Below are positions 1 to 64,000 of a DNA stretch of 64,000 nucleotides, piece after piece. The notes under the pieces were generated by a model, which was not told where the DNA came from, made no database searches, and saw only the letters and a list, made by a program, of their open reading frames with translations. The stretch covers positions 153,436 to 217,435 of the forward strand of contig JADGAT010000001.1 in NCBI GenBank assembly GCA_015231885.1, read 5' to 3'. Position 1 is the first letter of the stretch, and every line of letters begins with the position of its first letter. Source of the stretch: SAR324 cluster bacterium. Lineage in GTDB: Bacteria; SAR324; NAC60-12. A program made the position numbers and the translations under genes.

Positions 1-1382
1 TTTTCCCAACTTTGATTATTACGAAAAATATAGGAACCCATATCAGGAATAGTTGGGGTGAGGGACATTGAAATCAAAGGGACTTGTAGTTGCTGAGCTG
101 TTGACGCAGCAGCTTCGGAGGTGACTCGAATAAGAGGCCCTATAATAGCAATCACATGCTCATCTTCTACCAATTCTCGAACAGCGTTTGATGTTATTTC
201 AGGATTGAGCTGTGAGTCCCTGAAAATTAGTTCAAGTTCTCCAACCTTTTTGGCAGATGCTGGGGTATTTTTTGATTCAGGCTGTTGGGCCTTTTCAGGT
301 ATTTCTTCAACAGTGTTTTTGGGATTCTTTATCCCCAGGCGCAGTCCTTCTAAAATTTCTTTAGTTAAGCGGGCAACTTGACGATTTTGGCTGCTCAAAG
401 GAAGGATCACACCAATGCGACGTGGACGAACCTGCATAGCCGTATTAATTTGCCTTTGCAGGTCTGATAAATAGTCAATACGTGCTTGGTTTGTTTGTGC
501 CGTAGAGTTATGGATTAAACTCTGAGCCAATTTTAGAGCAGTGGAGTATTGTTGTTTTTTGACTAACAATTCTAGACGGAGATAAGGTAATTCTTCCTGA
601 ATAAATTCGATGTCGGAGTAATCTGCAGCAATGGTATCGAGGATTTTTATGTCATCTACTTTATACAATAACGAAATGATTTCCTCTGATGTGATTGGAT
701 AAAAAGAGGAAGCGACTTCCTGTTGTTGCAATGAATACTGAATAGCTAACAAAACATTCCCCTGATCTATCGCCTTCTGACGAAGGACCTGTAAAAGATC
801 TGCTTGATATTCAGATGGAAGCTGTACAAAAATTTCATTATGAGATTCAGGGGAAAAATCAGTAGTTTTTTTTAATTGTATGAGGGCTTTGGTGTGAAAG
901 TAATGAGCAAGAGCAGAAAATGTGTTTTGAGGAAAAGTTTCTAAAAAACCGTTGGCAAGTACTTCTGCTTGTTCATATTGTTGGAGTTGATAAATAATTT
1001 GAATTTCCAGAATTAATGCTTCTTCCGTGCTCAATTGATTTCGTATTTGCTCCAGATCGGCTAATGCTTGTTCGGGGGCAATGGAAACCTTTCGAGCGAT
1101 TGAAATGAAAGTGAGCTCTTCTGAGACATTTGTGTCTGTTGTACCTGTTTTTGCTGGATCATCGGTTGTTTGTTTTTTGCTCGTAAAACTAGAATTTAGT
1201 GAATCTTGTTTTTGTTGTGTGGTTTGTTGATCAATACTGTTGGTGGTCGTTGACAAGGAAGTAGATGTTGGCTGAGCATGCTGCTCAATCCAATGTGGTA
1301 AACTCAATAGACTTTGCGCAAATAGGGCTCCTGGCATAATGGATAGACTGAACAAGGAGCAAATCCATCCCTTCCAATACAA
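1..1382 (-). CDS. LpoA-like penicillin-binding protein activator / periplasmic binding protein (partial, C-terminus off the window)
   Basis: The frame is open from a TTG at 1382 to the window edge, so the 3' end is missing. The TTG has an AGGAG-type ribosome site at 1388-1391; a GTG at 1400 is in frame but overlaps the end of hom. The N-terminus is a signal peptide ending near ALFAQ, followed by a Thr/Ser/Gln-rich linker and a helical TPR-like region (about residues 90-310). A type I periplasmic-binding fold then starts at RRIGVILPLSS, with AIIGPLIRVTSEAAA and VPLISMSLTPTIPDMG, the usual ligand-lobe motifs. This arrangement (exported, TPR, Peripla_BP_6-like domain) matches LpoA-type activators of class A PBPs. 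The specific role is inferred; a class A PBP gene lies about 4 kb away. It follows hom by about 10 bp and is probably co-transcribed with it. Confidence 0.65.
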   Translation of the reverse strand, partial: MYWKGWICSLFSLSIMPGALFAQSLLSLPHWIEQHAQPTSTSLSTTTNSIDQQTTQQKQDSLNSSFTSKKQTTDDPAKTGTTDTNVSEELTFISIARKVSIAPEQALADLEQIRNQLSTEEALILEIQIIYQLQQYEQAEVLANGFLETFPQNTFSALAHYFHTKALIQLKKTTDFSPESHNEIFVQLPSEYQADLLQVLRQKAIDQGNVLLAIQYSLQQQEVASSFYPITSEEIISLLYKVDDIKILDTIAADYSDIEFIQEELPYLRLELLVKKQQYSTALKLAQSLIHNSTAQTNQARIDYLSDLQRQINTAMQVRPRRIGVILPLSSQNRQVARLTKEILEGLRLGIKNPKNTVEEIPEKAQQPESKNTPASAKKVGELELIFRDSQLNPEITSNAVRELVEDEHVIAIIGPLIRVTSEAAASTAQQLQVPLISMSLTPTIPDMGSYIFRNNQSWE

Positions 1383-1392
1383 GTTTTCTCCT

Positions 1393-2685
1393 TCAATCAC
1401 AAAGTTCTCTAAGCACAAATACGGGTTTTGCCATGTAAGGCTCTTGATTGAGCTCTGCTATTGCTTTTTGCACCAATCCTTCTTGACATGCTTCCAGAGT
1501 TAACGTGAAAATGACATTATCTTTGCTGCTTTCATAGTGATGATATTGTGGAAGCTGCTCCAGTGCATAAATATTGATGCCATGTTTGGCTAAAATAGCA
1601 CCAATGTTGCCGACAATTCCTGGTTGGTCATATGCATCAAACCGCAGTGTGTGCTTGAAAACATATTCTGAAAACGGCTGGAGTTGGTACGAAATGCCAG
1701 TTTCTCGGAATGGAGGTGGCAAAACGGGCTCTCGCGTTTTGTATATGTCCGATACAATGGCAGATGCTGTTGGGAGGGTACCCGCTCCTTTGCCAACAAT
1801 AGAAATTTCATCAGAATATTTTCCTTTCACCGCCACAATGTTGGTAGATCCGGTGACTTTAGCCAATGTATGTTCTTGTGGGAGCATTAATGGCAGCACA
1901 AAAGCCTGTAATTGATCGTGTTCCCTGCTAAAATAGGCAATGAGCTTAATTTTACAATTCATCCGGTTTGCATAATCAAAATCTGGTAATTCCAGGGTAT
2001 CAATGCCTTCTACTGTGATTGCCTCAACAGGCAGCCATATTCCTGTGGCTAGATATATTAAAATGGTAATCTTATAGCGTGCATCGTAACCTTTGATATC
2101 ATTGGTAGGGTCCTGCTCGGCAAAACCTTTGGCTTGTGCCTGACTTAAGGCCGTTTTAAAAGAGATGCTGCTCAGATCCATTTCGCTCAAAATGTAATTG
2201 GTTGTTCCATTAACAATACCTAAAATTTTTTGAACATCCGATAGTGAAAGATAGCTCTCCAATAGCCTGATAATTGGAATAGCCCCCCCAACGCTTGCCT
2301 CGAAAAGAAAATGCTTTTGAGACTGTTGTGCTAATTCCAGTAAACCCTTACCTTCTGTAGCAAGGAGGTCTTTATTTGCGCTCACTACATGTTTTCCATG
2401 TTTCAAGGCTTCTTCAACCAGAGTTTTTGCGAAGGTACATCCCCCAATCGTTTCTACAATAACATCTATATTGGGATCGGTTACAATGGTTTGACAGTTG
2501 TCCGTAAATAAAGAGGGATATCGTTGATAAAGCGGTTTGGCATATTGCCCTTCAGGGTGGGTTTCCAGAATTTTTACCAGTTTTATGTCGGAACCTTTTG
2601 CAGCATGATCTTGAATGACTGTGGCAACGCCACTTCCAATGGTTCCCAGACCAGCAATGGCAACCTGAATTGTTTGATTATTCAT
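1393..2685 (-). CDS. hom: homoserine dehydrogenase
   Basis: Reduces L-aspartate 4-semialdehyde to L-homoserine with NAD(P)H, in the threonine/methionine pathway in the cytoplasm. The 430-residue length is typical of the single-function enzyme. The N-terminal Rossmann motif is VAIAGLGTIGSGV (about residues 8-20). The catalytic domain contains VSANKDLLA and the substrate-loop signature GIVNGTTNYILSEM, followed by ARYKITIL. The C-terminal 90 residues form an ACT domain (YDQPGIVGNIGAILAKHGIN), which in this family gives feedback control by threonine. The downstream LpoA-like gene starts within 11 bp. No T-box or other leader was seen in the 81 bp upstream. Confidence 0.96.
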   Translation of the reverse strand: MNNQTIQVAIAGLGTIGSGVATVIQDHAAKGSDIKLVKILETHPEGQYAKPLYQRYPSLFTDNCQTIVTDPNIDVIVETIGGCTFAKTLVEEALKHGKHVVSANKDLLATEGKGLLELAQQSQKHFLFEASVGGAIPIIRLLESYLSLSDVQKILGIVNGTTNYILSEMDLSSISFKTALSQAQAKGFAEQDPTNDIKGYDARYKITILIYLATGIWLPVEAITVEGIDTLELPDFDYANRMNCKIKLIAYFSREHDQLQAFVLPLMLPQEHTLAKVTGSTNIVAVKGKYSDEISIVGKGAGTLPTASAIVSDIYKTREPVLPPPFRETGISYQLQPFSEYVFKHTLRFDAYDQPGIVGNIGAILAKHGINIYALEQLPQYHHYESSKDNVIFTLTLEACQEGLVQKAIAELNQEPYMAKPVFVLRELCD

Positions 2686-2766
2686 AACTTTTATTTAATA
2701 CATAGTTTGGACAATTATTTATTGTTTTTAAGAATCAATGGTGACATTCATAATAGGATTTCCATT

Positions 2767-4065
2767 TCATGGCTGCATTTTCTCTAACAGCTGACGGGTT
2801 TTTTGCTTCCAGTAACGGTCGGGGAAGGGCTGTTTGAGAAAATAATTCCATGATTGTCGTGCTTTTTGGAAATTTTCCTGATGATAATAAATATACCCAA
2901 AAATAAAATGAGCAAAGGGATACTGCCCTTTGAAATCTCGAACTAATTCTTCCAAGTCCCGTAAGCCTCCTATGTAATCAATAGTATGAGGAGAGTGGTG
3001 TAAGAGGTTTTCGTATGCTTGAAAAGCTTTATGATAGTTATGTGTCCTTAAATAAGCAATTCCCATATTCATTTGAACATAGCTCAATTGGGGATTTAAT
3101 TTCAATGCTTTCTTGCTGTAGCGAACGGATTCTTTGTAATCCGCAAGCAAGTAATAACCCCAGCCCAGGTTTCCATACAGATAAGCATCTTGTATATATT
3201 GCTGCGCCTGTTTGTAAGTTTCTACGGATTTGCGTACCAGGTCGGTATTGTACTTAGCTAAACCATCAGGCTGTAATTGGTATCCCTGATAATAATAAAT
3301 AGTGGCAATTTCTTGAAGAATCATTCCTTTTTCTCTAGAGCTTTTTGTTTCTTCCAACCCTTGCTCGAGTGCATTGATTGCTTCGGTGTATTGCTTTAGG
3401 CTGAAAAATCCCTTACCAGCTAGATAATAATAGTTGCTTTTTCCTTGAAGATTGCGAATTGGAAGCTGTTGATTTCGATAGTGGTTCAACCATTCAGTCA
3501 GTCTTTCTTCGAGGTTTCCAGCAGGCTTTTCTGTTGAGGAAAACAGATCGAGGAAGTCTTCGACTTGCCGATGAAGAATAGACCAGAGTTCTCCTTCTTC
3601 TAACGCATAGCGAGGTTTAGCCGGGCGACCTGTTGACCAAAAATCATCCCACCAGGAAGGCTCTTGCTGTTGTTGTCCGGTCGACATGGACATCAACAGC
3701 TGATTTGGATTATTCTCTCTTGGGAACAGCAGAATGACCAGACAGTATAAACTGAAAAGAATGCCAATTGTTAAAAAAATGGTATGCCATAAAACAGAAC
3801 GAGATCTCGAAAAAGGAACATGTAAGGATTGAGAAGGTTTTTGCAGTATGACCGATTTCTCCCAAGCTGCTTTAGCCTGTGCAGGAGCATTTGCTTCATA
3901 AAAGAGATTTCCCAGGCGATAATGCCATTCGGCATTATCAGAAGTATTTTGCTCAGAAAGCATCGCCAACTGTTCTTTAGTTAGCTGACAATCCCACCGT
4001 GCAATCATTTCTTTAATTTGTGGGATAGACATTGCTGCGCTTTTTTCTAAAACAGTGTCAGTCAT
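2767..4065 (-). CDS. TPR-repeat membrane protein
   Basis: Not assigned to a named family. The protein has a cytoplasmic N-terminal region of about 85 residues containing one TPR-like unit (WHYRLGNLFYEANAPAQAKA). A single strong membrane segment follows (HTIFLTIGILFSLYCLVILL), and then about 300 residues with successive TPR-like helices, for example YYLAGKGFFSLKQYTEAINA, YGNLGWGYYLLADYKESV and VQMNMGIAYLRTHNYHKAF. It is probably a scaffold anchored in the inner membrane. An upstream ATG at 4116 would add 17 residues and overlap the DUF2062 gene by 31 bp. The ATG at 4065 leaves a 20-bp gap and is preferred, although neither start has a clear ribosome site. It is likely co-transcribed with the DUF2062 gene. 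Confidence 0.75.
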   Translation of the reverse strand: MTDTVLEKSAAMSIPQIKEMIARWDCQLTKEQLAMLSEQNTSDNAEWHYRLGNLFYEANAPAQAKAAWEKSVILQKPSQSLHVPFSRSRSVLWHTIFLTIGILFSLYCLVILLFPRENNPNQLLMSMSTGQQQQEPSWWDDFWSTGRPAKPRYALEEGELWSILHRQVEDFLDLFSSTEKPAGNLEERLTEWLNHYRNQQLPIRNLQGKSNYYYLAGKGFFSLKQYTEAINALEQGLEETKSSREKGMILQEIATIYYYQGYQLQPDGLAKYNTDLVRKSVETYKQAQQYIQDAYLYGNLGWGYYLLADYKESVRYSKKALKLNPQLSYVQMNMGIAYLRTHNYHKAFQAYENLLHHSPHTIDYIGGLRDLEELVRDFKGQYPFAHFIFGYIYYHQENFQKARQSWNYFLKQPFPDRYWKQKTRQLLEKMQP

Positions 4066-4085
4066 GAATGGTACGGAAACAGGTA

Positions 4086-4661
4086 CTAGTTGAGTGTTTC
4101 GTGTTGTAAACGCCATTCTTCATAGGTCATGTTTGCTTGTTTGGCCTTGAATTGGCGATAACGAGTTAAAAAATAACAGGTGACAAAATAAAAAATGATT
4201 GCAAAAGGAATGGCATAAAACAAACTGCCAATTAGCATTGGCAGGCCTAAGTCTATAAATAAAAACTGGCTGCCTTCTACAAGTTTACCCCAAAGATCCA
4301 ATTGAAACAATTCCTCAAATTTTTGTTGAAATGAGGGCCAGCCTAACGCAATGGTAGGGCCATCGATCATTTCAAAAAATAAATTACCTGTAATCAGAAA
4401 TAGATAATAAATGGGCACTACAGTAACCGGGTTGGTCACCCATACAAGTGCTACACCAACAGGTAGATAAAAATGCAAACGAAATAAGTAACGAAATACA
4501 GCCCAGATGCCAGCAACAATATACATTTGTGCTCCCATCGAAGGAGTCAATCCAATGAATATACCAATTGCCACCCCCCAACTGACTTGTTGTACTGGCG
4601 CAACATTATTAATAACTGGAAAAATTAGACGATCATAGAGGATACTATACAAAGTTTTCAT
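4086..4661 (-). CDS. DUF2062 family membrane protein
   Basis: A 191-residue integral membrane protein. The N-terminal half carries the DUF2062 pattern: GVAIGIFIGLTPSMGAQMY (about residues 29-47), then a hydrophobic stretch and WVTNPVTVVPIYYLFLITG (about 74-92). Three to four membrane segments are apparent, the last being LIGSLFYAIPFAIIFYFVTC. The C-terminal 25 residues are charged and cytoplasmic-looking. The biochemical function of DUF2062 is unknown; in many proteobacteria such genes lie near envelope or polysaccharide genes. It is the first gene of a minus-strand pair with the TPR protein and is divergent from the lipoprotein gene at 4866. Confidence 0.85.
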   Translation of the reverse strand: MKTLYSILYDRLIFPVINNVAPVQQVSWGVAIGIFIGLTPSMGAQMYIVAGIWAVFRYLFRLHFYLPVGVALVWVTNPVTVVPIYYLFLITGNLFFEMIDGPTIALGWPSFQQKFEELFQLDLWGKLVEGSQFLFIDLGLPMLIGSLFYAIPFAIIFYFVTCYFLTRYRQFKAKQANMTYEEWRLQHETLN

Positions 4662-4865
4662 ATATTATATAAATATCATAAATCATTTTCGCATTCTGGC
4701 AAGCTCTCTATTTTGCCTTGCGATGTAACCTAGATAAAAATATCTTCTTATTTAGATTGTCGTGTAATCAAAATAGAACTGGTTTATAGCGACTCAACTT
4801 CGAAAAAATCAAGCTTCTATTGTAAAGATCTGCTTCAAAAAGACCAGCACCAAACAAGGAATAGT

Positions 4866-5303
4866 ATGAAAAAACATGGGATATACAGAATAGGATATTT
4901 TTTGTTCATTGTTTTATTTATGATCAGTTGTGCCACCGATGATTCGGACAACAATGATAGCAAATTTGTGGAACTGACAGACCAGGTTGATGTTGATATT
5001 CTCGATGCAAGGCAAGAAGAAAACGCACTTTTCTTTACCATAAAAGTCGATCCTGACAGCGATCGATGTGATTTTGTGGACACCGAAGTGGATGTTAAGA
5101 TTAATATTGCATTGAGTGATCCTGAAAATCCAGGAGAAGAGGTCACATTGTCTTTCAATATGGGCCGTATTAAACGTGGTCACGATAAGAACACAGAATT
5201 TGAGTTATCAACTGCAGAACGTCAATATATTCCCGAATCGATCACGGCAGTTGCAATACGGGCACGTCTACAGAATTGTACACTGGATCCTTTTATTCCA
5301 TGA
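4866..5303 (+). CDS. putative acidic lipoprotein
   Basis: A 145-residue protein with a lipoprotein signal peptide: a basic start (MKKHGIYR), a hydrophobic core and the lipobox MISC at about residue 21. After the cysteine comes ATDDSDNND, an acidic linker. The mature part is rich in Asp and Glu and looks like a small beta-sandwich, with two further cysteines (RCDFVDTEVDV and LQNCTLDPF) that could pair. An AAGGA ribosome site lies 7 bp before the ATG. No known family is recognised. It converges on the class A PBP gene and their ends overlap by 11 bp. Confidence 0.7.
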   Translation: MKKHGIYRIGYFLFIVLFMISCATDDSDNNDSKFVELTDQVDVDILDARQEENALFFTIKVDPDSDRCDFVDTEVDVKINIALSDPENPGEEVTLSFNMGRIKRGHDKNTEFELSTAERQYIPESITAVAIRARLQNCTLDPFIP

Positions 5304-7449
5304 TGGGAGGGACAATTCCTCGTTTATTTTTTCGGGAAAAACTATTATCCAGAGTTTTCGTAAATGGAGAAGTCGCAATGGATTCATTCTCTGGCAACAG
5401 AAACCCGGGATGTATGGAGCAGGGAAGATTTGGCAACTGCCCTGCTGGATAATGGAAATTGCTGACATCAGGGCAGGAGTAGGTAGCCAATTCACCGGAA
5501 ACTCGACACGTGGGGAAGGCTTTATAAGCAAGAGGGGGAGATTTAGGACGATCAGGTATCACTGATAAGGCTTTTTTCATAAAGCGAGACCATATTTGCG
5601 CTGCTGATCTTCCACCAGTTTCATTTTTCATGGAAGTGTTGTCATCATTACCAACCCATACTCCTGTGACTAATTCAGGAGCATATCCGATAAACCAGGC
5701 ATCTCGAAAGTCGGTCGTGGTTCCAGTTTTTCCTCCGATAAAGTGCTTATTTCCTTTCCAATTAGCACGTCTTCCAGTTCCTCTCAAGATAACACCGTGC
5801 AGCAGTTGATTCATTTGATGAACAGTCCATTCTGAAAAAACAGGCTCTGTCTTTTTGGGCCGATAATGATAGATTTCCTTTCCGGAGCTATCTTTAATGC
5901 TTTCGATAAATACCGGCTGAGAATAATACCCTTGATTCATGAAAGGAGTGTAGGCTGCGGTGAGGTTCAGTATTTTAACTTCGGAACAGCCAAGCGCCAG
6001 ACACAGTCCGGATTCTTGACGTAGGAATAAATTCAATTTTTTTGCTTGCTGTCCGAGTTTGGAGATGCCTATTTCATTGAGGATTTGAACAGCAATGGTA
6101 TTCATCGATTGTTCAAAAGCTTTCGTAAAGGTATAATAATCTTCGTAATATATTTCCCCATGGCCATTGACTTGTGCACGTTCTACACCAAAAAGTCTGT
6201 CAAAATTTCTGGGCTCGTAAAGAGAAAGCGTTCCATCCTGCTCTTGCCACTCAAAGCTCAATGGTTCGTCAGTAAATCTGGAATTGATTGTGAAGCCTTC
6301 CTCTAAAGCCGTTGCATATAAAATGGTTTTAAATGCAGATCCTGGTTGTCTCATTGCCTGGGTAACCCGGTTGAATTGGGATGATAAATAATTTCTTCCA
6401 CCAACGAGTGCTTTGATGTAGCCGGTACGGGGATCCATTGCCACTAAGGCCGCTTGGTCGAATTGCAGAGATTCTTGTTGGAAGGCATGTTTGATGGCTT
6501 TTTCTGCAGCTGCCTGGAGTGCCGGGTCCAGAGTCGTATAGATTTTGTAACCATTGTTGGAGATTCTTGGTAATTGATGTTGGTTTTTTAACAGCATCCG
6601 AATATGTTGAACAAAATAAGGAGCTTTGACCGGATAGCGGGCAGGGATCAATACATGTAATTTTTCTTTAGTTGCTTGTCCGTATTCTGCTTGATTAATC
6701 CAGCTATGTTCGTAGAGTTGGAGAAGTACCTGGTGCTGTCTTCGGAGGGCTTGTGACAAGATATTATTTGGAAAATACACATTTTTGGCTTTTTCAAAAT
6801 TCTTTGGTAAACGAAGGTAGGCTTCAGGCTTGTTGATGATTCCTGCAAGAAAAGCCGATTGTGCCAGGGTCAATGAACTGGCAGGACGATTGAAATAGGA
6901 CAATGCGGCTTGCTGTACCCCATAATTGCCATATCCTAAATAGATTGTATTGAGATAATGCTCTAATATTTCCCATTTGCTGAATCGCAGCTCCAAGGCC
7001 CATGCAATAAAAACTTCCTTTATTTTTCGTCGAAGAGTTTTTTCAGGGGAGAGCAGCATGATCTTTACAAGCTGCTGGGTGATCGTGCTTCCTCCTTCCA
7101 GGTAACCACCTTGTCTTACATTAGCCCATAATGCACCAAACACACGGAAAATATCCACGCCCCTGTGTTGTAAAAATCGAGAATCTTCAATAGCCAAGAT
7201 ACTCAACTGCAGATAACGCCCAACCTGTTGTCGCGGGATGATTTGACGATCCTCTATGCCGTCAATAATGGTATAGGGGTGACCATGGTGATCATAGATG
7301 ACCGTATTTTCGCGAAGCTGGGCGATAGAATGTTCGAAATCCTTAATGATTTGTGGATACCAAATAAAAAAAAACGTACAGGTTCCTGCAAGCGCAACAA
7401 ATGGCGAACTTAACAAACTGATAGATAGTATCCAGGTAATGCGTTTCAT
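5293..7449 (-). CDS. class A penicillin-binding protein (transglycosylase/transpeptidase)
   Basis: A bifunctional peptidoglycan synthase anchored in the inner membrane and acting in the periplasm. An N-terminal signal anchor covers residues 4-30. The glycosyltransferase (GT51) domain contains the catalytic motif LAIEDSRF (Glu88), then GGSTITQQLVK and RKIKEVFIAWALELRFSK. The transpeptidase domain carries the three penicillin-binding motifs in order: SAFK in RQPGSAFKT, SMN in QSMNTIAV, and KTGT in GGKTGTTTDFRDAW. At 718 residues it is shorter than E. coli PBP1a and has no obvious OB insert, closer to compact PBP1 forms. A TTG two codons upstream (7455) is a possible start; the ATG at 7449 directly follows a small hairpin. 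An LpoA-like gene lies in the same region. Confidence 0.93.
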   Translation of the reverse strand: MKRITWILSISLLSSPFVALAGTCTFFFIWYPQIIKDFEHSIAQLRENTVIYDHHGHPYTIIDGIEDRQIIPRQQVGRYLQLSILAIEDSRFLQHRGVDIFRVFGALWANVRQGGYLEGGSTITQQLVKIMLLSPEKTLRRKIKEVFIAWALELRFSKWEILEHYLNTIYLGYGNYGVQQAALSYFNRPASSLTLAQSAFLAGIINKPEAYLRLPKNFEKAKNVYFPNNILSQALRRQHQVLLQLYEHSWINQAEYGQATKEKLHVLIPARYPVKAPYFVQHIRMLLKNQHQLPRISNNGYKIYTTLDPALQAAAEKAIKHAFQQESLQFDQAALVAMDPRTGYIKALVGGRNYLSSQFNRVTQAMRQPGSAFKTILYATALEEGFTINSRFTDEPLSFEWQEQDGTLSLYEPRNFDRLFGVERAQVNGHGEIYYEDYYTFTKAFEQSMNTIAVQILNEIGISKLGQQAKKLNLFLRQESGLCLALGCSEVKILNLTAAYTPFMNQGYYSQPVFIESIKDSSGKEIYHYRPKKTEPVFSEWTVHQMNQLLHGVILRGTGRRANWKGNKHFIGGKTGTTTDFRDAWFIGYAPELVTGVWVGNDDNTSMKNETGGRSAAQIWSRFMKKALSVIPDRPKSPPLAYKAFPTCRVSGELATYSCPDVSNFHYPAGQLPNLPCSIHPGFLLPENESIATSPFTKTLDNSFSRKNKRGIVPPIME

Positions 7450-7488
7450 GCTCAATCACGGTTGAGCAGAGGATAAGAAAAAGGAGAG

Positions 7489-7512
7489 CCGGGATGGGTT
7501 ATTCCATCCCGG
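7489..7512 (-). terminator. rho-independent terminator candidate after the BI-1 family gene
   Basis: A perfect 9-bp GC-rich stem (CCGGGATGG / CCATCCCGG) with a 6-nt loop lies 10 bp past the stop of the minus-strand gene at 7522. Read on the minus strand it is followed by CTCTCCTTTTTC, a short pyrimidine/T tract. It separates this gene from the PBP gene. Confidence 0.65.
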
Positions 7513-7521
7513 AGGATTAAA

Positions 7522-8211
7522 TTAATCTCGAGCAAGTCCAAGAAAACTTAATAAATGCAGGAATAAATTGAAGACGTCTAAAAATAGAGCCACCGTGGCA
7601 CTAACATAGTCATCAGTGCTGTAGTTGCGCAAAATATTGGAAGTATCATACAAGATAAATCCGCTGAATAAAAGAACACCTGCTCCAGAAAACACAAAAT
7701 GCATCATGGAACTTTGTAAAAACAAATTGATTAATCCACCAACTATCAAAATAATTAGCCCCGTCATCAAGAATCCTGACATAAAACTGAAATCTTTTTT
7801 AGAAAAGATCACATAAGCCGTTAATCCGACAAAAGTTACGGTGGTTAATCCCAGTGCCTCTAATACAATGAACCCGGAACCTGCTGCTACATACATATTC
7901 AGCATTGGGCCAATCATTAAACCGGCAATGGTTGTGAAGCTAAAAAGAGCAACCATGTTCAAACCAGGCTTGCGTTGCACAAACATCAAGAACATGAAAG
8001 AACCAAAAAAGAAAAGAATGGAAAGAAAACCAAGCGATCCCACAACAGGAAGCAATGGCCCCATTCCCATGACGGCACCAACTGTTGCCGATAACATAGA
8101 GGCGGCAAGCAAACCATAGACTTTTTTCAAAAAAGCAAGACGTTCTCCAACTGATACACTGGCTGCGACTTGTATAGTGCGATAAGGGGCCGTTTCTTGT
8201 TGACCAAACAT
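7522..8211 (-). CDS. Bax inhibitor-1 / YccA family membrane protein
   Basis: A 229-residue polytopic protein with seven hydrophobic segments, the expected topology for BI-1 proteins. Family hallmarks are the N-terminal region before the first segment (FLKKVYGLLAASMLSATVGA), the TTVTFVGLTAYVIFSKKDFS stretch near residue 125, and the C-terminal YDTSNILRNY followed by ALFLDVFNLFLHLLSFLG, with acidic residues in the last segment. Bacterial members such as YccA interact with FtsH or act as proton/calcium leak pathways; which applies here is not shown. A copy of the 161-bp repeat ends 46 bp upstream of its ATG, and a hairpin terminator follows it. Confidence 0.93.
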   Translation of the reverse strand: MFGQQETAPYRTIQVAASVSVGERLAFLKKVYGLLAASMLSATVGAVMGMGPLLPVVGSLGFLSILFFFGSFMFLMFVQRKPGLNMVALFSFTTIAGLMIGPMLNMYVAAGSGFIVLEALGLTTVTFVGLTAYVIFSKKDFSFMSGFLMTGLIILIVGGLINLFLQSSMMHFVFSGAGVLLFSGFILYDTSNILRNYSTDDYVSATVALFLDVFNLFLHLLSFLGLARD

Positions 8212-8256
8212 AAACTTCTCCTTTATTTAATTGACATTAAGCTATTTTTCCAAAAC

Positions 8257-8417
8257 AAGGAATGCTCAAACAATAACTTAGCAAATCTACCTGTGTTTTC
8301 AACGATTTTCTGCATTCCTTACCAGTTACATAGCAAGGCTATGCGCTCGATAAAACGCCTTGAACTTCGATGAAAATCCTGCGTAACTTTCGCATGTCAT
8401 TATTTTCGCCTTCCTAA
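8257..8417. repeat. 161-bp dispersed intergenic repeat, copy 1
   Basis: This block is repeated at 11693-11853 with the same length and roughly 85-90% identity by eye. It starts AAGGAATGCT and ends CCTTCCTAA. The two ends form an imperfect inverted repeat (AGGAA-GC...AAA..ATAA). Inside is CATAGC-aag-GCTATG, and GATTTTC pairs with a later GAAAATC, so a folded structure is possible. AAAAC flanks both ends here, which could be a target duplication, but copy 2 lacks one. No coding frame is evident. MITE-like or structured RNA are both possible. Confidence 0.75.
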
Positions 8418-8480
8418 AAAACAACCATACAATAATTTATACTCAGTAAAATATCATATACATTTCATAAAGACAATTCT

Positions 8481-9314
8481 CTAATATCCCTCAAATGCCA
8501 AGTATGCCTGTAAAAAAAACATCACTTTTGTTGAAAATTTAGGTCCCCTCCGATAAAAAAACTGTTGAGCAGAGGTATAATTGTCCAAATGTACAGATTT
8601 ATTCATTTTTAATTCCCCTCTTTCGTCCCGGATGGGAGCAATATCAACATTCTCGACAAATACAGGTGCATCAAAATCAATTACTTCAATTTCAGTCGAT
8701 AATCCAGAAGCCATGAGGGTCAGCGGCATCTGGTATAAGCGTTCGATCAGATAGAATCCAACAAAATCAGCCAGTGCTTGAATTTTTTCGTCTTCTTGGG
8801 CAAGAACCCACCCAACAAATTCATTATGCAATTTTCTGAATAAAGGATCGGAGACTTTCATCCCTTTTACAGAAATTGCTCTGTTTTCAATATAATCCAG
8901 TACCAATTGGCTGAAAAAATGGAAAAAACTGCTTTGGTTCAAGACCACTTCGTATTTAAAAAAACGATTGGTGAAATCCAGTAATACGTCTCGACCCAGC
9001 TTCACCTGATCAAATTGATCTTGGTGAATCTGCATCTTTTCTAAAGAGGTGGAGAGTACTTCATTTTGGCTTTGGAGTATTTCTTGTGCTTGCAGCGCTT
9101 CGGAAAGACGGTCTGCTACCTCTTCAGAAGATATTTGTGCCGTGGAAGGCGCATTTGCTTCAGGAGAGGTATCCAGACTGATTGCCAGAGACGATTCTTG
9201 TTGTGCTTTCCATGAAGCATACAGGAAATAACCTCCTATCAAGATCCCTATTACGAGTGTGATCAGGATTACAATTACCCCAGTCGAGGGTTGTTTTTTG
9301 GTAGAAGCATACAT
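8481..9314 (-). CDS. membrane-anchored coiled-coil protein of unknown function
   Basis: No family is confidently recognised. One N-terminal membrane segment (VIVILITLVIGILIGGYFLYA, about residues 14-34) is followed by a Ser/Ala-rich linker and a short coiled coil (about residues 63-100, from SEEVADRLSEAL onward). The remainder is a mostly helical domain of about 170 residues ending in RRGPKFSTKVMFFLQAYLAF. This places it as a bitopic inner-membrane protein with a periplasmic domain. The overall plan and the Gly-Pro near the end faintly recall DUF3014 proteins, but the resemblance is too weak to name it. It lies just downstream of argG on the same strand (36 bp). Confidence 0.65.
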   Translation of the reverse strand: MYASTKKQPSTGVIVILITLVIGILIGGYFLYASWKAQQESSLAISLDTSPEANAPSTAQISSEEVADRLSEALQAQEILQSQNEVLSTSLEKMQIHQDQFDQVKLGRDVLLDFTNRFFKYEVVLNQSSFFHFFSQLVLDYIENRAISVKGMKVSDPLFRKLHNEFVGWVLAQEDEKIQALADFVGFYLIERLYQMPLTLMASGLSTEIEVIDFDAPVFVENVDIAPIRDERGELKMNKSVHLDNYTSAQQFFYRRGPKFSTKVMFFLQAYLAFEGY

Positions 9315-9350
9315 GGCATCTGCTCTTTCGAAGAAGTGAAATATGCGATT

Positions 9351-10568
9351 TTATTTTTTTTGTCTGACCCGATGATCAACTTGTAGTGGTAAGGCATTTA
9401 ATTTGATAAATCCAATAGCATCTTGTGGATTATAAGCTCCCTGGTCTGCTTCCATGGTTGCAATATCACTGTCATAAAGGCTATAAGGAGAACGACGTCC
9501 AGTAACAAGACAGTTTCCTTTATATAATTCGAGACGAACCTCGCCCGTCACTCGTTGCTGCGTTTCCTTACCCATGCTCAACAAAATTCTCATCTCAGGG
9601 CTGAACCAAAAACCATTGTATGCTAGTTTTGCAAAACGAGGCATTAGTGAGTCTTTCAAATTGATAACATCCCGGTCTAATGTGATTGACTCAATGGCAC
9701 GATGAGCCGTATGCAAGATAGTTCCTCCTGGTGTTTCATACACTCCGCGCGATTTCATTCCAACAAACCGGGATTCCACCATATCAACCCTGCCAATTCC
9801 GTTTTCACCACCTATTTCATTAAGGTGTGTCAATAATTGAGCAGGAGACATTGTCTGACCATCCACCGCAGTTGCAATTCCTTCCTTAAAGTGGATAATA
9901 ATTTCTTGATTCCTGTCGGGGGCATCTTGAGGAGATTTAGAAAGTTCAAACATGTCTTGACGTGGTTCTTGCCAGGGATCTTCGAGCATTCCTGCTTCAA
10001 AACTGATGTGCAGAAGGTTTTCATCGGAGCTCCAAGGCTTTTCCTGAGTCGCCTTGACCGGAATACCATGAGCTTCTGCATAAGCAAGTAATTCTGTCCT
10101 ACCTGGGAATTTTGTGTAGAATTCAGGCATTTTCCAGGGAGCAATTATTTGAATATCCGGATTGAGCGCGTAGTATGCCAGCTCAAAACGAACTTGATCG
10201 TTCCCTTTGCCAGTTGCGCCATGACCGACCGAAGAAGCACCTTCCTGTGCAGCAACTTCAATTTGTTTTTTAGATATTAGAGGGCGTGCTAAAGACGTGC
10301 CCAGTAGGTATGTGCCTTCGTAAACAGCATTCCATTGGATAGCAGGGTTTACATAATCTCGGACAAACTCTTCTTCTACATTTTCTACAAGGACTTTTGC
10401 TGCACCCGCAGTAAAGCCTTTTTGGCGAATTTCTTCCAAATCTTCTACTTTTTGGCCTAAATCCAAGCATAGTGCAATGACTTCATACCCTTGTTCTTTG
10501 AACCAATGTACAAGAATGGATGTGTCGAGGCCGCCTGAATAAGCAAGTACTATTTTTTCTGTTGACAT
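9351..10568 (-). CDS. argG: argininosuccinate synthase
   Basis: Joins citrulline and aspartate, with ATP cleavage to AMP and PPi, to give argininosuccinate in arginine biosynthesis. The 405-residue length is standard for the ATP-pyrophosphatase type. The ATP-binding P-loop is LAYSGGLDTS (residues 8-17). Further family signatures are SVGHGATGKGNDQVRFELA (about residues 113-131) and YETPGGTILHTAHRAIE. The C-terminus with VTGRRSPYSLYD is typical. It lies 56 bp downstream of trxB. The partner argF is elsewhere in the window (48.5 kb); argH was not seen. Confidence 0.97.
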   Translation of the reverse strand: MSTEKIVLAYSGGLDTSILVHWFKEQGYEVIALCLDLGQKVEDLEEIRQKGFTAGAAKVLVENVEEEFVRDYVNPAIQWNAVYEGTYLLGTSLARPLISKKQIEVAAQEGASSVGHGATGKGNDQVRFELAYYALNPDIQIIAPWKMPEFYTKFPGRTELLAYAEAHGIPVKATQEKPWSSDENLLHISFEAGMLEDPWQEPRQDMFELSKSPQDAPDRNQEIIIHFKEGIATAVDGQTMSPAQLLTHLNEIGGENGIGRVDMVESRFVGMKSRGVYETPGGTILHTAHRAIESITLDRDVINLKDSLMPRFAKLAYNGFWFSPEMRILLSMGKETQQRVTGEVRLELYKGNCLVTGRRSPYSLYDSDIATMEADQGAYNPQDAIGFIKLNALPLQVDHRVRQKK

Positions 10569-10624
10569 GTGTTTACTTTAGGAAAAATGTTGAAAAATAA
10601 ATTGTATGAAAAATAAGAATTTTA

Positions 10625-11572
10625 TCAGCTTGTGTGCTCTGCCAACCACCGCTCTGCATCAATTGCAGCCATACATCCAGTACCTGCTGCGGTAATTGCC
10701 TGACGATAGACGCGATCTTGTACATCACCACAGGCAAATACTCCTTCTACAGAAGTGTAAGTGGTGCCTGGCTTGACAACAATGTAGCCGTTTTCGTCGA
10801 GAGTTAGCTGGTCTGCAAAAGCTTTTGTATTAGGAACATGCCCAATTGCGACAAATAGGCCGGTCAAAGGGTAGTCCTTTATCTCATTGGTCTGTATGTT
10901 TTTCACTTTCAAACTAGTCATGCCTTGCTGATCGTTTCCGAGCACTTCTTCTACTACGGAATTCCATATAAAGGTGATGCTTTCATGCTGAAAGGCCCTC
11001 TCCTGCATGATTTGGCTGGCTCGTAATTCATCTCGGCGGTGGATCACATAAACTTTTTTGCATAAATTGGCCAAATACAATGCTTCTTCCATGGCAGTGT
11101 CTCCTCCTCCGACAACGGCCACTTCATGCCCACGGAAAAAGAATCCATCACACGTAGCACAGGCAGATACGCCTCTGTTTTGAAAACGGGTTTCTGAGTC
11201 TAAACCAATCCAGCGCGCAGATGCTCCTGTGGCAACGATAAGCGTGTCACAAGTCACCTCAACTGAATCGGTTTTCAGTTGAAATGGTCGACTGGAAAGG
11301 TTTACGATGAGTGCTTCCCCTGTATAAAACTGTGTTCCAAACCTTTCTGCTTGAATACGAAACAGTTTCATGATTTCAGGACCTTGTATTCCTTCGGGAA
11401 AGCCTGGGAAATTCTCAACTTCTGTTGTTATCGTTAATTGTCCTCCTGGTTCTGGGCCTGAGATTAATGCAGGTTGTAGGTTGGAACGTGCCGCATAAAT
11501 GGCCGCTGTTAATCCTGCTGGGCCTGATCCTAAGATCAGAACTTTGTGGTGTTGTTTAGATTGATTGGGCAT
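10625..11572 (-). CDS. trxB: thioredoxin reductase (NADPH)
   Basis: A flavoenzyme that transfers electrons from NADPH to thioredoxin in the cytoplasm. The N-terminal FAD motif is VLILGSGPAGLTAAIYAAR (residues 11-29). The redox-active centre is CATC (Cys138 and Cys141) in SACATCDGFFF. The NADPH-binding motif is VAVVGGGDTAMEEALYLA, and the C-terminal FAD motif is GVFACGDVQD. At 315 residues it is the low-molecular-weight bacterial form. A GAGGAG ribosome site precedes the ATG. Copy 2 of the 161-bp repeat lies in the 327-bp divergent gap between this gene and rnhA. Confidence 0.97.
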   Translation of the reverse strand: MPNQSKQHHKVLILGSGPAGLTAAIYAARSNLQPALISGPEPGGQLTITTEVENFPGFPEGIQGPEIMKLFRIQAERFGTQFYTGEALIVNLSSRPFQLKTDSVEVTCDTLIVATGASARWIGLDSETRFQNRGVSACATCDGFFFRGHEVAVVGGGDTAMEEALYLANLCKKVYVIHRRDELRASQIMQERAFQHESITFIWNSVVEEVLGNDQQGMTSLKVKNIQTNEIKDYPLTGLFVAIGHVPNTKAFADQLTLDENGYIVVKPGTTYTSVEGVFACGDVQDRVYRQAITAAGTGCMAAIDAERWLAEHTS

Positions 11573-11692
11573 CTTTTCTCCTCTACAATGCCGGGCAGTG
11601 ATAAAATATCCAGATAATGGGTGTAATTGTATTTTATGTTTTGTCGAATTTGTCCATACTCTTCAAGTAAATTTTTTAATGCTATTCAAATT

Positions 11693-11853
11693 AAGGAATG
11701 CTTAAACAATAACTTAGCCAATCTACTTGTCTTTTCAACGATCTTCTGCGTTGCTTTAACTGTTACATAGCTTGCTATGCGCCCGATAAAAAGGCTTGAA
11801 CCTCGATGAAAATCCTGTGTAACTTTCGCATGTTATTATTTTCGCTTTCCTAA
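11693..11853. repeat. 161-bp dispersed intergenic repeat, copy 2
   Basis: Second copy of the element at 8257-8417, same length and same orientation. Its internal palindrome is CATAGC-tt-GCTATG, so arms are kept while the loop differs (aag in copy 1). The start AAGGAATGCT and the end TTTCCTAA are conserved. It fills about half of the 327-bp gap between the divergent trxB and rnhA genes. I see no other gene in that gap. The rest of the gap, 11573-11692 and 11854-11899, is AT-rich and presumably holds the two promoters. Confidence 0.75.
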
Positions 11854-11899
11854 GGATTATGGATTATTGTAATCTTGACCGCAAAATTTGGTTCAACAA

Positions 11900-12373
11900 A
11901 TGAAAAAAAACCTAGTGACTATTTATACTGATGGGGCGTGTTCTCCAAATCCTGGTACTGGAGGCTGGGCTGCTGTTTTAATTTCTCCTGCGCATGATAA
12001 TTATCGTAAGGAAATTTTTGGAGCTGAGCCTCAGACGACTAACAACCGTATGGAATTATCGGCTGTGATTAATGCCTTACAAACATTAAAGTTTCAGTGT
12101 ACAGTGACGCTATATACAGATTCTAAATATATCCAGCAAGCGTTTAACCAAGGGTGGTTAAAAAAATGGCAAAAAAATGGATGGATTGGAGCTGGCCGTA
12201 AGCCTGTAGCAAATAAAGATTTATGGGAACAACTCATCTCACTCTCCAACCATCATGAAATCTCGTGGCTTTGGGTAAAGGGGCATGCAGATAATATAGA
12301 AAATCAACGGTGTGATTTTTTAGCAGTCCAAGCACGGCAAGAATTGGCTGCAGAAATGGCATCTAAAACATAA
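11900..12373 (+). CDS. rnhA: ribonuclease HI
   Basis: Degrades the RNA strand of RNA-DNA hybrids in the cytoplasm. The catalytic acidic residues appear in the usual places: Asp11 in IYTDGACSPNPGTGGWA, Glu52 in NNRMELSAVINAL, Asp74 in LYTDSKYIQ, and a C-terminal GHADNIENQRCDFLA carrying the His and the last Asp. The ATG at 11900 gives a standard 157-residue protein; an upstream TTG at 11888 would add four residues. It ends 2 bp before the end of the convergent membrane-protein gene. Closely related reverse-transcriptase-linked RNase H forms are excluded by the compact single-domain length. Confidence 0.95.
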   Translation: MKKNLVTIYTDGACSPNPGTGGWAAVLISPAHDNYRKEIFGAEPQTTNNRMELSAVINALQTLKFQCTVTLYTDSKYIQQAFNQGWLKKWQKNGWIGAGRKPVANKDLWEQLISLSNHHEISWLWVKGHADNIENQRCDFLAVQARQELAAEMASKT

Positions 12374-12375
12374 AG

Positions 12376-14049
12376 TCAATGAAGCAAATGCAGCTGCTCT
12401 GATTGTAATTTTTGGAATTTTTCAATTTGATTTGCGTGTGGGGTATAATAAATATTTAAATTACCACGGTCGGTATCTTCCCAAAAAGTAGGGCCTGAAA
12501 AACGCAACCGGTTGAATACACTTTGCATTAATTTTAAAAAATCTGTTTCGTCCATCAATTCTAAGTCCTGTAACGTATCTTTAACTACCTCTAGAGCAAA
12601 TTCTTCTAATTTGTTTTCCAGATAATAGAGCCCCAATCCAATTTGTACAACCCGTACACTGTTTTTTGTAATAAAAAATTCTGCGACTTCTTTGCGATCG
12701 ACTCCTTGTGGATTGTCCAGTAATAGAAAATCATTCAACAGGATTTTCTGAACTTCCAGATCCCAATTGAGCTGTTGGGTCTGCATTAAAATCTTTGCCA
12801 TTTCTGCAGCAATGGTGTCTAAAATGAAAGCAAGAGAGGGAGAATTCAAGGCATTTTTGAAGCATTCCACTGTATAAAAACGAAGATAAAAGAAACATGT
12901 TTTTACATTGTCGACAGAATTTTCGTTCACAAGGTGCCGGATAAACTGTCCATAATGAAAAGCTAGATTATAGAGATTTCGCGGTTCATTATAGCGCTGT
13001 CCATGCTTGATGGCATGACGAAAATGAGTATTGAATCGAACCATGATCAACTCAACTAACGATTGATCTTTATTTTTGATAGCACTGAGTCCAATATTAC
13101 TCAATTCCGCAGAGCACAAAGAGGACAAGTCAAATTGATTGGTTTCTAAAAAAGTATGATATGCATTGCCAATTAACCGGAGTCCTTTTTGCTCATAGAA
13201 TGTCTTCTTCTCTTCAATATGTTCCAACTGGCTATCAAGTGTTTTGAAAGAAATGTCTTCTTGTACTTGAGGAGAGATCTGGAAAAAAGTAGAAGGAAGA
13301 TATTTTTTATGATCTACGTAGTAACTCAATAGACGGCCAACTCCTTGTATGATATTAGCCTTGGGTTCTTTGAAAGGAACATAGACGAGTAAATCATCCA
13401 ATTGATTGAGCATTTCAAAAAGAGATTTTTGAACTCGGGCAAAATGTTTTGGCGAAGGAGGAGACGATTGCACTTTTTGAGAAAGTTTTTGGACGATGGC
13501 CAAACTTTGAGCAATGATTTGGTCAATCACATAATGAGCCTTTGTTGATCGCAGAACGTGAAAGGTATAGGGAAATGCTGACAGCCCAATAGCACCCAGC
13601 AAATGGAGATTAAACAAGGCACTGGCGTCACGAGAAATTCCAGTTTCTTTTAACAGTTTGATTGCGAGTACATGAATGCCTCCGGTTGCAATCATCCAGA
13701 TGAAAAGTAAACTCCACCTCTCTTCCATGTAAAGATCAATTAACTTGGGAATGTTTTGTGCGGCAAATGTAATAACGATTACTAAGGTTCCTGTAATAAA
13801 ACCAAGCAACGCAACCCATACAATCGGTGTCGTGTCTAAGTTAATATTTTGAAATGCCGTAGTATTAACGTTTAGAGTGGCTACCAGGAATTGACTGTAG
13901 GCAGGGAAAAGAAGGATTTCAAATAAAAGATCGGCGACAATAACAAAGGAGACTGCAAGAATGCAAGCCTCCAAAGATTTTTTATCTGTTAAGAGTCGGA
14001 ATAGTAAATAAAAAGGAGTTCTTGTTATTTGAGTGAAATCATCTCTCAT
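12376..14049 (-). CDS. multi-pass membrane protein with long helical cytoplasmic tail, unknown function
   Basis: Not recognised. Four strong membrane segments lie in the first 170 residues: ILAVSFVIVADLLFEILLF, VWVALLGFITGTLVIVITFA, LLFIWMIATGGIHVLAI and LHLLGAIGLSAFPYTFHVL. About 390 mostly helical, soluble-looking residues follow. The segment GFITGTLVIVITFAAQNIPK followed by an amphipathic helix faintly resembles DUF2254 membrane proteins, but this is not a firm match. It lies 58 bp downstream of rpoZ on the same strand and is probably in that operon. Composition is similar to its neighbours, with no sign of recent transfer. Confidence 0.7.
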   Translation of the reverse strand: MRDDFTQITRTPFYLLFRLLTDKKSLEACILAVSFVIVADLLFEILLFPAYSQFLVATLNVNTTAFQNINLDTTPIVWVALLGFITGTLVIVITFAAQNIPKLIDLYMEERWSLLFIWMIATGGIHVLAIKLLKETGISRDASALFNLHLLGAIGLSAFPYTFHVLRSTKAHYVIDQIIAQSLAIVQKLSQKVQSSPPSPKHFARVQKSLFEMLNQLDDLLVYVPFKEPKANIIQGVGRLLSYYVDHKKYLPSTFFQISPQVQEDISFKTLDSQLEHIEEKKTFYEQKGLRLIGNAYHTFLETNQFDLSSLCSAELSNIGLSAIKNKDQSLVELIMVRFNTHFRHAIKHGQRYNEPRNLYNLAFHYGQFIRHLVNENSVDNVKTCFFYLRFYTVECFKNALNSPSLAFILDTIAAEMAKILMQTQQLNWDLEVQKILLNDFLLLDNPQGVDRKEVAEFFITKNSVRVVQIGLGLYYLENKLEEFALEVVKDTLQDLELMDETDFLKLMQSVFNRLRFSGPTFWEDTDRGNLNIYYTPHANQIEKFQKLQSEQLHLLH

Positions 14050-14107
14050 GGGACGTTTCCCTCGCTTTTTTAAGCGAAAAGATGTGACTCAACAGCTATG
14101 AGGTTGG

Positions 14108-14431
14108 CTACTCCTCAACACTCAATTGATCGTTAGAAGATATTTTTTTTGTTTCTTCCGGTTCCTCGGTTAGCGCAACAATTTCTTCTTTGGTGCGGTA
14201 ATGCAATTCAATTTTTCCTTCGTTTATTTCTTGAATGGCACGATAGGTGGGTTTGTGAACCAAATTCTTTCTTTTGTTTTTTGCTTTAAGGATTTCATCA
14301 GACTCTGAAGTTGCTTCTTCCTGATGATAAATATCCTTTGCACGTTCGGTGGCCATTAACACTTTTTCAAAAATATTGTAGTCTTCGTAACAATCATGTT
14401 CTTCAATAAATTTTAAATAGTCTAAAGACAT
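14108..14431 (-). CDS. rpoZ: DNA-directed RNA polymerase subunit omega
   Basis: A small subunit that helps assemble RNA polymerase by holding the beta-prime subunit. The conserved core is visible: DYNIFEKVLMATERAKDIY (about residues 17-35), then KPTYRAIQEINEGKIEL (about 60-76), matching the family patterns for helices 2-4. The C-terminal 30 residues are acidic and variable, as usual. A strong AGGAGG ribosome site precedes the ATG at 14431. In many proteobacteria rpoZ sits beside gmk and spoT; here it lies instead between a YfgM-like gene (15 bp upstream) and an unknown membrane protein. Confidence 0.9.
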   Translation of the reverse strand: MSLDYLKFIEEHDCYEDYNIFEKVLMATERAKDIYHQEEATSESDEILKAKNKRKNLVHKPTYRAIQEINEGKIELHYRTKEEIVALTEEPEETKKISSNDQLSVEE

Positions 14432-14446
14432 GCCCTCCTCCTTGGG

Positions 14447-15118
14447 TTATGGGTTGATTGTAAGCAGAAGAGTGTTCGCTTCTTGTGTGAATTCAGAATT
14501 AGGTGTGTTTTTAATCAATTGTTCTAAATGGGATTTGGCTGTTGAAAGATCTCCTTTTGTCAGGGCTATCTGAGCAAGCGTTCTCAAACGGATATCTTCC
14601 CAGTTTTCTCCATCAATACTTTCTGCTGCCTGCTTTGCTGTATCAAACATTTGTTGATTTTCGTAGACGGCAATTAAACTTAGTTTTGCTGCGGTAATCA
14701 TGCTGGGGATCGCTTTGGGATGTTCAATCACTTTTTTATATGCTTGCTCAGCTTGACCCCAGTTTTTTTGAATAGTGTGGAGTTCGCCTAAATGCATTAG
14801 TGCAATGGCACTATTTACCGTGTCCGAATAATCTTTCAGAAATTGATTGAATGCTTGGATTGCCTGATTTTGACTTTCCTTTCCACTATTTACTAAAATA
14901 TGTTTTTTTGCTTCATAAATCAGATTCGCTTGCTTAATTTGTTGAGCTTGATAATAGTGATGTCCATAAAAAACACTGATGATTGCTACAGTAAAAAGAA
15001 CAATGCCTGCAATAAACAGTTTTCTTTTTTTATAAATGAAATTGGAAGCTGCATATAACCATAACTGAATTTGATCTGGCTGGTGCAACTCTTTACGGCT
15101 CATGCGCTGTTCACTCAT
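14447..15118 (-). CDS. YfgM-like TPR membrane protein
   Basis: A short cytoplasmic N-terminus is followed by one membrane segment (KLFIAGIVLFTVAIISVFYG) and a periplasmic TPR region of about 160 residues. Readable TPR units include ALMHLGELHTIQKNWGQAEQ, AAKLSLIAVYENQQMFDTAK and RTLAQIALTKGDLSTAKSH. The plan (N-in membrane anchor, then TPR_21-like repeats, 223 residues) is that of YfgM, a periplasmic chaperone partner of SecYEG and PpiD, and of tol-pal-system relatives. The assignment is by architecture. The ATG at 15118 has AAGG seven bases upstream and is preferred over the ATG at 15145. It is the first gene of the rpoZ transcription unit. Confidence 0.7.
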   Translation of the reverse strand: MSEQRMSRKELHQPDQIQLWLYAASNFIYKKRKLFIAGIVLFTVAIISVFYGHHYYQAQQIKQANLIYEAKKHILVNSGKESQNQAIQAFNQFLKDYSDTVNSAIALMHLGELHTIQKNWGQAEQAYKKVIEHPKAIPSMITAAKLSLIAVYENQQMFDTAKQAAESIDGENWEDIRLRTLAQIALTKGDLSTAKSHLEQLIKNTPNSEFTQEANTLLLTINP

Positions 15119-15274
15119 CGTATGCCTTGTTTTTTCCCATATCATTGAGGTTGATGGAATACTTTGTTATTGAATTTGAGACAAATCATTTAGGTGTTGA
15201 ATAATAGTTAATCTTTCCATAGTATGTTTTTTTTGGGTTCCATTCAAGGAAAAAATCGTATGCTGAGAAAATGT

Positions 15275-15303
15275 TCGACAAATTCCAATCCCCATGTTAC
15301 ACT
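15275..15303 (+). promoter_or_regulatory. sigma70-type promoter for rimP-nusA
   Basis: TCGACA (15275-15280), a 17-bp spacer and TACACT (15298-15303), with an extended TG at 15295-15296. Transcription would start near 15310, about 45-50 bases before the rimP start. It is the best candidate for driving the translation-factor cluster. Confidence 0.55.
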
Positions 15304-15356
15304 GAAAATTTACTTGTGAAACCTGGAAAGCAGGAAGGATCTCTATTCGTTTCAGA

Positions 15357-15827
15357 TTGGCTACTTTGGAAGTTATGACGAAATTGATTGAACGAGTAAC
15401 GGAACTACTGGAAGATCCTATTGAACGAATTGGTTATGAATTGTGGGATGTTGGCTACCAAAAAGAAGGAAGTCAGTGGTTTCTTCGTTTATATATAGAT
15501 CATTTGAATGGAATTACCTTGGAAGACTGCGTACAGGTAAACAAGATTGTTGAGCCTATATTGGAGACTGTTGATCTGATATCACAAGAGTATATTCTGG
15601 AGGTCTCATCACCGGGAGTATTTCGTTCTTTAAAGAAACCGGAACATTTCAAACGATTCACAGGTGAAGCACTAAAGTTAAGCCTTTTTCAGGCTGTGCA
15701 GGGGCGTAAAAAAATTACAGGGCGTTTGATCTCTGCTTCATCTCAGGAAATTGAAGTTGCTTTAGAAGATCAGATAAAAATTGTGTTGCTTTATCAGCAA
15801 ATTGCAAAAGCCAGTTTAAATCCGTAA
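15357..15827 (+). CDS. rimP: ribosome maturation factor RimP
   Basis: Needed for maturation of the 30S subunit. The N-terminal domain reads RIGYELWDVGYQKEGSQWFL then LRLYIDHLNGITLEDC (about residues 24-62), and the domain junction has the family signature YILEVSSPGVFRSLKKPEHF. A C-terminal SH3-like domain follows (GRLISASSQEIEVAL). The start is uncertain: TTG at 15357 or ATG at 15375 are both in frame, while the purine-rich AGGAAGG lies at 15332-15338, nearer to non-standard ATT/ATC codons. It heads the rimP-nusA-infB cluster, 28 bp before nusA. Confidence 0.93.
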   Translation: MATLEVMTKLIERVTELLEDPIERIGYELWDVGYQKEGSQWFLRLYIDHLNGITLEDCVQVNKIVEPILETVDLISQEYILEVSSPGVFRSLKKPEHFKRFTGEALKLSLFQAVQGRKKITGRLISASSQEIEVALEDQIKIVLLYQQIAKASLNP

Positions 15828-15855
15828 TCTTTTTCCGAATTTTAAATTTTATAGG

Positions 15856-17259
15856 GTGTCGAAATTGAAGGAAAATTTATTAGAAGTGATCAATGAGCTT
15901 GCTAAGGAAAAAGGAATTGATCGAGATGATGTCATTCAGATTGTGGAAGAAGCAATTGAAGCGGCTGCACGCAAGAAGTTGAGTAAATACAATACGATTG
16001 AAGCACAGGTAAACCAAAAAACAGGCGAGATTGAACTGTTTCAGTATAAACGTGTCGCATCCGTTCTCCAGGATCCTGAAAACGAAATTTTGCTGGAGGA
16101 CGCACAAGCAATGGATGATGCCGCAGAAGAAGGTGATGAGGTAGAATACGAGATTGAGGAAAGAGAGTTTAATCGTATTGCTCAATCCGCAAGGCAGCTT
16201 ATTTTTAAGAAAATTAAAGAAGCAGAACGAGAAATAATTTACAACACCTTCAAAGAGCGCAAAGGAGAAATTCTGACTGGAACGGTTGTAAGAACAGAAC
16301 AAGGAGGTCGGATCGCCATTAATTTCAATAGAGTTGAAGCTTATTTATTCAGAAGAGAACAAATTTTTGGAGAACGGTTTGATCATGGTGATCATATCCG
16401 GGTGTATCTTATGGATGTGAATAATGACCCAAGACAGCCTTCTCAACTTATTCTTTCCAGGACACACCCTGGATTCTTGATGAAATTATTTGAGATGGAG
16501 GTTCCCGAAGTATATGATGATGTTGTAGAGGTGATTAATGCTGCTCGGGAGCCCGGCAAACGCGCAAAAGTCTCTGTGTACACCTCAGATCCTGATGTAG
16601 ATCCGGTCGGAGCCTGTGTTGGTATGAGAGGCAGTCGCGTTCAGTCCATTGTAAACGAATTGAGAGGAGAGAAAATTGATATTGTAAGGTGGAGTGAAGA
16701 TTTACCAACTTATCTTCAAAATGCATTGGCTCCTGCAGAAATTGAGCGTATGGAAATCATGGAAGAAGGCCGTGAAATTCATGTATGGGTTGAGCAAGAT
16801 CAATTATCTCTCGCAATAGGACGTCAAGGACAAAATGTCCGTTTGGCCTCAAAATTATTAGGCTTCAAGATTAATGTTTCCCCAATGGAAGAGCGCTCGA
16901 CCATGTCGATTGATGATCAAATAGCTTTGGAGCTAGGAAAAGATTTTTCTACAGGGAGCGAAGACGTCAAAGACGAGCCCGGTTTGCATGAGGAAGTGCA
17001 GAGTGAAAAAATTGAATCGGTTAAAAAAGATCCCGATTTACAAAAGGAAGTGAGGAGTAAAGAAGTTGAATCAGTTGAAGACGTCAAAGACGAGTCCAGT
17101 TTGCAAGAGGAAGCGAGGATTGAAAAGGTTGAATCAGTTGAAGACGTCAAAGACGAGTCCAGTTTGCAAGAGGAAGCGAGGATTGAAAAGGTTGAATCAG
17201 ATAAATTAAAAAAAGAAGAAGACGATTTGGAATCCAAAGTAACCGAGAGTTCTCTCTAA
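15856..17259 (+). CDS. nusA: transcription termination/antitermination protein NusA
   Basis: Binds RNA polymerase and nascent RNA to control pausing, termination and antitermination. The start is GTG at 15856. The N-terminal polymerase-binding domain covers about residues 1-125, the S1 domain follows (GEILTGTVVRTEQGGRIAIN), then KH1 (DPVGACVGMRGSRVQSIVNE) and KH2 (LAIGRQGQNVRLASKL). The conserved core ends near residue 350. In place of E. coli-type AR1/AR2 repeats there is a roughly 110-residue acidic tail built from four tandem units of 18-21 residues. The tail is probably disordered. Confidence 0.95.
   Translation: MSKLKENLLEVINELAKEKGIDRDDVIQIVEEAIEAAARKKLSKYNTIEAQVNQKTGEIELFQYKRVASVLQDPENEILLEDAQAMDDAAEEGDEVEYEIEEREFNRIAQSARQLIFKKIKEAEREIIYNTFKERKGEILTGTVVRTEQGGRIAINFNRVEAYLFRREQIFGERFDHGDHIRVYLMDVNNDPRQPSQLILSRTHPGFLMKLFEMEVPEVYDDVVEVINAAREPGKRAKVSVYTSDPDVDPVGACVGMRGSRVQSIVNELRGEKIDIVRWSEDLPTYLQNALAPAEIERMEIMEEGREIHVWVEQDQLSLAIGRQGQNVRLASKLLGFKINVSPMEERSTMSIDDQIALELGKDFSTGSEDVKDEPGLHEEVQSEKIESVKKDPDLQKEVRSKEVESVEDVKDESSLQEEARIEKVESVEDVKDESSLQEEARIEKVESDKLKKEEDDLESKVTESSL
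16960..17202 (+). repeat. tandem coding repeat in the NusA C-terminal tail
   Basis: Four consecutive units of 63, 54, 63 and 63 bp. Units 3 (17077-17139) and 4 (17140-17202) are nearly identical in DNA; units 1 and 2 are diverged. The coded unit begins EDVKDE.SLQEE and ends EKVES. All units keep the frame, so copy-number change would leave the NusA core intact. Confidence 0.9.
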
Positions 17260-17366
17260 TTTAATGATCGCATCCAATCTGCCAAGATACCACATTAGTT
17301 ATCCTGCCGTTATTGCTATTAAGTGATTGATTCAATAAAAAATCGAGCTGCCCATTGCATTTATTC

Positions 17367-17396
17367 TTGAGAATAATTGCGTGTCCCATTGATAAA
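17367..17396 (+). promoter_or_regulatory. possible internal promoter before infB
   Basis: In the 166-bp nusA-infB gap, TTGAGA (17367-17372), an 18-bp spacer and GATAAA (17391-17396) resemble a weak sigma70 promoter. It overlaps a perfect palindrome, TTATTCT-tg-AGAATAA (17361-17376), that could be a protein-binding site. No ylxR-type gene is present in the gap. Confidence 0.3.
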
Positions 17397-17425
17397 TAGA
17401 GTAAAGAATAATATACGGAAAAAAT

Positions 17426-20050
17426 ATGAAAAAAATGAGGGTATTTGAGTTAGCAAGAGAATTAAACATACCTTCCAAGCAGATGATTCAGGAATTGAAT
17501 GCTATTGGTGTGATAACGGAGAGCAATTTTAATATATTAACCGAAGAACAAGTTGCTTTGGTAAGAGCAAATATTTTAGGGGACGATGTTGCCTCTAATA
17601 AAAAAGTTCGGAAGAGCAAAGTGCTTCGCCGTTCAGAAAATAAAACAGATGCTCATGACGATCCAGATACTGTGGAGAAAAGACCTCGACGAATCAGAAA
17701 ATTAAGAAAAGCTGTAGAGGAACAGGTTGTTGAGCCTGTCGCTGAAAAAGATCCTTCAGCAGATCCTGTGATCAAAGAAGCCGTTGAACCAGAGAAACCT
17801 GCAATCGAAGTCCAAGAAACACCTACTGTAGCAGAAAAAGAACCTGGAGCCGAGGTGACAGAACAAACTTCTGCTGCTGAACCGGAACCCGAAGCCACTC
17901 AAGAGGAGTTGAAACCGAAACCTTCTGACCAAAAGAAGGAGGCTTTATCCATTACAGACGGGGGAAAAAAACAGAAAACAGTTATTCCAGTGGTGGAAAA
18001 ACAGCCTCCGAGCTCTTCCCGTGAAGACAAGTCTGACCAACCAAAACAAGTCCCAGAAAAGAAAGCTGTTGAATTCCAATCATTTGAAACGACTGCTAGT
18101 AAAGAAAAAAAGAAGGACAAAAAGCAGCCTCGTTCTGAAGAACAAGAGCAAGAAGAATTGCGGTCAAAGAAGGCTTCTAAAAGATTTGCTAAAGTCTCTG
18201 AAGAAGACGATGGAGCAATGTGGGAGAGATCTCGCCGTAAACGACTACGTAGAACAAAACAAAAGTCAAAACCTCAGGAAAAAAAGCATACTTTCAACCC
18301 ACGGAAGAAAAGTATCAAGGTTGGTTCGCAAATTACAATTGGTGAATTAGCTGGGGTGATTGGTATTAAAGCACCAGATATTATTAGAAAATTGATGGGA
18401 ATGGGGACAATGGCAACCATCAATCAAAGTATTTCAGGTGAAAATGCAGAACTGGTTGCGGCAGAGTTTGATATTGAAGTAGAATTGGATACAAAAAAAC
18501 TAGAAGATGCTCTAGAAGAGAGTGATGATAGTAAAGTAGAAAAAGTTTCTCGAGCGCCGATCGTAACAATCATGGGACACGTAGATCATGGGAAAACCTC
18601 ATTACTTGACAAAATTCGAGCTACCCGGGTTACAGAAGGAGAAGCAGGAGGGATTACGCAACATATCGGCGCGTATCGTGTTAAAACAAAAATGGGAGAT
18701 ATTGCATTTCTCGATACCCCAGGGCATGAGGCGTTTACAGCAATGCGTGCCCGCGGGGCCAATGTCACAGATATTGTTGTACTGGTAGTCGCCGCAAATG
18801 ATGGAGTAAGGCCCCAAACAATTGAAGCCATTCATCACTCTCAAGCGGCAGGAGTTCCCATTGTTGTTGCGATTAACAAAGTGGATCTGCCGGATGCAAA
18901 TGCGTCTCGTGTGCAACAGGAATTGCTGGAGCACGGTTTAGTGAGTGAAGATTTTGGAGGAGATACGATTTTTGTGCAAGTTTCTGCAAAAACTGGGGAC
19001 GGTATTGATACTTTGCTCGAAATGCTCCACTTGCAAGCAGAGGTGCTGGAATTAGAGGCCCCTGCCACAGGAAGAGCTCGCGGTATCATAATAGAGTCTC
19101 AAATCAACAAAGGGAGAGGTCCTGTGGGAACCGTTTTAATCCAACAAGGACGTTTGCAGGTGGGTGACTATTATGTTGTTGGAGAAACTTTTGGGAAAGT
19201 ACGGGCTCTCTTTAATGATCGAGGACAAGCAATAGAACGTGCTCTTCCATCAACTCCTGCTGAAGTGCTGGGGTTTAATAGTGTGCCAGATACAGGTGAG
19301 GAGTTCATCGTCTTAGAGGACGAGAAAACCGCACGCCAAATTGCAGCAAATCGTGCCCACAAAAGCAAAGATGATGTCGCGAGTCAACAGCAAAAAATGC
19401 ATCTCGAAAATCTATTTAGCCGAATTAACTCAGAAGAACAAGTGAAGTTGAGTATTTTGATTAAAGCGGATGTGCATGGTTCTGCAGAAGCCTTGCAATC
19501 CGCTTTATCTCAATTAGGCAATGAAAATGTTTCTGTCAATTGTATTCATACAGCAACGGGAAGTATCACAGAACATGATGTTCTTTTAGCAGCTGCTTCT
19601 GATGCGATCATCATTGGCTTTAATACAAGCCTGGATGCCAAAGCAAAAACTGTGAATAATCGAGAAGGTGTGGACATTCGCCTTTATAATGTTATATATG
19701 ATGCCATTGAGGATGTGACAAAGGCTTTGGAAGGCTTGTTGAAACCGACCCTGAGAGACGAAGTGATTGGCCGTTGTGAAGTACGGGAAATATTTAATAT
19801 GAGTAAAGCAGGGCAGATTTTAGGGTGCTATGTAACAGAAGGGAAGCTACTGCGAGATGCAATGATCCGAGTTTTTCGCCAGGAGGATGTCATTCATGAA
19901 GGAGATTTGATTTCATTGAAACGCTTTAAGGATGATGTGCGCGAAGTCTTAAATAATTACGAATGTGGGGTCATTATTAATTATGAAGATATTGAAGTAG
20001 GTGACATGATTGAGGCATACATCCAAGTAGAAGAATCGGTGAAGCTGTAA
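17426..20050 (+). CDS. infB: translation initiation factor IF-2
   Basis: A GTPase that brings initiator tRNA to the 30S subunit. An IF2_N domain lies at residues 3-52 ([19 protein letters not shown]). A long charged, low-complexity linker (about 55-290) rich in Lys, Glu and Pro follows, then a second IF2_N-like region ([20 protein letters not shown]). The G domain has all key motifs: GHVDHGKTS (about 384-392), DTPGHEAF and NKVD. Domains II-IV complete the protein, ending in [10 protein letters not shown]. The 874-residue length is normal. It is followed after 5 bp by rbfA. Confidence 0.98.
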
Positions 20051-20055
20051 TTAAA

Positions 20056-20400
20056 ATGCGTAAAGGAAAGTCAGGTAATCAAAGTCACCTCATTCAGAGG
20101 AAATTGTCAGAAATCTTTTTAAAAGAAAGTAAGGATCCCAGATTTGAGCGTGTGACGATTAGTCGTGTGAAAATAGATAAGGGAGTTTCTTTTGCTCAAG
20201 TTTATTTTTCCATTTATCCTCCTGAGGATATTGATGAGTTAACCGATTCATTAAATAATGCCGCAGGTTTTTTTAGTAATTGTCTGGGACATGCTTTGAA
20301 AACCAAACATACGCCTCGCTTGGTTTTTATTTACGATAAAGGCTTTGATTACAGTTGGGAGCTTGATAAGGTTCTCAAACAAATTTCCGATCAAAAATAA
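20056..20400 (+). CDS. rbfA: ribosome-binding factor A
   Basis: Binds the 30S subunit and assists 16S rRNA 5'-end processing, especially in the cold. The 114-residue length and KH-like fold pattern fit the family: KLSEIFLKESKDPRFERVTI, then VKIDKGVSFAQVYFSIYP, then HTPRLVFIYDKGFDYSWELD near the C-terminus. The position between infB and truB is the conserved one. The spacing to infB is 5 bp, and truB starts within 20 bp of its stop. Confidence 0.95.
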   Translation: MRKGKSGNQSHLIQRKLSEIFLKESKDPRFERVTISRVKIDKGVSFAQVYFSIYPPEDIDELTDSLNNAAGFFSNCLGHALKTKHTPRLVFIYDKGFDYSWELDKVLKQISDQK

Positions 20401-20418
20401 GGTTTGGGAATCACTCAC

Positions 20419-21330
20419 GTGAACAGAATTGTAAATGTCAATAAGCCTAAAGGTCTCACTTCATTTGGGGTTGTGAAGGAATTAAAAAAATTCTGCAATA
20501 TTAAGAAAGTTGGGCACTTGGGAACATTAGACCCATTGGCAACAGGGGTGTTGCCTGTTTTTATTGGGAAGGCAACAAAACTAATCCCGTTATTCGACAA
20601 ATTAGATAAAGAGTATCGCGCAACATTCAAGTTAGGTGAGCAAACAGATACTTTTGATACAGAAGGAAAAATTACGAAAACAGCACATATCGGACATTTG
20701 ACATGTGAGCAAATAGAACGATGTGTTAGTAAGTATCAAGGAGTGCAAAAACAGTTAACTCCTGTTTTTTCTGCTGTTAAATACAATGGAGTTCCTGGTT
20801 ATCGTTTAGCGCGTGCAGGGAAGGCCATTGAACGTAAGTCCAGGGTAATTCATATTGAGTCCATTTGCATTGAATCAATTAAATTGCCTTTTGTCGCAGT
20901 TCGAGTCAAGTGTTCAAAAGGCACATATATTCGTTCGCTAGTTGATGATATTGGGCAAGAGCTCGGTATAGGGGCACATTTAGTTGAGTTGGAGCGAGTA
21001 GCCGTAGGTTCTTGCTTCTCTCTGAGCAATGCGTGCCAGTTAGAAGAGCTGAAGCAGTTCGGGGAACATGACAATTTCCCTTTTTATATCAATCCTGTTG
21101 ATGTTTTGAACGATTTAAAGACAATTACAGTGACTGATAAGGAGCAAAATCAGCTAATACATGGACAACCTATTGCGATTGATGCGGATCTATTTTCTTT
21201 TCCATGTCATGATGAAGGAACCAATAATTTGGTAAAAGCCATCAATTCTCAGAACTTGTTGATTGCAATTGGCAGGGTTGTCGTGCAAAATAAAAGTTGT
21301 CAATTCAATCCTTCGAAGATTTTTGTATAA
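20419..21330 (+). CDS. truB: tRNA pseudouridine(55) synthase
   Basis: Converts uridine 55 in the T-arm of tRNA to pseudouridine. The catalytic motif is [16 protein letters not shown] with the essential Asp (about residue 37). Further family motifs are [25 protein letters not shown] and [20 protein letters not shown]. The start GTG at 20419 has GGGA eight bases upstream and is preferred; an in-frame TTG at 20404 lies too close to its AAGG. A C-terminal PUA-like domain is present. rpsO follows after 10 bp. Confidence 0.95.
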
Positions 21331-21340
21331 TAAGGAAAAT

Positions 21341-21607
21341 ATGTTAACAAAAGAACAAAAAGTAGAAATTAAAGAAAATTATGGGCGTAGTGAAAATGAT
21401 ACCGGTTCGCCAGAAGTTCAGGTTGCTATAATGACGGCTCGGATTAATTATCTAACAACTCATTTACAGGTAAAACCAAAGGATCATGACTCACGTAGAG
21501 GACTATTGAAATTGGTAGGACAACGCCGTAGTTTTTTGAACTATCTAATGAAAAAAGATGTAGAACGCTATCGCGCAGTAGTCAAACAGCTCGGTATCCG
21601 TAAGTAA
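21341..21607 (+). CDS. rpsO: 30S ribosomal protein S15
   Basis: A primary 16S rRNA-binding protein of the central domain. The ATG at 21341 (AAGGA six bases upstream) gives the usual 88 residues; longer open frame upstream overlaps truB and is not used. Signature sequences are [22 protein letters not shown] and [20 protein letters not shown], ending LGIRK. It lies between truB and pnp, the classical order. In E. coli S15 represses its own mRNA through a leader structure; no clear equivalent was recognised here. Confidence 0.97.
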
Positions 21608-21637
21608 TGACCCTATTCATATACTGGAGTAAAATTA

Positions 21638-23704
21638 ATGAAAACAGTCGAAACAGAATTTGCTGGAAGAAAACTAACTATTGAAACTGGAAAAATGGCC
21701 AAACAAGCCAATGGGTCAGTAGTAATACGATATGGAGATACTGTTGTCTTAGTTGCTGCAACAGCGGCAAAAGGTGGGGAAGCCCGTGATTTCTTTCCGC
21801 TTTCTGTCTTTTATGTAGAAAAGAATTATGCCACAGGACGCATTCCTGGAGGTTTTTTGAAACGAGAAGCCCGTTTGTCAGATAGGGAAACATTGATTTC
21901 ACGATTTATTGATCGCCCGCTTCGTCCGTTATTTCATAAGCACTTTGCGAATGAAACACTGGTAGTGGCCACTGTTTTGAGTGCAGATCTGGTCAATGGC
22001 TCAGACGTTGCTGCCATGGTTGGTGCTTCAGCAGCATTGGTCATTTCTGATATACCATTTGAAACGCCTGTTGCTGGTATTCGAATAGGGCGAGTTGACG
22101 GTAAATTCATTGGGAATCCGACACCTGCAGAACTGGAAGGCAGTGAGTTGGATATTTTTATGGCAGGCTCCAAAGATGCTATTTTGATGGTGGAAGGAGA
22201 AGCAGATCAGGTGAGTGAAAACGTGATGCTTGATGCGATTCTTTTTGGGCATGAGTCGATTCAACCCGTTCTGACAATCCAAGAAGAATTGGTTCGTCAG
22301 TGTGGTAAAGCGAAGTGGGAAGTTGTTGCTCCTGAGGAAAATATTGAACTGCAGGCCAAAGTTGAAAAAGCTGCTCTTTCAAAAGTCCAAGAGGCGTTGA
22401 CCATCAAAGATAAGCTAGCACGCTATGACATGATAGATTCCATTGTTGCAGACTGCCTAGAGATGGCCGAGGGAGAATCCAATGAAGAAGGTCAAAAAGA
22501 AGTAGCAAAAATAGTTGGCGATTTAGAAAAGCGCGAAATGCGGGCTAAAATTTTGAATGAAAGTACACGGATTGATGGACGCTCTTTGACAGATATCCGG
22601 CAAATTACATGTGAGACAGGTGTATTGCCACGCACACATGGTTCTGCATTATTCACTCGAGGTGAAACACAGGCTTTAGTCGTGACAACACTGGGTACAA
22701 AAGAAAATGAGCAGCTGATTGATGCTCTTGAAGGAGTGTCTTTCAAAAACTTTCTCATGCATTATAATTTTCCTTCTTTTTCTGTTGGAGAAACGAGACC
22801 TCCACGGGGTCCTGGGCGGCGAGAAATTGGTCATGGTTTTCTTGCTGAAAAAGGCGTGACTGCTGTTCTTCCCGGGCGCGAGGAATTTCCTTATACGATC
22901 CGTGTTGTTTCAGAAGTGTTGGAATCGAATGGTTCCTCCTCAATGGCGACAGTATGCGGTGCCTCTTTGTCAATGATGGACGCAGGCGTTCCATTAAAAA
23001 CGGCAACTGCTGGAATTGCGATGGGGTTGATTCATGAGAATGGAAAAACAGCCATTCTTTCTGATATTTTAGGAGATGAAGACCATCTAGGTGACATGGA
23101 TTTTAAAGTAGTCGGTAGTGAAAGCGGTATTACCGCGTTACAAATGGATATCAAAATAACCGGAATTGATCGTAACATTATTGAAAAAGCACTTGCACAA
23201 GCCAAAGAAGGACGGCTTCATATCTTAAAGATAATGAAAGACGAAATTGCTGCTTCTCGTCAGGGTTTGTCCAGTTACGCACCTCGGTTTGTAACACACA
23301 AGATTCCTACAGAAAAAATTCGTGATATCATTGGTCCTGGTGGGAAGATAATCAAAGGGATCACAGAGAAAACCGGTGCTAAGATTGATGTCAATGATGA
23401 TGGTATTGTCTCTGTTGTGTCTACAGACCACAAAGCTGTAGATGAAGCCCTTCAAATGGTCTATGACCTGACCCGATCCGTTGAAATTGGAGAAATCTAT
23501 GACGGACTTGTGGTAAAAATCACAGATTTTGGAGCATTTGTGGAAATATTTCAGGGGACCCAGGGGTTGGTACACATTTCCAATTTAGCCGAAGGGCGTG
23601 TAAAAACGGTGTCGGATGTAGTACAGGAAGGACAAACCATCAAGGTTCGTGCAACTGGTTTTGATCGGCGCGGTAAATTACAGCTCAGCATGAAAGACGT
23701 TTGA
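21638..23704 (+). CDS. pnp: polyribonucleotide nucleotidyltransferase (PNPase)
   Basis: A phosphorolytic 3'-5' exoribonuclease and core of the RNA degradosome. Two RNase PH domains are visible: the first opens VVIRYGDTVVLVAATAA; the second has RTHGSALFTRGETQALVVTT and GRREIGHGFLAEKGV. A KH domain (IRDIIGPGGKIIKGITEKTG) and an S1 domain (GEIYDGLVVKITDFGAFVEI) follow. At 688 residues it ends right after the S1 domain, a little shorter than E. coli PNPase. It is the last gene of the cluster; a long inverted repeat follows about 36 bp downstream. Confidence 0.98.
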   Translation: MKTVETEFAGRKLTIETGKMAKQANGSVVIRYGDTVVLVAATAAKGGEARDFFPLSVFYVEKNYATGRIPGGFLKREARLSDRETLISRFIDRPLRPLFHKHFANETLVVATVLSADLVNGSDVAAMVGASAALVISDIPFETPVAGIRIGRVDGKFIGNPTPAELEGSELDIFMAGSKDAILMVEGEADQVSENVMLDAILFGHESIQPVLTIQEELVRQCGKAKWEVVAPEENIELQAKVEKAALSKVQEALTIKDKLARYDMIDSIVADCLEMAEGESNEEGQKEVAKIVGDLEKREMRAKILNESTRIDGRSLTDIRQITCETGVLPRTHGSALFTRGETQALVVTTLGTKENEQLIDALEGVSFKNFLMHYNFPSFSVGETRPPRGPGRREIGHGFLAEKGVTAVLPGREEFPYTIRVVSEVLESNGSSSMATVCGASLSMMDAGVPLKTATAGIAMGLIHENGKTAILSDILGDEDHLGDMDFKVVGSESGITALQMDIKITGIDRNIIEKALAQAKEGRLHILKIMKDEIAASRQGLSSYAPRFVTHKIPTEKIRDIIGPGGKIIKGITEKTGAKIDVNDDGIVSVVSTDHKAVDEALQMVYDLTRSVEIGEIYDGLVVKITDFGAFVEIFQGTQGLVHISNLAEGRVKTVSDVVQEGQTIKVRATGFDRRGKLQLSMKDV

Positions 23705-23740
23705 AAATAATCACAAAATAATGAACCAGAATAGGGAAAA

Positions 23741-23785
23741 ACTGATCAATAGCCTTGTATACCAAACGGTTGTCTATTGATCAGT
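23741..23785 (+). terminator. long inverted repeat after pnp, possible terminator or mRNA end structure
   Basis: Perfect 12-bp arms ACTGATCAATAG (23741-23752) and CTATTGATCAGT (23774-23785) with a 21-nt loop. The following bases are CACTTTTGTG, so there is no strong T tract. The structure ends about 20 bp before the start of the next gene and could equally affect that leader. Confidence 0.45.
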
Positions 23786-23805
23786 CACTTTTGTGAGGAG
23801 AAATT

Positions 23806-24747
23806 ATGAAACGTATTTTGCTGGGTATTTGCGGTTTATTATTATTTTTTGGAAATGTCAGTGCACAAAACATTGACGACCGTTGTATTCAAAATGGGCC
23901 TTCGGCTTGTATCGATTGGGACCGCGGTGTTGTGATTTCTGAAGGACTCGGAGTCCCTGCTAAATTTGCAAATAACCCTGCTTTACAGAATGCTAGTGCT
24001 CAGAGAGCAGCTCGTTTAGATGCGGCACGCAATATTCTAGAAATGATAAAAGGGATCAATATTTCTTCAGTCACTACTGTGAAAGAAGCAATGGTGGCAA
24101 ATGATACCATTCGCACTAGGATTCAAGGCTATCTTCATGGTTTGCGCCCTGTAGGAGAACCTAGATATTTTTCAGATGGTACGATTAAACTCCGAATGGA
24201 AGCTCGGCTACAAAGGACGATTCCAGAAGAGTTGCTTTATCTTAACCAATCGAAAGAAATTGTACAGCCTCCTGTCGAAATCCATGCGGGTTCTGATAGA
24301 ATCAGTTCCCCAAATACAGATCCACAGCCAACAGGTTCTCAAAATACGGCATCCGGGGCAACCTCTCCCACCATTCTACCTGCCCAGTCAGGATTTAATG
24401 TCAACCAAGTCTATACCGGAATGATTATTGATGCCAGAAATACGGGCATCCAGCCTGCAATGTCCCCAAAAGTTTTTGATGAAGAGGGGAATGAAATTTA
24501 TGGCTCTGCTTATGTAGACAGGGAGTTTGTTGTTAAGCATGGCATGGCCGGATATCTCAAAGATATAGAAAAAGCAAAGACGAATGATCGTGTCAAAGGC
24601 ACTCCTTTGGTGATTAAGGCATTGAAGAGTGCGGGCAAGAACAAGACCGATTTGGTAGTCAATAATAATGATGCTAAAGCATTACGTCAAGTTGCTGCAA
24701 CTCAGTCTTTTTTACGTGAAGCACGAGTGGTGATCGTTCTGGACTGA
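23806..24747 (+). CDS. LPP20-like exported protein
   Basis: A 313-residue protein with a cleavable signal peptide (MKRILLGICGLLLFFGNVSAQ, about 20 residues plus the Ala-Gln end). The central part resembles the LPP20/FlgT N-terminal-type fold, with QRAARLDAARNILEMIKGIN, then IRTRIQGYLHG and a GTIKLRMEARL strand. A Thr/Ser/Pro-rich linker (about 165-205) leads to a second domain with YTGMIIDARNTGIQPAMSPK and a C-terminal ATQSFLREARVVIVLD. No lipobox cysteine is present, so it should be periplasmic or secreted. The exact role is unknown. A GAGGAG ribosome site precedes the ATG. Confidence 0.7.
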   Translation: MKRILLGICGLLLFFGNVSAQNIDDRCIQNGPSACIDWDRGVVISEGLGVPAKFANNPALQNASAQRAARLDAARNILEMIKGINISSVTTVKEAMVANDTIRTRIQGYLHGLRPVGEPRYFSDGTIKLRMEARLQRTIPEELLYLNQSKEIVQPPVEIHAGSDRISSPNTDPQPTGSQNTASGATSPTILPAQSGFNVNQVYTGMIIDARNTGIQPAMSPKVFDEEGNEIYGSAYVDREFVVKHGMAGYLKDIEKAKTNDRVKGTPLVIKALKSAGKNKTDLVVNNNDAKALRQVAATQSFLREARVVIVLD

Positions 24748-24764
24748 GACAATTTGCGTGTTCT

Positions 24765-25253
24765 TCAATTATTGCATACCTCAAAACGATTGTATTCCAC
24801 ATTTTTTTGTACACGGTCAGGAGTAAAAAGACATCCATTCATTGCAATGTATACTCCTGAGGGCAGCAACTGTACAGAGGCTATGGCAAAGCCTATGTTG
24901 AACACGGCATCACTGACCTTGAGCTTTGCGGGCTGCATGGCTCCAGTGAGAACAACTACTTTTTCAGTCAGTTCTTGCAGCCTCCTGGCTGTAACAACCA
25001 TGGTATCTGTTCCATGAGTTACAATAAATTTTCGATGTGAATCGGTGAGTATCGTTTCATAAATCAATTGACGATCTTCATCTGTCATATCAAGACTGTC
25101 TTTACGAAGTACGGATTTTACTTCATAGTCAACCGTGACATTTGCTTCTTTTAAGAGTCCTACAATCTGAGGTTCTCCCACCTGAAATGTACTCTTTTGG
25201 TCAAAGTATATTTTGTCAATGGTACCACCAGTAGTAATAATTTTTATTGCCAT
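24765..25253 (-). CDS. stand-alone asparaginase N-terminal-domain protein
   Basis: The ATG at 25253 gives 163 residues beginning KIITTGGTIDKIYFD, the first active-site Thr region of type I/II asparaginases. The second asparaginase motif follows as FIVTHGTDTMVVTARRL with the Thr-Asp pair, then VVVLTGAMQPAKLKVSDAVFN. Full asparaginases are about 330 residues with a C-terminal domain; that domain is absent and there is no downstream continuation. Small single-domain relatives are known in proteobacteria, so it is probably an intact short form. Substrate is unproven. It converges with the LPP20-like gene, 17 bp apart. Confidence 0.8.
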   Translation of the reverse strand: MAIKIITTGGTIDKIYFDQKSTFQVGEPQIVGLLKEANVTVDYEVKSVLRKDSLDMTDEDRQLIYETILTDSHRKFIVTHGTDTMVVTARRLQELTEKVVVLTGAMQPAKLKVSDAVFNIGFAIASVQLLPSGVYIAMNGCLFTPDRVQKNVEYNRFEVCNN

Positions 25254-25544
25254 CCTCTTTCTCTGAAAGTCGTTTAACTTTTCTGTATAGTGTGCTATGG
25301 TCTTTATGTATTTACTAATTGTGCTCAAGCATTCGAAACAAGCGCTTTCCATTTAAGGTTGTTTTGAATATAATACCCATGCCCGCCTTACACTTTCAAC
25401 TATATATTTCTTCCTTATCTTCAGGATAGATCTTCTAACAATGTTGTTGATGTACCTTGCCTATTAAAAAGTTGTGGTGTATTGCTTTTTTTTGTTGGTC
25501 TGCTGGTTATTTTTCCCGAAAAAATTATATTACAATTATAAGAG

Positions 25545-27053
25545 ATGATACCTGCTATAGAAGTTTTATATGTACAAAGCCTTATCTCCAGAAAGGGAAA
25601 GGATTTACAACAAGAGTTGCTGTTTTTTCTCCGTATTGCCAATCTAGGCTATGAAAAAAAAATACGAATCCAATGGGCCGGAAAAAATCGACATTGGCGG
25701 ATACTGGGAGCAAATTTTCACAGCGTTGCCAGCGATGGGCGAGAGTATTGGGTTGCTCAGGCAAAATTTAAAGAGGCTCATGAAGATAAGCTTCCTGGTG
25801 ATATTGAGTTTGCTGTATATTACCGAGTATATGAAAACGAGTTCTGGGAGGATAACGCCGGGCACAATTACAGAATTAAAGCAGATTCTGGAGTTCGGTT
25901 ATTTTCGCAAATGCCTTTAATGATTCTTGGGCAACAGTCCCATTTGAAACGCAATCAGAAATATGTGCAAATCCATGCTGCAGTGCACGAGTCTATTGAT
26001 CCTCAAAAAGTGTATTTGCATTGGACCGCTGATCAATGGAAAACAACACGTCAAACGCCTTTATTCTGTAGAAAAAACTATTGGAAAAAAAATAATGACA
26101 GTAATGCAGCAAATCCTAACCAATATGGCTATGGTATTTGGACTACCCGATTGAAAGTCGGGAATGACTTTCGTATGGAATATGCCCTTGCCTGTGAAGG
26201 CATTGAGGAAATATTTTGGGATAACAATGTAGGGGAAAACTATAAGGCAAGCAGGGATCCGTTAACAATCCTTATTCTCAATTTGCATTGTTATCAGGAA
26301 AAGAACCAGAACTTCAAACTGCAACAAATTGCAAAGGCCATTCAGGATTTAGATATTGACATTATCTGCTTTCAAGAAGTAGCCGAAAATTGGAATGACG
26401 GCAATGGAGACTGGGAATCCAATTCTGCAAAAATTATTTGGGAGCATGTTGGCAAACCGTACAAACTTTATACGGATTTTTCTCATCTTGGTTTTGATCG
26501 CTACCGAGAAGGAGTTGCCATTCTTAGCAAATTTCCATTTTTGGCTAAGGATTCGAAATATATTTCGGATAGCGACGATATCTACAGTATCCATTCTCGG
26601 AAAGTGGTAATGGGTCAGGTGGAGGTTCCTGGCATGGGAGTGATCAATGTTTTTTCTGTACATGCGAGTTGGTGGGAGGATGGTTTTCAGAATCAGTTTG
26701 AAAATTTGAGAGCGTGGGCCAAATCCAAGCATTCATCTGAAGTGGTGGCCTCTTTTCTTTGTGGAGACTTCAACATCAAAGCCGGTTCTGAAGGATATGC
26801 CTGGGTACGGCAAACTCAAGAATATGGAGACCAGTATCTGAAAGCAACTTCCCCTGATACATTTGCCCGAGTGTTCAGTGGTCAAGTTCTGGATTGGAAA
26901 AGTGACCTTGAGCATGATGGGAGAATCGATTATATTTTTATGGAAAACAATAGCCTGTTGAATGTAATGTCAGGTCGAGAATTGTTTACAGAACAAGACT
27001 ATGGCAGAGTTTCTGATCACATCGGCTATTTGATGTCTTTTGAACCAAAATAA
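25545..27053 (+). CDS. tandem CBM21-like + endonuclease/exonuclease/phosphatase family protein
   Basis: Three domains are readable. Residues about 25-112 form a CBM21-like (glycogen/starch-binding) module: ANLGYEKKIRIQW, then EFAVYYRV and FWEDNAGHNYRI. Residues about 135-235 form a second: KVYLHWTADQWKT, MEYALACEG and FWDNNVGENYKA. Residues about 238-502 are an EEP (DNase I/sphingomyelinase-like) domain with ILNLH, CFQEV (Glu278), HASWW, GDFN (Asp408, Asn410) and SDH (490-492), so the metal-dependent phosphodiesterase site looks complete. No signal peptide is seen; a TAA lies just before the ATG. The phospholipase D family gene follows 22 bp later. The substrate is unknown; a phosphoester bound to or near an alpha-glucan is an inference. 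Confidence 0.8.
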   Translation: MIPAIEVLYVQSLISRKGKDLQQELLFFLRIANLGYEKKIRIQWAGKNRHWRILGANFHSVASDGREYWVAQAKFKEAHEDKLPGDIEFAVYYRVYENEFWEDNAGHNYRIKADSGVRLFSQMPLMILGQQSHLKRNQKYVQIHAAVHESIDPQKVYLHWTADQWKTTRQTPLFCRKNYWKKNNDSNAANPNQYGYGIWTTRLKVGNDFRMEYALACEGIEEIFWDNNVGENYKASRDPLTILILNLHCYQEKNQNFKLQQIAKAIQDLDIDIICFQEVAENWNDGNGDWESNSAKIIWEHVGKPYKLYTDFSHLGFDRYREGVAILSKFPFLAKDSKYISDSDDIYSIHSRKVVMGQVEVPGMGVINVFSVHASWWEDGFQNQFENLRAWAKSKHSSEVVASFLCGDFNIKAGSEGYAWVRQTQEYGDQYLKATSPDTFARVFSGQVLDWKSDLEHDGRIDYIFMENNSLLNVMSGRELFTEQDYGRVSDHIGYLMSFEPK

Positions 27054-27075
27054 TAGAGGATAAGAAGCGAAGCTT

Positions 27076-28677
27076 ATGGAATCTGCAGAACAATACGCCA
27101 AACCAGTTACTGGAATCATGGAAACATTTTTTCCAAAATCTAATGACTTTCGAGAAGTGTTTCAACTTCGTTGGGGAAGAATCTATTTTGATGTATTTTG
27201 GGGAAAAAACTTAAACATCAAGGTTCTTATAAAAGTATACCGCAGCGAGTGTGACGGGTTTTTTGAACGATTTTTGGTTGATACAGAGCCTTACGAGGAA
27301 GGAGAGTGGGATTTTCACAAGCGAATGACTAGGGATTTTTATGTTCACCCATTTTCTGACAAGCATGGACGAGCAACATGCGTCAAATTTTCCTACATCG
27401 TGCATATAGATGGCCGTTCTATTCCTTCGTATCACGAATATATTTATATGGATTGGAATCAGCTGGAGAATGGGGATTTTCAACATCGCCACATTACGGA
27501 GGATTGGGCTACTGTGAACACTTACCGTACTCATGAATTGAATGCGGGAGAGCTGCAAAATGACGTGAATTGGTACAATCATGATTTTGGATCATTGCAT
27601 GTCAACCCAAAATTCACAAAAGGTCAACCCAGTCATCCTTTCCATCCCAAGCGATTCATCCATGACCACATTGACAAGATGATCTGGAAGAAGCAAACGG
27701 ACCCACACGGATTTTATTCAATCAAGGTGAGTGTGGATTGTATTGATGATATGGATTTCACAAGGCACTTGATTGATGCTCACAACGCAGGGGTATGTGT
27801 GCAGTGTATTGTGGATTGGCGAAAGATGACGTTAACCCACAGTGACAGCTATGCGGGCCTCAAACGCTCTGGTATTGAATTGCTTGGTGTGTTTTGTACT
27901 CCCCAGCACCATAAAATTGAGGTTGCACCCGATATGCACACCAAATTTATTATTTTTGGAGATGAAGATTGTATTTTGGGTTCGTTCAATATCACTTTTG
28001 ACCGCTGGTGGGCCAACTGGGAATCAGGAATGACATTTCATTCTCATGGTGTGGTACGACTGTTGGATAATATTTTCCAAAGCATTCGTGGAGGATGTAT
28101 TCAGAGCTATTACATCAACCCAATGAGTCATTTTAATATATTCTACACCTTTGGGGCTCATATGACACTTGGAGGAAATTTTTATTTTCCTCACCAGGCG
28201 ATTGTCTCAGAAATTCATCGGGCCCGACATTCAATAAGGCTCTGTTTGTTTTTAATTGGAGAATTGGAAGGGGAGCATCATGATAGTGTGATTGATGCTT
28301 TGATTCATGCACAGCATCGTGGTGTTAGTGTGCATGTTATGCTCAATGGGCACTTGGCAAGAGTGGGAGGCCCGGGAATGGAAATTTCGATGCATGATGA
28401 ACTACGGAGACCATTGCTGCCAGCAGCACAGAGACTTAGAGATGCAGGCATTAATGTATCTCTGGTTTATGGACAGGATGATCATCCAGTACCATATTCT
28501 CCGGTTCACTCCAAATATTGTGTTATTGATGATTATATTGTCATAGAAGGAAGCTTTAACTGGTACAATACATCCATCTACTCTCATGATTTGGTGGTGC
28601 TGGCTGCTAACTATGAATTGGCACAAGCCTACGTGCACGAATTTTATCAAATCTTACGATTGTTTAGAGTCTACTGA
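27076..28677 (+). CDS. phospholipase D family protein with two HKD-type motifs
   Basis: A 533-residue protein. Residues 1-200 are an N-terminal beta-rich region not assigned to a family (FREVFQLRWGRIYFDVFWG). Two PLD half-domains follow. The second has a complete motif: His478-x-Lys480 and Asp485, then GSFNW at 492-496. The first has His288-x-Lys290 and GSFN at 302-305, but the aligned Asp position (295) is Gly with Asp at 296. PLD enzymes use the two His residues, so phosphodiesterase activity remains plausible. No signal peptide or membrane segment is seen. It is 22 bp downstream of the CBM21-EEP gene with a GAGGATAAG ribosome site, so the two are probably co-expressed. Confidence 0.8.
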   Translation: MESAEQYAKPVTGIMETFFPKSNDFREVFQLRWGRIYFDVFWGKNLNIKVLIKVYRSECDGFFERFLVDTEPYEEGEWDFHKRMTRDFYVHPFSDKHGRATCVKFSYIVHIDGRSIPSYHEYIYMDWNQLENGDFQHRHITEDWATVNTYRTHELNAGELQNDVNWYNHDFGSLHVNPKFTKGQPSHPFHPKRFIHDHIDKMIWKKQTDPHGFYSIKVSVDCIDDMDFTRHLIDAHNAGVCVQCIVDWRKMTLTHSDSYAGLKRSGIELLGVFCTPQHHKIEVAPDMHTKFIIFGDEDCILGSFNITFDRWWANWESGMTFHSHGVVRLLDNIFQSIRGGCIQSYYINPMSHFNIFYTFGAHMTLGGNFYFPHQAIVSEIHRARHSIRLCLFLIGELEGEHHDSVIDALIHAQHRGVSVHVMLNGHLARVGGPGMEISMHDELRRPLLPAAQRLRDAGINVSLVYGQDDHPVPYSPVHSKYCVIDDYIVIEGSFNWYNTSIYSHDLVVLAANYELAQAYVHEFYQILRLFRVY

Positions 28678-28701
28678 AAAAATTTCAGAAAACCCCGATT
28701 G

Positions 28702-29208
28702 ATGTTAGAGAAAATTTTAGTAAGCTCATGTTTGCTTGGACAAAAAGTCCGGTATAATGGCACTGATAAAAAAATTGGAGATAACCGTTTAGACAAATGG
28801 CTGCAAGAAGGGCGTGTCATCCCATTTTGTCCTGAAGTTGCAGCAGCTCTTCCTGTACCCCGTGCTCCCGCAGAAATTTCAGGAGGAGATGGAAACCAGG
28901 TCCATGACGGCACAGCAGAGGTCATTGACGCTGATATGCAAAATGTATCAAAATATTTTGTGGAGGGGGCTAAATTGGCTTTTGCTGAAGCCAAGCGAGC
29001 TGAAGTAAAAGTTGCTTTGTTAAAAGCAGACAGTCCTTCTTGTGGCAATAAAGATATTCATGACGGAACATTTTCAGGCAAGAAAATAGTAGGTTCAGGA
29101 GTGACTGCGGCATTACTCGAAAAAAAAGGAATTCCAGTTTTCAATGAGAATGAACTGGGTGCAATGGATAGTTATGTCAGAAATTTGGAAAATATGGACA
29201 AAAATTGA
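28702..29208 (+). CDS. DUF523 family protein
   Basis: A 168-residue protein with the DUF523 signatures: ILVSSCLLGQKVRYNG at the N-terminus, IPFCPEVAAALPVPR, then ALLKADSPSCGNKDIHDGTF. Three conserved cysteines (Cys in SSCLLG, FCPE, PSCG) suggest metal or cofactor binding, though the function of the family is not established. It ends with a short variable tail. The start ATG at 28702 is preferred over a TTG at 28699. It lies 24 bp after the PLD gene on the same strand and could belong to the same transcript. Confidence 0.9.
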   Translation: MLEKILVSSCLLGQKVRYNGTDKKIGDNRLDKWLQEGRVIPFCPEVAAALPVPRAPAEISGGDGNQVHDGTAEVIDADMQNVSKYFVEGAKLAFAEAKRAEVKVALLKADSPSCGNKDIHDGTFSGKKIVGSGVTAALLEKKGIPVFNENELGAMDSYVRNLENMDKN

Positions 29209-29343
29209 ATGATTCATGCAAGGCAATAGAGAATTATTGATCTAGAAGAAACCTTTTCCGATTGAACCTTTGTGGAAGCGTTACAAAAATGGTATTAGTG
29301 AAGATGGGCAAAATCACAGGGTTTGTAATTTGAAGGAGCAATT

Positions 29344-30354
29344 ATGGGTGCTGTTTTATCACAATCAGAAGTGGATTCTCTGCTGAGAGGAATTGGCGAT
29401 GATGAGTTTGGCGATGAAGAGGATGATGAAGGTGAATATGACCCCGATGAGGTCGTTCCGTTTGACTTAACAGCTCAGGATAGAATTATTCGTGGGCGTA
29501 TGCCAACATTGGAGATTATTCATGATCGATTTGTACGTTTATTCCGCCTTACACTGTCTAATGCGCTACGCAAAGTCGTTGATATTAGTGTCCGTTCAAC
29601 AGAGTTGATTAAGTTTGGTGAATTTTTAAAAACACTGCCGGTTCCCTCCTCCCTGAATTTATTTCGCATGAATCCACTGCGAGGTAATGCCATTATGGTC
29701 TTAGAAACTCGTTTAGTATTTACGCTGATCGACCTTTTTTTTGGGGGAACAGGGGAATTAGAAGTTAAAGCAGAAGGTCGGGATTTTACTGAAATTGAAC
29801 AAAGGATGATCAAGCGTGTGGTGATGAGTGGCCTGGAGGATCTGCAGACATCCTGGCGTCCAGTTTTTCCACTGCAGGTCAATTACCAGCGTAATGAAGT
29901 CAACCCTCAATTTGTTGCCATTGTTCCGCACAGTGAAATTGTCATTGTTGTGACATTTGATGTGGAGATAGGGCGTGCTCCTATGTCTATTACGCTTTGT
30001 GTTCCTTATTCGATGATCGAACCAATTCGCGGCAAGTTGAATGCGGGCTTTCAAAGTGAGCAGGATGAGAAAGACAATACTTGGAGTAATCGATTCAAGA
30101 AGAATCTGGATCATACGATGGTGAACGTAACTGTTGAATTGGGCAGGGTTGAATTATCTGTTCGGGATTTTCTTAATTTGCAGACAAATGAAATTTTGAT
30201 GCTGTCATGTGAAGTGGATCAACCTTTGAGTGTGATGGTCAATGGAGAATTGAAATTCACAGGATTTCAAGGTGGATACAAAGGGCATAAAGCTGTCCGA
30301 TTGGACGATTTAATTTATAAGCCCCCAGAAACAGATGAGTTATTAGAATTGTGA
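29344..30354 (+). CDS. fliM: flagellar motor switch protein FliM
   Basis: Part of the C-ring that binds CheY-P and sets rotation direction. The N-terminus has the CheY-binding-type segment LSQSEVDSLLRGI, followed by an acidic linker (about residues 20-38). The middle CheC-like domain contains PSSLNLFRMNPLRGNAIM and FFGGTGE, and the C-terminal SpoA-like domain contains VNVTVELGRVELSVRDFLNL. The 336-residue length is standard. It stands alone: no fliN, fliL or fliG is next to it. A good AAGGAG ribosome site precedes the ATG. Its last 40 bp overlap the end of the convergent RNB ribonuclease gene. Confidence 0.96.
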   Translation: MGAVLSQSEVDSLLRGIGDDEFGDEEDDEGEYDPDEVVPFDLTAQDRIIRGRMPTLEIIHDRFVRLFRLTLSNALRKVVDISVRSTELIKFGEFLKTLPVPSSLNLFRMNPLRGNAIMVLETRLVFTLIDLFFGGTGELEVKAEGRDFTEIEQRMIKRVVMSGLEDLQTSWRPVFPLQVNYQRNEVNPQFVAIVPHSEIVIVVTFDVEIGRAPMSITLCVPYSMIEPIRGKLNAGFQSEQDEKDNTWSNRFKKNLDHTMVNVTVELGRVELSVRDFLNLQTNEILMLSCEVDQPLSVMVNGELKFTGFQGGYKGHKAVRLDDLIYKPPETDELLEL

Positions 30355-32363
30355 TATACAGAGACCGCAATTTGATGTAGCCTTACATTGACATGATCAA
30401 TTCGAACCTGTATGGTCTCTCCTTCCTGGTATACCGTTAAACCAGGCACCCGTGCCATATACTGGATATCATCAAATACAATTTCTGTTTTTTCTGCACG
30501 TAAATGCCTCTTGATGGTAGCAAAAATCGGTTCTCCTTGATGTTGGAAAAGGTATTTCACTTTCCAATGCTTTTCTAGCTCTTGTTCTGCTCTTCCATAT
30601 CCACTTTGTGTGTTTTTTATTTGTTCTGCCCAACTCATTAGCTGTTCTTCCTCAAAAATAATCTTCTGGTTACGAAGATATTGAGCCAATTGATATTGAG
30701 TTACTAAGTCAGTGAACCGGCGAATAGGAGAAGTCATTTGCATATAGCACTCACACCCTAATCCTGCGTGAATATCTGGAACGGTAGAAAGTCTTGCGGC
30801 TTCTACACGGACATTTTGAGAAGATAATTTGTCTTTCTCTTTTGCTTCTTCAATAATTTCATAAGGTGCCTGGGTCCGGTATATACCTGGACACTGATGA
30901 ACTTTGAAAAACATTCCCACCTCCTGGTTGACTAAAATGGCCAACTCTTCAATGATTTGATGGGATGAGGTATTGCGATTGATTGGTTGGATGTTGATTT
31001 GGTCAGGATGGCTGATATCAATGTCTACTTCTTTCCGCTCAAAGTCGAGTGCTCCATTTGCCAGTCTTTGTTTTCGTAGAGTTTGGCAGCAGTTAGATAA
31101 GGATTCCCAGAATGCATTCTTCATTTCAATGTATTGATTTGACTGTTCGTAAGTGAGATTTTCTTGCACATGGATCAAACTGCTTTCTATTCCTTGGAAA
31201 GAAGCTCCTTTATCTGTCGAGAGTTCAAATACAAAACTCATTGCGGGTCTGTCTTTTTTTGCTTCTAAGGAAAAATATTCATTCGATAAGAGTTGAGGAA
31301 ACATGGGGAATATTGTTTTAAGCGTATATACGGAAGAAATGCGCTTTTCGGCCTCTTCGAATAATGGCATGCCAGGCATAATTACATCGGAAAGATCAGC
31401 AATATGGATGGCTACTACAACTTTACGGGCATCCCATTCAATGATAGAGAACGCATCATCATAGTCTGCAGTTGTCTCTGAGTCGATTGTGTAGGTGGGA
31501 TAGTCAAACCAATTTTTTCGATTACTTTGAGAAATAGGTTGCTCTATCAGTTTTCTTGCAGCATCCTGGATTTCTTGGGGGAATTCGTATTGGACGGAAG
31601 CACGCAGCAAGAGAAGCCGCCCCCAGGAAATTGGATAACCTGCTCGAGACAACAATTTTCGAAGTTTGATATCATCTTCCTCATTAGCAGCAGCATTAAG
31701 ATTAAATAATGGTGCAATGTTTTTCCAGTATCCAGAGTTTTGTTTGTAAATTAAAACGGACTTGATGTGATCAATCCACTGTTGTTGCTCTGAATCTATG
31801 GGAGTCTCTGCATTCCAAGCTCCATTTTCAATATCCATTATCCATTGCTTTGCTTTTTTTTCCCACAGCTCCTTTTCGAGTTCTCGCTTTTCTTGTTGCT
31901 CGGCTTGTTCCAATTCTTCAGAAGTACGGGCTGTATACGTATTGTTCTTTTTCTTAAAAAAACGACGGTCTTTTTCTAACGCGATGAACAATCCCAGTTG
32001 CTGTAAAAGATCCTCGGGAGAGTCTAAAAAATCAAGAGCAAGTTCGGAGAAGGTATAGGTTTTTCCAGAATCCGTCAATTCATGAATAATCGCTAAATCA
32101 TGGGTTTTTGCAAGTATGTGGGCTTGGTCTAATTGAGGTTGTAATTTTTGATGTGCAGCATTTTTTTCTGTTTCTAGTATTGTATTCTTCCAGGAAAATC
32201 CAATTCGATGCACGGGAAGCAATATTGTTTTCCCTTGTAGTGGAGAAATGAGAAGTTTATTTTTTTGAATGGCTTCTATCCACCCAGCAGTCAAATTTCC
32301 GTCTTTATAGAAAAAACAGTAATGGTGTAGTAGTATGTCACTTTCCATATTTATAGACGCCAT
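30315..32363 (-). CDS. RNB-domain ribonuclease (RNase II/R family)
   Basis: Carries an RNB catalytic domain with the four-Asp signature TIDSETTADYDDAFS (residues about 290-304), which binds the metals for 3'-5' exonuclease cleavage, then VVVAIHIADLSDVI. Further RNB motifs are MFPQLLSNEYFSLE and the RTQAPYEII / MQMTSPIRRFTDLVTQYQL region. The first 200 residues are diverged and helical rather than clear cold-shock domains, and the C-terminal S1 domain is short. It is shorter than RNase R (about 800), so rnr or rnb is not assigned. Start at 32363 or at the Met codon 32348. It follows the outer-membrane-type gene with a 13-bp overlap. Confidence 0.85.
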   Translation of the reverse strand: MASINMESDILLHHYCFFYKDGNLTAGWIEAIQKNKLLISPLQGKTILLPVHRIGFSWKNTILETEKNAAHQKLQPQLDQAHILAKTHDLAIIHELTDSGKTYTFSELALDFLDSPEDLLQQLGLFIALEKDRRFFKKKNNTYTARTSEELEQAEQQEKRELEKELWEKKAKQWIMDIENGAWNAETPIDSEQQQWIDHIKSVLIYKQNSGYWKNIAPLFNLNAAANEEDDIKLRKLLSRAGYPISWGRLLLLRASVQYEFPQEIQDAARKLIEQPISQSNRKNWFDYPTYTIDSETTADYDDAFSIIEWDARKVVVAIHIADLSDVIMPGMPLFEEAEKRISSVYTLKTIFPMFPQLLSNEYFSLEAKKDRPAMSFVFELSTDKGASFQGIESSLIHVQENLTYEQSNQYIEMKNAFWESLSNCCQTLRKQRLANGALDFERKEVDIDISHPDQINIQPINRNTSSHQIIEELAILVNQEVGMFFKVHQCPGIYRTQAPYEIIEEAKEKDKLSSQNVRVEAARLSTVPDIHAGLGCECYMQMTSPIRRFTDLVTQYQLAQYLRNQKIIFEEEQLMSWAEQIKNTQSGYGRAEQELEKHWKVKYLFQHQGEPIFATIKRHLRAEKTEIVFDDIQYMARVPGLTVYQEGETIQVRIDHVNVRLHQIAVSVYHNSNNSSVSGGL

Positions 32364-33271
32364 GTTAACGCAGCTCTGAGGATTAGACCATCAAAATTGA
32401 TTCTTTTGTTTGCATTAGGTGTTAATGGGTTCCCAACAAAAACATTTTTAGTAATCACTTCTGCTCTACTGAATGTATATACGGCAAAACGAAGTCCAAA
32501 GGTTTCTCCGTTGACGTCTAACCCCACTTTTCTAAAAGGGACCGGAAGTGCGCTGAAATTGACGGTTTCTACAGTTCGTACAAAATCATTTTCAATACGC
32601 CCGCGAAATCCTCCTTCGTAGGCACCATCAATACTGCCCACACCCAATCCGGCAAAAATATCGACACCTTCTTCTGCCGGGTTCAAAAAATGGACAGAAG
32701 CTGAGAATAGATCGTAGTAAATCCGCATCTTGATAAGAGGAATAGTTGATTTTGCGCCAGAAGCTTGAAAGGCAACAACCGCATCAAACAGAGCCGTTGA
32801 GGTATGGTAATACATGAAGGAGGCTCCATTGATTACAAAAAAATCTAAAGGCAGTACATACTCAACAGAAAAGGCCGGTAAAGGGCGAAGAATGGGCTGG
32901 AGTTCTCCGTGGTCTTCCTGATTATTAATACGAAAAGATGAATCTCCAAGAAACTGTGGGGGGGCAGAGGGATCATCAAATTTTTTAGAACCTGTCATTT
33001 GTTTATAAGGATGCGGATCATTGAAGCGCAATGCCATCATTTCAGTCAATACACTGAAACGAAAAAATGAATCACTCGATCCAACACTACTGCCTGCGAC
33101 ACCTTCTGCTCCTGCAGCGCCGTCTTCGAATTCTCCTAATTGTTCAGCTTCATCAGCAGGTATTGCATTTTGCTGTGCAAGGAGAGAGTTGGGGAGATAG
33201 ATAAATCTTCCACTGATCAACAATATGAGGACAATTCGTAATATATAAAAACAGAAAGATTTTCTCATCAT
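32351..33271 (-). CDS. putative outer-membrane beta-barrel protein
   Basis: A 306-residue protein with a signal peptide (basic MMRKSF, hydrophobic core, cleavage near LLAQQ). A Gly/Ala/Ser-rich linker follows (about residues 45-67). The rest alternates polar and hydrophobic residues in strands such as FSVEYVLPLDFFVINGASFM, IKMRIYYDLFSASVHF and VDIFAGLGVGS, with the C-terminal strand ILRAALTWRL, the pattern of a small barrel. No family is recognised. It sits between rfbB and the RNB ribonuclease gene on the same strand, 15 bp after rfbB. Confidence 0.6.
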   Translation of the reverse strand: MMRKSFCFYILRIVLILLISGRFIYLPNSLLAQQNAIPADEAEQLGEFEDGAAGAEGVAGSSVGSSDSFFRFSVLTEMMALRFNDPHPYKQMTGSKKFDDPSAPPQFLGDSSFRINNQEDHGELQPILRPLPAFSVEYVLPLDFFVINGASFMYYHTSTALFDAVVAFQASGAKSTIPLIKMRIYYDLFSASVHFLNPAEEGVDIFAGLGVGSIDGAYEGGFRGRIENDFVRTVETVNFSALPVPFRKVGLDVNGETFGLRFAVYTFSRAEVITKNVFVGNPLTPNANKRINFDGLILRAALTWRL

Positions 33272-33286
33272 TTGATTTGTTTGCCT

Positions 33287-34339
33287 TTAGCGTTTTTCAT
33301 ACTGTTGGATATAATATTTTTGATACTCGCCTGAGGTGACTTGTGCAACCCAAGCCTGGTGATCAAGATACCAGTTAATAGTCTCCTGGATGCCGATTTC
33401 AAAAGAAAATTCAGGCTGCCAGGATAAAGTTTGCTGTATTTTAGAAGCATCAATGGCGTAGCGCTGATCGTGTCCTGGTCGATCTTTGACGAAAGTAATT
33501 AACTGTTGACAAGAATTATCACCAGAACGGTTTAACTTCTCATCTAAATAACGACAGATATAGCGGACAATATCAATATTTTTCCACTCATTCAAACCTC
33601 CAATATTATAGGTTTCCCCGGCACTTGCTTTATGGAACGCAAGGTCAATTGCACAACAGTGATCTTTGACATATAGCCAGTCCCGAATATTGCTTCCATT
33701 GCCATAGACTGGAATTGGCTTCTGCTCCATACAGTTTTTAATCAGCAGCGGGATGAGTTTTTCTGGAAATTGGTAAGGACCATAATTATTGGAACAATTG
33801 GTTATAATGGTATTCATGCCATATGTATGGTAATAGGCCCGTACCAAATGATCACTTCCTGCTTTGGAAGCAGAATAAGGAGAGTTCGGCCGATATGGTG
33901 TGGTTTCTTGAAAATAACCGCTTTCTCCTAAAGAACCGTAAACTTCATCCGTACTGACATGAAGAAAGCGATGTTTGGACAGTTCTGTTTGCCAAAAATG
34001 TTTTGCAGTCTCCAGTAGGTTAAAAGTGCCAACAATATTGGTTTGAATGAATTGATCGGGAGTCAGGATGCTGCGATCCACATGTGATTCTGCAGCAAGG
34101 TGAATTACTGCTTCTATCTGATATTTCTCAAAGGCGGCTTCAATGTCTTTGGGTAGTCGTAAGTCTCCTTTATAAAAATGATAATTTGAATGATTTTCTA
34201 TTTCCTTAAGATTTGCCAAGTTTCCTGCATAAGTAAGACAGTCAAAATTAACAAGGATATCTTCTGGATGGTTCTCTAGCCAAGATAAAATAAGATTAGA
34301 GCCAATAAACCCTGCCCCTCCAGTGATCATAATTTTCAT
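33287..34339 (-). CDS. rfbB: dTDP-glucose 4,6-dehydratase
   Basis: Converts dTDP-glucose to dTDP-4-keto-6-deoxyglucose for deoxysugar synthesis. The extended SDR features are the N-terminal ITGGAGFIGSNLI, the active-site Thr-Asp-Glu in HVSTDEVYGSLGE, the YSASKAG motif (Tyr and Lys), and NNYGPYQFPEKLIPL, which is typical of RmlB. GRPxHD-like DRPGHDQRYAIDA is also present. At 350 residues it is full length. It overlaps rfbA by 4 bp (ATGA), so translation is coupled. rfbC and rfbD are not in this window. Confidence 0.95.
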   Translation of the reverse strand: MKIMITGGAGFIGSNLILSWLENHPEDILVNFDCLTYAGNLANLKEIENHSNYHFYKGDLRLPKDIEAAFEKYQIEAVIHLAAESHVDRSILTPDQFIQTNIVGTFNLLETAKHFWQTELSKHRFLHVSTDEVYGSLGESGYFQETTPYRPNSPYSASKAGSDHLVRAYYHTYGMNTIITNCSNNYGPYQFPEKLIPLLIKNCMEQKPIPVYGNGSNIRDWLYVKDHCCAIDLAFHKASAGETYNIGGLNEWKNIDIVRYICRYLDEKLNRSGDNSCQQLITFVKDRPGHDQRYAIDASKIQQTLSWQPEFSFEIGIQETINWYLDHQAWVAQVTSGEYQKYYIQQYEKR

Positions 34340-35055
34340 GAAAACTCCTGTGTGGCCATCAACTCATTGGCCAACCGATAGGATGTGAAGGTGCCAGCAT
34401 CCGTCCACCATCCTTCAAGAATGTCATAGCTTAATTTATTTTGCTGGATATAATAATTATTCACATCTGTAATTTCTAACTCCCCTCTTATTGATGGTTT
34501 CAGAGACGGGATGACTTCAAATATGTGTTCATCATACATGTAAATGCCTGTTACGCAGTAGGATGACTTTGGGGTTTGAGGCTTTTCTTCAATACTCAGA
34601 ATCTGGCCGTCTTCAAGTTCTGGAACACCGTAGCGATGAGGATCAGGAACTTCTTTTATCAATAATTTTGCTCCTTCAGATTGTTGATCAAATTTTTTGA
34701 CAAATTCAGTAATGGGATTCTCAAAAATATTATCGCCCAAAATAACACAAATACTTTCTTTATGGGCAAAATCTTCCGCAAGGCCAAGAGCTTGTGCAAT
34801 ACCGCCTGCTTCATCTTGTACTTTATATGTAAATCGACAATTATAATCTTTTCCACTTCCCAATAAATTAACAACATCTCCCATGTGCTCTATTCCGGTC
34901 ACAATCAATATGTCACTAATACCTGCTGCTGTTAATTTATGAACCGGATGAACAATCATCGGGTATTTGCCTATCGGCAGTAAATGTTTATTGGTTACTT
35001 TTGTTAAGGGAAATAAACGGGAGCCTGTACCGCCTGCTAAAACAATTCCTTTCAT
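34336..35055 (-). CDS. rfbA: glucose-1-phosphate thymidylyltransferase, short form
   Basis: Makes dTDP-glucose from glucose-1-phosphate and dTTP. The nucleotide-binding motif is LAGGTGSRLFPLT with NKHLLPIGKYPMIVHPV. Further features are VILGDNIFE with the metal-binding Asp, GVPELEDGQILSIEEKP, and the C-terminal LEGWWTDAGTFTSYRLA. At 239 residues it is the short class, about 50 shorter than enteric RmlA, lacking the allosteric C-terminal extension. It overlaps rfbB and the upstream glycosyltransferase gene by 4 bp each. Other sugar nucleotidyltransferases cannot be excluded, but the rfbB neighbour supports the call. Confidence 0.88.
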   Translation of the reverse strand: MKGIVLAGGTGSRLFPLTKVTNKHLLPIGKYPMIVHPVHKLTAAGISDILIVTGIEHMGDVVNLLGSGKDYNCRFTYKVQDEAGGIAQALGLAEDFAHKESICVILGDNIFENPITEFVKKFDQQSEGAKLLIKEVPDPHRYGVPELEDGQILSIEEKPQTPKSSYCVTGIYMYDEHIFEVIPSLKPSIRGELEITDVNNYYIQQNKLSYDILEGWWTDAGTFTSYRLANELMATQEFS

Positions 35056-36953
35056 GGTATCCTTAATTCTTTTAGTGATAGAGGTGGAAACCGGAAGAAT
35101 AAATCTTCGGCATCCAAAGCAAGATTTCGGTTATAAAATGGATCATGGTGCAGGCGAGATCCCCATCTTTTCTGCATCGTTTCAATTTCTTGGTGGACTC
35201 GTTTCTGCTGGTCAGGAGTGGTGTCTTGCCCTCTACTCAAGGATTCATGATGAATCATTTTTACTGTAGGTAGAAAAATATTAGAGTAACCATTTTGTTG
35301 CAAGCGCAAACAGAAATCCACATCATTGAATGCCACTCTCAAATACTCGGCATCCATTCCATCAACTTGATGATATAATTCCCTGCGGACCATCAGGCAA
35401 GCAGCAGTAACAGCACTGACCTCATGTGTATTTTCCAAGCATAAACTATACCCCTGATCGGTTTTGTGGGCAAAGCGATGGGTATGGCCTGCAACCCCAA
35501 ATATACCTGTAGTGACACCGGCATGCTGAAGCAATCCATTTGGATAATAGAGCTTCGCTCCAATTGCGCCATGTTGGGGGTATTGGGCATAGGCCAACAT
35601 CCATTCTAACCATTTTGGTGTGATGACTTCAATATCATTATTCAACAAAACTAAAAAGTCCCCATTTGCGCGAGAGGCAGCAATGTTGTTGATGGCAGAA
35701 TAGTTGAAGTCATGGGGGTAGTCCATTACTTTGAGTTGAGGATGTTTATCTACCAGGTGTGTTACTTGTTGCCTGGTGGATGCCTGGCTTTGATTGTCTA
35801 CTAAAAGAATTTCGAAGTGCTGGTAAGTTGTTTTTTTGAGGATAGAGGCAATTGCCTTATGCAATATGGCAAATTGATCCCGAAAAGGAATAATTATGGA
35901 AACCAAAGGAGTTGTTTTTAAAGTTGGGAAGAGGGTGGTAGTGTGTGTCTGGGCATTATAAGTGACAATTGCATTAATTTTACGCCGTTGGAGGGTATTT
36001 TGTATTTGTTCTAAGGTTCCTTTCTCTTGTCGTAAGCCATACCACTGATTGGCTAAAGAATTGGGTGATTTATCTGCCCAATGATGATACAAGACTTGGG
36101 GGATGTGCAAAATACGATTTGCTGAAGTCTGCTCGCTTATTCGAAGGATTAGATCATATAATGGCACACTACTTTGCGGATCAATTCCTCCTGTTTTTTG
36201 TACGAGATCATGTCGAAATACGCATAAGTTTTGGATGTAATTGTGTGTTAGAAAATACCATGGGGACCAATTCGGTTTGAAGCATGGAGACAAATATGTT
36301 TGGTGATGATTGAAGTGATCATGATCTGTATAAATGAGGTCTGCTTCATGGTTTTGTAAGAGACAAACTACTTCATGCAAAGCATGCGCTGCCAATTGAT
36401 CTCCCGCAAACAAAATTATAACCCATTCCCCATCTCTTTTTGTTATCATTTGGTTGAGCTTGGAAGTGAAGGAAATACCTTGGGGGATTAATTCATAACG
36501 TATGTGGTTGCCTGGATCGGTTTTCAGATTCGGTATCCACGAAAAAAGTGATGCTGCTGTGTGAAATGACTCTACTAGGAGTTGTAGGTTCCAATGAGGA
36601 TAAGTTTGTTTTTGAATGGAAGTAAGAGACCGTTCTAGCGAATTATAGAGTATGTGAAGAGGCATGTTGGCTTCACTTCCAAGTAAAAAAATATTAATTT
36701 CAGGGTGATAATGCCATGAATTGATTTCTGTTTTCCATTCTTGTTGTTCGGGATAGGAAATGTAATGTTTCCATTGGTGATAAATCCACTGTTGACAAAT
36801 AGGATTAATTTTTTGATAGATCCGCCCTTTTTTCCAATAAACTTGCCATCTTGGCCCTTGCAGACGCACATAAATTCTACGTAATACGGCAAGGCCTCCT
36901 GCCGTTTGCCAGTATTCGGCAATATGACAAATTTTAGTAAATAACCATTTCAT
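35052..36953 (-). CDS. double-domain family 2 glycosyltransferase
   Basis: Two GT-A (GT2) domains in tandem. The first (about residues 80-290) ends in the family-like YTDHDHFN, FKPNWSPWYFLTHNYIQNL and LVQKTGGIDP. The second (about 330-600) opens PLVSIIIPFRDQFAILHKAI, with LLNNDIEVITPKWLEWML carrying the Asp motif and GGxDxx-like VDGMDAEYLRVAFNDVDFCLRL. No membrane segment is evident. The Met at 36953 is used because the earlier start runs into the divergent MurG-like gene. It is the first gene of a GT2-rfbA-rfbB run, suggesting surface polysaccharide or glycan modification with a dTDP-sugar. Confidence 0.88.
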   Translation of the reverse strand: MKWLFTKICHIAEYWQTAGGLAVLRRIYVRLQGPRWQVYWKKGRIYQKINPICQQWIYHQWKHYISYPEQQEWKTEINSWHYHPEINIFLLGSEANMPLHILYNSLERSLTSIQKQTYPHWNLQLLVESFHTAASLFSWIPNLKTDPGNHIRYELIPQGISFTSKLNQMITKRDGEWVIILFAGDQLAAHALHEVVCLLQNHEADLIYTDHDHFNHHQTYLSPCFKPNWSPWYFLTHNYIQNLCVFRHDLVQKTGGIDPQSSVPLYDLILRISEQTSANRILHIPQVLYHHWADKSPNSLANQWYGLRQEKGTLEQIQNTLQRRKINAIVTYNAQTHTTTLFPTLKTTPLVSIIIPFRDQFAILHKAIASILKKTTYQHFEILLVDNQSQASTRQQVTHLVDKHPQLKVMDYPHDFNYSAINNIAASRANGDFLVLLNNDIEVITPKWLEWMLAYAQYPQHGAIGAKLYYPNGLLQHAGVTTGIFGVAGHTHRFAHKTDQGYSLCLENTHEVSAVTAACLMVRRELYHQVDGMDAEYLRVAFNDVDFCLRLQQNGYSNIFLPTVKMIHHESLSRGQDTTPDQQKRVHQEIETMQKRWGSRLHHDPFYNRNLALDAEDLFFRFPPLSLKELRIP

Positions 36954-36993
36954 TGTGAATTTGAATATTAAGTCGTTTAAGATTAAGGAAATA

Positions 36994-38076
36994 ATGCAAA
37001 ATGCATCATTACGGATCATGTTTACAGGTGGTGGCTCTGGTGGGCCAACAACCCCATTATTAGCAGTCTATAACGAATTGATCAAACGCTTCGGGAAAGA
37101 ACGACTGAATGCGTTGTTTCTGGGAACTATTGATGGCCCTGAAAAGGAGATGGTTCAAGGAGTAGGGTTGCCGTTTCATAGCATCCCTTCTGGCAAGCTG
37201 CGCCGATATTGGAGTTGGAAAAATTTGATTGATCCGTTTTATGTGCTCTTTGGATTTATAATCGGATTGATCCAATTGATCCAGTTTCGTCCAAATGTTG
37301 TTGTGTCTGCAGGAAGTTTTGTTAGTGTACCCGTTGCTTATGCGGCCTGGGTTTTGAAAATTCCTCATATCATTCTCCAAATGGATGTTCGTCCTGGTTT
37401 GGCCAATCAAATAATGGCGCCTGTGAGTCAAAATTCAGCATATTTGTTTGATCAAACAAAATTTCGTTTTCCTCCGAAGGAACAACAAAAAATAGGCCCT
37501 GTTGTTCGTTCTGAAATTTGTGAAGCTTCCGGCAACAAAGCTAATGATCAGTTTAATCTGAAACCAGATAAGCCTATGTTATTGATAACTGGTGGCGGGC
37601 AAGGCGCCTTGGGACTTAATCAAGCCATTGAACCAGTGTTAGAATTTTTATTAGAACATTTTCAGGTGGTTCATTTAACAGGCACAACTCATACTGCGGC
37701 CAATTGTTCGCATCCCGATTATCATCACCATGCTTTTATAAATGAAGGAATGGGTAATCTTTTAGCTCGTAGTGATTTGGTGATAACACGTGCAGGATTA
37801 GGTATTTTGGGAGAATTAGCCTATCTCGCTAAGGATGTCATTATGGTTCCACTTCCAGGAAGTCACCAGGAAAATAATTGTCATGCCATCGTCGCAGCAG
37901 CAGCAGGAGTTTATTTGCCGCAACAGCAACTTCTCAACGAGGGAGTCAGCTGGTGGAAAAATTTCCTAAATAGTCACCAGCCTGGTACCTTAGGCAGCAA
38001 TCTGCGACAGTTTTTACCTCCGGGCGGTACAGAAGCATTTGTGAATATAATTCTTAAGTATACTGCTCCAGAGTAA
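36994..38076 (+). CDS. MurG-like UDP-GlcNAc glycosyltransferase with altered glycine loop
   Basis: Resembles MurG, the lipid II-forming GT-B enzyme on the inner face of the inner membrane. Shared features are an N-terminal glycine loop, LPFHSIPSGKLRRYWSW, PNVVVSAGSFVSVPVAYAA, ITGGGQGALGLNQAI and ITRAGLGILGELAYLAKDV. In E. coli the loop reads GGTGGH; here it is GGSGGP (Pro18 in place of the His). The end LPGSHQENNCHAIVAA is MurG-like. AAGGA lies five bases before the ATG at 36994. It is far from any cell-wall cluster but 1.3 kb from ftsW. It may be the main MurG of this organism or a paralogue; I cannot tell. Confidence 0.7.
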   Translation: MQNASLRIMFTGGGSGGPTTPLLAVYNELIKRFGKERLNALFLGTIDGPEKEMVQGVGLPFHSIPSGKLRRYWSWKNLIDPFYVLFGFIIGLIQLIQFRPNVVVSAGSFVSVPVAYAAWVLKIPHIILQMDVRPGLANQIMAPVSQNSAYLFDQTKFRFPPKEQQKIGPVVRSEICEASGNKANDQFNLKPDKPMLLITGGGQGALGLNQAIEPVLEFLLEHFQVVHLTGTTHTAANCSHPDYHHHAFINEGMGNLLARSDLVITRAGLGILGELAYLAKDVIMVPLPGSHQENNCHAIVAAAAGVYLPQQQLLNEGVSWWKNFLNSHQPGTLGSNLRQFLPPGGTEAFVNIILKYTAPE

Positions 38077-38121
38077 ATTTGATTTCTAAGAAAAAATTTA
38101 TTTTTAAATCAGAAAGGTTCT

Positions 38122-38313
38122 ATGAAATATCGGGTATATGTCAAAGAAATATGGATCCAGCCCTACATTGTGGAAGCCAATAGTAAAGCACACGCAAAGA
38201 GTTTAGTAGAAACTTCACGAACACAGGCTACTGCCACTGTTCGTAAAGAACCATTGCCTTCTCGACAGTGGGGCGTGATTGGTCCTGAAAAATGGGAAGT
38301 AGAAGAATTATAA
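38122..38313 (+). CDS. small protein of unknown function
   Basis: A 63-residue basic protein with a good AAAGG ribosome site five bases before the ATG and a location 45 bp downstream of the MurG-like gene on the same strand. The sequence opens YRVYVKEIWIQPYIVEANSK and continues with HAKSLVETSR, then ends in an acidic EKWEVEEL. It has no membrane segment. The strand-helix-strand look of the first 35 residues resembles small ferredoxin-like folds. No family was recognised. Confidence 0.6.
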   Translation: MKYRVYVKEIWIQPYIVEANSKAHAKSLVETSRTQATATVRKEPLPSRQWGVIGPEKWEVEEL

Positions 38314-38375
38314 TAACTGCGGGCTTCCTTAATTCAAGAAGAATGTAAGGAAGCATATCGGTAGTGTAGAAGAAC

Positions 38376-38882
38376 TCAATGCAGATTTGCCAACACCTGA
38401 TCAGGATTTGTTTGCATATCAAAGAAGGTTGGAGGAATATCCAATGCCCTGGATATTCTTCCCAGTGAAGGTTCCGAGACTTCAGCAGTATGAGATTCCC
38501 AACTTTTGACAGTTTGGATGGCAAATCCAAATTCATAAGAAAATGCTTCAATTGACATCCCTCGCAAGAGCCGAGCGTATTTGATGCGATCTCCTATTTT
38601 ATTCAGGTCTAAATTGGCATCCAACCCCATTTCTTTAACGGAGATGTTCAAAACTTTAGCAATTTCACTATATTTTGTTAGCTTAGGAGTGGAATGACCC
38701 GTTTCCCAGTTTTTAACAGCAGTCAGGGATACATTGAGCTTGCGTGCCAACTCTTTGCGAGTCAATCCGACAGATTCTCTCCATTGAAGCATTTTTTCTC
38801 CAAAAGACAGCTCTTGGTTCTCGTCCTCTGGGGTTTGCTGAGCGATTTCGTTTGCCTGTGCAGTTGCGATGTTATTGTCCAT
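38376..38882 (-). CDS. double-HTH XRE family transcriptional regulator
   Basis: A 168-residue protein with two helix-turn-helix domains of the Cro/C1 type. The first (about residues 36-85) reads LTRKELARKLNVSLTAVKNW; the second (about 95-150) reads GMSIEAFSYEFGFAIQTVKS. A short acidic N-terminus comes before. Duplicated-HTH regulators often bind long or paired operators. It has its own promoter (38969-38997), and an inverted repeat ATCCCA/TGGGAT lies between promoter and start codon, a good candidate for autoregulation. Its target is unknown. It converges on the small gene at 38122. Confidence 0.85.
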   Translation of the reverse strand: MDNNIATAQANEIAQQTPEDENQELSFGEKMLQWRESVGLTRKELARKLNVSLTAVKNWETGHSTPKLTKYSEIAKVLNISVKEMGLDANLDLNKIGDRIKYARLLRGMSIEAFSYEFGFAIQTVKSWESHTAEVSEPSLGRISRALDIPPTFFDMQTNPDQVLANLH

Positions 38883-38926
38883 GCTGATACTTCTGTTTAT
38901 TAAAAATTCTTAAAATATATTTTGAT

Positions 38927-38948
38927 ATCCCAATGATTTTTATGGGAT
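38927..38948 (-). promoter_or_regulatory. candidate operator of the double-HTH regulator
   Basis: Inverted repeat ATCCCA (38927-38932) and TGGGAT (38943-38948) separated by 10 bp, located between the promoter at 38969-38997 and the start codon at 38882. Position suggests binding by the regulator itself; this is inference. Confidence 0.35.
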
Positions 38949-38968
38949 GCCTTTTGATTACAACAACT

Positions 38969-38997
38969 AATATACTTCATTTTCCTTTTTGATTCAA
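38969..38997 (-). promoter_or_regulatory. sigma70-type promoter of the double-HTH regulator
   Basis: On the minus strand TTGAAT (38992-38997), a 17-bp spacer and TATATT (38969-38974). Transcription would start about 80 bp before the gene. The rest of the 490-bp gap between this gene and ftsW (38998-39374) has no coding frame that I can support; it holds only the inverted repeat at 39276-39306. Confidence 0.5.
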
Positions 38998-39275
38998 TAG
39001 TCCGGGCCGTTTTCCGTATAATTCATCAAAATGCTAACAAGAATTGACAGGAATTGAAAGCATATGGATTTGTAATGTTTACTATCTCACAACGCGTGGG
39101 ATAGAAGCATTAATAAGTCAGGAAATGATTTCGATATTATTTTATCACCCTGCTTACCAATCTATAAAATGGAGGAAATGAAGTGCGGTTATTTATATAA
39201 AATTAGCTTGATTTTTAATGATTTTCCACAGATTGTCAACGATTTTTATCTAAAAAATATAAAATTCCAAATACA

Positions 39276-39306
39276 TAGAGTAGAAAGCCTTGTGTTTTCT
39301 ACTCTA
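39276..39306. terminator. inverted repeat downstream of ftsW, possible terminator
   Basis: Perfect 11-bp arms TAGAGTAGAAA and TTTCTACTCTA with a 9-nt loop, about 70 bp past the ftsW stop. On the plus strand a T run (ATTTTTTC) lies about 10 bp further on; on the minus strand only scattered Ts follow. Termination of ftsW is plausible but unproven. Confidence 0.45.
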
Positions 39307-39374
39307 GCAGAAACATTAATTTTTTCGTGAGTATCGCCCAAAAGAAGATTTTCAATGAAAGAATGGTATTTGTA

Positions 39375-40469
39375 TTAATGACGAAAGGATTCTTGGCTGA
39401 TATTTAATAAAAGGCCCACCATAAAAAGGGAAGTAATTAGTGATGTTCCTCCTGCACTGATAAAAGGAAGAGGCAGTCCCTTTGTAGGCAAAAGCCCTGT
39501 AACAACAAATAAGTTTAACAAAATTTGTAAACTGATGGAAGTAGTGATACCAAAAGCTAAGTATTTACCAAAATTGTTGTTCACGTGCCATGCAATCATA
39601 TACCCCCTCCATATGAGCACGGCAAACAACAGAATAAGTATACAGACACGTAAAAACCCCATTTCTTCTCCAATAATTGCAAAAATAAAATCGGTATGTG
39701 CATCTGGAAGAAAAAATAATTTTTGAAGACTTTGACTTAGTCCCCTTCCAAACCAGCCTCCTGTACCCAGAGCAATAAAAGATTGGATGATCTGAAATCC
39801 TGAATCCAGTGGATCATCCCATGGGTCAAGAAAAGCCAAAAAACGCCGAAGGCGGTAAGCTTGACTGGCAATTAAAAAAACAGCAATCATCGATACGCAA
39901 ATTAAACTTCCAAAAATATGGATGGGTTTTCCTCCCCCAATATAAATCATTAATAAAACAGTCATAGAAATTAAGACGACTGTTCCAAAATCAGGTTGTA
40001 ACAGCACCAAAAACAAATAGGTACCAATGACAATGAAGTTTGGACTGATTCCTCGAAAAAAAGACGTTAAAAGCTCCTGTTTCCTATTCAAATAAGATGC
40101 AACATAAAAAATAAGGACAATTTTAAGAATTTCGGCAGGCTGCACCCCTATCATGTAAAACCTCAACCAACGCCTCGCCCCTTTGACTTCATAACCGACT
40201 CCGGGAATTAGTACTAAAACCAATAAAATTAATGTAATGATCATTATCCAAGGAATTTTTTTTTCCCACTGGTGGTAGTTCACGCGTAAGCCAATGAATA
40301 AAGCGATGACACCCACAGCCAAGTGAAGCAAATGTTTTTTTAAAAAAAAGGAAGTATCTTGAAAGTGCATCTCTGCAAAAACGGCACTGGTACTGTAAAT
40401 CATGACGGTGCCAAAAAGCGTTAAGGCCAAGACACAGAAACTAAGGTAGGAATCGTATTGGGATTTCAT
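39375..40469 (-). CDS. ftsW: SEDS-family peptidoglycan glycosyltransferase FtsW
   Basis: A ten-segment inner-membrane protein acting at the division septum with its class B PBP partner. Motifs fit FtsW rather than RodA: GVQPAEILKIV, LLQPDFGTVV, GFQIIQSFIALGTGGWFGRG, LPDAHTDFIFAIIGEEMGF and LPTKGLPLPFISAGGTSL. The Lys-Gly in the last motif is the FtsW-type choice. The Met at 40469 (MKSQYDSYLSF) leaves a normal 364-residue protein; an in-frame start at 40553 would add a 28-residue tail and cannot be excluded. It is outside a dcw cluster in this window, although a MurG-like gene is nearby. Confidence 0.92.
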   Translation of the reverse strand: MKSQYDSYLSFCVLALTLFGTVMIYSTSAVFAEMHFQDTSFFLKKHLLHLAVGVIALFIGLRVNYHQWEKKIPWIMIITLILLVLVLIPGVGYEVKGARRWLRFYMIGVQPAEILKIVLIFYVASYLNRKQELLTSFFRGISPNFIVIGTYLFLVLLQPDFGTVVLISMTVLLMIYIGGGKPIHIFGSLICVSMIAVFLIASQAYRLRRFLAFLDPWDDPLDSGFQIIQSFIALGTGGWFGRGLSQSLQKLFFLPDAHTDFIFAIIGEEMGFLRVCILILLFAVLIWRGYMIAWHVNNNFGKYLAFGITTSISLQILLNLFVVTGLLPTKGLPLPFISAGGTSLITSLFMVGLLLNISQESFRH

Positions 40470-40752
40470 TAGTTTTGACAGAGAGGGATGGTGTGAATAT
40501 TTAAATAAATACCATTGATGTCCATTATGGTCAAACTTCAAAGTAAATATCAATAGAATCGAACAAAAATGAGATAATGCGATTCTAGTATAATAGAGTT
40601 TTCAACTTTATCGAAAGTTTGCTAAGAAGAATACATTATAACAAGTTTTGCAGCTTTTATGAAACTGCACTCAGCTGGTTCATTGAAATACCGTATCAAG
40701 AAAAAGATCTGGGATATGGGATGTTTAGTTACTCATATAACCAAAAGGAGCA

Positions 40753-41154
40753 ATGGAATACGCAAAAATATTAGTTGTTGATGACGACAAAAACATGACG
40801 CTTATTTTAAGCGAAATTTTAAAAGATTTAGGCCATGATGTGGTAACAGCTCATACTGCAGAAAGGGCTATGGAGCTAGTCGAATCGGAAGAATTTTATA
40901 TTGTGATTACTGATTTGCAATTGCCTGGTATGTCAGGAGTTGATTTATTGAGATTTGTGAAGGGGTTTAATAATTTAATTCAAGTATTCATCATGACGGC
41001 CCATAGTAATAAACAGAGGGTTATAGAATGTTTGAAAGCGGGAGCAACAGACTATTTTGAAAAACCTTTCAACACAGAGGATGTTGTTGTCTCTATGCAG
41101 GCAGCTATCCGCAGGGTACACAAATGGGCAAAGCTTGTAATCAATACAGGATAG
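40753..41154 (+). CDS. single-domain response regulator (CheY-like receiver)
   Basis: A 133-residue receiver domain with no output domain. Phosphorylation site Asp54 lies in VITDLQLPGMSG; the acidic pocket is VVDDDK (residues 8-13); the switch residues are Thr82 (IMTAHS) and Lys104 (FEKPF). The extra C-terminal residues RRVHKWAKLVI follow the normal end. It could act in chemotaxis or in a phosphorelay; no kinase is adjacent. It has an AAGGAG ribosome site. The small lipoprotein gene starts 20 bp downstream. Confidence 0.92.
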   Translation: MEYAKILVVDDDKNMTLILSEILKDLGHDVVTAHTAERAMELVESEEFYIVITDLQLPGMSGVDLLRFVKGFNNLIQVFIMTAHSNKQRVIECLKAGATDYFEKPFNTEDVVVSMQAAIRRVHKWAKLVINTG

Positions 41155-41173
41155 TAAAATATACGCAGTTGCC

Positions 41174-41416
41174 ATGTTCTATTTTAAAAATATAGTACCC
41201 ATAGTCCTATTTTTATTGTCAGGAATTGCAAGCTGCAGCAGCAACGATGTCGACATAATTGATCGTTCCTGGGCCAAAGCAGAGGACAGCTGTATTTATG
41301 AATCAGACTCTCCTCCTTTACGCCGTGCGATCAATTATGTGGATACCGAGTTATGCGGCCGCCGTGTTTTAGAGAAAAAAGAAAGAAAAAAACGGTTGCG
41401 GGATTTATTAAATTGA
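41174..41416 (+). CDS. small putative lipoprotein
   Basis: An 80-residue protein with a lipoprotein signal (MFYFKNIVPIVLFLLSG then IASC, lipobox at Cys21). The mature part is short and charged, contains two more cysteines (SCIYES and ELCGRR) and ends in a basic KERKKRLRDLL helix. No family is recognised. No clear ribosome site precedes the ATG; with the gene 20 bp upstream, translation may be coupled to the receiver protein. Confidence 0.6.
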   Translation: MFYFKNIVPIVLFLLSGIASCSSNDVDIIDRSWAKAEDSCIYESDSPPLRRAINYVDTELCGRRVLEKKERKKRLRDLLN

Positions 41417-41607
41417 TGCTCAGCATCCCTTTAAAACTTGTTATTCCAGATCAGATTGAGTAAAAAAATGGTTTAACTTTTTTCAGCGACAAGAAACCTA
41501 TCTAACTGTCAAAATATCTTATCATTACCCTTATACTTTGTCGTCTATCATGAAGAGGCTTGGGGTTGGCAGAAAAATATTAAATTTCTAGAAGAAGGAG
41601 CATACCC

Positions 41608-42816
41608 ATGGAAAGAATTGGAGTTATTACAAGTGGTGGTGACTGCGGTGGTTTAAACGCAGTAGTGAAAGGTACTGCATACATGGCGAATAATCAAGGC
41701 ATGGAAGCGGTGGTGATTCCCAATGGATACGCAGGTCTGTATAACCTTATCAAGATGGAAAAATTGGTTGCCCTCACCCCAGCCAGACTCGACCAGTTTT
41801 CCTCCAACTTTGCAGGGTCAGAAGCAGGACACTCTCGAGTTAAAGTGAAAAACATTAAGGATCCGGAAAAATATAACCGTATTAAAGAAGGTATGAAAAA
41901 ATTCAATATCATTGGTCTGGTGATCAGCGGAGGAGATGACACAGGCAGCGTCATGGTTGACTTAGACAATGAAGGAATCCGATGTATTCACGCTCCGAAA
42001 ACCATGGATCTTGACTTGCAAACATATTCTGTTGGTGGGGATTCCACAATCAACAGAATCGCACAAATTGTTCAGGACTTAAAAACGACTGGCCGAACCC
42101 ACAATCGCATTGTTGTCACAGAAGTATTCGGCCGTTATGCGGGTCACACGGCATTTCGTGGTGGTGTCGCTGGTGAAGCCGATTGTATTCTGATCCCTGA
42201 AATTCCAGCGGACTGGGAGGAAGTATACAGAAGAGTAAAACGCAGATTTACCCGCAGAATTCGATTGAGCGATGTGAGGGCAGGAACTTATACTATTGTT
42301 GTCGCGGAAGGTTTGCGAAATGCAGATGGATCCGAAATAGTGGATGAATCGGCTGGTGTTGATTCGTTTGGACATAAAAAGCTGGCAGGAGCAGGTAAGT
42401 TTGTATGTCAAGAACTTAACAAACGTTTTAAAACGGATCCTGAAATCAAGGAATTCATGCGTGATACCAATCAAATGGTAGAAGGTTTGTATGAAGCTCC
42501 AGAAGTACGAGAAGTACGTCCTGGGCATCTGGTTCGCTCAGGTATGTCGTCTGCATACGATACCAGCTTTGGATGGGAAGCAGGAGCAGGATCTGTATTG
42601 CTTTTGCTAGGCGGAAAAAGCGGCTACACAATAGTTGGTGTGGATGGTCATAAAATTAGATATATCAAATCAGCAGAAGCTATTGTACCGAGGCATGTCG
42701 ATTTAGAGCAAATAGCACTATATGAACAGCTTGGCATCTGCTTTGGCCGTCCTGTGGAAGAATTCCATCCTCAGTTTATTGAAGAAAAACGAAAAATAAC
42801 AAGAATATACGGTTAA
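41608..42816 (+). CDS. pfp: 6-phosphofructokinase, pyrophosphate-dependent type
   Basis: Phosphorylates fructose 6-phosphate. Motifs: ITSGGDCGGLNA at the N-terminus, ISGGDDTGS with Asp110-Asp111, and APKTMDLD with Lys131 and the catalytic Asp134, then SVGGDSTINR and the distal RPGHLVRSG. An Asp in the GGDD position and a Lys in PKT are the known markers of pyrophosphate-using enzymes, in contrast to GGDG and PGT in ATP enzymes. So PPi use, and reversible glycolytic/gluconeogenic function, is the likely reading. A strong AAGAAGGAG ribosome site precedes the ATG. Confidence 0.88.
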   Translation: MERIGVITSGGDCGGLNAVVKGTAYMANNQGMEAVVIPNGYAGLYNLIKMEKLVALTPARLDQFSSNFAGSEAGHSRVKVKNIKDPEKYNRIKEGMKKFNIIGLVISGGDDTGSVMVDLDNEGIRCIHAPKTMDLDLQTYSVGGDSTINRIAQIVQDLKTTGRTHNRIVVTEVFGRYAGHTAFRGGVAGEADCILIPEIPADWEEVYRRVKRRFTRRIRLSDVRAGTYTIVVAEGLRNADGSEIVDESAGVDSFGHKKLAGAGKFVCQELNKRFKTDPEIKEFMRDTNQMVEGLYEAPEVREVRPGHLVRSGMSSAYDTSFGWEAGAGSVLLLLGGKSGYTIVGVDGHKIRYIKSAEAIVPRHVDLEQIALYEQLGICFGRPVEEFHPQFIEEKRKITRIYG

Positions 42817-42863
42817 TCCAATACTGAACCATCCATTCCTAAAAAATAAAAGGTTTTTCAATT

Positions 42864-43052
42864 TTAGTTCATTCCTGAATAAGCGGCTGTTGCTAACTGA
42901 GTGACAGCTGCAGATTTTTCTTTGGTGGGGTTGAGCTGAATGAAAAAACCAGGAGCGCTATACCATCCAGAAAAACGTTTAACCCAAGCTGCTTCCCACA
43001 ATAGAATCATACGATCTCGCTGAACTTCATCAATAGTTGAGTTTGCCCACAT
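42864..43052 (-). CDS. small hypothetical protein antisense to the lolD leader (uncertain)
   Basis: A 62-residue open frame filling most of the 234-bp gap between pfp and lolD. Its start codon overlaps that of lolD in the palindrome CATG (43050-43053). An AGG lies a few bases upstream as a weak ribosome site. The sequence has no low-complexity or stop-poor shadow character, with segments such as ILLWEAAWVKRFSGWYSAPG, and no membrane segment. No family is recognised. If real, lolD and this gene cannot both have conventional leaders in the same region. Confidence 0.35.
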   Translation of the reverse strand: MWANSTIDEVQRDRMILLWEAAWVKRFSGWYSAPGFFIQLNPTKEKSAAVTQLATAAYSGMN

Positions 43053-43752
43053 GGTACCTACCCAGATTAAGGTTAGCCGTCTTCACAAAAGTTACCATGA
43101 TGGAGAGGGGCGAGAATTACATATTCTAAAAGGAATCGATCTGGAAATATCTAAAGGAGCAACGGTTGCAATTGTTGGTGCTTCTGGTACAGGGAAAAGT
43201 ACGTTTTTGCATTTGCTGGGGGCATTGGATGTTGCAGATAAAGGAAAAATTGAAATTGATGGAGACGAATTGTCCGAAATGAAACGCGATGAGATTGCGC
43301 GTTTTCGTAATCAGCAGGTGGCATTTATTTTTCAATTTCATCATCTACTTAACGATTTTACGGCATTGGAAAATGTAATCATGCCATTACGAATTAATAA
43401 TTGCCCCATAAACAAAGCAAATAAAATTGCTCAAGACTTATTGGTAAAAGTGGGGTTGGAAGAGCGCCTTCATCACAAACCATTTCAACTTTCTGGTGGT
43501 GAACAACAGCGTGTTGCGATTGCGAGGGCTATCTCCAATTCTCCACAAATTCTTTTAGCAGATGAACCTACGGGAAATCTGGATCAGGAAACCGGTCAGC
43601 AAATTTTTAATTTGTTGCTGGAATTGAATAGAGATTATAACATTACACTTATTGTGATTACGCACAACCCTGCTTTGGCGGCATCTATGCAGCTTCAGTA
43701 TAAAATGGCTGACGGTTTGCTTCATCCAATCACAAAAATCCCAATCTACTAA
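43051..43752 (+). CDS. lolD: lipoprotein-releasing ABC transporter ATP-binding protein LolD
   Basis: ATPase of the LolCDE complex that extracts outer-membrane lipoproteins from the inner membrane. Walker A is GASGTGKS (43-50), signature LSGGEQQRVAIARA, and Walker B ILLADEPTGNLD. The segment QFHHLLNDFTALENVIMPL is typical of LolD. No lolC or lolE is in this window, so they must be elsewhere. Relatives such as MacB or FtsE ATPases are less likely given that segment. bamA follows after 24 bp, suggesting an envelope-biogenesis unit. Confidence 0.88.
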   Translation: MVPTQIKVSRLHKSYHDGEGRELHILKGIDLEISKGATVAIVGASGTGKSTFLHLLGALDVADKGKIEIDGDELSEMKRDEIARFRNQQVAFIFQFHHLLNDFTALENVIMPLRINNCPINKANKIAQDLLVKVGLEERLHHKPFQLSGGEQQRVAIARAISNSPQILLADEPTGNLDQETGQQIFNLLLELNRDYNITLIVITHNPALAASMQLQYKMADGLLHPITKIPIY

Positions 43753-43776
43753 ACTCTTCACGTCTTAATAAAACTT

Positions 43777-46194
43777 ATGACCCCCTCAACCTGGAAAAAG
43801 TCATTCCAGATACTATTATTCAGCTTGTTGATTTTAGGAAATGTTTCTTTTCTTAGTTTTGCGCAAGAATTGGTTATCACACAAATAGAAATTGAGGGAA
43901 CCAATGACTTAGAGTCATCGCAAATTCTCTTCAATCTGGAAAGCCAAGTAAGCCATCCTATTGATCGACAAAAAATTATTAGTGATATTAAAACAATTTA
44001 TCAAATGGGCATCTTTAGGGATGTTCGAGCAGAGGTCGACATTCAAAAATTTGGGCATGTGCTTCGTTTTACCGTAGAGGAACGGCCACGTGTTCAAACG
44101 GTCCGAATTCGCGGGCGTAACCTGATTTCTGAAGATGATATCACTGAAAAATTAAAAACAAAAAATGGGGAAATTTATGATCCTGTGAAAGTGAAACAAG
44201 ATGTGAAAATAATCAGTGATCTTTATCGAGAAAAGGGATATGTAAAAATCAATGTAACTTCTGAGATTGATAAAAAAACGGACAATCAATATATTGTAGA
44301 TTTTGTCATTAATGAGCGTCCAAAAGTTTTTCTGACTAATATCTATGTTTCTGGAAATAAGCTCTATTCCGACCTTCATATCAAGCGGTTTATCCTAAGT
44401 GCTGAGATTGATTGTGTCTCATGGGCCAGCAGCTCAGGTATTTTCCAGGAGGAACGCGTGAATCAGGATTTAGCATTGATCGCTCAGAACTATCTAAAGG
44501 AAGGATATATCAAAGTTTTTATTGATAAACCTAAAGTTATTTTGGCACACAATCCTGATTATAGCTGGCTTGAAATTTACATGAACATCAAAGAAGGAGA
44601 GCAGTATTTTACAGGTACAGTAGAAATTACAGGTGATTTGTTGAATAATAAGGAGGATTTAATACAGTTACTTCAATTGAAACAAGGGGAAGTGTACAAT
44701 CCATTTTTACAGAATCAGGATCGTGCCGCCTTGAATGAAGCATACCAAGAACAGGGCTATGCTTTTGTGCGTATCATTCCTCGTACTTCTATAGATGAAA
44801 AAAAACGGATTGTGCATGTCAATTATCAGATTATTAAAAATGAAAAAGCTTATATAGGCAGAATTAATTTTTCAGGAAATACAGAAACCCGAGACTTTGT
44901 GATTCGCCGTGAATTTGAAGTGAGAGAGGGAGAACTGTATAACGGGAAAAAGCTGAGAGTGAGTCAGGCTAACTTGGAGAGATTGGGTTTTTTTGAACCA
45001 GGCCTTACTTTAGAAAAAGAAGATTCTGAGGATGAGGATAATATTCTGGACATTATTGCCTCAGTCAAAGAAGCGCAAACTGGAACTTTTCAAGCACAGG
45101 CAGGGTTTAGTGAAGTCTCTAAACTTTCAGGGGGAGTTTCCATTTCTAAGGCCAATCTTTTTGGAAGAGGGCAAACACTTCGTTTTAGCGCTCAGTTTGC
45201 TCAAGAAGGGGTACAGAATGATTTTAGTGCAACACTGACTGAGCCACGTTTATTAGGAACACATGTTTCGGCTTCTGCAACAGTCTCTCAACAGGTGATC
45301 CGGGAAATAGACTTGAGCAGTCAGAACCGTACAGAAAATGCTTTTTCTGTTTCGATTGGTTTTCCTATTTACCGAAAAATTCGTTTATCTAATCGATTTA
45401 GCGCTGTAGATAGACTGTTTGAAAAAGATGTCCCCAGTGTTATTAAACGATCGTACGCTCCTTCTTTGATTTATAATACACAAAATCATCCTATTTTTCC
45501 TTCCGATGGGATTAATACCAGCCTCACCGTTGTACAAACAGGAGGAGATATTTTGGGTGGAAATACACGATCTCGTGAGTACAATTATCGATACAAACAA
45601 TTTTGGTCACTGAACAAAGAGCACACTTTGATTCTAATGGCTCAGACCCGTATTGGTTTTCTGGAACAAATTGGAGGTTCTGAAATTCCTGCAGAAGATC
45701 GGTACCGTATTGGCGGCATTAGTACAGTACGGGGGCATGACCTACGTGATATTGCGGGGCCGTATTCAGGCGGTGATGCGGCACCACATCGAAAAATCCG
45801 AACAGTTATTGCTGAAGATGGTCAAACAGAAAGTGATGTTATTGATGATAGAACAAGAGATTTAGCTGTGAATCAGATTAAAAAATTAAGGGGTGGGGGT
45901 ATTTTTCAGAGAATTTTTAATTTCGAAGTTGTCTTCCCTTTGACAAATGATCCTGTCAGTAATGTACGAGGGGTGGTTTTTTATGATGCAGGAAATGTGA
46001 ACGCGGAACCAGTCCAATACAAGATATTAGGGGAGGAAGAGCCTGGTTTTTTTGATCTTCGCCATAGTGTTGGTGCAGGGATTCGAATGATTACACCAAT
46101 TGGTGTGCTCCGTTTTGAGCATGGACATAAGTTGGATAAGCGGTCCGGAGAGAGTCCTGATAAATTTGATTTTACAATCAGTGGTTTGTTTTAA
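43777..46194 (+). CDS. bamA: outer membrane protein assembly factor BamA
   Basis: Inserts beta-barrel proteins into the outer membrane. A signal peptide (FQILLFSLLILGNVSFLSFA) is followed by five POTRA domains (about residues 31-430), seen as repeats of ITQIEIEGTNDL, VQTVRIRGRNLI, LTNIYVSGNKLY, FTGTVEITGDLL and IGRINFSGNTETRD. A 16-strand barrel of the Bac_surface_Ag type follows, with YRIGGISTVRGHDLRDI containing the VRGF/Y-like loop motif, and a C-terminal strand ending FTISGLF with a terminal Phe. The 805-residue length matches BamA. An Omp85 relative (TamA) would have fewer POTRA domains. Confidence 0.95.
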   Translation: MTPSTWKKSFQILLFSLLILGNVSFLSFAQELVITQIEIEGTNDLESSQILFNLESQVSHPIDRQKIISDIKTIYQMGIFRDVRAEVDIQKFGHVLRFTVEERPRVQTVRIRGRNLISEDDITEKLKTKNGEIYDPVKVKQDVKIISDLYREKGYVKINVTSEIDKKTDNQYIVDFVINERPKVFLTNIYVSGNKLYSDLHIKRFILSAEIDCVSWASSSGIFQEERVNQDLALIAQNYLKEGYIKVFIDKPKVILAHNPDYSWLEIYMNIKEGEQYFTGTVEITGDLLNNKEDLIQLLQLKQGEVYNPFLQNQDRAALNEAYQEQGYAFVRIIPRTSIDEKKRIVHVNYQIIKNEKAYIGRINFSGNTETRDFVIRREFEVREGELYNGKKLRVSQANLERLGFFEPGLTLEKEDSEDEDNILDIIASVKEAQTGTFQAQAGFSEVSKLSGGVSISKANLFGRGQTLRFSAQFAQEGVQNDFSATLTEPRLLGTHVSASATVSQQVIREIDLSSQNRTENAFSVSIGFPIYRKIRLSNRFSAVDRLFEKDVPSVIKRSYAPSLIYNTQNHPIFPSDGINTSLTVVQTGGDILGGNTRSREYNYRYKQFWSLNKEHTLILMAQTRIGFLEQIGGSEIPAEDRYRIGGISTVRGHDLRDIAGPYSGGDAAPHRKIRTVIAEDGQTESDVIDDRTRDLAVNQIKKLRGGGIFQRIFNFEVVFPLTNDPVSNVRGVVFYDAGNVNAEPVQYKILGEEEPGFFDLRHSVGAGIRMITPIGVLRFEHGHKLDKRSGESPDKFDFTISGLF

Positions 46195-46246
46195 CTCATA
46201 GAATCAAACCTGATAATTCTGCAATTGCTGTACTTATAGGATTTTT

Positions 46247-47110
46247 ATGCGCATCATCGAGCTATTCCCAAGCCAGTCTCCTGTTTTTTCTATTGAAATT
46301 TTTCCTCCGAAAACACCAGAAGGAACTGAAAAATTAAAACAGAGGCTGCTTGAATTTAAAAAGTACAATCCGGATTTTATTTCTGTTACTTATGGTGCTG
46401 GTGGCGGAACGAGGCATAATACTCACACAATGGCATCTTACATTAAAAATGAGTTGGGCATTGAGGCGATGGCCCATCTGACTTGCGTGTCACACACCAA
46501 AACAGAAATTCACAGTGTTTTAGATGACTTGGAGCAGGCAAATATTGAAAACATTATGGCGCTTCGCGGCGATCCTCCACAAGGAGAAACAGAATTTAAC
46601 AAACCAAAAGATGGGTTCGCCTATGCCAGTGAATTGATTGCCGCTCTGATGGACCGTGAAGGGTTTGGTATTGGTGGCGCTGGATATCCGGAAGGCCATC
46701 CAGAAGCAGAGAGTTTAGAAAAAGACTATGAATATTTTTTAGCCAAGGTGAATGCCGGGGTAGATTTTATTATCACTCAGTTCTTTTTGGAGAATGATTT
46801 CTTTTATAAGTGGCGTGATGCAATGCGGCAAATGGGGATCGATGTTCCGCTGGTAGCAGGCATAATGCCCGCATTGTCGGTAGAGCAAATCACAAGGTTT
46901 GCGAGAACTTGCGGGTGCTATGTGCCAACAGCCCTCCTGAAAGAATTAGCACGGCATAATGATGATCCAGCAGCAATGAGACAGGTCGGTATTGACTTTG
47001 CACAGAAACAAATAGAGGGATTAATGCAGGAGGGAGTGGACGGTATTCATTTGTACGCTCTCAATCGTTTGCCAGCAGTGCAGCAGCTGGCCCCTTTGGT
47101 TAAAAAATAA
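46247..47110 (+). CDS. metF: methylenetetrahydrofolate reductase
   Basis: Reduces 5,10-methylene-THF to 5-methyl-THF for methionine synthesis, using FAD. The N-terminal FSIEIFPPKTPEGTEKL carries the catalytic Glu. Other family motifs are FISVTYGAGGGTR, AHLTCVSHT, NIMALRGDPP, and DFIITQFFLENDFFYKW. The 287-residue length is typical of the bacterial, unregulated enzyme. It ends at a bidirectional terminator shared with gltA. No SAM riboswitch was seen in the 52 bp before it. Confidence 0.96.
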   Translation: MRIIELFPSQSPVFSIEIFPPKTPEGTEKLKQRLLEFKKYNPDFISVTYGAGGGTRHNTHTMASYIKNELGIEAMAHLTCVSHTKTEIHSVLDDLEQANIENIMALRGDPPQGETEFNKPKDGFAYASELIAALMDREGFGIGGAGYPEGHPEAESLEKDYEYFLAKVNAGVDFIITQFFLENDFFYKWRDAMRQMGIDVPLVAGIMPALSVEQITRFARTCGCYVPTALLKELARHNDDPAAMRQVGIDFAQKQIEGLMQEGVDGIHLYALNRLPAVQQLAPLVKK

Positions 47111-47111
47111 A

Positions 47112-47150
47112 GCAAAAAGATAGCTTCTTTAAAGAAGCTATCTTTTTTGC
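47112..47150. terminator. bidirectional rho-independent terminator between metF and gltA
   Basis: Perfect palindrome with 17-bp arms (47114-47130 and 47131-47147), centred on CTTCTTTAAAGAAG, flanked by A5 on one side and T6 on the other. It works for either strand and separates the convergent metF and gltA genes. Confidence 0.9.
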
Positions 47151-47161
47151 ATAAAAAAAGA

Positions 47162-48454
47162 TTATGAGCGATCGGACCTAGGGATGTATTTGGAGTTGGT
47201 ATCTCCATTGTAGACTTGTCGTGGTCTAACAATTCTGGTTTTGGGTTCTTCCATCATTTCTTTCCAATGGGCTATCCAGCCAGGAACTCTGCCAATTGTA
47301 AAAATCACAGTAAACATGTCTGTAGGAATACCAATCGCACGATAAATAATACCGCTGTAAAAATCGACGTTTGGGAAGAGTTTTAGTTCTTTAAAGTAAT
47401 CATCCGAAAGAGCATGTTCTTCCAATCTTTTTGCCACTTCCAGCACGGGATCATGGACTCCTAATTTTTCTAATACCTTGTCACAAGCCCCTTTGATTAC
47501 CTTTGCCCGAGGATCGTAATTTTTGTATACACGGTGTCCAAACCCCATTAGACGAAATGGGTCCTTGGAATCTTTTGCCTTTGCAACATATTTGTCAACA
47601 TTGCTTCCGTCTTCTTTGATCATCTCCAGCATATTGACTACCTGTTGATTTGCGCCTCCGTGGAGTGGCCCCCACAAAGCTAAAATACCCGAAGCAACTG
47701 AGGCAAATAAATTAGCCTTGGTGCTTCCCACTGAACGTACTGTAGAAGTACTGCAGTTTTGTTCGTGATCTGCATGCAGAATCAGTAGAAGATTGAGGGC
47801 ATTCGTTACCTCTGGGTCTGGTATATAGTCTTCTTCCGGCATATTAAACATCATACGGAGAAAATTTTCGCAGTAAGGTAATGCCGATTTGGGATAAATA
47901 AATGGTTTTCCAATCGATTTGCGGTAGGAAAATGCCGCCAGTGTCCGAATTTTCGAGATAAGGCGGATGGCATCCATTTCAAAATTTTCCATAGAGGCCT
48001 CTCCAGTGGCTTGTCCATAGTATGCTGAGAGCGAAGCGACCATGGCCGATAAAATAGCCATTGGATGAGCAGAACTGGAGAAACTGTCAAAGAAATGTTT
48101 CATGTCTTCGTGAATGAGGGCATGATGGCGCAGCTCTTGGGCAAACCTTCCATGCTCTTCCAGTGTTGGTAAGTGTCCAAAAATCAGTAAATAGGCAACT
48201 TCCACAAAAGATGCATTTGCGGCTAAGTCTTCGATGGATATACCACGATGGCGTAGAACCCCTTTTTCCCCATCAATGAATGTGATTTTGCTTGTACAAG
48301 ATCCTGTGTTGCCATATCCAGGGTCAAGAGTGATGTGTCCAGTTTTTGCTCGCAGTTGACTGATATCAATTGCTTTTTCATTTTCTGTTCCTGTGATTAC
48401 AGGTAACTCAATGGATTGTCCATCAGGTAGATTCAATTTCGCAGTTTCTGACAT
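47162..48454 (-). CDS. gltA: citrate synthase
   Basis: Condenses acetyl-CoA and oxaloacetate in the citric acid cycle. The 430-residue length and the type II signature set fit: the N-terminal domain with GYGNTGSCTSKITFIDGE, the HADHEQNCSTSTVR region, LWGPLHGGANQQV with the catalytic His, and GFGHRVYKNYDPRA with the second His and Arg residues. An Asp near DFYSGIIYRA completes the active site. It follows argF after 46 bp and shares a terminator with metF. Confidence 0.97.
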   Translation of the reverse strand: MSETAKLNLPDGQSIELPVITGTENEKAIDISQLRAKTGHITLDPGYGNTGSCTSKITFIDGEKGVLRHRGISIEDLAANASFVEVAYLLIFGHLPTLEEHGRFAQELRHHALIHEDMKHFFDSFSSSAHPMAILSAMVASLSAYYGQATGEASMENFEMDAIRLISKIRTLAAFSYRKSIGKPFIYPKSALPYCENFLRMMFNMPEEDYIPDPEVTNALNLLLILHADHEQNCSTSTVRSVGSTKANLFASVASGILALWGPLHGGANQQVVNMLEMIKEDGSNVDKYVAKAKDSKDPFRLMGFGHRVYKNYDPRAKVIKGACDKVLEKLGVHDPVLEVAKRLEEHALSDDYFKELKLFPNVDFYSGIIYRAIGIPTDMFTVIFTIGRVPGWIAHWKEMMEEPKTRIVRPRQVYNGDTNSKYIPRSDRS

Positions 48455-48500
48455 AATTTTCCCTTCCTTCAGCTAATTGATAAATATCGATGCAGCTTCT

Positions 48501-49424
48501 TTATTGTTGCTGCCATCGGGATAATTGTACAAGGATTGCTTTCTGTGCGTGCAAACGATTTTCTGCTTGATCCAGAACTACTGATTGTGGGCCATCTAGT
48601 ACTTCACTGGTGATTTCATACCCTCGTTCTGCTGGTAAGCAGTGCATGACAATAGTGCTGCTTTTTGCGTATTCCAGCAACTTTTGGTTAATTTGAAAGT
48701 CTTTCAACTGATTGGCTTTGAGTGCCGCTTTTTCTTTTTGCCCCATACTGGCCCACACATCTGTATAGAGAACATCTGCATTTTTTACTGCTTCTTGTGC
48801 TGAGTGGGAAATGGACAAATCAGAAATTCCCATTGCTTTTACTTCTTCAAATAACTGCATATCAGGCATTGTTTCTGTAGAAGTGGCAATGCACAATTGC
48901 ATTGGTATGCGGGCGGCCATGTTGATCCAGGAGTTGGCTAGATTATTTCCATCCCCTAAATAAACAATTTTTAAATTTTCTAAGGTGCCAAGATGTTCTT
49001 TGACTGTTAATATATCCGCCATGAGCTGGCAGGGATGGCTCCAGTCCGTAAGCATATTGATTACCGGAACATCTGCATGATGACCGAGTTCCACAACATT
49101 TTGGTGGTCAAAAGTTCGGATGAGGATTCCATCGACATAACGAGACATTACTTTGGCAACATCTTCATTGGATTCCCGCTTACCAAGCTCAAAATCATTA
49201 CCTGTCAGGTACATTGCCATTCCGCCCAATTGAAAAATTCCCACTTCAAAAGAAATTCTAGTTCTTAGGGATTCTTTATGAAAAATTAAAGCATATGATT
49301 TTTTTTCCAGGTGTGGAGAGCATTTTCCCTGTTTTGTCAATATCTTTAATTCGGATGCTAGCTCAATGTTGGCTTTGATTTCTTCGGATGTCCAATCTTG
49401 GATAGAGATGAAATTTCGTGTCAT
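48501..49424 (-). CDS. argF: ornithine carbamoyltransferase
   Basis: Makes citrulline from ornithine and carbamoyl phosphate. The carbamoyl-phosphate motif is SLRTR (residues about 53-57) in KESLRTRISFEVG. The HPCQ motif (DWSHPCQLMADILTV) and the ornithine-side HCLPAERG are present. The 307-residue length is standard. It has an upstream sigma70-type promoter at 49513-49541. With argG at 9.4 kb, two arginine steps are in the window. Aspartate carbamoyltransferases differ in the last motif. Confidence 0.95.
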   Translation of the reverse strand: MTRNFISIQDWTSEEIKANIELASELKILTKQGKCSPHLEKKSYALIFHKESLRTRISFEVGIFQLGGMAMYLTGNDFELGKRESNEDVAKVMSRYVDGILIRTFDHQNVVELGHHADVPVINMLTDWSHPCQLMADILTVKEHLGTLENLKIVYLGDGNNLANSWINMAARIPMQLCIATSTETMPDMQLFEEVKAMGISDLSISHSAQEAVKNADVLYTDVWASMGQKEKAALKANQLKDFQINQKLLEYAKSSTIVMHCLPAERGYEITSEVLDGPQSVVLDQAENRLHAQKAILVQLSRWQQQ

Positions 49425-49512
49425 GGGCTTGGTAAGGATCTAATTTGATAAATTATTTATGATAATGACATTTTATTTGAATTGAGCATTTTTTTGTAAA
49501 AAAGAAAATATA

Positions 49513-49541
49513 TTTATAATAATATCAGAGCAATTAGTCAA
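49513..49541 (-). promoter_or_regulatory. sigma70-type promoter of argF-gltA
   Basis: On the minus strand TTGACT (49536-49541), a 17-bp spacer and TATAAA (49513-49518). The expected start site leaves a leader of about 80 nt. No arginine-repressor box was identified. Confidence 0.6.
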
Positions 49542-49571
49542 CTCTATCGTTATTTCACAAGGATGTGATGG

Positions 49572-50891
49572 TTAGCGTTCATCGTAAGAAAAGCAGAGAA
49601 CATCACGGATATGAGATGCTCCAGTCAATAACATCACCAGACGATCCAATCCTAAGGCCATTCCAGCGCTTGGGGGCATTCCTTGTTCCAACCCTTCTAA
49701 AAAAGCATTATCTAGTGGAACAACGGGTTGCTTGTTGCGCTGGCGCTCGCTCAAATTTTTCTTAAATCGCATTCGTTGTTCGATCGGATCTGTTAGTTCG
49801 CCAAACCCGTTTGCTAATTCCATTCCCGCAACATAAAGCTCCACTCGCTCGGCGACAGTCGGTTTGTCTTTTCTGATTTGTGCCAGGCTTGCCAAGGGGG
49901 CAGGCCAATCATAGATCAACACGGGAACGTCTTGACCTAGCTGGGCTTCAAAGCGATGCCACAGACGAAAAAAAATCTGTTCATAGCAAATGGGAAGATT
50001 CTCTACCTCAGCCCCATACCCCTTTGAAACCGCTATTTCTCTCAGTATTTCTGCAGATGTTGCCTGTTCAATATCAAGATTGAGATGCTGTTCGAACAGT
50101 TCTGCAACCGAGCAACGTTTCCAGCTAAAACCCTTACCAACTCGATAAAGCTGTATTTGTGAAGAACCGGTATGCAAACAGCCATTTTCTATTTGCGGGA
50201 TGACTTTGGCAGCCTCTGTTACCAGTTGCTGGAGATCTTCTGCTATTGTTTCAAGGGAATCATAGGCACGATACCACTCCAGCATAGTAAATTCTGGATT
50301 ATGGGAATTACTAATTTCTCGATCACGGAAGCATGGTGTGAGTTGATAAATCTTTTCAAATCCTCCCACCAGCAGACGTTTCATTTGAAATTCCGGAGAA
50401 GTAATCAAAAAATTAGATTTTGTAGAAAAGGGAGTGAACTGGCTTTCTGGGCTTGGGGCCTTTACGAGTACAGGAGTGTCTACTTCTAAAAAATCATGTT
50501 GATCCAAATGGGCGCGAATTTTTTGTAGTATATGGTGCCGTTGTCTCAAACGTTGCATCCTCGATATTGGCTGTCCCGGCTTTCTCCAGCGTAAAACATC
50601 ACCATTGGCTTTTAAAGGAGCCCGTGAGGCGTACAAAGATTCGATTGGAGTGAATTTACCATCAGCATCTACTTCAAAGACAAGTAGTTCCCCACACTGG
50701 ACTTTTTCAATTTTGTCAGAGTAGAATTCATAGTAAGCCTCCTCCAAAAATATACAAATTTGTAGTGTATTTCCGGAGATTTTTGTATCAAATACTCTTC
50801 CTGCATATTTTCCTGGTGCAAGAACTTTGAGGAGGCCAGCTTGTTTGAAATTATGGGTGCGATAGGGGGTTTTGCGACTTTGGAATGTCAA
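49572..50891 (-). CDS. epmA: EF-P lysine ligase (EpmA/GenX) with N-terminal extension
   Basis: A class II lysyl-tRNA-synthetase-like enzyme that ligates beta-lysine to EF-P. The core starts near residue 107, with DFLEVDTPVLVKAPSPESQF, then LITSPEFQMKRLLVGGFEKI, NPEFTMLEWYRAYD and GMALGLDRLVMLLTGA. EpmA in E. coli begins close to this core. Here about 105 extra residues precede it and contain GKYAGRVFDTKISGNTLQIC, like the OB-fold start of lysyl-tRNA synthetase, so it may carry a reduced RNA/protein-binding domain. Its start overlaps the efp stop by 4 bp, which supports the function. A true LysS would be about 500 residues. Confidence 0.85.
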   Translation of the reverse strand: MTFQSRKTPYRTHNFKQAGLLKVLAPGKYAGRVFDTKISGNTLQICIFLEEAYYEFYSDKIEKVQCGELLVFEVDADGKFTPIESLYASRAPLKANGDVLRWRKPGQPISRMQRLRQRHHILQKIRAHLDQHDFLEVDTPVLVKAPSPESQFTPFSTKSNFLITSPEFQMKRLLVGGFEKIYQLTPCFRDREISNSHNPEFTMLEWYRAYDSLETIAEDLQQLVTEAAKVIPQIENGCLHTGSSQIQLYRVGKGFSWKRCSVAELFEQHLNLDIEQATSAEILREIAVSKGYGAEVENLPICYEQIFFRLWHRFEAQLGQDVPVLIYDWPAPLASLAQIRKDKPTVAERVELYVAGMELANGFGELTDPIEQRMRFKKNLSERQRNKQPVVPLDNAFLEGLEQGMPPSAGMALGLDRLVMLLTGASHIRDVLCFSYDER

Positions 50892-51451
50892 GACTTGACT
50901 CTCTCTACATATGCACCAGTACGTGTATCAATTTTTAACAGCTCTCCAACTTTAATAAAAAGAGGCACATTGACAGTATAACCTGTGGGCAGGGATGCAG
51001 GCTTTGTTGCTCCTGTCACGGTATTTCCTTTTTCTCCCGGAGATGTTTCGATGACTTCCATTACAACAAAATTAGGCAAAGTGAGTCCAATGGATTTGCT
51101 TTTGAAAAAACTGATGGTAACCTCCATATTTTCAATCAAGTAGTTCGATGCATCTCCCACAATCTCCTCAGTGAGGCCTATTTGTTCGTAATTTTTGTTA
51201 TCCATAAAATAAAACTCACTGCCATCGGTATACAGGTATTGCATTGTCCGGTCTTCTGTATCAGCAGGTGCTAGCTTTTCTCCAGTTTTGAAGGTACGAT
51301 CCAGTACGGCTCCTGTAATCATATTTCTAATTTTAGTTCGGGTAAAAGCAGAACCCTTACCAGGATTGACAAACTGAAACTCAATGACTTGAAAGGGAGT
51401 TTCGTCCATTTCAATCCTTAAACCTTTTCGAATATCTGATGTTTCGTACAC
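50888..51451 (-). CDS. efp: elongation factor P
   Basis: Relieves ribosome stalling at proline runs. The 187-residue length and three-domain plan match. The modified residue position is Lys32 in FVNPGKGSAF, the Lys that EpmA modifies. The C-terminal PGEKGNTVTGATKPASLPTG is the family signature. The start codon follows AGATTGAGG. It overlaps epmA by 4 bp (ATGA). An EpmB (lysine 2,3-aminomutase) gene is not in the window. Confidence 0.96.
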   Translation of the reverse strand: MYETSDIRKGLRIEMDETPFQVIEFQFVNPGKGSAFTRTKIRNMITGAVLDRTFKTGEKLAPADTEDRTMQYLYTDGSEFYFMDNKNYEQIGLTEEIVGDASNYLIENMEVTISFFKSKSIGLTLPNFVVMEVIETSPGEKGNTVTGATKPASLPTGYTVNVPLFIKVGELLKIDTRTGAYVERVKS

Positions 51452-51558
51452 AGTGACCTCAATCTATTTATATTTAGAAAATAACTAAAAGCGGTAAATA
51501 TAACTTATTTAATGAAGAAATTAAAGTTGATTTAATTCGGTTGTACAGGGTCATTTGT

Positions 51559-54500
51559 TTACAAGCCGTGTTGACTGCGCTTACGATCCATATAGGCTCT
51601 GGCTTGGATATTCTGTTTTTGGCGGGCTTTTTCTGTTAAAGCTTTTTTCTCAGCTTCCATTTTTTGATACCGCTGGATGGCAGTTTTTCCTATTTGATCG
51701 AGTGTTTTGTCTAATTTTTGAGGAATTAATTGATCTGGGGTGCCAATGGAATCGACAGGCCAGAGGGCATTAGCAATACCATTGACGTATATCCGATAGT
51801 TTTTTGGCGCAACTGTTAGGTCAAAATCACCAAAGTTGACCCAAGCTTTGAATTTAGGCTTGTATTTCGCTTCTAGAGGTATTTTCAAAGACTTGATGGC
51901 TTCCCGAAATCGTTCACGGCCTTCTTTACTGTTGAGCTGTAGAAAAAACCTAGGAAAATTTTCGTCATTGGTTACCATCATTTTAGTTATAAATTTTACT
52001 TTGATTGGACTAAGGTCATAGTTGACAACAAAGCTATCTCCAAAGTTATCTCTTATAACCAGGGAAACGATGCTGGGCGCGTTGACACCGCATACCATAA
52101 ACACTTCTGTGATATAATGGATATTCTCCAACAGTTCCTGGGGGCGGATACGCGAGGAACGGAAAAACTCATTGATATCAAACACCAAATCCTGGATATC
52201 TTGATGAGTGATGGGTGTGTTCGCAACAGCACCTTTGTGGTGAGTTGCCGGCTTTTCAAAGGAAGTCAGGTTTTTAGAAGTAAATCCGACATATCCGCTA
52301 AAAACACACCGGGCGAGCCCTTCTACCAAGGATTCAGCAAACATTTCCATTTCACTTTCTCCTTTTCCCCCTTTGGAATCTGCTTTACTCAGGATGGATT
52401 TGAAAGTCCAGTTTTGGGTTTCTGGTTGAAAGTTGAGCATTATTTTTTTCCGGGGAATGCTCAGGCTTTTGGAAATAGGCAAAGGGACTTGATAGAGTTT
52501 TCGCCTAAAGTTTCGCTCAAAGTGGTATTTGAAAATTACGTTTTCTAAAGGGTCTCCTGCCAGTTTAATTCGAGATTCTAGAATGATTTTTTCTAAGAAT
52601 TGAGGGGATGCTTTGATTCCAAAACCGGCATAGTATTCTGCCAAGTCTTTGAGAATTTGACGCATCTGCAAGCGGTCCTTTTGAAGGATATCGAGTTGTT
52701 GTTTTTCTATTGCATTCAGAGGTTCTTTGGCACTGTCTTTTTTTAAAACTCGCTCATCGGCAATGATAAGGCGACGGTTCATGTCTTCCAAATATTCTTG
52801 AGTTCCTTTTTTTATTTTTGCATTATCAAATGGCTTACTTGCGACTTTACCTAAATACCGGATGATTTGCTGCAAAGCCTTCGTATTACCTATTTCAACT
52901 AATTTATGCTCTGTACGATTCATCGAATCCAAAAATGATTGTTTGAGTTCATTTTCCATTTGGTTGCCAATGTCATCGCGCCCTTGTGCGAATTTCATTA
53001 AATTGGCCTGCTCTTGATTATCTGGGAAAAACTGTTCATAAAAGGAAACCAAAGAACGTGTGCGCCAGTTTACATCTTTATCCAACCAAACTGGTTTGCA
53101 ATCATTATTAAAATCAATGATATCGCTTAAACGAATATGCTGGGCAAAACAAAAAATAATTTGCTTCTGAATCGAAGGATCTGTGAAGCGTGATAACATT
53201 TCTGTAAATTTAAGCCACCATGGATCACGAATCAGCAGAGGGTAAGTTTGCTCCATTTTTTCAATTTTTTGAATAAATTTTCCTTCCATTTTTTCTTTGA
53301 TGAAGTGCCTTTGCTCCGGATGCCACAATAAACGTGTCATACTGGTCGGAGAAGAATCTTTATCCATGCAACATAAAATTTCTAACCACCAACAATTCAG
53401 TAATGCCTTTGGCAGATTCCGGTGGCTGACTTTTTCGCTTTCTCGTAAGTAAATGGGAATGGCATGAGCCCATAGTTTTTCCCAGGGAATTTTTGTAGAA
53501 CCCCAGTTGCAAAGTTGTTGAAAATTAAACGATTCGGAGCCGCTCCCTTTGGACTGGGTGAGAGTCCATTCATTGGCAGGTAAAATCCCTGTGGAGAGCA
53601 TCACTTTCAGGTCATGAGGTAAGTCAAAAGGCATTGGAGAACTGCCTGCCAGAATAACAGCGGGATTCAATAAAAAATCGTTGAGCATTAAATCATAGGC
53701 CATACTTCCTTCCGGAGAGACCAGAAAAGGGGTGTGCTGGCCTTTTCTCTGGTTGCGTAAAATATTGGTGAAGAGATGAACTTCTGTGTTGGGATATTTG
53801 CGGGTAAGGTATGCTTCAATTGACTGAATTTTACGATGTAGAGCACATTCACTTTTGGCTTCTAGATATGTTGCTTCTAATTCCAAATAAGTATCAATCA
53901 ATAAAATGATTTGAGATCGAAAACTATTTTGAACTTTATGCTGTAACTCTTCTCCTAATTTTTCTTTAAGGTATTGATTTTGAGGATCAAATTGCTTTTG
54001 GACTTGGGCTAAAATTTTGGTAACGCTGTCTTTGTGCTTCAGAGAAATATTTTCAGCAATATGGTTTAAGAACGATTTGATAATATTAAAACGTTGTTTT
54101 AGTTGAGAGAGGTGTTCCAGTAAGAACGTGGTTTGATGTTCGGTTGTTATATTTTCTATAGCAATGCCTTTCTTTTTTGCCCGTTGCTGAAAAACTCGCT
54201 GTGCCCCTTTACTACCCAATTGTCGTTGAAAAAAATTTGTCAGCCAATGTGCCATTTTATCACGGGTCAATGTCTCTGCAGAATAAGGAAAGCAGCCTGA
54301 AAGCAATTTATTGTCATCAATTGATTTAAGCAGAGGGAAACATTTTTTTATTTCGGGAAGATACGTCTCCATGTAAGGGACTTTTGGAAAATCTTGCATG
54401 ACTTGCCTCCATAATAAATTACCTTGCTCAGGAGGGGTCATCGCATTAAATATCTCCCATACTTCTTTTTCTAAAGCCTGTTGGTAACTGCTGGGAAAAA

Positions 54501-55443
54501 TTGCGGTAATGATGCTGCGTTCTTCTTCGTTCAAATGATCCCAGTATTGTTCTTTCAATTTGTCAACCACTTTGGCTTTCAACTCTTTTCGTTTGTCTTC
54601 CGAAAGCTGTTTTTCTAAGAAGTTGTGCTGTAAATTATGCAGAACGGTTGCAACCAGCGCGATCAAAAAATCGGCATCATTCCAACGGTAGTCAAATTCA
54701 GGATTGGTGTTGAAGATTACTTGTAAATCCATGTCAGAGTCTGGCTTGTGTCCAATTCCTCCGAGGCTGCCAATCGTAGTCATTGCCTTAATGGTTGGCT
54801 TCGAATTGGTACCAGACTGTGATGCCAGGTCTGCATATTCACTTTGAAGAAAACTCTTCATCCCTTCAATGTTTTTTTCAGAATTCCCTTCATACATATC
54901 TGAAGGGAGGAAACGATTGATCCCTGCAACACCATGCAGCGCATTTTCAGTAAAAACCGAGTACTCATGCTTTTGTAAAATGGGGTTTCCTTTTTTATCA
55001 AAACCTTGAGATGCCGATAGTTCAAAGGGAGGGTGCTCTGAAGGATTGACATCGCATAAGAACAAGCATTCATAAATTGTTTTATGCATGTCCTCATCAG
55101 AAAGATCTACCAAACTTTGAACACGCTCTCGATTGGCGATTCCCATCGCTTCAAATTCTTTAACCGCATATTGTTTGTATTCTTCCAGTTTTTCTTTGCT
55201 GTAAGTAGAAACAAGGTAATCGCTAATGGTGTACTTCTGTAATGAGTCTAAAAGGGCTTGCAGGGATTGTTCTACTTGCTCATTCCAATTATTTATCTGG
55301 ATGGTCCGATAGAGCCCAATCAGCTTTTCTTTCTGTTGTACATACTGGGAATGACGTGTAGGGTCGGGTGGCTTTTGAGGAGCAGAAGCCGTGGTGGCCT
55401 CTTGCTTTTGCTGACCTAAAAAACCTTTTAATTTAGAAAGCAT
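51559..55443 (-). CDS. class I adenylate cyclase-like protein, very large
   Basis: A 1294-residue soluble protein. The nucleotidyltransferase signature GSLGGIGHKPDSDMD (Gly225-Ser226, Asp237, Asp239) has the exact G-S...D-x-D spacing of enteric CyaA. A second region, SPEGSMAYDLMLNDF then AVILAGSSP and WGSTKIPWEKLW, resembles the CyaA middle segment with its LAGK and FGSSLW blocks. E. coli CyaA is 848 residues; the extra 450 here are helical and include a basic C-terminus. The N-terminus is Ala/Pro/Gln rich. Cyclic AMP synthesis is the likely activity, unproven. It has a good upstream promoter (55615-55644). Confidence 0.65.
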   Translation of the reverse strand: MLSKLKGFLGQQKQEATTASAPQKPPDPTRHSQYVQQKEKLIGLYRTIQINNWNEQVEQSLQALLDSLQKYTISDYLVSTYSKEKLEEYKQYAVKEFEAMGIANRERVQSLVDLSDEDMHKTIYECLFLCDVNPSEHPPFELSASQGFDKKGNPILQKHEYSVFTENALHGVAGINRFLPSDMYEGNSEKNIEGMKSFLQSEYADLASQSGTNSKPTIKAMTTIGSLGGIGHKPDSDMDLQVIFNTNPEFDYRWNDADFLIALVATVLHNLQHNFLEKQLSEDKRKELKAKVVDKLKEQYWDHLNEEERSIITAIFPSSYQQALEKEVWEIFNAMTPPEQGNLLWRQVMQDFPKVPYMETYLPEIKKCFPLLKSIDDNKLLSGCFPYSAETLTRDKMAHWLTNFFQRQLGSKGAQRVFQQRAKKKGIAIENITTEHQTTFLLEHLSQLKQRFNIIKSFLNHIAENISLKHKDSVTKILAQVQKQFDPQNQYLKEKLGEELQHKVQNSFRSQIILLIDTYLELEATYLEAKSECALHRKIQSIEAYLTRKYPNTEVHLFTNILRNQRKGQHTPFLVSPEGSMAYDLMLNDFLLNPAVILAGSSPMPFDLPHDLKVMLSTGILPANEWTLTQSKGSGSESFNFQQLCNWGSTKIPWEKLWAHAIPIYLRESEKVSHRNLPKALLNCWWLEILCCMDKDSSPTSMTRLLWHPEQRHFIKEKMEGKFIQKIEKMEQTYPLLIRDPWWLKFTEMLSRFTDPSIQKQIIFCFAQHIRLSDIIDFNNDCKPVWLDKDVNWRTRSLVSFYEQFFPDNQEQANLMKFAQGRDDIGNQMENELKQSFLDSMNRTEHKLVEIGNTKALQQIIRYLGKVASKPFDNAKIKKGTQEYLEDMNRRLIIADERVLKKDSAKEPLNAIEKQQLDILQKDRLQMRQILKDLAEYYAGFGIKASPQFLEKIILESRIKLAGDPLENVIFKYHFERNFRRKLYQVPLPISKSLSIPRKKIMLNFQPETQNWTFKSILSKADSKGGKGESEMEMFAESLVEGLARCVFSGYVGFTSKNLTSFEKPATHHKGAVANTPITHQDIQDLVFDINEFFRSSRIRPQELLENIHYITEVFMVCGVNAPSIVSLVIRDNFGDSFVVNYDLSPIKVKFITKMMVTNDENFPRFFLQLNSKEGRERFREAIKSLKIPLEAKYKPKFKAWVNFGDFDLTVAPKNYRIYVNGIANALWPVDSIGTPDQLIPQKLDKTLDQIGKTAIQRYQKMEAEKKALTEKARQKQNIQARAYMDRKRSQHGL

Positions 55444-55614
55444 TCAGTGTCTTTAGATGGCTAGTATTTAAGACGGGTCGGGTGTTACAGTTTATATGTG
55501 CAATACCGATTGAATAAAAGCATTTACTAACTCCCAGCGGAGTGTGATCCTGGTCAAAATAACGCTTAAAACAGCTCAAACTCATAATCGACATACACTA
55601 TTTTATTAAAACAA

Positions 55615-55644
55615 TTAATAGACCACAACCTTCAGGAAAGTCAA
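55615..55644 (-). promoter_or_regulatory. sigma70-type promoter before the cyclase-like gene
   Basis: TTGACT (55639-55644), an 18-bp spacer and TATTAA (55615-55620) on the minus strand. It leaves a leader of about 165 nt. The 313-bp gap 55444-55756 contains no supported gene; apart from this element it is AT-rich without obvious structure. Confidence 0.5.
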
Positions 55645-55756
55645 TGCTGAATCTCAATGACGTTGAATAATTGAACTTTTATTTGGAATTATTTGCGGAG
55701 ATGTTTTGTTACAACCTGCAAAGGCCTGGAGAAAAGGTCGAATCAATAAAAGAATG

Positions 55757-57472
55757 TCATCGAGGAATGGCTAAAATATGCTGCATATAAGGTTCAGGGA
55801 AAATAAAAAAGAAGGCTTTATTTATATTTTGCATATATTGTTCACTGAGCTCAACGGCGATATAGATAACAGATTTGCCGCTCTCTGTCTTTTTTCCACC
55901 TTTGCGGACGATATAATGTTTTGCTCCATCTTTTGTATTATGCTTGCCTATGAAGCAGTTATATTGTCGATATGATTTTATTTTTTTCAGTTCCCCTATG
56001 GAATATATATCATAACGGTAGGAATTGACTATTTCCAGTTTATTGACAAAAAGTTTAGTTTCAGCAACCTGCAGGCTGACCCCTGGGGCCGCCATGCCGC
56101 TCCATTTCAATTCATTCCACCTGATATTTGGAATGTGCTCCAATGGGAGTTCCTCCTGTCCTTCTTCATAAGTAAAAGGAAAAATATAAGGCATGGTTGC
56201 CATGCCCATTCCTAATTCCTGATCATCGGTTATTGGAGGAAAATCGGTTTCAACAATGGATGTCTTGGGTGTGATCACTTCTTCTGTCCCAGAAATAGCT
56301 GCTCCTTGAAATTCTCCGATCAAGGAGGTTTCGGAATCCGGATTTTCGTCTGAAATTTCAATGACGATCTCATCTTTGGTCTGAACCTGTTCATTAAAAT
56401 CTGAGAAACTCGACTGTAAATCTGCCTCACTTTTATCCCCAAGTGCGTGTTTTTTGGCTAAGGTATTGATAGCCTGCTCAATCAAAACTAAAAATAGCTC
56501 TGTTTGGAATTTGTCCGGCATGCCCTCAGGCAGCTTAGGGTAAGCCTGTTGAACTCTATAAGCCACTTGAAGTCGATTAAGGAAATGACGCTGAACTTGG
56601 GCATTTTTAAAGCTTTCTAAAAAATTGGGACGTTCTTGACACACCTGATGCATCAGAAAAGAACTGTAAGTACGTATTTCTCTGCACTGTGATGACAGTC
56701 CATGCAAGGGGTAAATAGCATTGATCATACTGATTTTTGCAACTTTTTTAATCCTTAACAATTCCGACCATTCAAATGGTAATTTATCGGGAGGTCTACG
56801 AAATTGAGGAGGCAAATGGGAGCCGTGTCTTACTGTGACAGAATCAACCGTAGTTTTCCAAAAAGCAACCAAATCTCTGAAGGTCGCAATAGACGATTTG
56901 TCTAGGCTGAGCCAAGGGTGTGCTGCATCTTTTTTTTGGTAGGCATTTTGTAAATCTTGGATCTGTTCACGGATTTTTTTGAAAATCTTGTCTGCCAAAG
57001 CTAAAAATTTTTTTTTCTTTTTTTTATCCGTGACTGACTGAAATAGGACCGACTCATACAACAAAATCATGAGGCGCAGAGGCTCATAATCGCCTTTTGC
57101 ATGTTTTAACTGAAAGATACGTTTGATTTCATTTTGATGCCACTGCAGGGAATTTCCCTTACATTGTATTTCTGATAAAAAGGGAACCGCATAATACAAT
57201 GCAGCGTGTTTATCAAAAGGATATTTTTTTATCTGGGTATATAATTTATCTTTATTCCCTGAAAGGTGAGATAATGTCTTCAAGAAGGCTAAAGCCATCA
57301 GTCGTGTATCAAAGGATACATCGCCACCACTGGATAGAAATTCTTCGGTGAGATCGCTATAAGTTGTGATTTCTTCAGGGGTCAGAATTTTGGCAACTGA
57401 GTCAGCTATAGAAAGAGCCCCTTCCACTTCTTCTACTTCTGCTATAGTAATCGTATTTTCTTGCTTTGGCAT
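55757..57472 (-). CDS. large protein of unknown function
   Basis: A 571-residue protein with no signal peptide or membrane segment. The Met codon at 57472 has GGGAG five bases upstream and is used. The first 370 residues are helical, with a lysine-rich run (TDKKKKKKFL) near residue 155. A Ser/Thr/Glu-rich linker follows (about 370-410). The last 120 residues look beta-rich, including VAETKLFVNKLEIVNSYRYD and KKTESGKSVIYIAVELSEQY. No known domain was recognised. It lies between flgH and the cyclase-like gene, on the same strand as both. Confidence 0.6.
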   Translation of the reverse strand: MPKQENTITIAEVEEVEGALSIADSVAKILTPEEITTYSDLTEEFLSSGGDVSFDTRLMALAFLKTLSHLSGNKDKLYTQIKKYPFDKHAALYYAVPFLSEIQCKGNSLQWHQNEIKRIFQLKHAKGDYEPLRLMILLYESVLFQSVTDKKKKKKFLALADKIFKKIREQIQDLQNAYQKKDAAHPWLSLDKSSIATFRDLVAFWKTTVDSVTVRHGSHLPPQFRRPPDKLPFEWSELLRIKKVAKISMINAIYPLHGLSSQCREIRTYSSFLMHQVCQERPNFLESFKNAQVQRHFLNRLQVAYRVQQAYPKLPEGMPDKFQTELFLVLIEQAINTLAKKHALGDKSEADLQSSFSDFNEQVQTKDEIVIEISDENPDSETSLIGEFQGAAISGTEEVITPKTSIVETDFPPITDDQELGMGMATMPYIFPFTYEEGQEELPLEHIPNIRWNELKWSGMAAPGVSLQVAETKLFVNKLEIVNSYRYDIYSIGELKKIKSYRQYNCFIGKHNTKDGAKHYIVRKGGKKTESGKSVIYIAVELSEQYMQNINKAFFFIFPEPYMQHILAIPR

Positions 57473-57640
57473 GCATTCTCCCAAATTATGATCTTATGTT
57501 ATCACATACAACTTACATGCCTAAATAATTAAGGTTGGCAACTCTTTGAATGATATGTAATTTTTCTCTTTCCCAGCAGAACTACTATCATTTTTAACTT
57601 AATATCAACTCTTCGCAAAATTCAAGTTGTGACTTGAGGA

Positions 57641-57679
57641 TTTTGAGATATTCGCCTGGATCAGGCAAATATCTCAAAA
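57641..57679 (-). terminator. hairpin after flgH, possible terminator
   Basis: Arms TTTTGAGATATT (57641-57652) and AATATCTCAAAA (57668-57679) continue as GCCTG/CAGGC with a 3-nt loop; one mismatch interrupts the stem. It lies about 50 bp past the flgH stop. No strong T tract follows in either direction, so the terminator role is uncertain. Confidence 0.45.
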
Positions 57680-57729
57680 ATAAATTGTAGGTTTTGAAAA
57701 TAAACAAAATTCTTTTGAAGAGATGGAAC

Positions 57730-58470
57730 TTATTTTTTAGGAGTTTTTGTAAAATCACTGAGTCGTTCTAACAAGTTTGCGGATTGTTTTCCAAGCAACG
57801 GTGCTAACCGACTGAGCTTGCTCCTAAGGAGGCTTCCCAAGATTTGACGTTTGATCTTTACTTCGGGATAAACCAGTTTAGTAGCCGATACTACATTGGA
57901 ATCGGTTACATCGGCAGGTCTTAGTATTCCCTGTACGGTAGTAACATAACGCACTTGATTTCTTTGGCGATGGTCTACTTTACGGCCTCGGACAACCATA
58001 TTGCCATTGGGTAATACGCGGATGACTTCTGCTGAAATCGTGTCTAGAGAACGTAAAATTTCATTTTGCTCTTCTTCTAATGTATCACGTAATGTCAGGG
58101 CTTCCAATGCCACGTTTGCTTTTTCCAAATCGGATGCAGGTTTTTCTGCAGCTTCTTTAGGGGGCGGTACTGTGACAATGGCAGCCACTTCACTAACGTT
58201 CAATAAATCATGCCGGAATCGAGCACGGTGATCCCTCAATAAATTACCAAAAGATGATTCATCCCTCCAAAGAGACCCTTCGTACAAATTGCGCTTTGTT
58301 GAAATACGTGGACGTCGCTGGTACTTGGCTCGTTTTACAGGAGATTGACTCACAATAGGTTTTTGAGTCGGAGGATTGCTTTTGTTGAAATAACTGCACC
58401 CTCCTGCACCAAAACTAGTGATTAAAATAAATAAAAACAGAGTATATAGGAGACAATAATTTTTTTTCAC
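57730..58470 (-). CDS. flgH: flagellar L-ring protein FlgH
   Basis: Forms the L-ring in the outer membrane around the rod. The GTG at 58470 yields an ideal lipoprotein signal (KKNYCLLYTLFLFILITSF, then GAGGC). A TTG at 58530 would add 20 residues and overlap flgA. The conserved block SLWRDESSFGNLLRDHRAR is FlgH-typical, as is VIRVLPNGNMVVRGRKVD followed by TVQGILRPADVTDSNVV. The central coiled region (about residues 80-130) is normal. It is the last gene of flgF-flgG-flgA-flgH; flgI does not follow. Confidence 0.9.
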   Translation of the reverse strand: MKKNYCLLYTLFLFILITSFGAGGCSYFNKSNPPTQKPIVSQSPVKRAKYQRRPRISTKRNLYEGSLWRDESSFGNLLRDHRARFRHDLLNVSEVAAIVTVPPPKEAAEKPASDLEKANVALEALTLRDTLEEEQNEILRSLDTISAEVIRVLPNGNMVVRGRKVDHRQRNQVRYVTTVQGILRPADVTDSNVVSATKLVYPEVKIKRQILGSLLRSKLSRLAPLLGKQSANLLERLSDFTKTPKK

Positions 58471-58513
58471 AGTAGAATCTCTAAATAGGATGGTGGCTGT
58501 AACAAAAATTGGT

Positions 58514-59506
58514 TCAATTAACCTGAACAAAATTTGTATTTTTGACCGTTGCCTGCACCAGTGTTTTGCTAACGGTATTGCGTACTGGAATTCTATCCCC
58601 TAAACGTCCTTTTTGCATCGCAATGCCTTGTGCCGTCAAACGAAGACTGGGCGTCTCATAAACGATTAAGATATGATCCCCTCTCTTGATTATGGGTGGA
58701 GAGGTCACTGTGTTGTTCTGTAAAACTTCGCTGGAGGTGATCGCCCGTTTTGCAATTTTTCCAACGAGTATCGATTTATCGGTCACATAGTTGCTTGGAA
58801 GGCGGTCTACATTTTTGCGAATTTTTTTCAGATCATTTTCTTGAATTAAGTGATTACGTTTGATGGTATCTTTGGCAGCATAAACCTCTTTGTATATTTT
58901 AATATACACCCGGATGGGAATTTTTTTGATGAGCTTGTCATCAATCGAAAATGCTACTTCATAAGTCCGATAACCACCTTCTCTTTTATACTTACCCCTG
59001 CTTTTGATTTTAAACTCCAGTGTTCCTTTGGGAAGAAAAATATCACGACTTTTTGATAAAAGTTTGGGTTTGATATCAAGCCCGTCTAGTTCTTTATAAA
59101 CATGATTCAAAACAGACTGATCGATTTCTTCTCCACTAACCCGAAAAGCAGATCGGCGGATAATGGTTTTTTCAGCTCCAGTAAAATGTAGATATTGTGA
59201 TTTGATGTGAGGACGGAGTTTAGATCGGATTAATGATTGAGTAGCGACTAGTCGTCCTCCAGGTAGAGGGGTCCGTCCGATAGTAATATTGGCCAATTTT
59301 TCCAGAAGTAAAGGATCAGATCCTTCCAATTGAGCAATTTCAGCAAGTTTATAATGAGATTTATCCAGAATGCTTTCCTCTGAAAGAGAAACTTGAACAG
59401 GCTCGAACCCATTGCTAATTTGTGAGGACGGTGCTGCGATTGCAATGGAAAAATAAAAAATTCCCAACCAGCAAGTCCATAAAATCATTTTTCCAATAAG
59501 TGACAT
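58514..59506 (-). CDS. flgA: flagellar P-ring assembly chaperone FlgA
   Basis: A periplasmic chaperone for P-ring assembly. A signal peptide (LWTCWLGIFYFSIAIAAP) is at the N-terminus. Two SAF-type domains lie in the C-terminal half: VYAAKDTIKRNHLIQENDLK, then LPSNYVTDKSILVGKIAKRA and the last part IIKRGDHILIVYETPSLRLT with GDRIPVRNTVSKTLVQATV. At 330 residues it is longer than enteric FlgA (219), the extra length being N-terminal. It lies 16 bp after flgG and overlaps the upstream flgH start region. Confidence 0.9.
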   Translation of the reverse strand: MSLIGKMILWTCWLGIFYFSIAIAAPSSQISNGFEPVQVSLSEESILDKSHYKLAEIAQLEGSDPLLLEKLANITIGRTPLPGGRLVATQSLIRSKLRPHIKSQYLHFTGAEKTIIRRSAFRVSGEEIDQSVLNHVYKELDGLDIKPKLLSKSRDIFLPKGTLEFKIKSRGKYKREGGYRTYEVAFSIDDKLIKKIPIRVYIKIYKEVYAAKDTIKRNHLIQENDLKKIRKNVDRLPSNYVTDKSILVGKIAKRAITSSEVLQNNTVTSPPIIKRGDHILIVYETPSLRLTAQGIAMQKGRLGDRIPVRNTVSKTLVQATVKNTNFVQVN

Positions 59507-59522
59507 TAGTGCACCTCTTTCA

Positions 59523-60311
59523 TTATTGTGTGAGGTTATTGGCGGATTGTAGCATTTGATCAGATGTTTGGATAGCTTTAGAATTCACTTCATAGGCTCG
59601 TTGAGCAGTAATCATGTTCACCATTTCCTCCACAACAGATACGTTAGAGCCTTCTAAAAATCCTTGATTGAGTGTTCCCATTCCATTTAAACCTGGTGTT
59701 TCCACGATGGGATTGCCTGATGCTGGTGAGGAAGTATATAAATTTTTACCTATTGGTGTCAATCCCGCAGTATTGGCAAATCGGGCTAATTGTATAGTGC
59801 CTACGGCTTCTGGTTCAGTTTCATCCCTCAAAAATACAGAAACGGTTCCATCAAATCCTATCTCAACTTTCCGAGTTTCCTGGGGAATGTTGATTTCTGG
59901 GTCCAGGAACATTCCTTCATCTGTAACCAAACGCCCCTGTCCATCAATATTGAAGTGTCCTGCCCTGGAAAAAGCAATGGCTCCATTGGGTTGTAAAATT
60001 TGGAAAAAACCAGGACCATCAATACTAACATCCAATTGGTTCCCTGTTGATTTCATGTTTCCCTGGGTATGAATTTTTTCTGTAATGACATGCTTGGTCC
60101 CATGTCCTACATGGATTCCTGCCGGCACTTGTGTCGATGAAGAAGAGGCCACTCCAGCAAGCCTTTCGTTGTGATACAGTAAGTCTTGAAAATGATTTCT
60201 ACTCTTTTTAAACCCGTTTGTATTTACATTTGCCAGGTTATTAGAAATGGTATCAATTTGACGTTGCTGCGCTTTCATACCTGTTGCCGCAGTAAACAAT
60301 GAACGCATCAT
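59523..60311 (-). CDS. flgG: flagellar basal-body rod protein FlgG
   Basis: Distal rod protein of the flagellum. The N-terminal rod motif is SLFTAATGMKAQQRQIDTIS followed by NNLANVNTNGFKK. The central beta domain has VSIDGPGFFQI. The C-terminal coiled motif is EMVNMITAQRAYEVNSKAI, then QTSDQMLQSANNLTQ. The 262-residue length matches. A second Met codon at 60308 is an alternative. It lies 37 bp downstream of flgF. Confidence 0.96.
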   Translation of the reverse strand: MMRSLFTAATGMKAQQRQIDTISNNLANVNTNGFKKSRNHFQDLLYHNERLAGVASSSSTQVPAGIHVGHGTKHVITEKIHTQGNMKSTGNQLDVSIDGPGFFQILQPNGAIAFSRAGHFNIDGQGRLVTDEGMFLDPEINIPQETRKVEIGFDGTVSVFLRDETEPEAVGTIQLARFANTAGLTPIGKNLYTSSPASGNPIVETPGLNGMGTLNQGFLEGSNVSVVEEMVNMITAQRAYEVNSKAIQTSDQMLQSANNLTQ

Positions 60312-60348
60312 AACTAGTGATCTCCTGTTGAATATGTATGGTTAAATT

Positions 60349-61122
60349 TTATCCGATTCGAGAAATGGAAATGGCTTTTTCATCGAGACGATCTACTGTA
60401 ACCATTGCTTTTCTTACCGTCTCATAGGCACGATTAGCGCCAATCATTCCTACCATTTCTTTAACAGTACTGACGTTGGAATCTTCTAGCATTCCTTGTC
60501 GAACCTTAACTTTATCAGATGAGATGGGCACATTGTCACTTCCAATTGGGGCATAAAATGATTTCCCTAATTTCTGAAGGCCAGCAGGATCTCGAAATTG
60601 TACTAAATTCAATTTGTCAACAAACTTTCCATCCACATGCACTTGACCATCCTCATTAATTTTAATATCGGTTCCCTCTACCTTAATGGGGCCATTTAAA
60701 CCCAAAAGAGGGTATCCATCATGAGTAACAATTTCTCCTTTTCCATCCATTGTAAATTGACCAGTCCTGGTGTAGCGGTTACCTTGCGGGGTAGCAACCG
60801 TGAAAAAGCCGTTATTGTCAATTGCAATATCAAGTGCGTTTTCAGTAAAACGCATGGGGCCTTTGGCGAAATTTTTTCCAACATCATCAATGACTACGGA
60901 AGATTTGTCCATCCCAACATAGAGATCTAAGTACTCATGATTGAGAAAAAGTTCTTCATCTGATTCTGGAACCACACGATTAGCAGTGGAAAGGACCTCT
61001 CGAAATGTAGGCTGATCTTCCTTGTAACCAATGGTGTCAACATTTGTTAGGTTATTCGTGGTGAGTTCCATTTTTTTCTCCAGGGCTTTCCCTGCAGAGA
61101 CTAAGCTATAAATACCACTCAT
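60349..61122 (-). CDS. flgF: flagellar basal-body rod protein FlgF
   Basis: Proximal rod protein, paralogue of FlgG. The N-terminus SGIYSLVSAGKALEKKMELT with TNNLTNVDTIGYKED is rod-type. The middle has IAIDNNGFFTV and the C-terminus has KEMVGMIGANRAYETVRKA. The 257-residue length fits. A strong AGGAG ribosome site precedes the ATG, and a sigma54-type promoter lies 45-65 bp upstream. It heads the operon. Confidence 0.94.
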   Translation of the reverse strand: MSGIYSLVSAGKALEKKMELTTNNLTNVDTIGYKEDQPTFREVLSTANRVVPESDEELFLNHEYLDLYVGMDKSSVVIDDVGKNFAKGPMRFTENALDIAIDNNGFFTVATPQGNRYTRTGQFTMDGKGEIVTHDGYPLLGLNGPIKVEGTDIKINEDGQVHVDGKFVDKLNLVQFRDPAGLQKLGKSFYAPIGSDNVPISSDKVKVRQGMLEDSNVSTVKEMVGMIGANRAYETVRKAMVTVDRLDEKAISISRIG

Positions 61123-61168
61123 TCATTCTCCTCATAAATCAACTGTTGGGGGGATTCATGAAAAGAAA

Positions 61169-61186
61169 AGCAAACGACGTACCAAG
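61169..61186 (-). promoter_or_regulatory. sigma54 (-24/-12) promoter of the flgF operon
   Basis: On the minus strand TTGGTACG followed by TCGT and TTGC, with exactly 10 bases between GG and GC. This agrees with the consensus YTGGCACGNNNNTTGC at nearly every position. The start site would lie about 35-40 bp before flgF. Sigma54 control is common for flagellar rod/hook genes. An enhancer-binding regulator is not in the window. Confidence 0.7.
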
Positions 61187-61239
61187 TGACTTTTTATTTA
61201 TGATCTCTAATTGAAGAGGAAGGGAAGAAAAAGGGATTT

Positions 61240-61326
61240 TTGTCATTCCTGACGAGAAAGAAAATTCATGGAAGAACGATGAGCTGTTGTTACAGGATGG
61301 AGCAACAGCTCACACAGGAATGACAA
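61240..61326. repeat. nested palindrome with GTCATTCCTG ends, phaC-flgF gap
   Basis: Perfect outer arms TTGTCATTCCTG (61240-61251) and CAGGAATGACAA (61315-61326), and an inner stem TGAGCTGTTG (61280-61289) with CAACAGCTCA (61303-61312). The nesting suggests an extrachromosomal-like or REP-like mobile repeat, or a terminator for phaC. GTCATTCCTG ends resemble dispersed palindromes known in many bacteria. Only one copy is in the window. Confidence 0.65.
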
Positions 61327-61355
61327 TGGAGGATTTGGTGAAAAGTTTTTGAGTT

Positions 61356-62417
61356 TTAAACTCTTTCGTTAATCCATTTAGCAATAGTTGGTGCTAAAGT
61401 CTTTTGTATTTTACCGGAAACATACATTCCAATATGGCCAACAGGATACCCGATCAATGTCTGATCCTTTGTGCCAACATGATCATTCAGCGGCTTAGTG
61501 GATGCAGGTGGGACAAGAGTATCAAATTCGGCATAAATATTTAAGACCGGCATGGTCATATTTTTCAATTTGACTTCTTTGCCGTTGATGACTAATTCGC
61601 CTTTGGTCAATTTGTTTCCACGAAATAAATCGTTCACAAATTGCCGAAAGGTTTCTCCTGCTTGATCAGGACTGTCCATCAACCATGATTCCATGCGGAG
61701 GAAATCTTCCAGTTTCTTTTTATTGGCCATCAAGTCGACCATGTTGATATATTTCTGCGTTGACAGATTCAATGGGCCAAGCATTTGATAAGAACGGTTC
61801 ATCGTATCACCTGAAACCAATCCGTAGCGATCTACCATCGAATCAACATGCATGGATTTACTCCAAGAAAAGAGCAATCCATCACTTGTTTCGAAATCAA
61901 TGGGAGTTACCGTTGTGATAAAATTTTTAATTTTGTCAGGATGCAGACACGAGTAAATGGTTGCCATGGTCCCACCCTGGCAAACTCCCAGAAGATTGAT
62001 TTTATCAAGATTATGTGCTTCTCGAATATAATCCACACAGCCTCCGATAAAACCTTCAATATGATCTCCTAAGGTTAAATAACGGTCTGAACGATCAGGG
62101 TAACCCCAGTCAATCATATAAACGTCCATTCCTTCATTCAGAAGGTTGCGAATTAAAGAACGGTCTTCCTGAAGATCCAGCATAGTTGGGCGATTGACCA
62201 ATGCATAGCTGATCAGAACGGGTACAGGACAAATCTTTTTTTGCAGAGGCTTATAATGGTACAATTGTACCCTGCCATCTCGGTATACCGTCTCTTTTTC
62301 GGAGGTTGCGATCTTAACCGGCCCCATAGTGGCCAAATTTTCGATACCTGCCTTAAAGTTTTCAATAAACTCAGAAAACTCTTTTGCAATATCTTCCATA
62401 TTTACAGCTGTTGTCAT
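61356..62417 (-). CDS. phaC: class III polyhydroxyalkanoate synthase subunit PhaC
   Basis: Polymerises hydroxyacyl-CoA on storage granules. The lipase-like box is GVCQGG with catalytic Cys146. Asp299 lies in EFDTLVPP and His328 in PVGHIGMYV. These are three residues lower than the Cys149/Asp302/His331 triad of the Allochromatium PhaC. The 353-residue length is class III, much shorter than class I. It follows phaE after 10 bp, its obligatory partner. Confidence 0.95.
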   Translation of the reverse strand: MTTAVNMEDIAKEFSEFIENFKAGIENLATMGPVKIATSEKETVYRDGRVQLYHYKPLQKKICPVPVLISYALVNRPTMLDLQEDRSLIRNLLNEGMDVYMIDWGYPDRSDRYLTLGDHIEGFIGGCVDYIREAHNLDKINLLGVCQGGTMATIYSCLHPDKIKNFITTVTPIDFETSDGLLFSWSKSMHVDSMVDRYGLVSGDTMNRSYQMLGPLNLSTQKYINMVDLMANKKKLEDFLRMESWLMDSPDQAGETFRQFVNDLFRGNKLTKGELVINGKEVKLKNMTMPVLNIYAEFDTLVPPASTKPLNDHVGTKDQTLIGYPVGHIGMYVSGKIQKTLAPTIAKWINERV

Positions 62418-62427
62418 GATTTATCCC

Positions 62428-63648
62428 TTATTTTTGTGTTTTGGATGCACTTCTGGTTGAAGTTTTTCTTGTTCGTGGAGCACTTGTTTTTGCACTTGCT
62501 GCAGGAGCTGGTTTGCTTGCAGGAGCTGGTTTGCTTGCAGGAGCTGCAGTTAATTCTTGAACTTTGCTTTTTAAGGCACGGACTTCTTTGCTAAGTTCAT
62601 AAATTTTCTTATAGGCAACATCCACCTCTCCTTTTGTTGCAACAGGGCTGTCGCGTAATTCAGCTTCCATCATATTATTGACGATGATGTTGTACTTGCA
62701 TTGTGCATCAAGATATTTTGCCTGCAATTCACAAAATTCTGGAGTTCCCATCTCTTGTGCAAAGTACTTATCCCCTTCATTTGCCCATAAGTTCGAGAGT
62801 TCCTTAAAAGAAGTAACACTTTTTCCTTCTGCTGCAAGCTCCGATAATTTTTTGGACAACTGCAGATTTGCCTGCATGCTGATTGTACTTATCTTTTGCA
62901 TGTACTCATTAGCAAGCTCAGCATAATCCATGAAAGCAATGATGCCTTGGGCGATTTGTTCATTTTTTTCCCGATCCACTCCTAATTTTTGTGCGGATAA
63001 ATACTTTACAAATTGTTCTTTGTATTCACCAAAAAAATCTTTCAGGCTGGAAGCATCCCAGTGAGGCCCCGTTGAACCTAAGTTCTGCAGTGCATCTGTA
63101 AATTGTTGAATCATTCCTCCAAATGGGCCGGCCATTTGCCCCATTCCTGGTATCCCTGACATTCCTGGTATCCCTGACATTCCTGGAAATGCAGAAAACA
63201 TTTTCTGAAATTCTGCTGCTAAATTTCCGCCTCCCCAGTTAAAGAGATTATTTTTTAAGAAAAGATCTTCTAAGAATTTTCTTTGATCTCCCAATCCGGC
63301 TTGAAAACCAAACATATCTCCAAGACCCGATGATTTACTCAACGCATCCGTCCAAAATTTGAATAATTGCTCATAAACAGGAAGTCCCATAAATTGTTGG
63401 ACCGTTTCATGAACTTCTCCTGGTGACTTAAAAAATTGCTGCTGGATGGACTTGCCGGCATCAATGAATTGTTTTGTCAGTTCATTTTGGGAGTTAATCC
63501 ATTCGTTGATAAAAGGGCTGGCTGCCCCTGCGTTTCCGCCTTGCTCTTGAACAGTTTTTCCCCATTCCATGTATTGCTTGATTAACTTTTCCTGTGCTTC
63601 TTGCCAAGATGACAGCCAGGAAAGGTTTTGATCAAAGATTGTTTTCAT
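62428..63648 (-). CDS. phaE: class III polyhydroxyalkanoate synthase subunit PhaE
   Basis: Partner and activator of PhaC. The N-terminus reads WLSSWQEAQEKLIKQYMEWG, and the middle contains QFMGLPVYEQLFKFWTDALS, in the PhaE style. A Gly/Met/Pro repeat (GMSGIP units, about residues 155-170) and a Lys/Pro/Ala-Ser repeat near the C-terminus (PASKPAPASKPAPA) end the protein in a basic tail (RTRKTSTRSASKTQK). The basic tail could contact granules or DNA. It lies directly upstream of phaC; a terminator (63764-63797) separates it from the phasin-like gene before it. Confidence 0.92.
   Translation of the reverse strand: MKTIFDQNLSWLSSWQEAQEKLIKQYMEWGKTVQEQGGNAGAASPFINEWINSQNELTKQFIDAGKSIQQQFFKSPGEVHETVQQFMGLPVYEQLFKFWTDALSKSSGLGDMFGFQAGLGDQRKFLEDLFLKNNLFNWGGGNLAAEFQKMFSAFPGMSGIPGMSGIPGMGQMAGPFGGMIQQFTDALQNLGSTGPHWDASSLKDFFGEYKEQFVKYLSAQKLGVDREKNEQIAQGIIAFMDYAELANEYMQKISTISMQANLQLSKKLSELAAEGKSVTSFKELSNLWANEGDKYFAQEMGTPEFCELQAKYLDAQCKYNIIVNNMMEAELRDSPVATKGEVDVAYKKIYELSKEVRALKSKVQELTAAPASKPAPASKPAPAASAKTSAPRTRKTSTRSASKTQK
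62501..62546 (-). repeat. 18-bp tandem repeat in the PhaE C-terminus
   Basis: Two full units of GCAGGAGCTGGTTTGCTT (62501-62518, 62519-62536) plus 10 bp of a third. They encode repeating KPAPAS and keep the reading frame, so unit-number change would lengthen or shorten only the tail. Confidence 0.9.
63143..63186 (-). repeat. 18-bp tandem repeat in the middle of PhaE
   Basis: Two identical units of ATTCCTGGTATCCCTGAC (63143-63160, 63161-63178) plus 8 bp of a third. The coded unit is GMSGIP. Confidence 0.9.
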
Positions 63649-63763
63649 AATTCTCTTTTGATAAATGGTTGTATATTAATTTGCTAAAGCTTTTACTTAT
63701 CAGATTCTTCTCAGATTTTCAATCATCTATGATTTTAAAATTAGAACAAGGCTAAAATTTATA

Positions 63764-63797
63764 AAACGAGGTTAAAGATTTTTCTTCAACCTCGTTT
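63764..63797 (-). terminator. rho-independent terminator after the phasin-like gene
   Basis: Stem AAACGAGGTT with AACCTCGTTT, extended by AAG/CTT with one mismatch. Read on the minus strand it is followed by TTATAAATTTT. It lies about 57 bp past the stop at 63854, so it separates the phasin-like gene from phaE. Confidence 0.65.
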
Positions 63798-63853
63798 CAA
63801 AAAAGTTTCTTTTTCTATTATTAAAGATACCTCTTAATAGAGCAAATCTTCAT

Positions 63854-64000
63854 TTATTTTGCACTTTCTTCAATGACTTTATGTGCAAAAGCAAAATTTT
63901 TATTAATGACTTCTTTGAATCCATCCAGACTTTTGTTGACAGCATCGCTCATATACCCAATCACTTGCTGGCCTTCTTTTGGAAGATCTTTTGTCAATTT
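63854..64000 (-). CDS. phasin-like granule-associated protein (C-terminal 48 residues)
   Basis: An open frame enters at the right edge and ends at a TAA (63854-63856). The 48 visible residues are helical and amphipathic, KLTKDLPKEGQQVIGYMSDA then VNKSLDGFKEVINKNF, the style of phasins that coat polyhydroxyalkanoate granules. The context of phaE-phaC supports this. The start and most of the gene lie outside the window, so the call is provisional. Confidence 0.5.
   Translation of the reverse strand, partial: KLTKDLPKEGQQVIGYMSDAVNKSLDGFKEVINKNFAFAHKVIEESAK

Follow-up and report, generated by a model that had tools for sequence, protein, structure and literature searches.

When covalently bound to glycogen or starch, phosphate affects the structure and turnover of the polymer in animals and plants, and its mishandling is linked to Lafora disease. 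In such alpha-glucan-storing cells, laforin and the plant glucan phosphatases join a module that grips glycogen or starch to a phosphoesterase. Specifically, laforin combines a CBM20 domain with a dual-specificity phosphatase. The glycogen-targeting subunits of protein phosphatase 1 (PPP1R3A, PPP1R3B, and PPP1R3C) carry a CBM21 domain and recruit a separate protein phosphatase.

Here, we describe a pair of genes in a 64-kb stretch of DNA from a SAR324 cluster bacterium (hereafter, the window). The first encodes two CBM21 domains fused to an endonuclease/exonuclease/phosphatase (EEP) domain, and the second encodes a separate partner protein of the PLD superfamily. The resemblance to laforin is one of working principle only. 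Pfam found neither a CBM20 domain in the EEP protein nor a dual-specificity phosphatase with its CX5R motif, the two components of the laforin type, and the pair is therefore not a member of the laforin family. With the PPP1R3 subunits there is homology in the CBM21 domain itself, including the conserved WDNNxGxNY and NxxYxK sugar-site residues, but here the domain occurs in two copies within the same polypeptide as an EEP enzyme instead of recruiting a separate phosphatase. The tethering of a phosphoesterase by a glucan-binding module is a known principle in eukaryotes; its realization as CBM21-CBM21-EEP with a PLD partner is, as far as can be told, new. A search of the open-access literature gave no description of the pair and no article uniting CBM21 with EEP, and CBM21 goes unmentioned in the accessible sections of a review from 2024 of prokaryotic alpha-glucan enzymes (PMC11046441).

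Domain architecture of the pair

The EEP gene (25545..27053, + strand) encodes a protein of 502 aa, and the PLD gene (27076..28677, + strand; 533 aa) follows it on the same strand after 22 bp. A sequence-only reading of the window had placed both genes here and had assigned the downstream one to the PLD superfamily; the coordinates and the Pfam matches described below agree with it on both points. The GC content of the two genes (0.40 to 0.41) is that of the window (0.40). Judged by eye, neither protein has a signal peptide at its N terminus. AlphaFold models of the two proteins were of low confidence (mean pLDDT of 45.5 and 41.9), having been built from two-sequence alignments of the window and one other locus.

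The N-terminal part of the EEP protein had been read as two CBM21-like modules, an assignment that profile searches bear out. Over the whole protein, Pfam matched CBM21 (PF03370) in two stretches at 61.5 bits against a cut-off of 28.9 (E = 1.1e-16), and when the modules were scored singly in a genome-wide scan they reached 38.4 and 34.5 bits, both above the same cut-off. Family profiles of both modules, each made from 23 sequences, matched the solved CBM21 structures of PPP1R3A, PPP1R3B, and PPP1R3C, and the module 1 profile also matched Rhizopus glucoamylase (2DJM). Furthermore, hhalign relates one module to the other (probability of 97%). Sugar-contact residues were taken from PTG bound to beta-cyclodextrin (PMC9582199). 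By this comparison, module 1 (25617..25880, + strand; residues about 25 to 112) keeps its primary sugar-site residues, with N33, Y36, E37, and K38 in place of N177, F180, E181, and K182 of PTG, and it keeps site I in part. Module 2 (25944..26246, + strand; residues 134 to 234) keeps site I (W225, N227, and N232) but not the residues of site II. A double CBM21 also occurs apart from any such enzyme: in a bacterium unrelated to that of the window (genome G068, L006 1495-2343), a 282-aa protein that we read as secreted combines a signal region of lipoprotein type with two CBM21-like domains and has no EEP domain.

The EEP domain (26262..27038, + strand; residues 240 to 498) was matched by Pfam over residues 256 to 492 (PF03372; 59.5 bits against a cut-off of 24.5; E = 5e-16). 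Its catalytic motifs, which had looked complete in the sequence-only reading, are so: all expected residues are present, and N246, E278, H373, D408, N410, D462, D491, and H492 show conservation of at least 97% across an alignment of 43 rows. The closest solved EEP structure, 3TEB from Leptotrichia buccalis, was matched along the whole length of the domain (E = 2e-31), but bacterial EEP proteins of this type have no CBM21 and no known link to glycogen. The window's genome, its congener, and many methanotrophs also encode a free-standing EEP paralogue of roughly 280 aa (L009 1501-2343, L005 1492-2334, and L022, among others). The EEP domain of this paralogue is about 35 to 40% identical to that of the pair, and the paralogue differs in having neither CBM21 nor a PLD partner.

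In the partner protein, Pfam found PLDc_2 (PF13091) in two stretches (116.2 bits; E = 1.2e-33), and each of the two PLD domains has an HKD motif. The second (28507..28560, + strand; H478-x-K480-x4-D485-x6-GSFN495) is canonical and matches PF00614. The first (27937..27990, + strand; H288-x-K290...G295-D296...GSFN305) is off by one: in the alignment its H and K are kept, position 295 is G or N, and the acidic residue stands at D296. Two PLD-fold domains with HxK...GSxN are shared with NucT, cardiolipin synthases, DrmC, and the C-terminal domains of polyphosphate kinase, but the window protein differs from all of these in lacking D at the canonical position of the first motif and in having an N-terminal domain of its own. 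No named NCBIfam family reaches its cut-off on this protein, which shows weak similarity to the nuclease NucT and to DrmC in that library. The first PLD domain is also weakly similar to PF13090, the C-terminal domain of polyphosphate kinase (E = 4e-4), at a score of 20.3 bits that lies below the cut-off of 25.8. The N-terminal domain (27076..27540, + strand; residues 1 to 155) is conserved, spans about 155 residues, and went unremarked in the earlier reading. It has no match in Pfam or the PDB, and the idea that it might be a hidden third CBM21 found no support in profile comparison.

Two other genes lie close to the pair. A small gene of 169 aa (28699-29208, + strand) begins 21 bp downstream of the PLD gene, in the same orientation, and might share a transcript with the pair. 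By eye, we take it to resemble DUF523; it has no NCBIfam match and is not among the recurrent neighbors of the pair in methanotrophs. On the other side (24765-25352, - strand), a 195-aa asparaginase-like protein aligns with type I/II asparaginases over their N-terminal half only, and could represent a short family or a truncated gene.

Distribution and genomic context

The scans covered one genome per species, and many of the genomes are incomplete. Of 52 genomes from the window's phylum, 2 contain full-length relatives of the EEP protein; among named genomes, scanning turned up one further organism, the methanotroph Methylomicrobium sp. RS1. In the order to which RS1 belongs, the full-length EEP gene is present in 153 of 301 species sampled. 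Within its family, 128 of 201 species have an EEP match at E < 1e-100, which is far stronger than the matches of the EEP-only paralogue. Among the class (369) and phylum (399) samples of Pseudomonadota, the only match of that strength was RS1 itself. Three candidates outside RS1's order were rejected: G549 and G862 match just the EEP portion, with reading frames of 268 and 266 aa, and the G465 protein is a lipoprotein-like EEP without CBM21.

The two genes of the pair travel together. A relative of the PLD protein is present in 131 of the 201 genomes of RS1's family, and both genes occur in 125 species, with 3 and 6 exceptions (Fisher p = 4e-42, the 201 genomes being counted without correction for shared ancestry). 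At least 5 of these 9 exceptions lie at contig ends. In a survey of 40 loci from the same family, again counted without phylogenetic correction, the PLD gene comes directly after the EEP gene in 36, with gaps of 15 to 717 bp, and in the remaining 4 it lies elsewhere in the genome. Thus, the pairing seen in the window is a stable one that recurs in other genomes.

Glycogen genes, namely those for GH57 branching enzyme, GlgX, GlgA/B/C, and MalQ, accompany the pair in its cluster at 33 of the 40 loci; the flanks examined at the other 7 methanotroph loci contain none. By comparison, the CBM21-free EEP paralogue in the same family has a glycogen gene nearby at 1 of 20 control loci (p = 5e-9). In the commonest arrangement (27 loci), a GH57 branching enzyme is encoded upstream of EEP-PLD, and 19 loci of this type include the debranching enzyme GlgX. 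A second arrangement, which includes that of RS1, has malQ and glgC on the opposite strand, followed by glgB-glgA-EEP-PLD. At other loci, the pair faces glgA or glgB. That unlike arrangements contain the same class of neighbor argues against simple descent of a single gene order. In 26 of the 40 clusters (L070 7579-8307 and 25 other loci), the GH57 branching enzyme gene is immediately preceded by a DUF4912 gene, whose product is a conserved glycogen-linked protein. The presence of GlgA was uninformative as a discriminating test of co-occurrence because it is nearly universal in the family (190 of 201). About a third of the GlgA-bearing genomes are without the EEP-PLD pair, which is therefore not essential for glycogen.

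The context in the window's own genome is different. Inspection of the open reading frames of the 64-kb window revealed no glycogen gene beside the pair, and no canonical GlgA was found in the genome. Elsewhere in that genome (L101 8119-16205; G000:C161), a GlgM-type synthase, a GlgE-like protein, a TreZ-like protein, and a sucrose-phosphate synthase are encoded in a row. The synthase matched TIGR02149, of GlgM/GlgA type, above its cut-off (518 bits), and the TreZ-like protein fell just below its own (529 bits against 538.8). The GlgE-like label is a reading of the sequence by eye, with only weak GH13-type matches in NCBIfam. Because of the genes at this GlgM-type locus, an alpha-glucan pathway is probably present, and the evidence suggests a route of the maltose-1-phosphate type instead of one with canonical GlgA. 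The relative G005 does have canonical GlgA. There, about 7.6 kb separates the EEP gene from the PLD gene, and the several TPR- and pentapeptide-repeat genes in between are apparently an insertion into the ancestral pair (L018 10321-16789; G005:C78). In a tree, a branch with support of 100/100 sets the window and G005 copies apart from all 37 methanotroph copies sampled, and the EEP proteins of the window and G005 are only about 52% identical. A recent transfer from a sampled methanotroph into the window's lineage is not supported by this tree, by the identity of about 52%, or by the matching GC content.

Possible roles of the pair

Taken together, our results suggest dedicated bacterial handling, by the pair, of phosphate-linked groups on or around stored glycogen. 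The sequence-only reading had proposed a role on alpha-glucan and had left both storage and defense open. The first part gains support from the glycogen context, from its near absence around the control paralogue, and from the GlgM-type locus of the window's own genome; as for the second, the pair looks like a storage-glucan module and not a defense system, because its recurrent neighbors are glycogen enzymes and its PADLOC matches are only generic. Tentatively, we favor a cytoplasmic phosphoesterase pair that acts on storage glycogen as a bacterial functional analog of laforin. The two CBM21 domains would anchor the EEP enzyme to the glycogen particle, where the EEP domain would cleave phosphoesters; the target of the PLD partner would be the same phosphodiester or a linked one. 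The likeliest substrate, by analogy with laforin, would be glucan-bound phosphate, or else an adduct or cross-link of phosphodiester type carried by the glucan, and the outcome would be glycogen that stays branchable and degradable. The cytoplasmic location is judged from the look of the N termini only. An argument against this laforin-like reading is that nucleases and phospholipases are found in both the EEP and the PLD family. It also counts against it that phosphate on bacterial glycogen is an unsettled matter (PMC13011383), that the pair has no glycogen gene next to it in the window or in the flanks of 7 of the 40 methanotroph loci, and that many GlgA-bearing genomes do without the pair. 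Glucan phosphate lowers the affinity of branching enzyme (PMC13011383), an effect that would fit the branching-enzyme neighbors.

The position of the EEP gene directly after glgA in RS1-type clusters raises another prospect, which is that the pair regulates the supply of sugar nucleotides or sugar phosphates while tethered to glycogen. The EEP enzyme, with or without its PLD partner, would cleave ADP-glucose or a similar donor and limit synthesis, doing the same job as the unrelated ADP-glucose pyrophosphatase of E. coli. EEP enzymes do act on a range of small substrates, breaking phosphoanhydride or phosphodiester bonds, but we know of none that cleaves donors of the ADP-glucose type, and the PLD partner is left unexplained. 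Furthermore, the window's genome is apparently GlgM-type without canonical GlgA, which rules out ADP-glucose for GlgA as the substrate in common. We regard such regulation as unlikely. Ranked behind it, and unlikely as well, is a clean-up or nutrient-scavenging function in which glycogen is the scaffold only and the two enzymes degrade nucleic acid or phospholipid borne on the granule. The nucleases and phospholipases of both superfamilies and the weak similarity of the PLD protein to NucT and DrmC are in keeping with this, but we know of no reason for such molecules to gather on glycogen, and constant residence among enzymes of glycan structure suggests action on the glucan.

PLD-fold enzymes transfer as well as hydrolyze. 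Conceivably, then, the PLD protein writes or rearranges a phosphate-bearing group or phosphodiester on the glucan, and this mark is erased by the EEP enzyme, tethered through its CBM21 domains. The noncanonical first HKD motif, the weak PF13090 resemblance of the first PLD domain, and the retention of the two genes together would fit such a division of labor. The PF13090 score, however, is below the cut-off and reflects a shared fold, and to our knowledge there is no donor for the transfer. We consider this more doubtful than either supply regulation or clean-up; if true, it would amount to a regulated bacterial glycogen phosphorylation cycle of a kind not described before. Least probable by far is a pair of nucleases for anti-phage or other defense that recognizes a glucosylated or glucan-coated target. 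It draws on a generic PLD-fold similarity to DrmC of DISARM (PADLOC E = 4e-10) and to similar models, but the DrmC score of 37.7 bits against a cut-off of 133, together with neighbors that are glycogen genes, led us to reject DISARM membership. Likewise, the EEP protein has no convincing match to a defense model in PADLOC, and roughly half of the whole order retains the pair. A defense role was rejected on the glycogen neighbors and on the library scores in PADLOC and NCBIfam.

The conserved, glycogen-linked phosphoesterase pair of methanotrophs makes the question of bacterial glycogen phosphorylation (PMC13011383) directly testable in strains that are tractable. More generally, the pair bears on how methane-consuming bacteria store and mobilize carbon.
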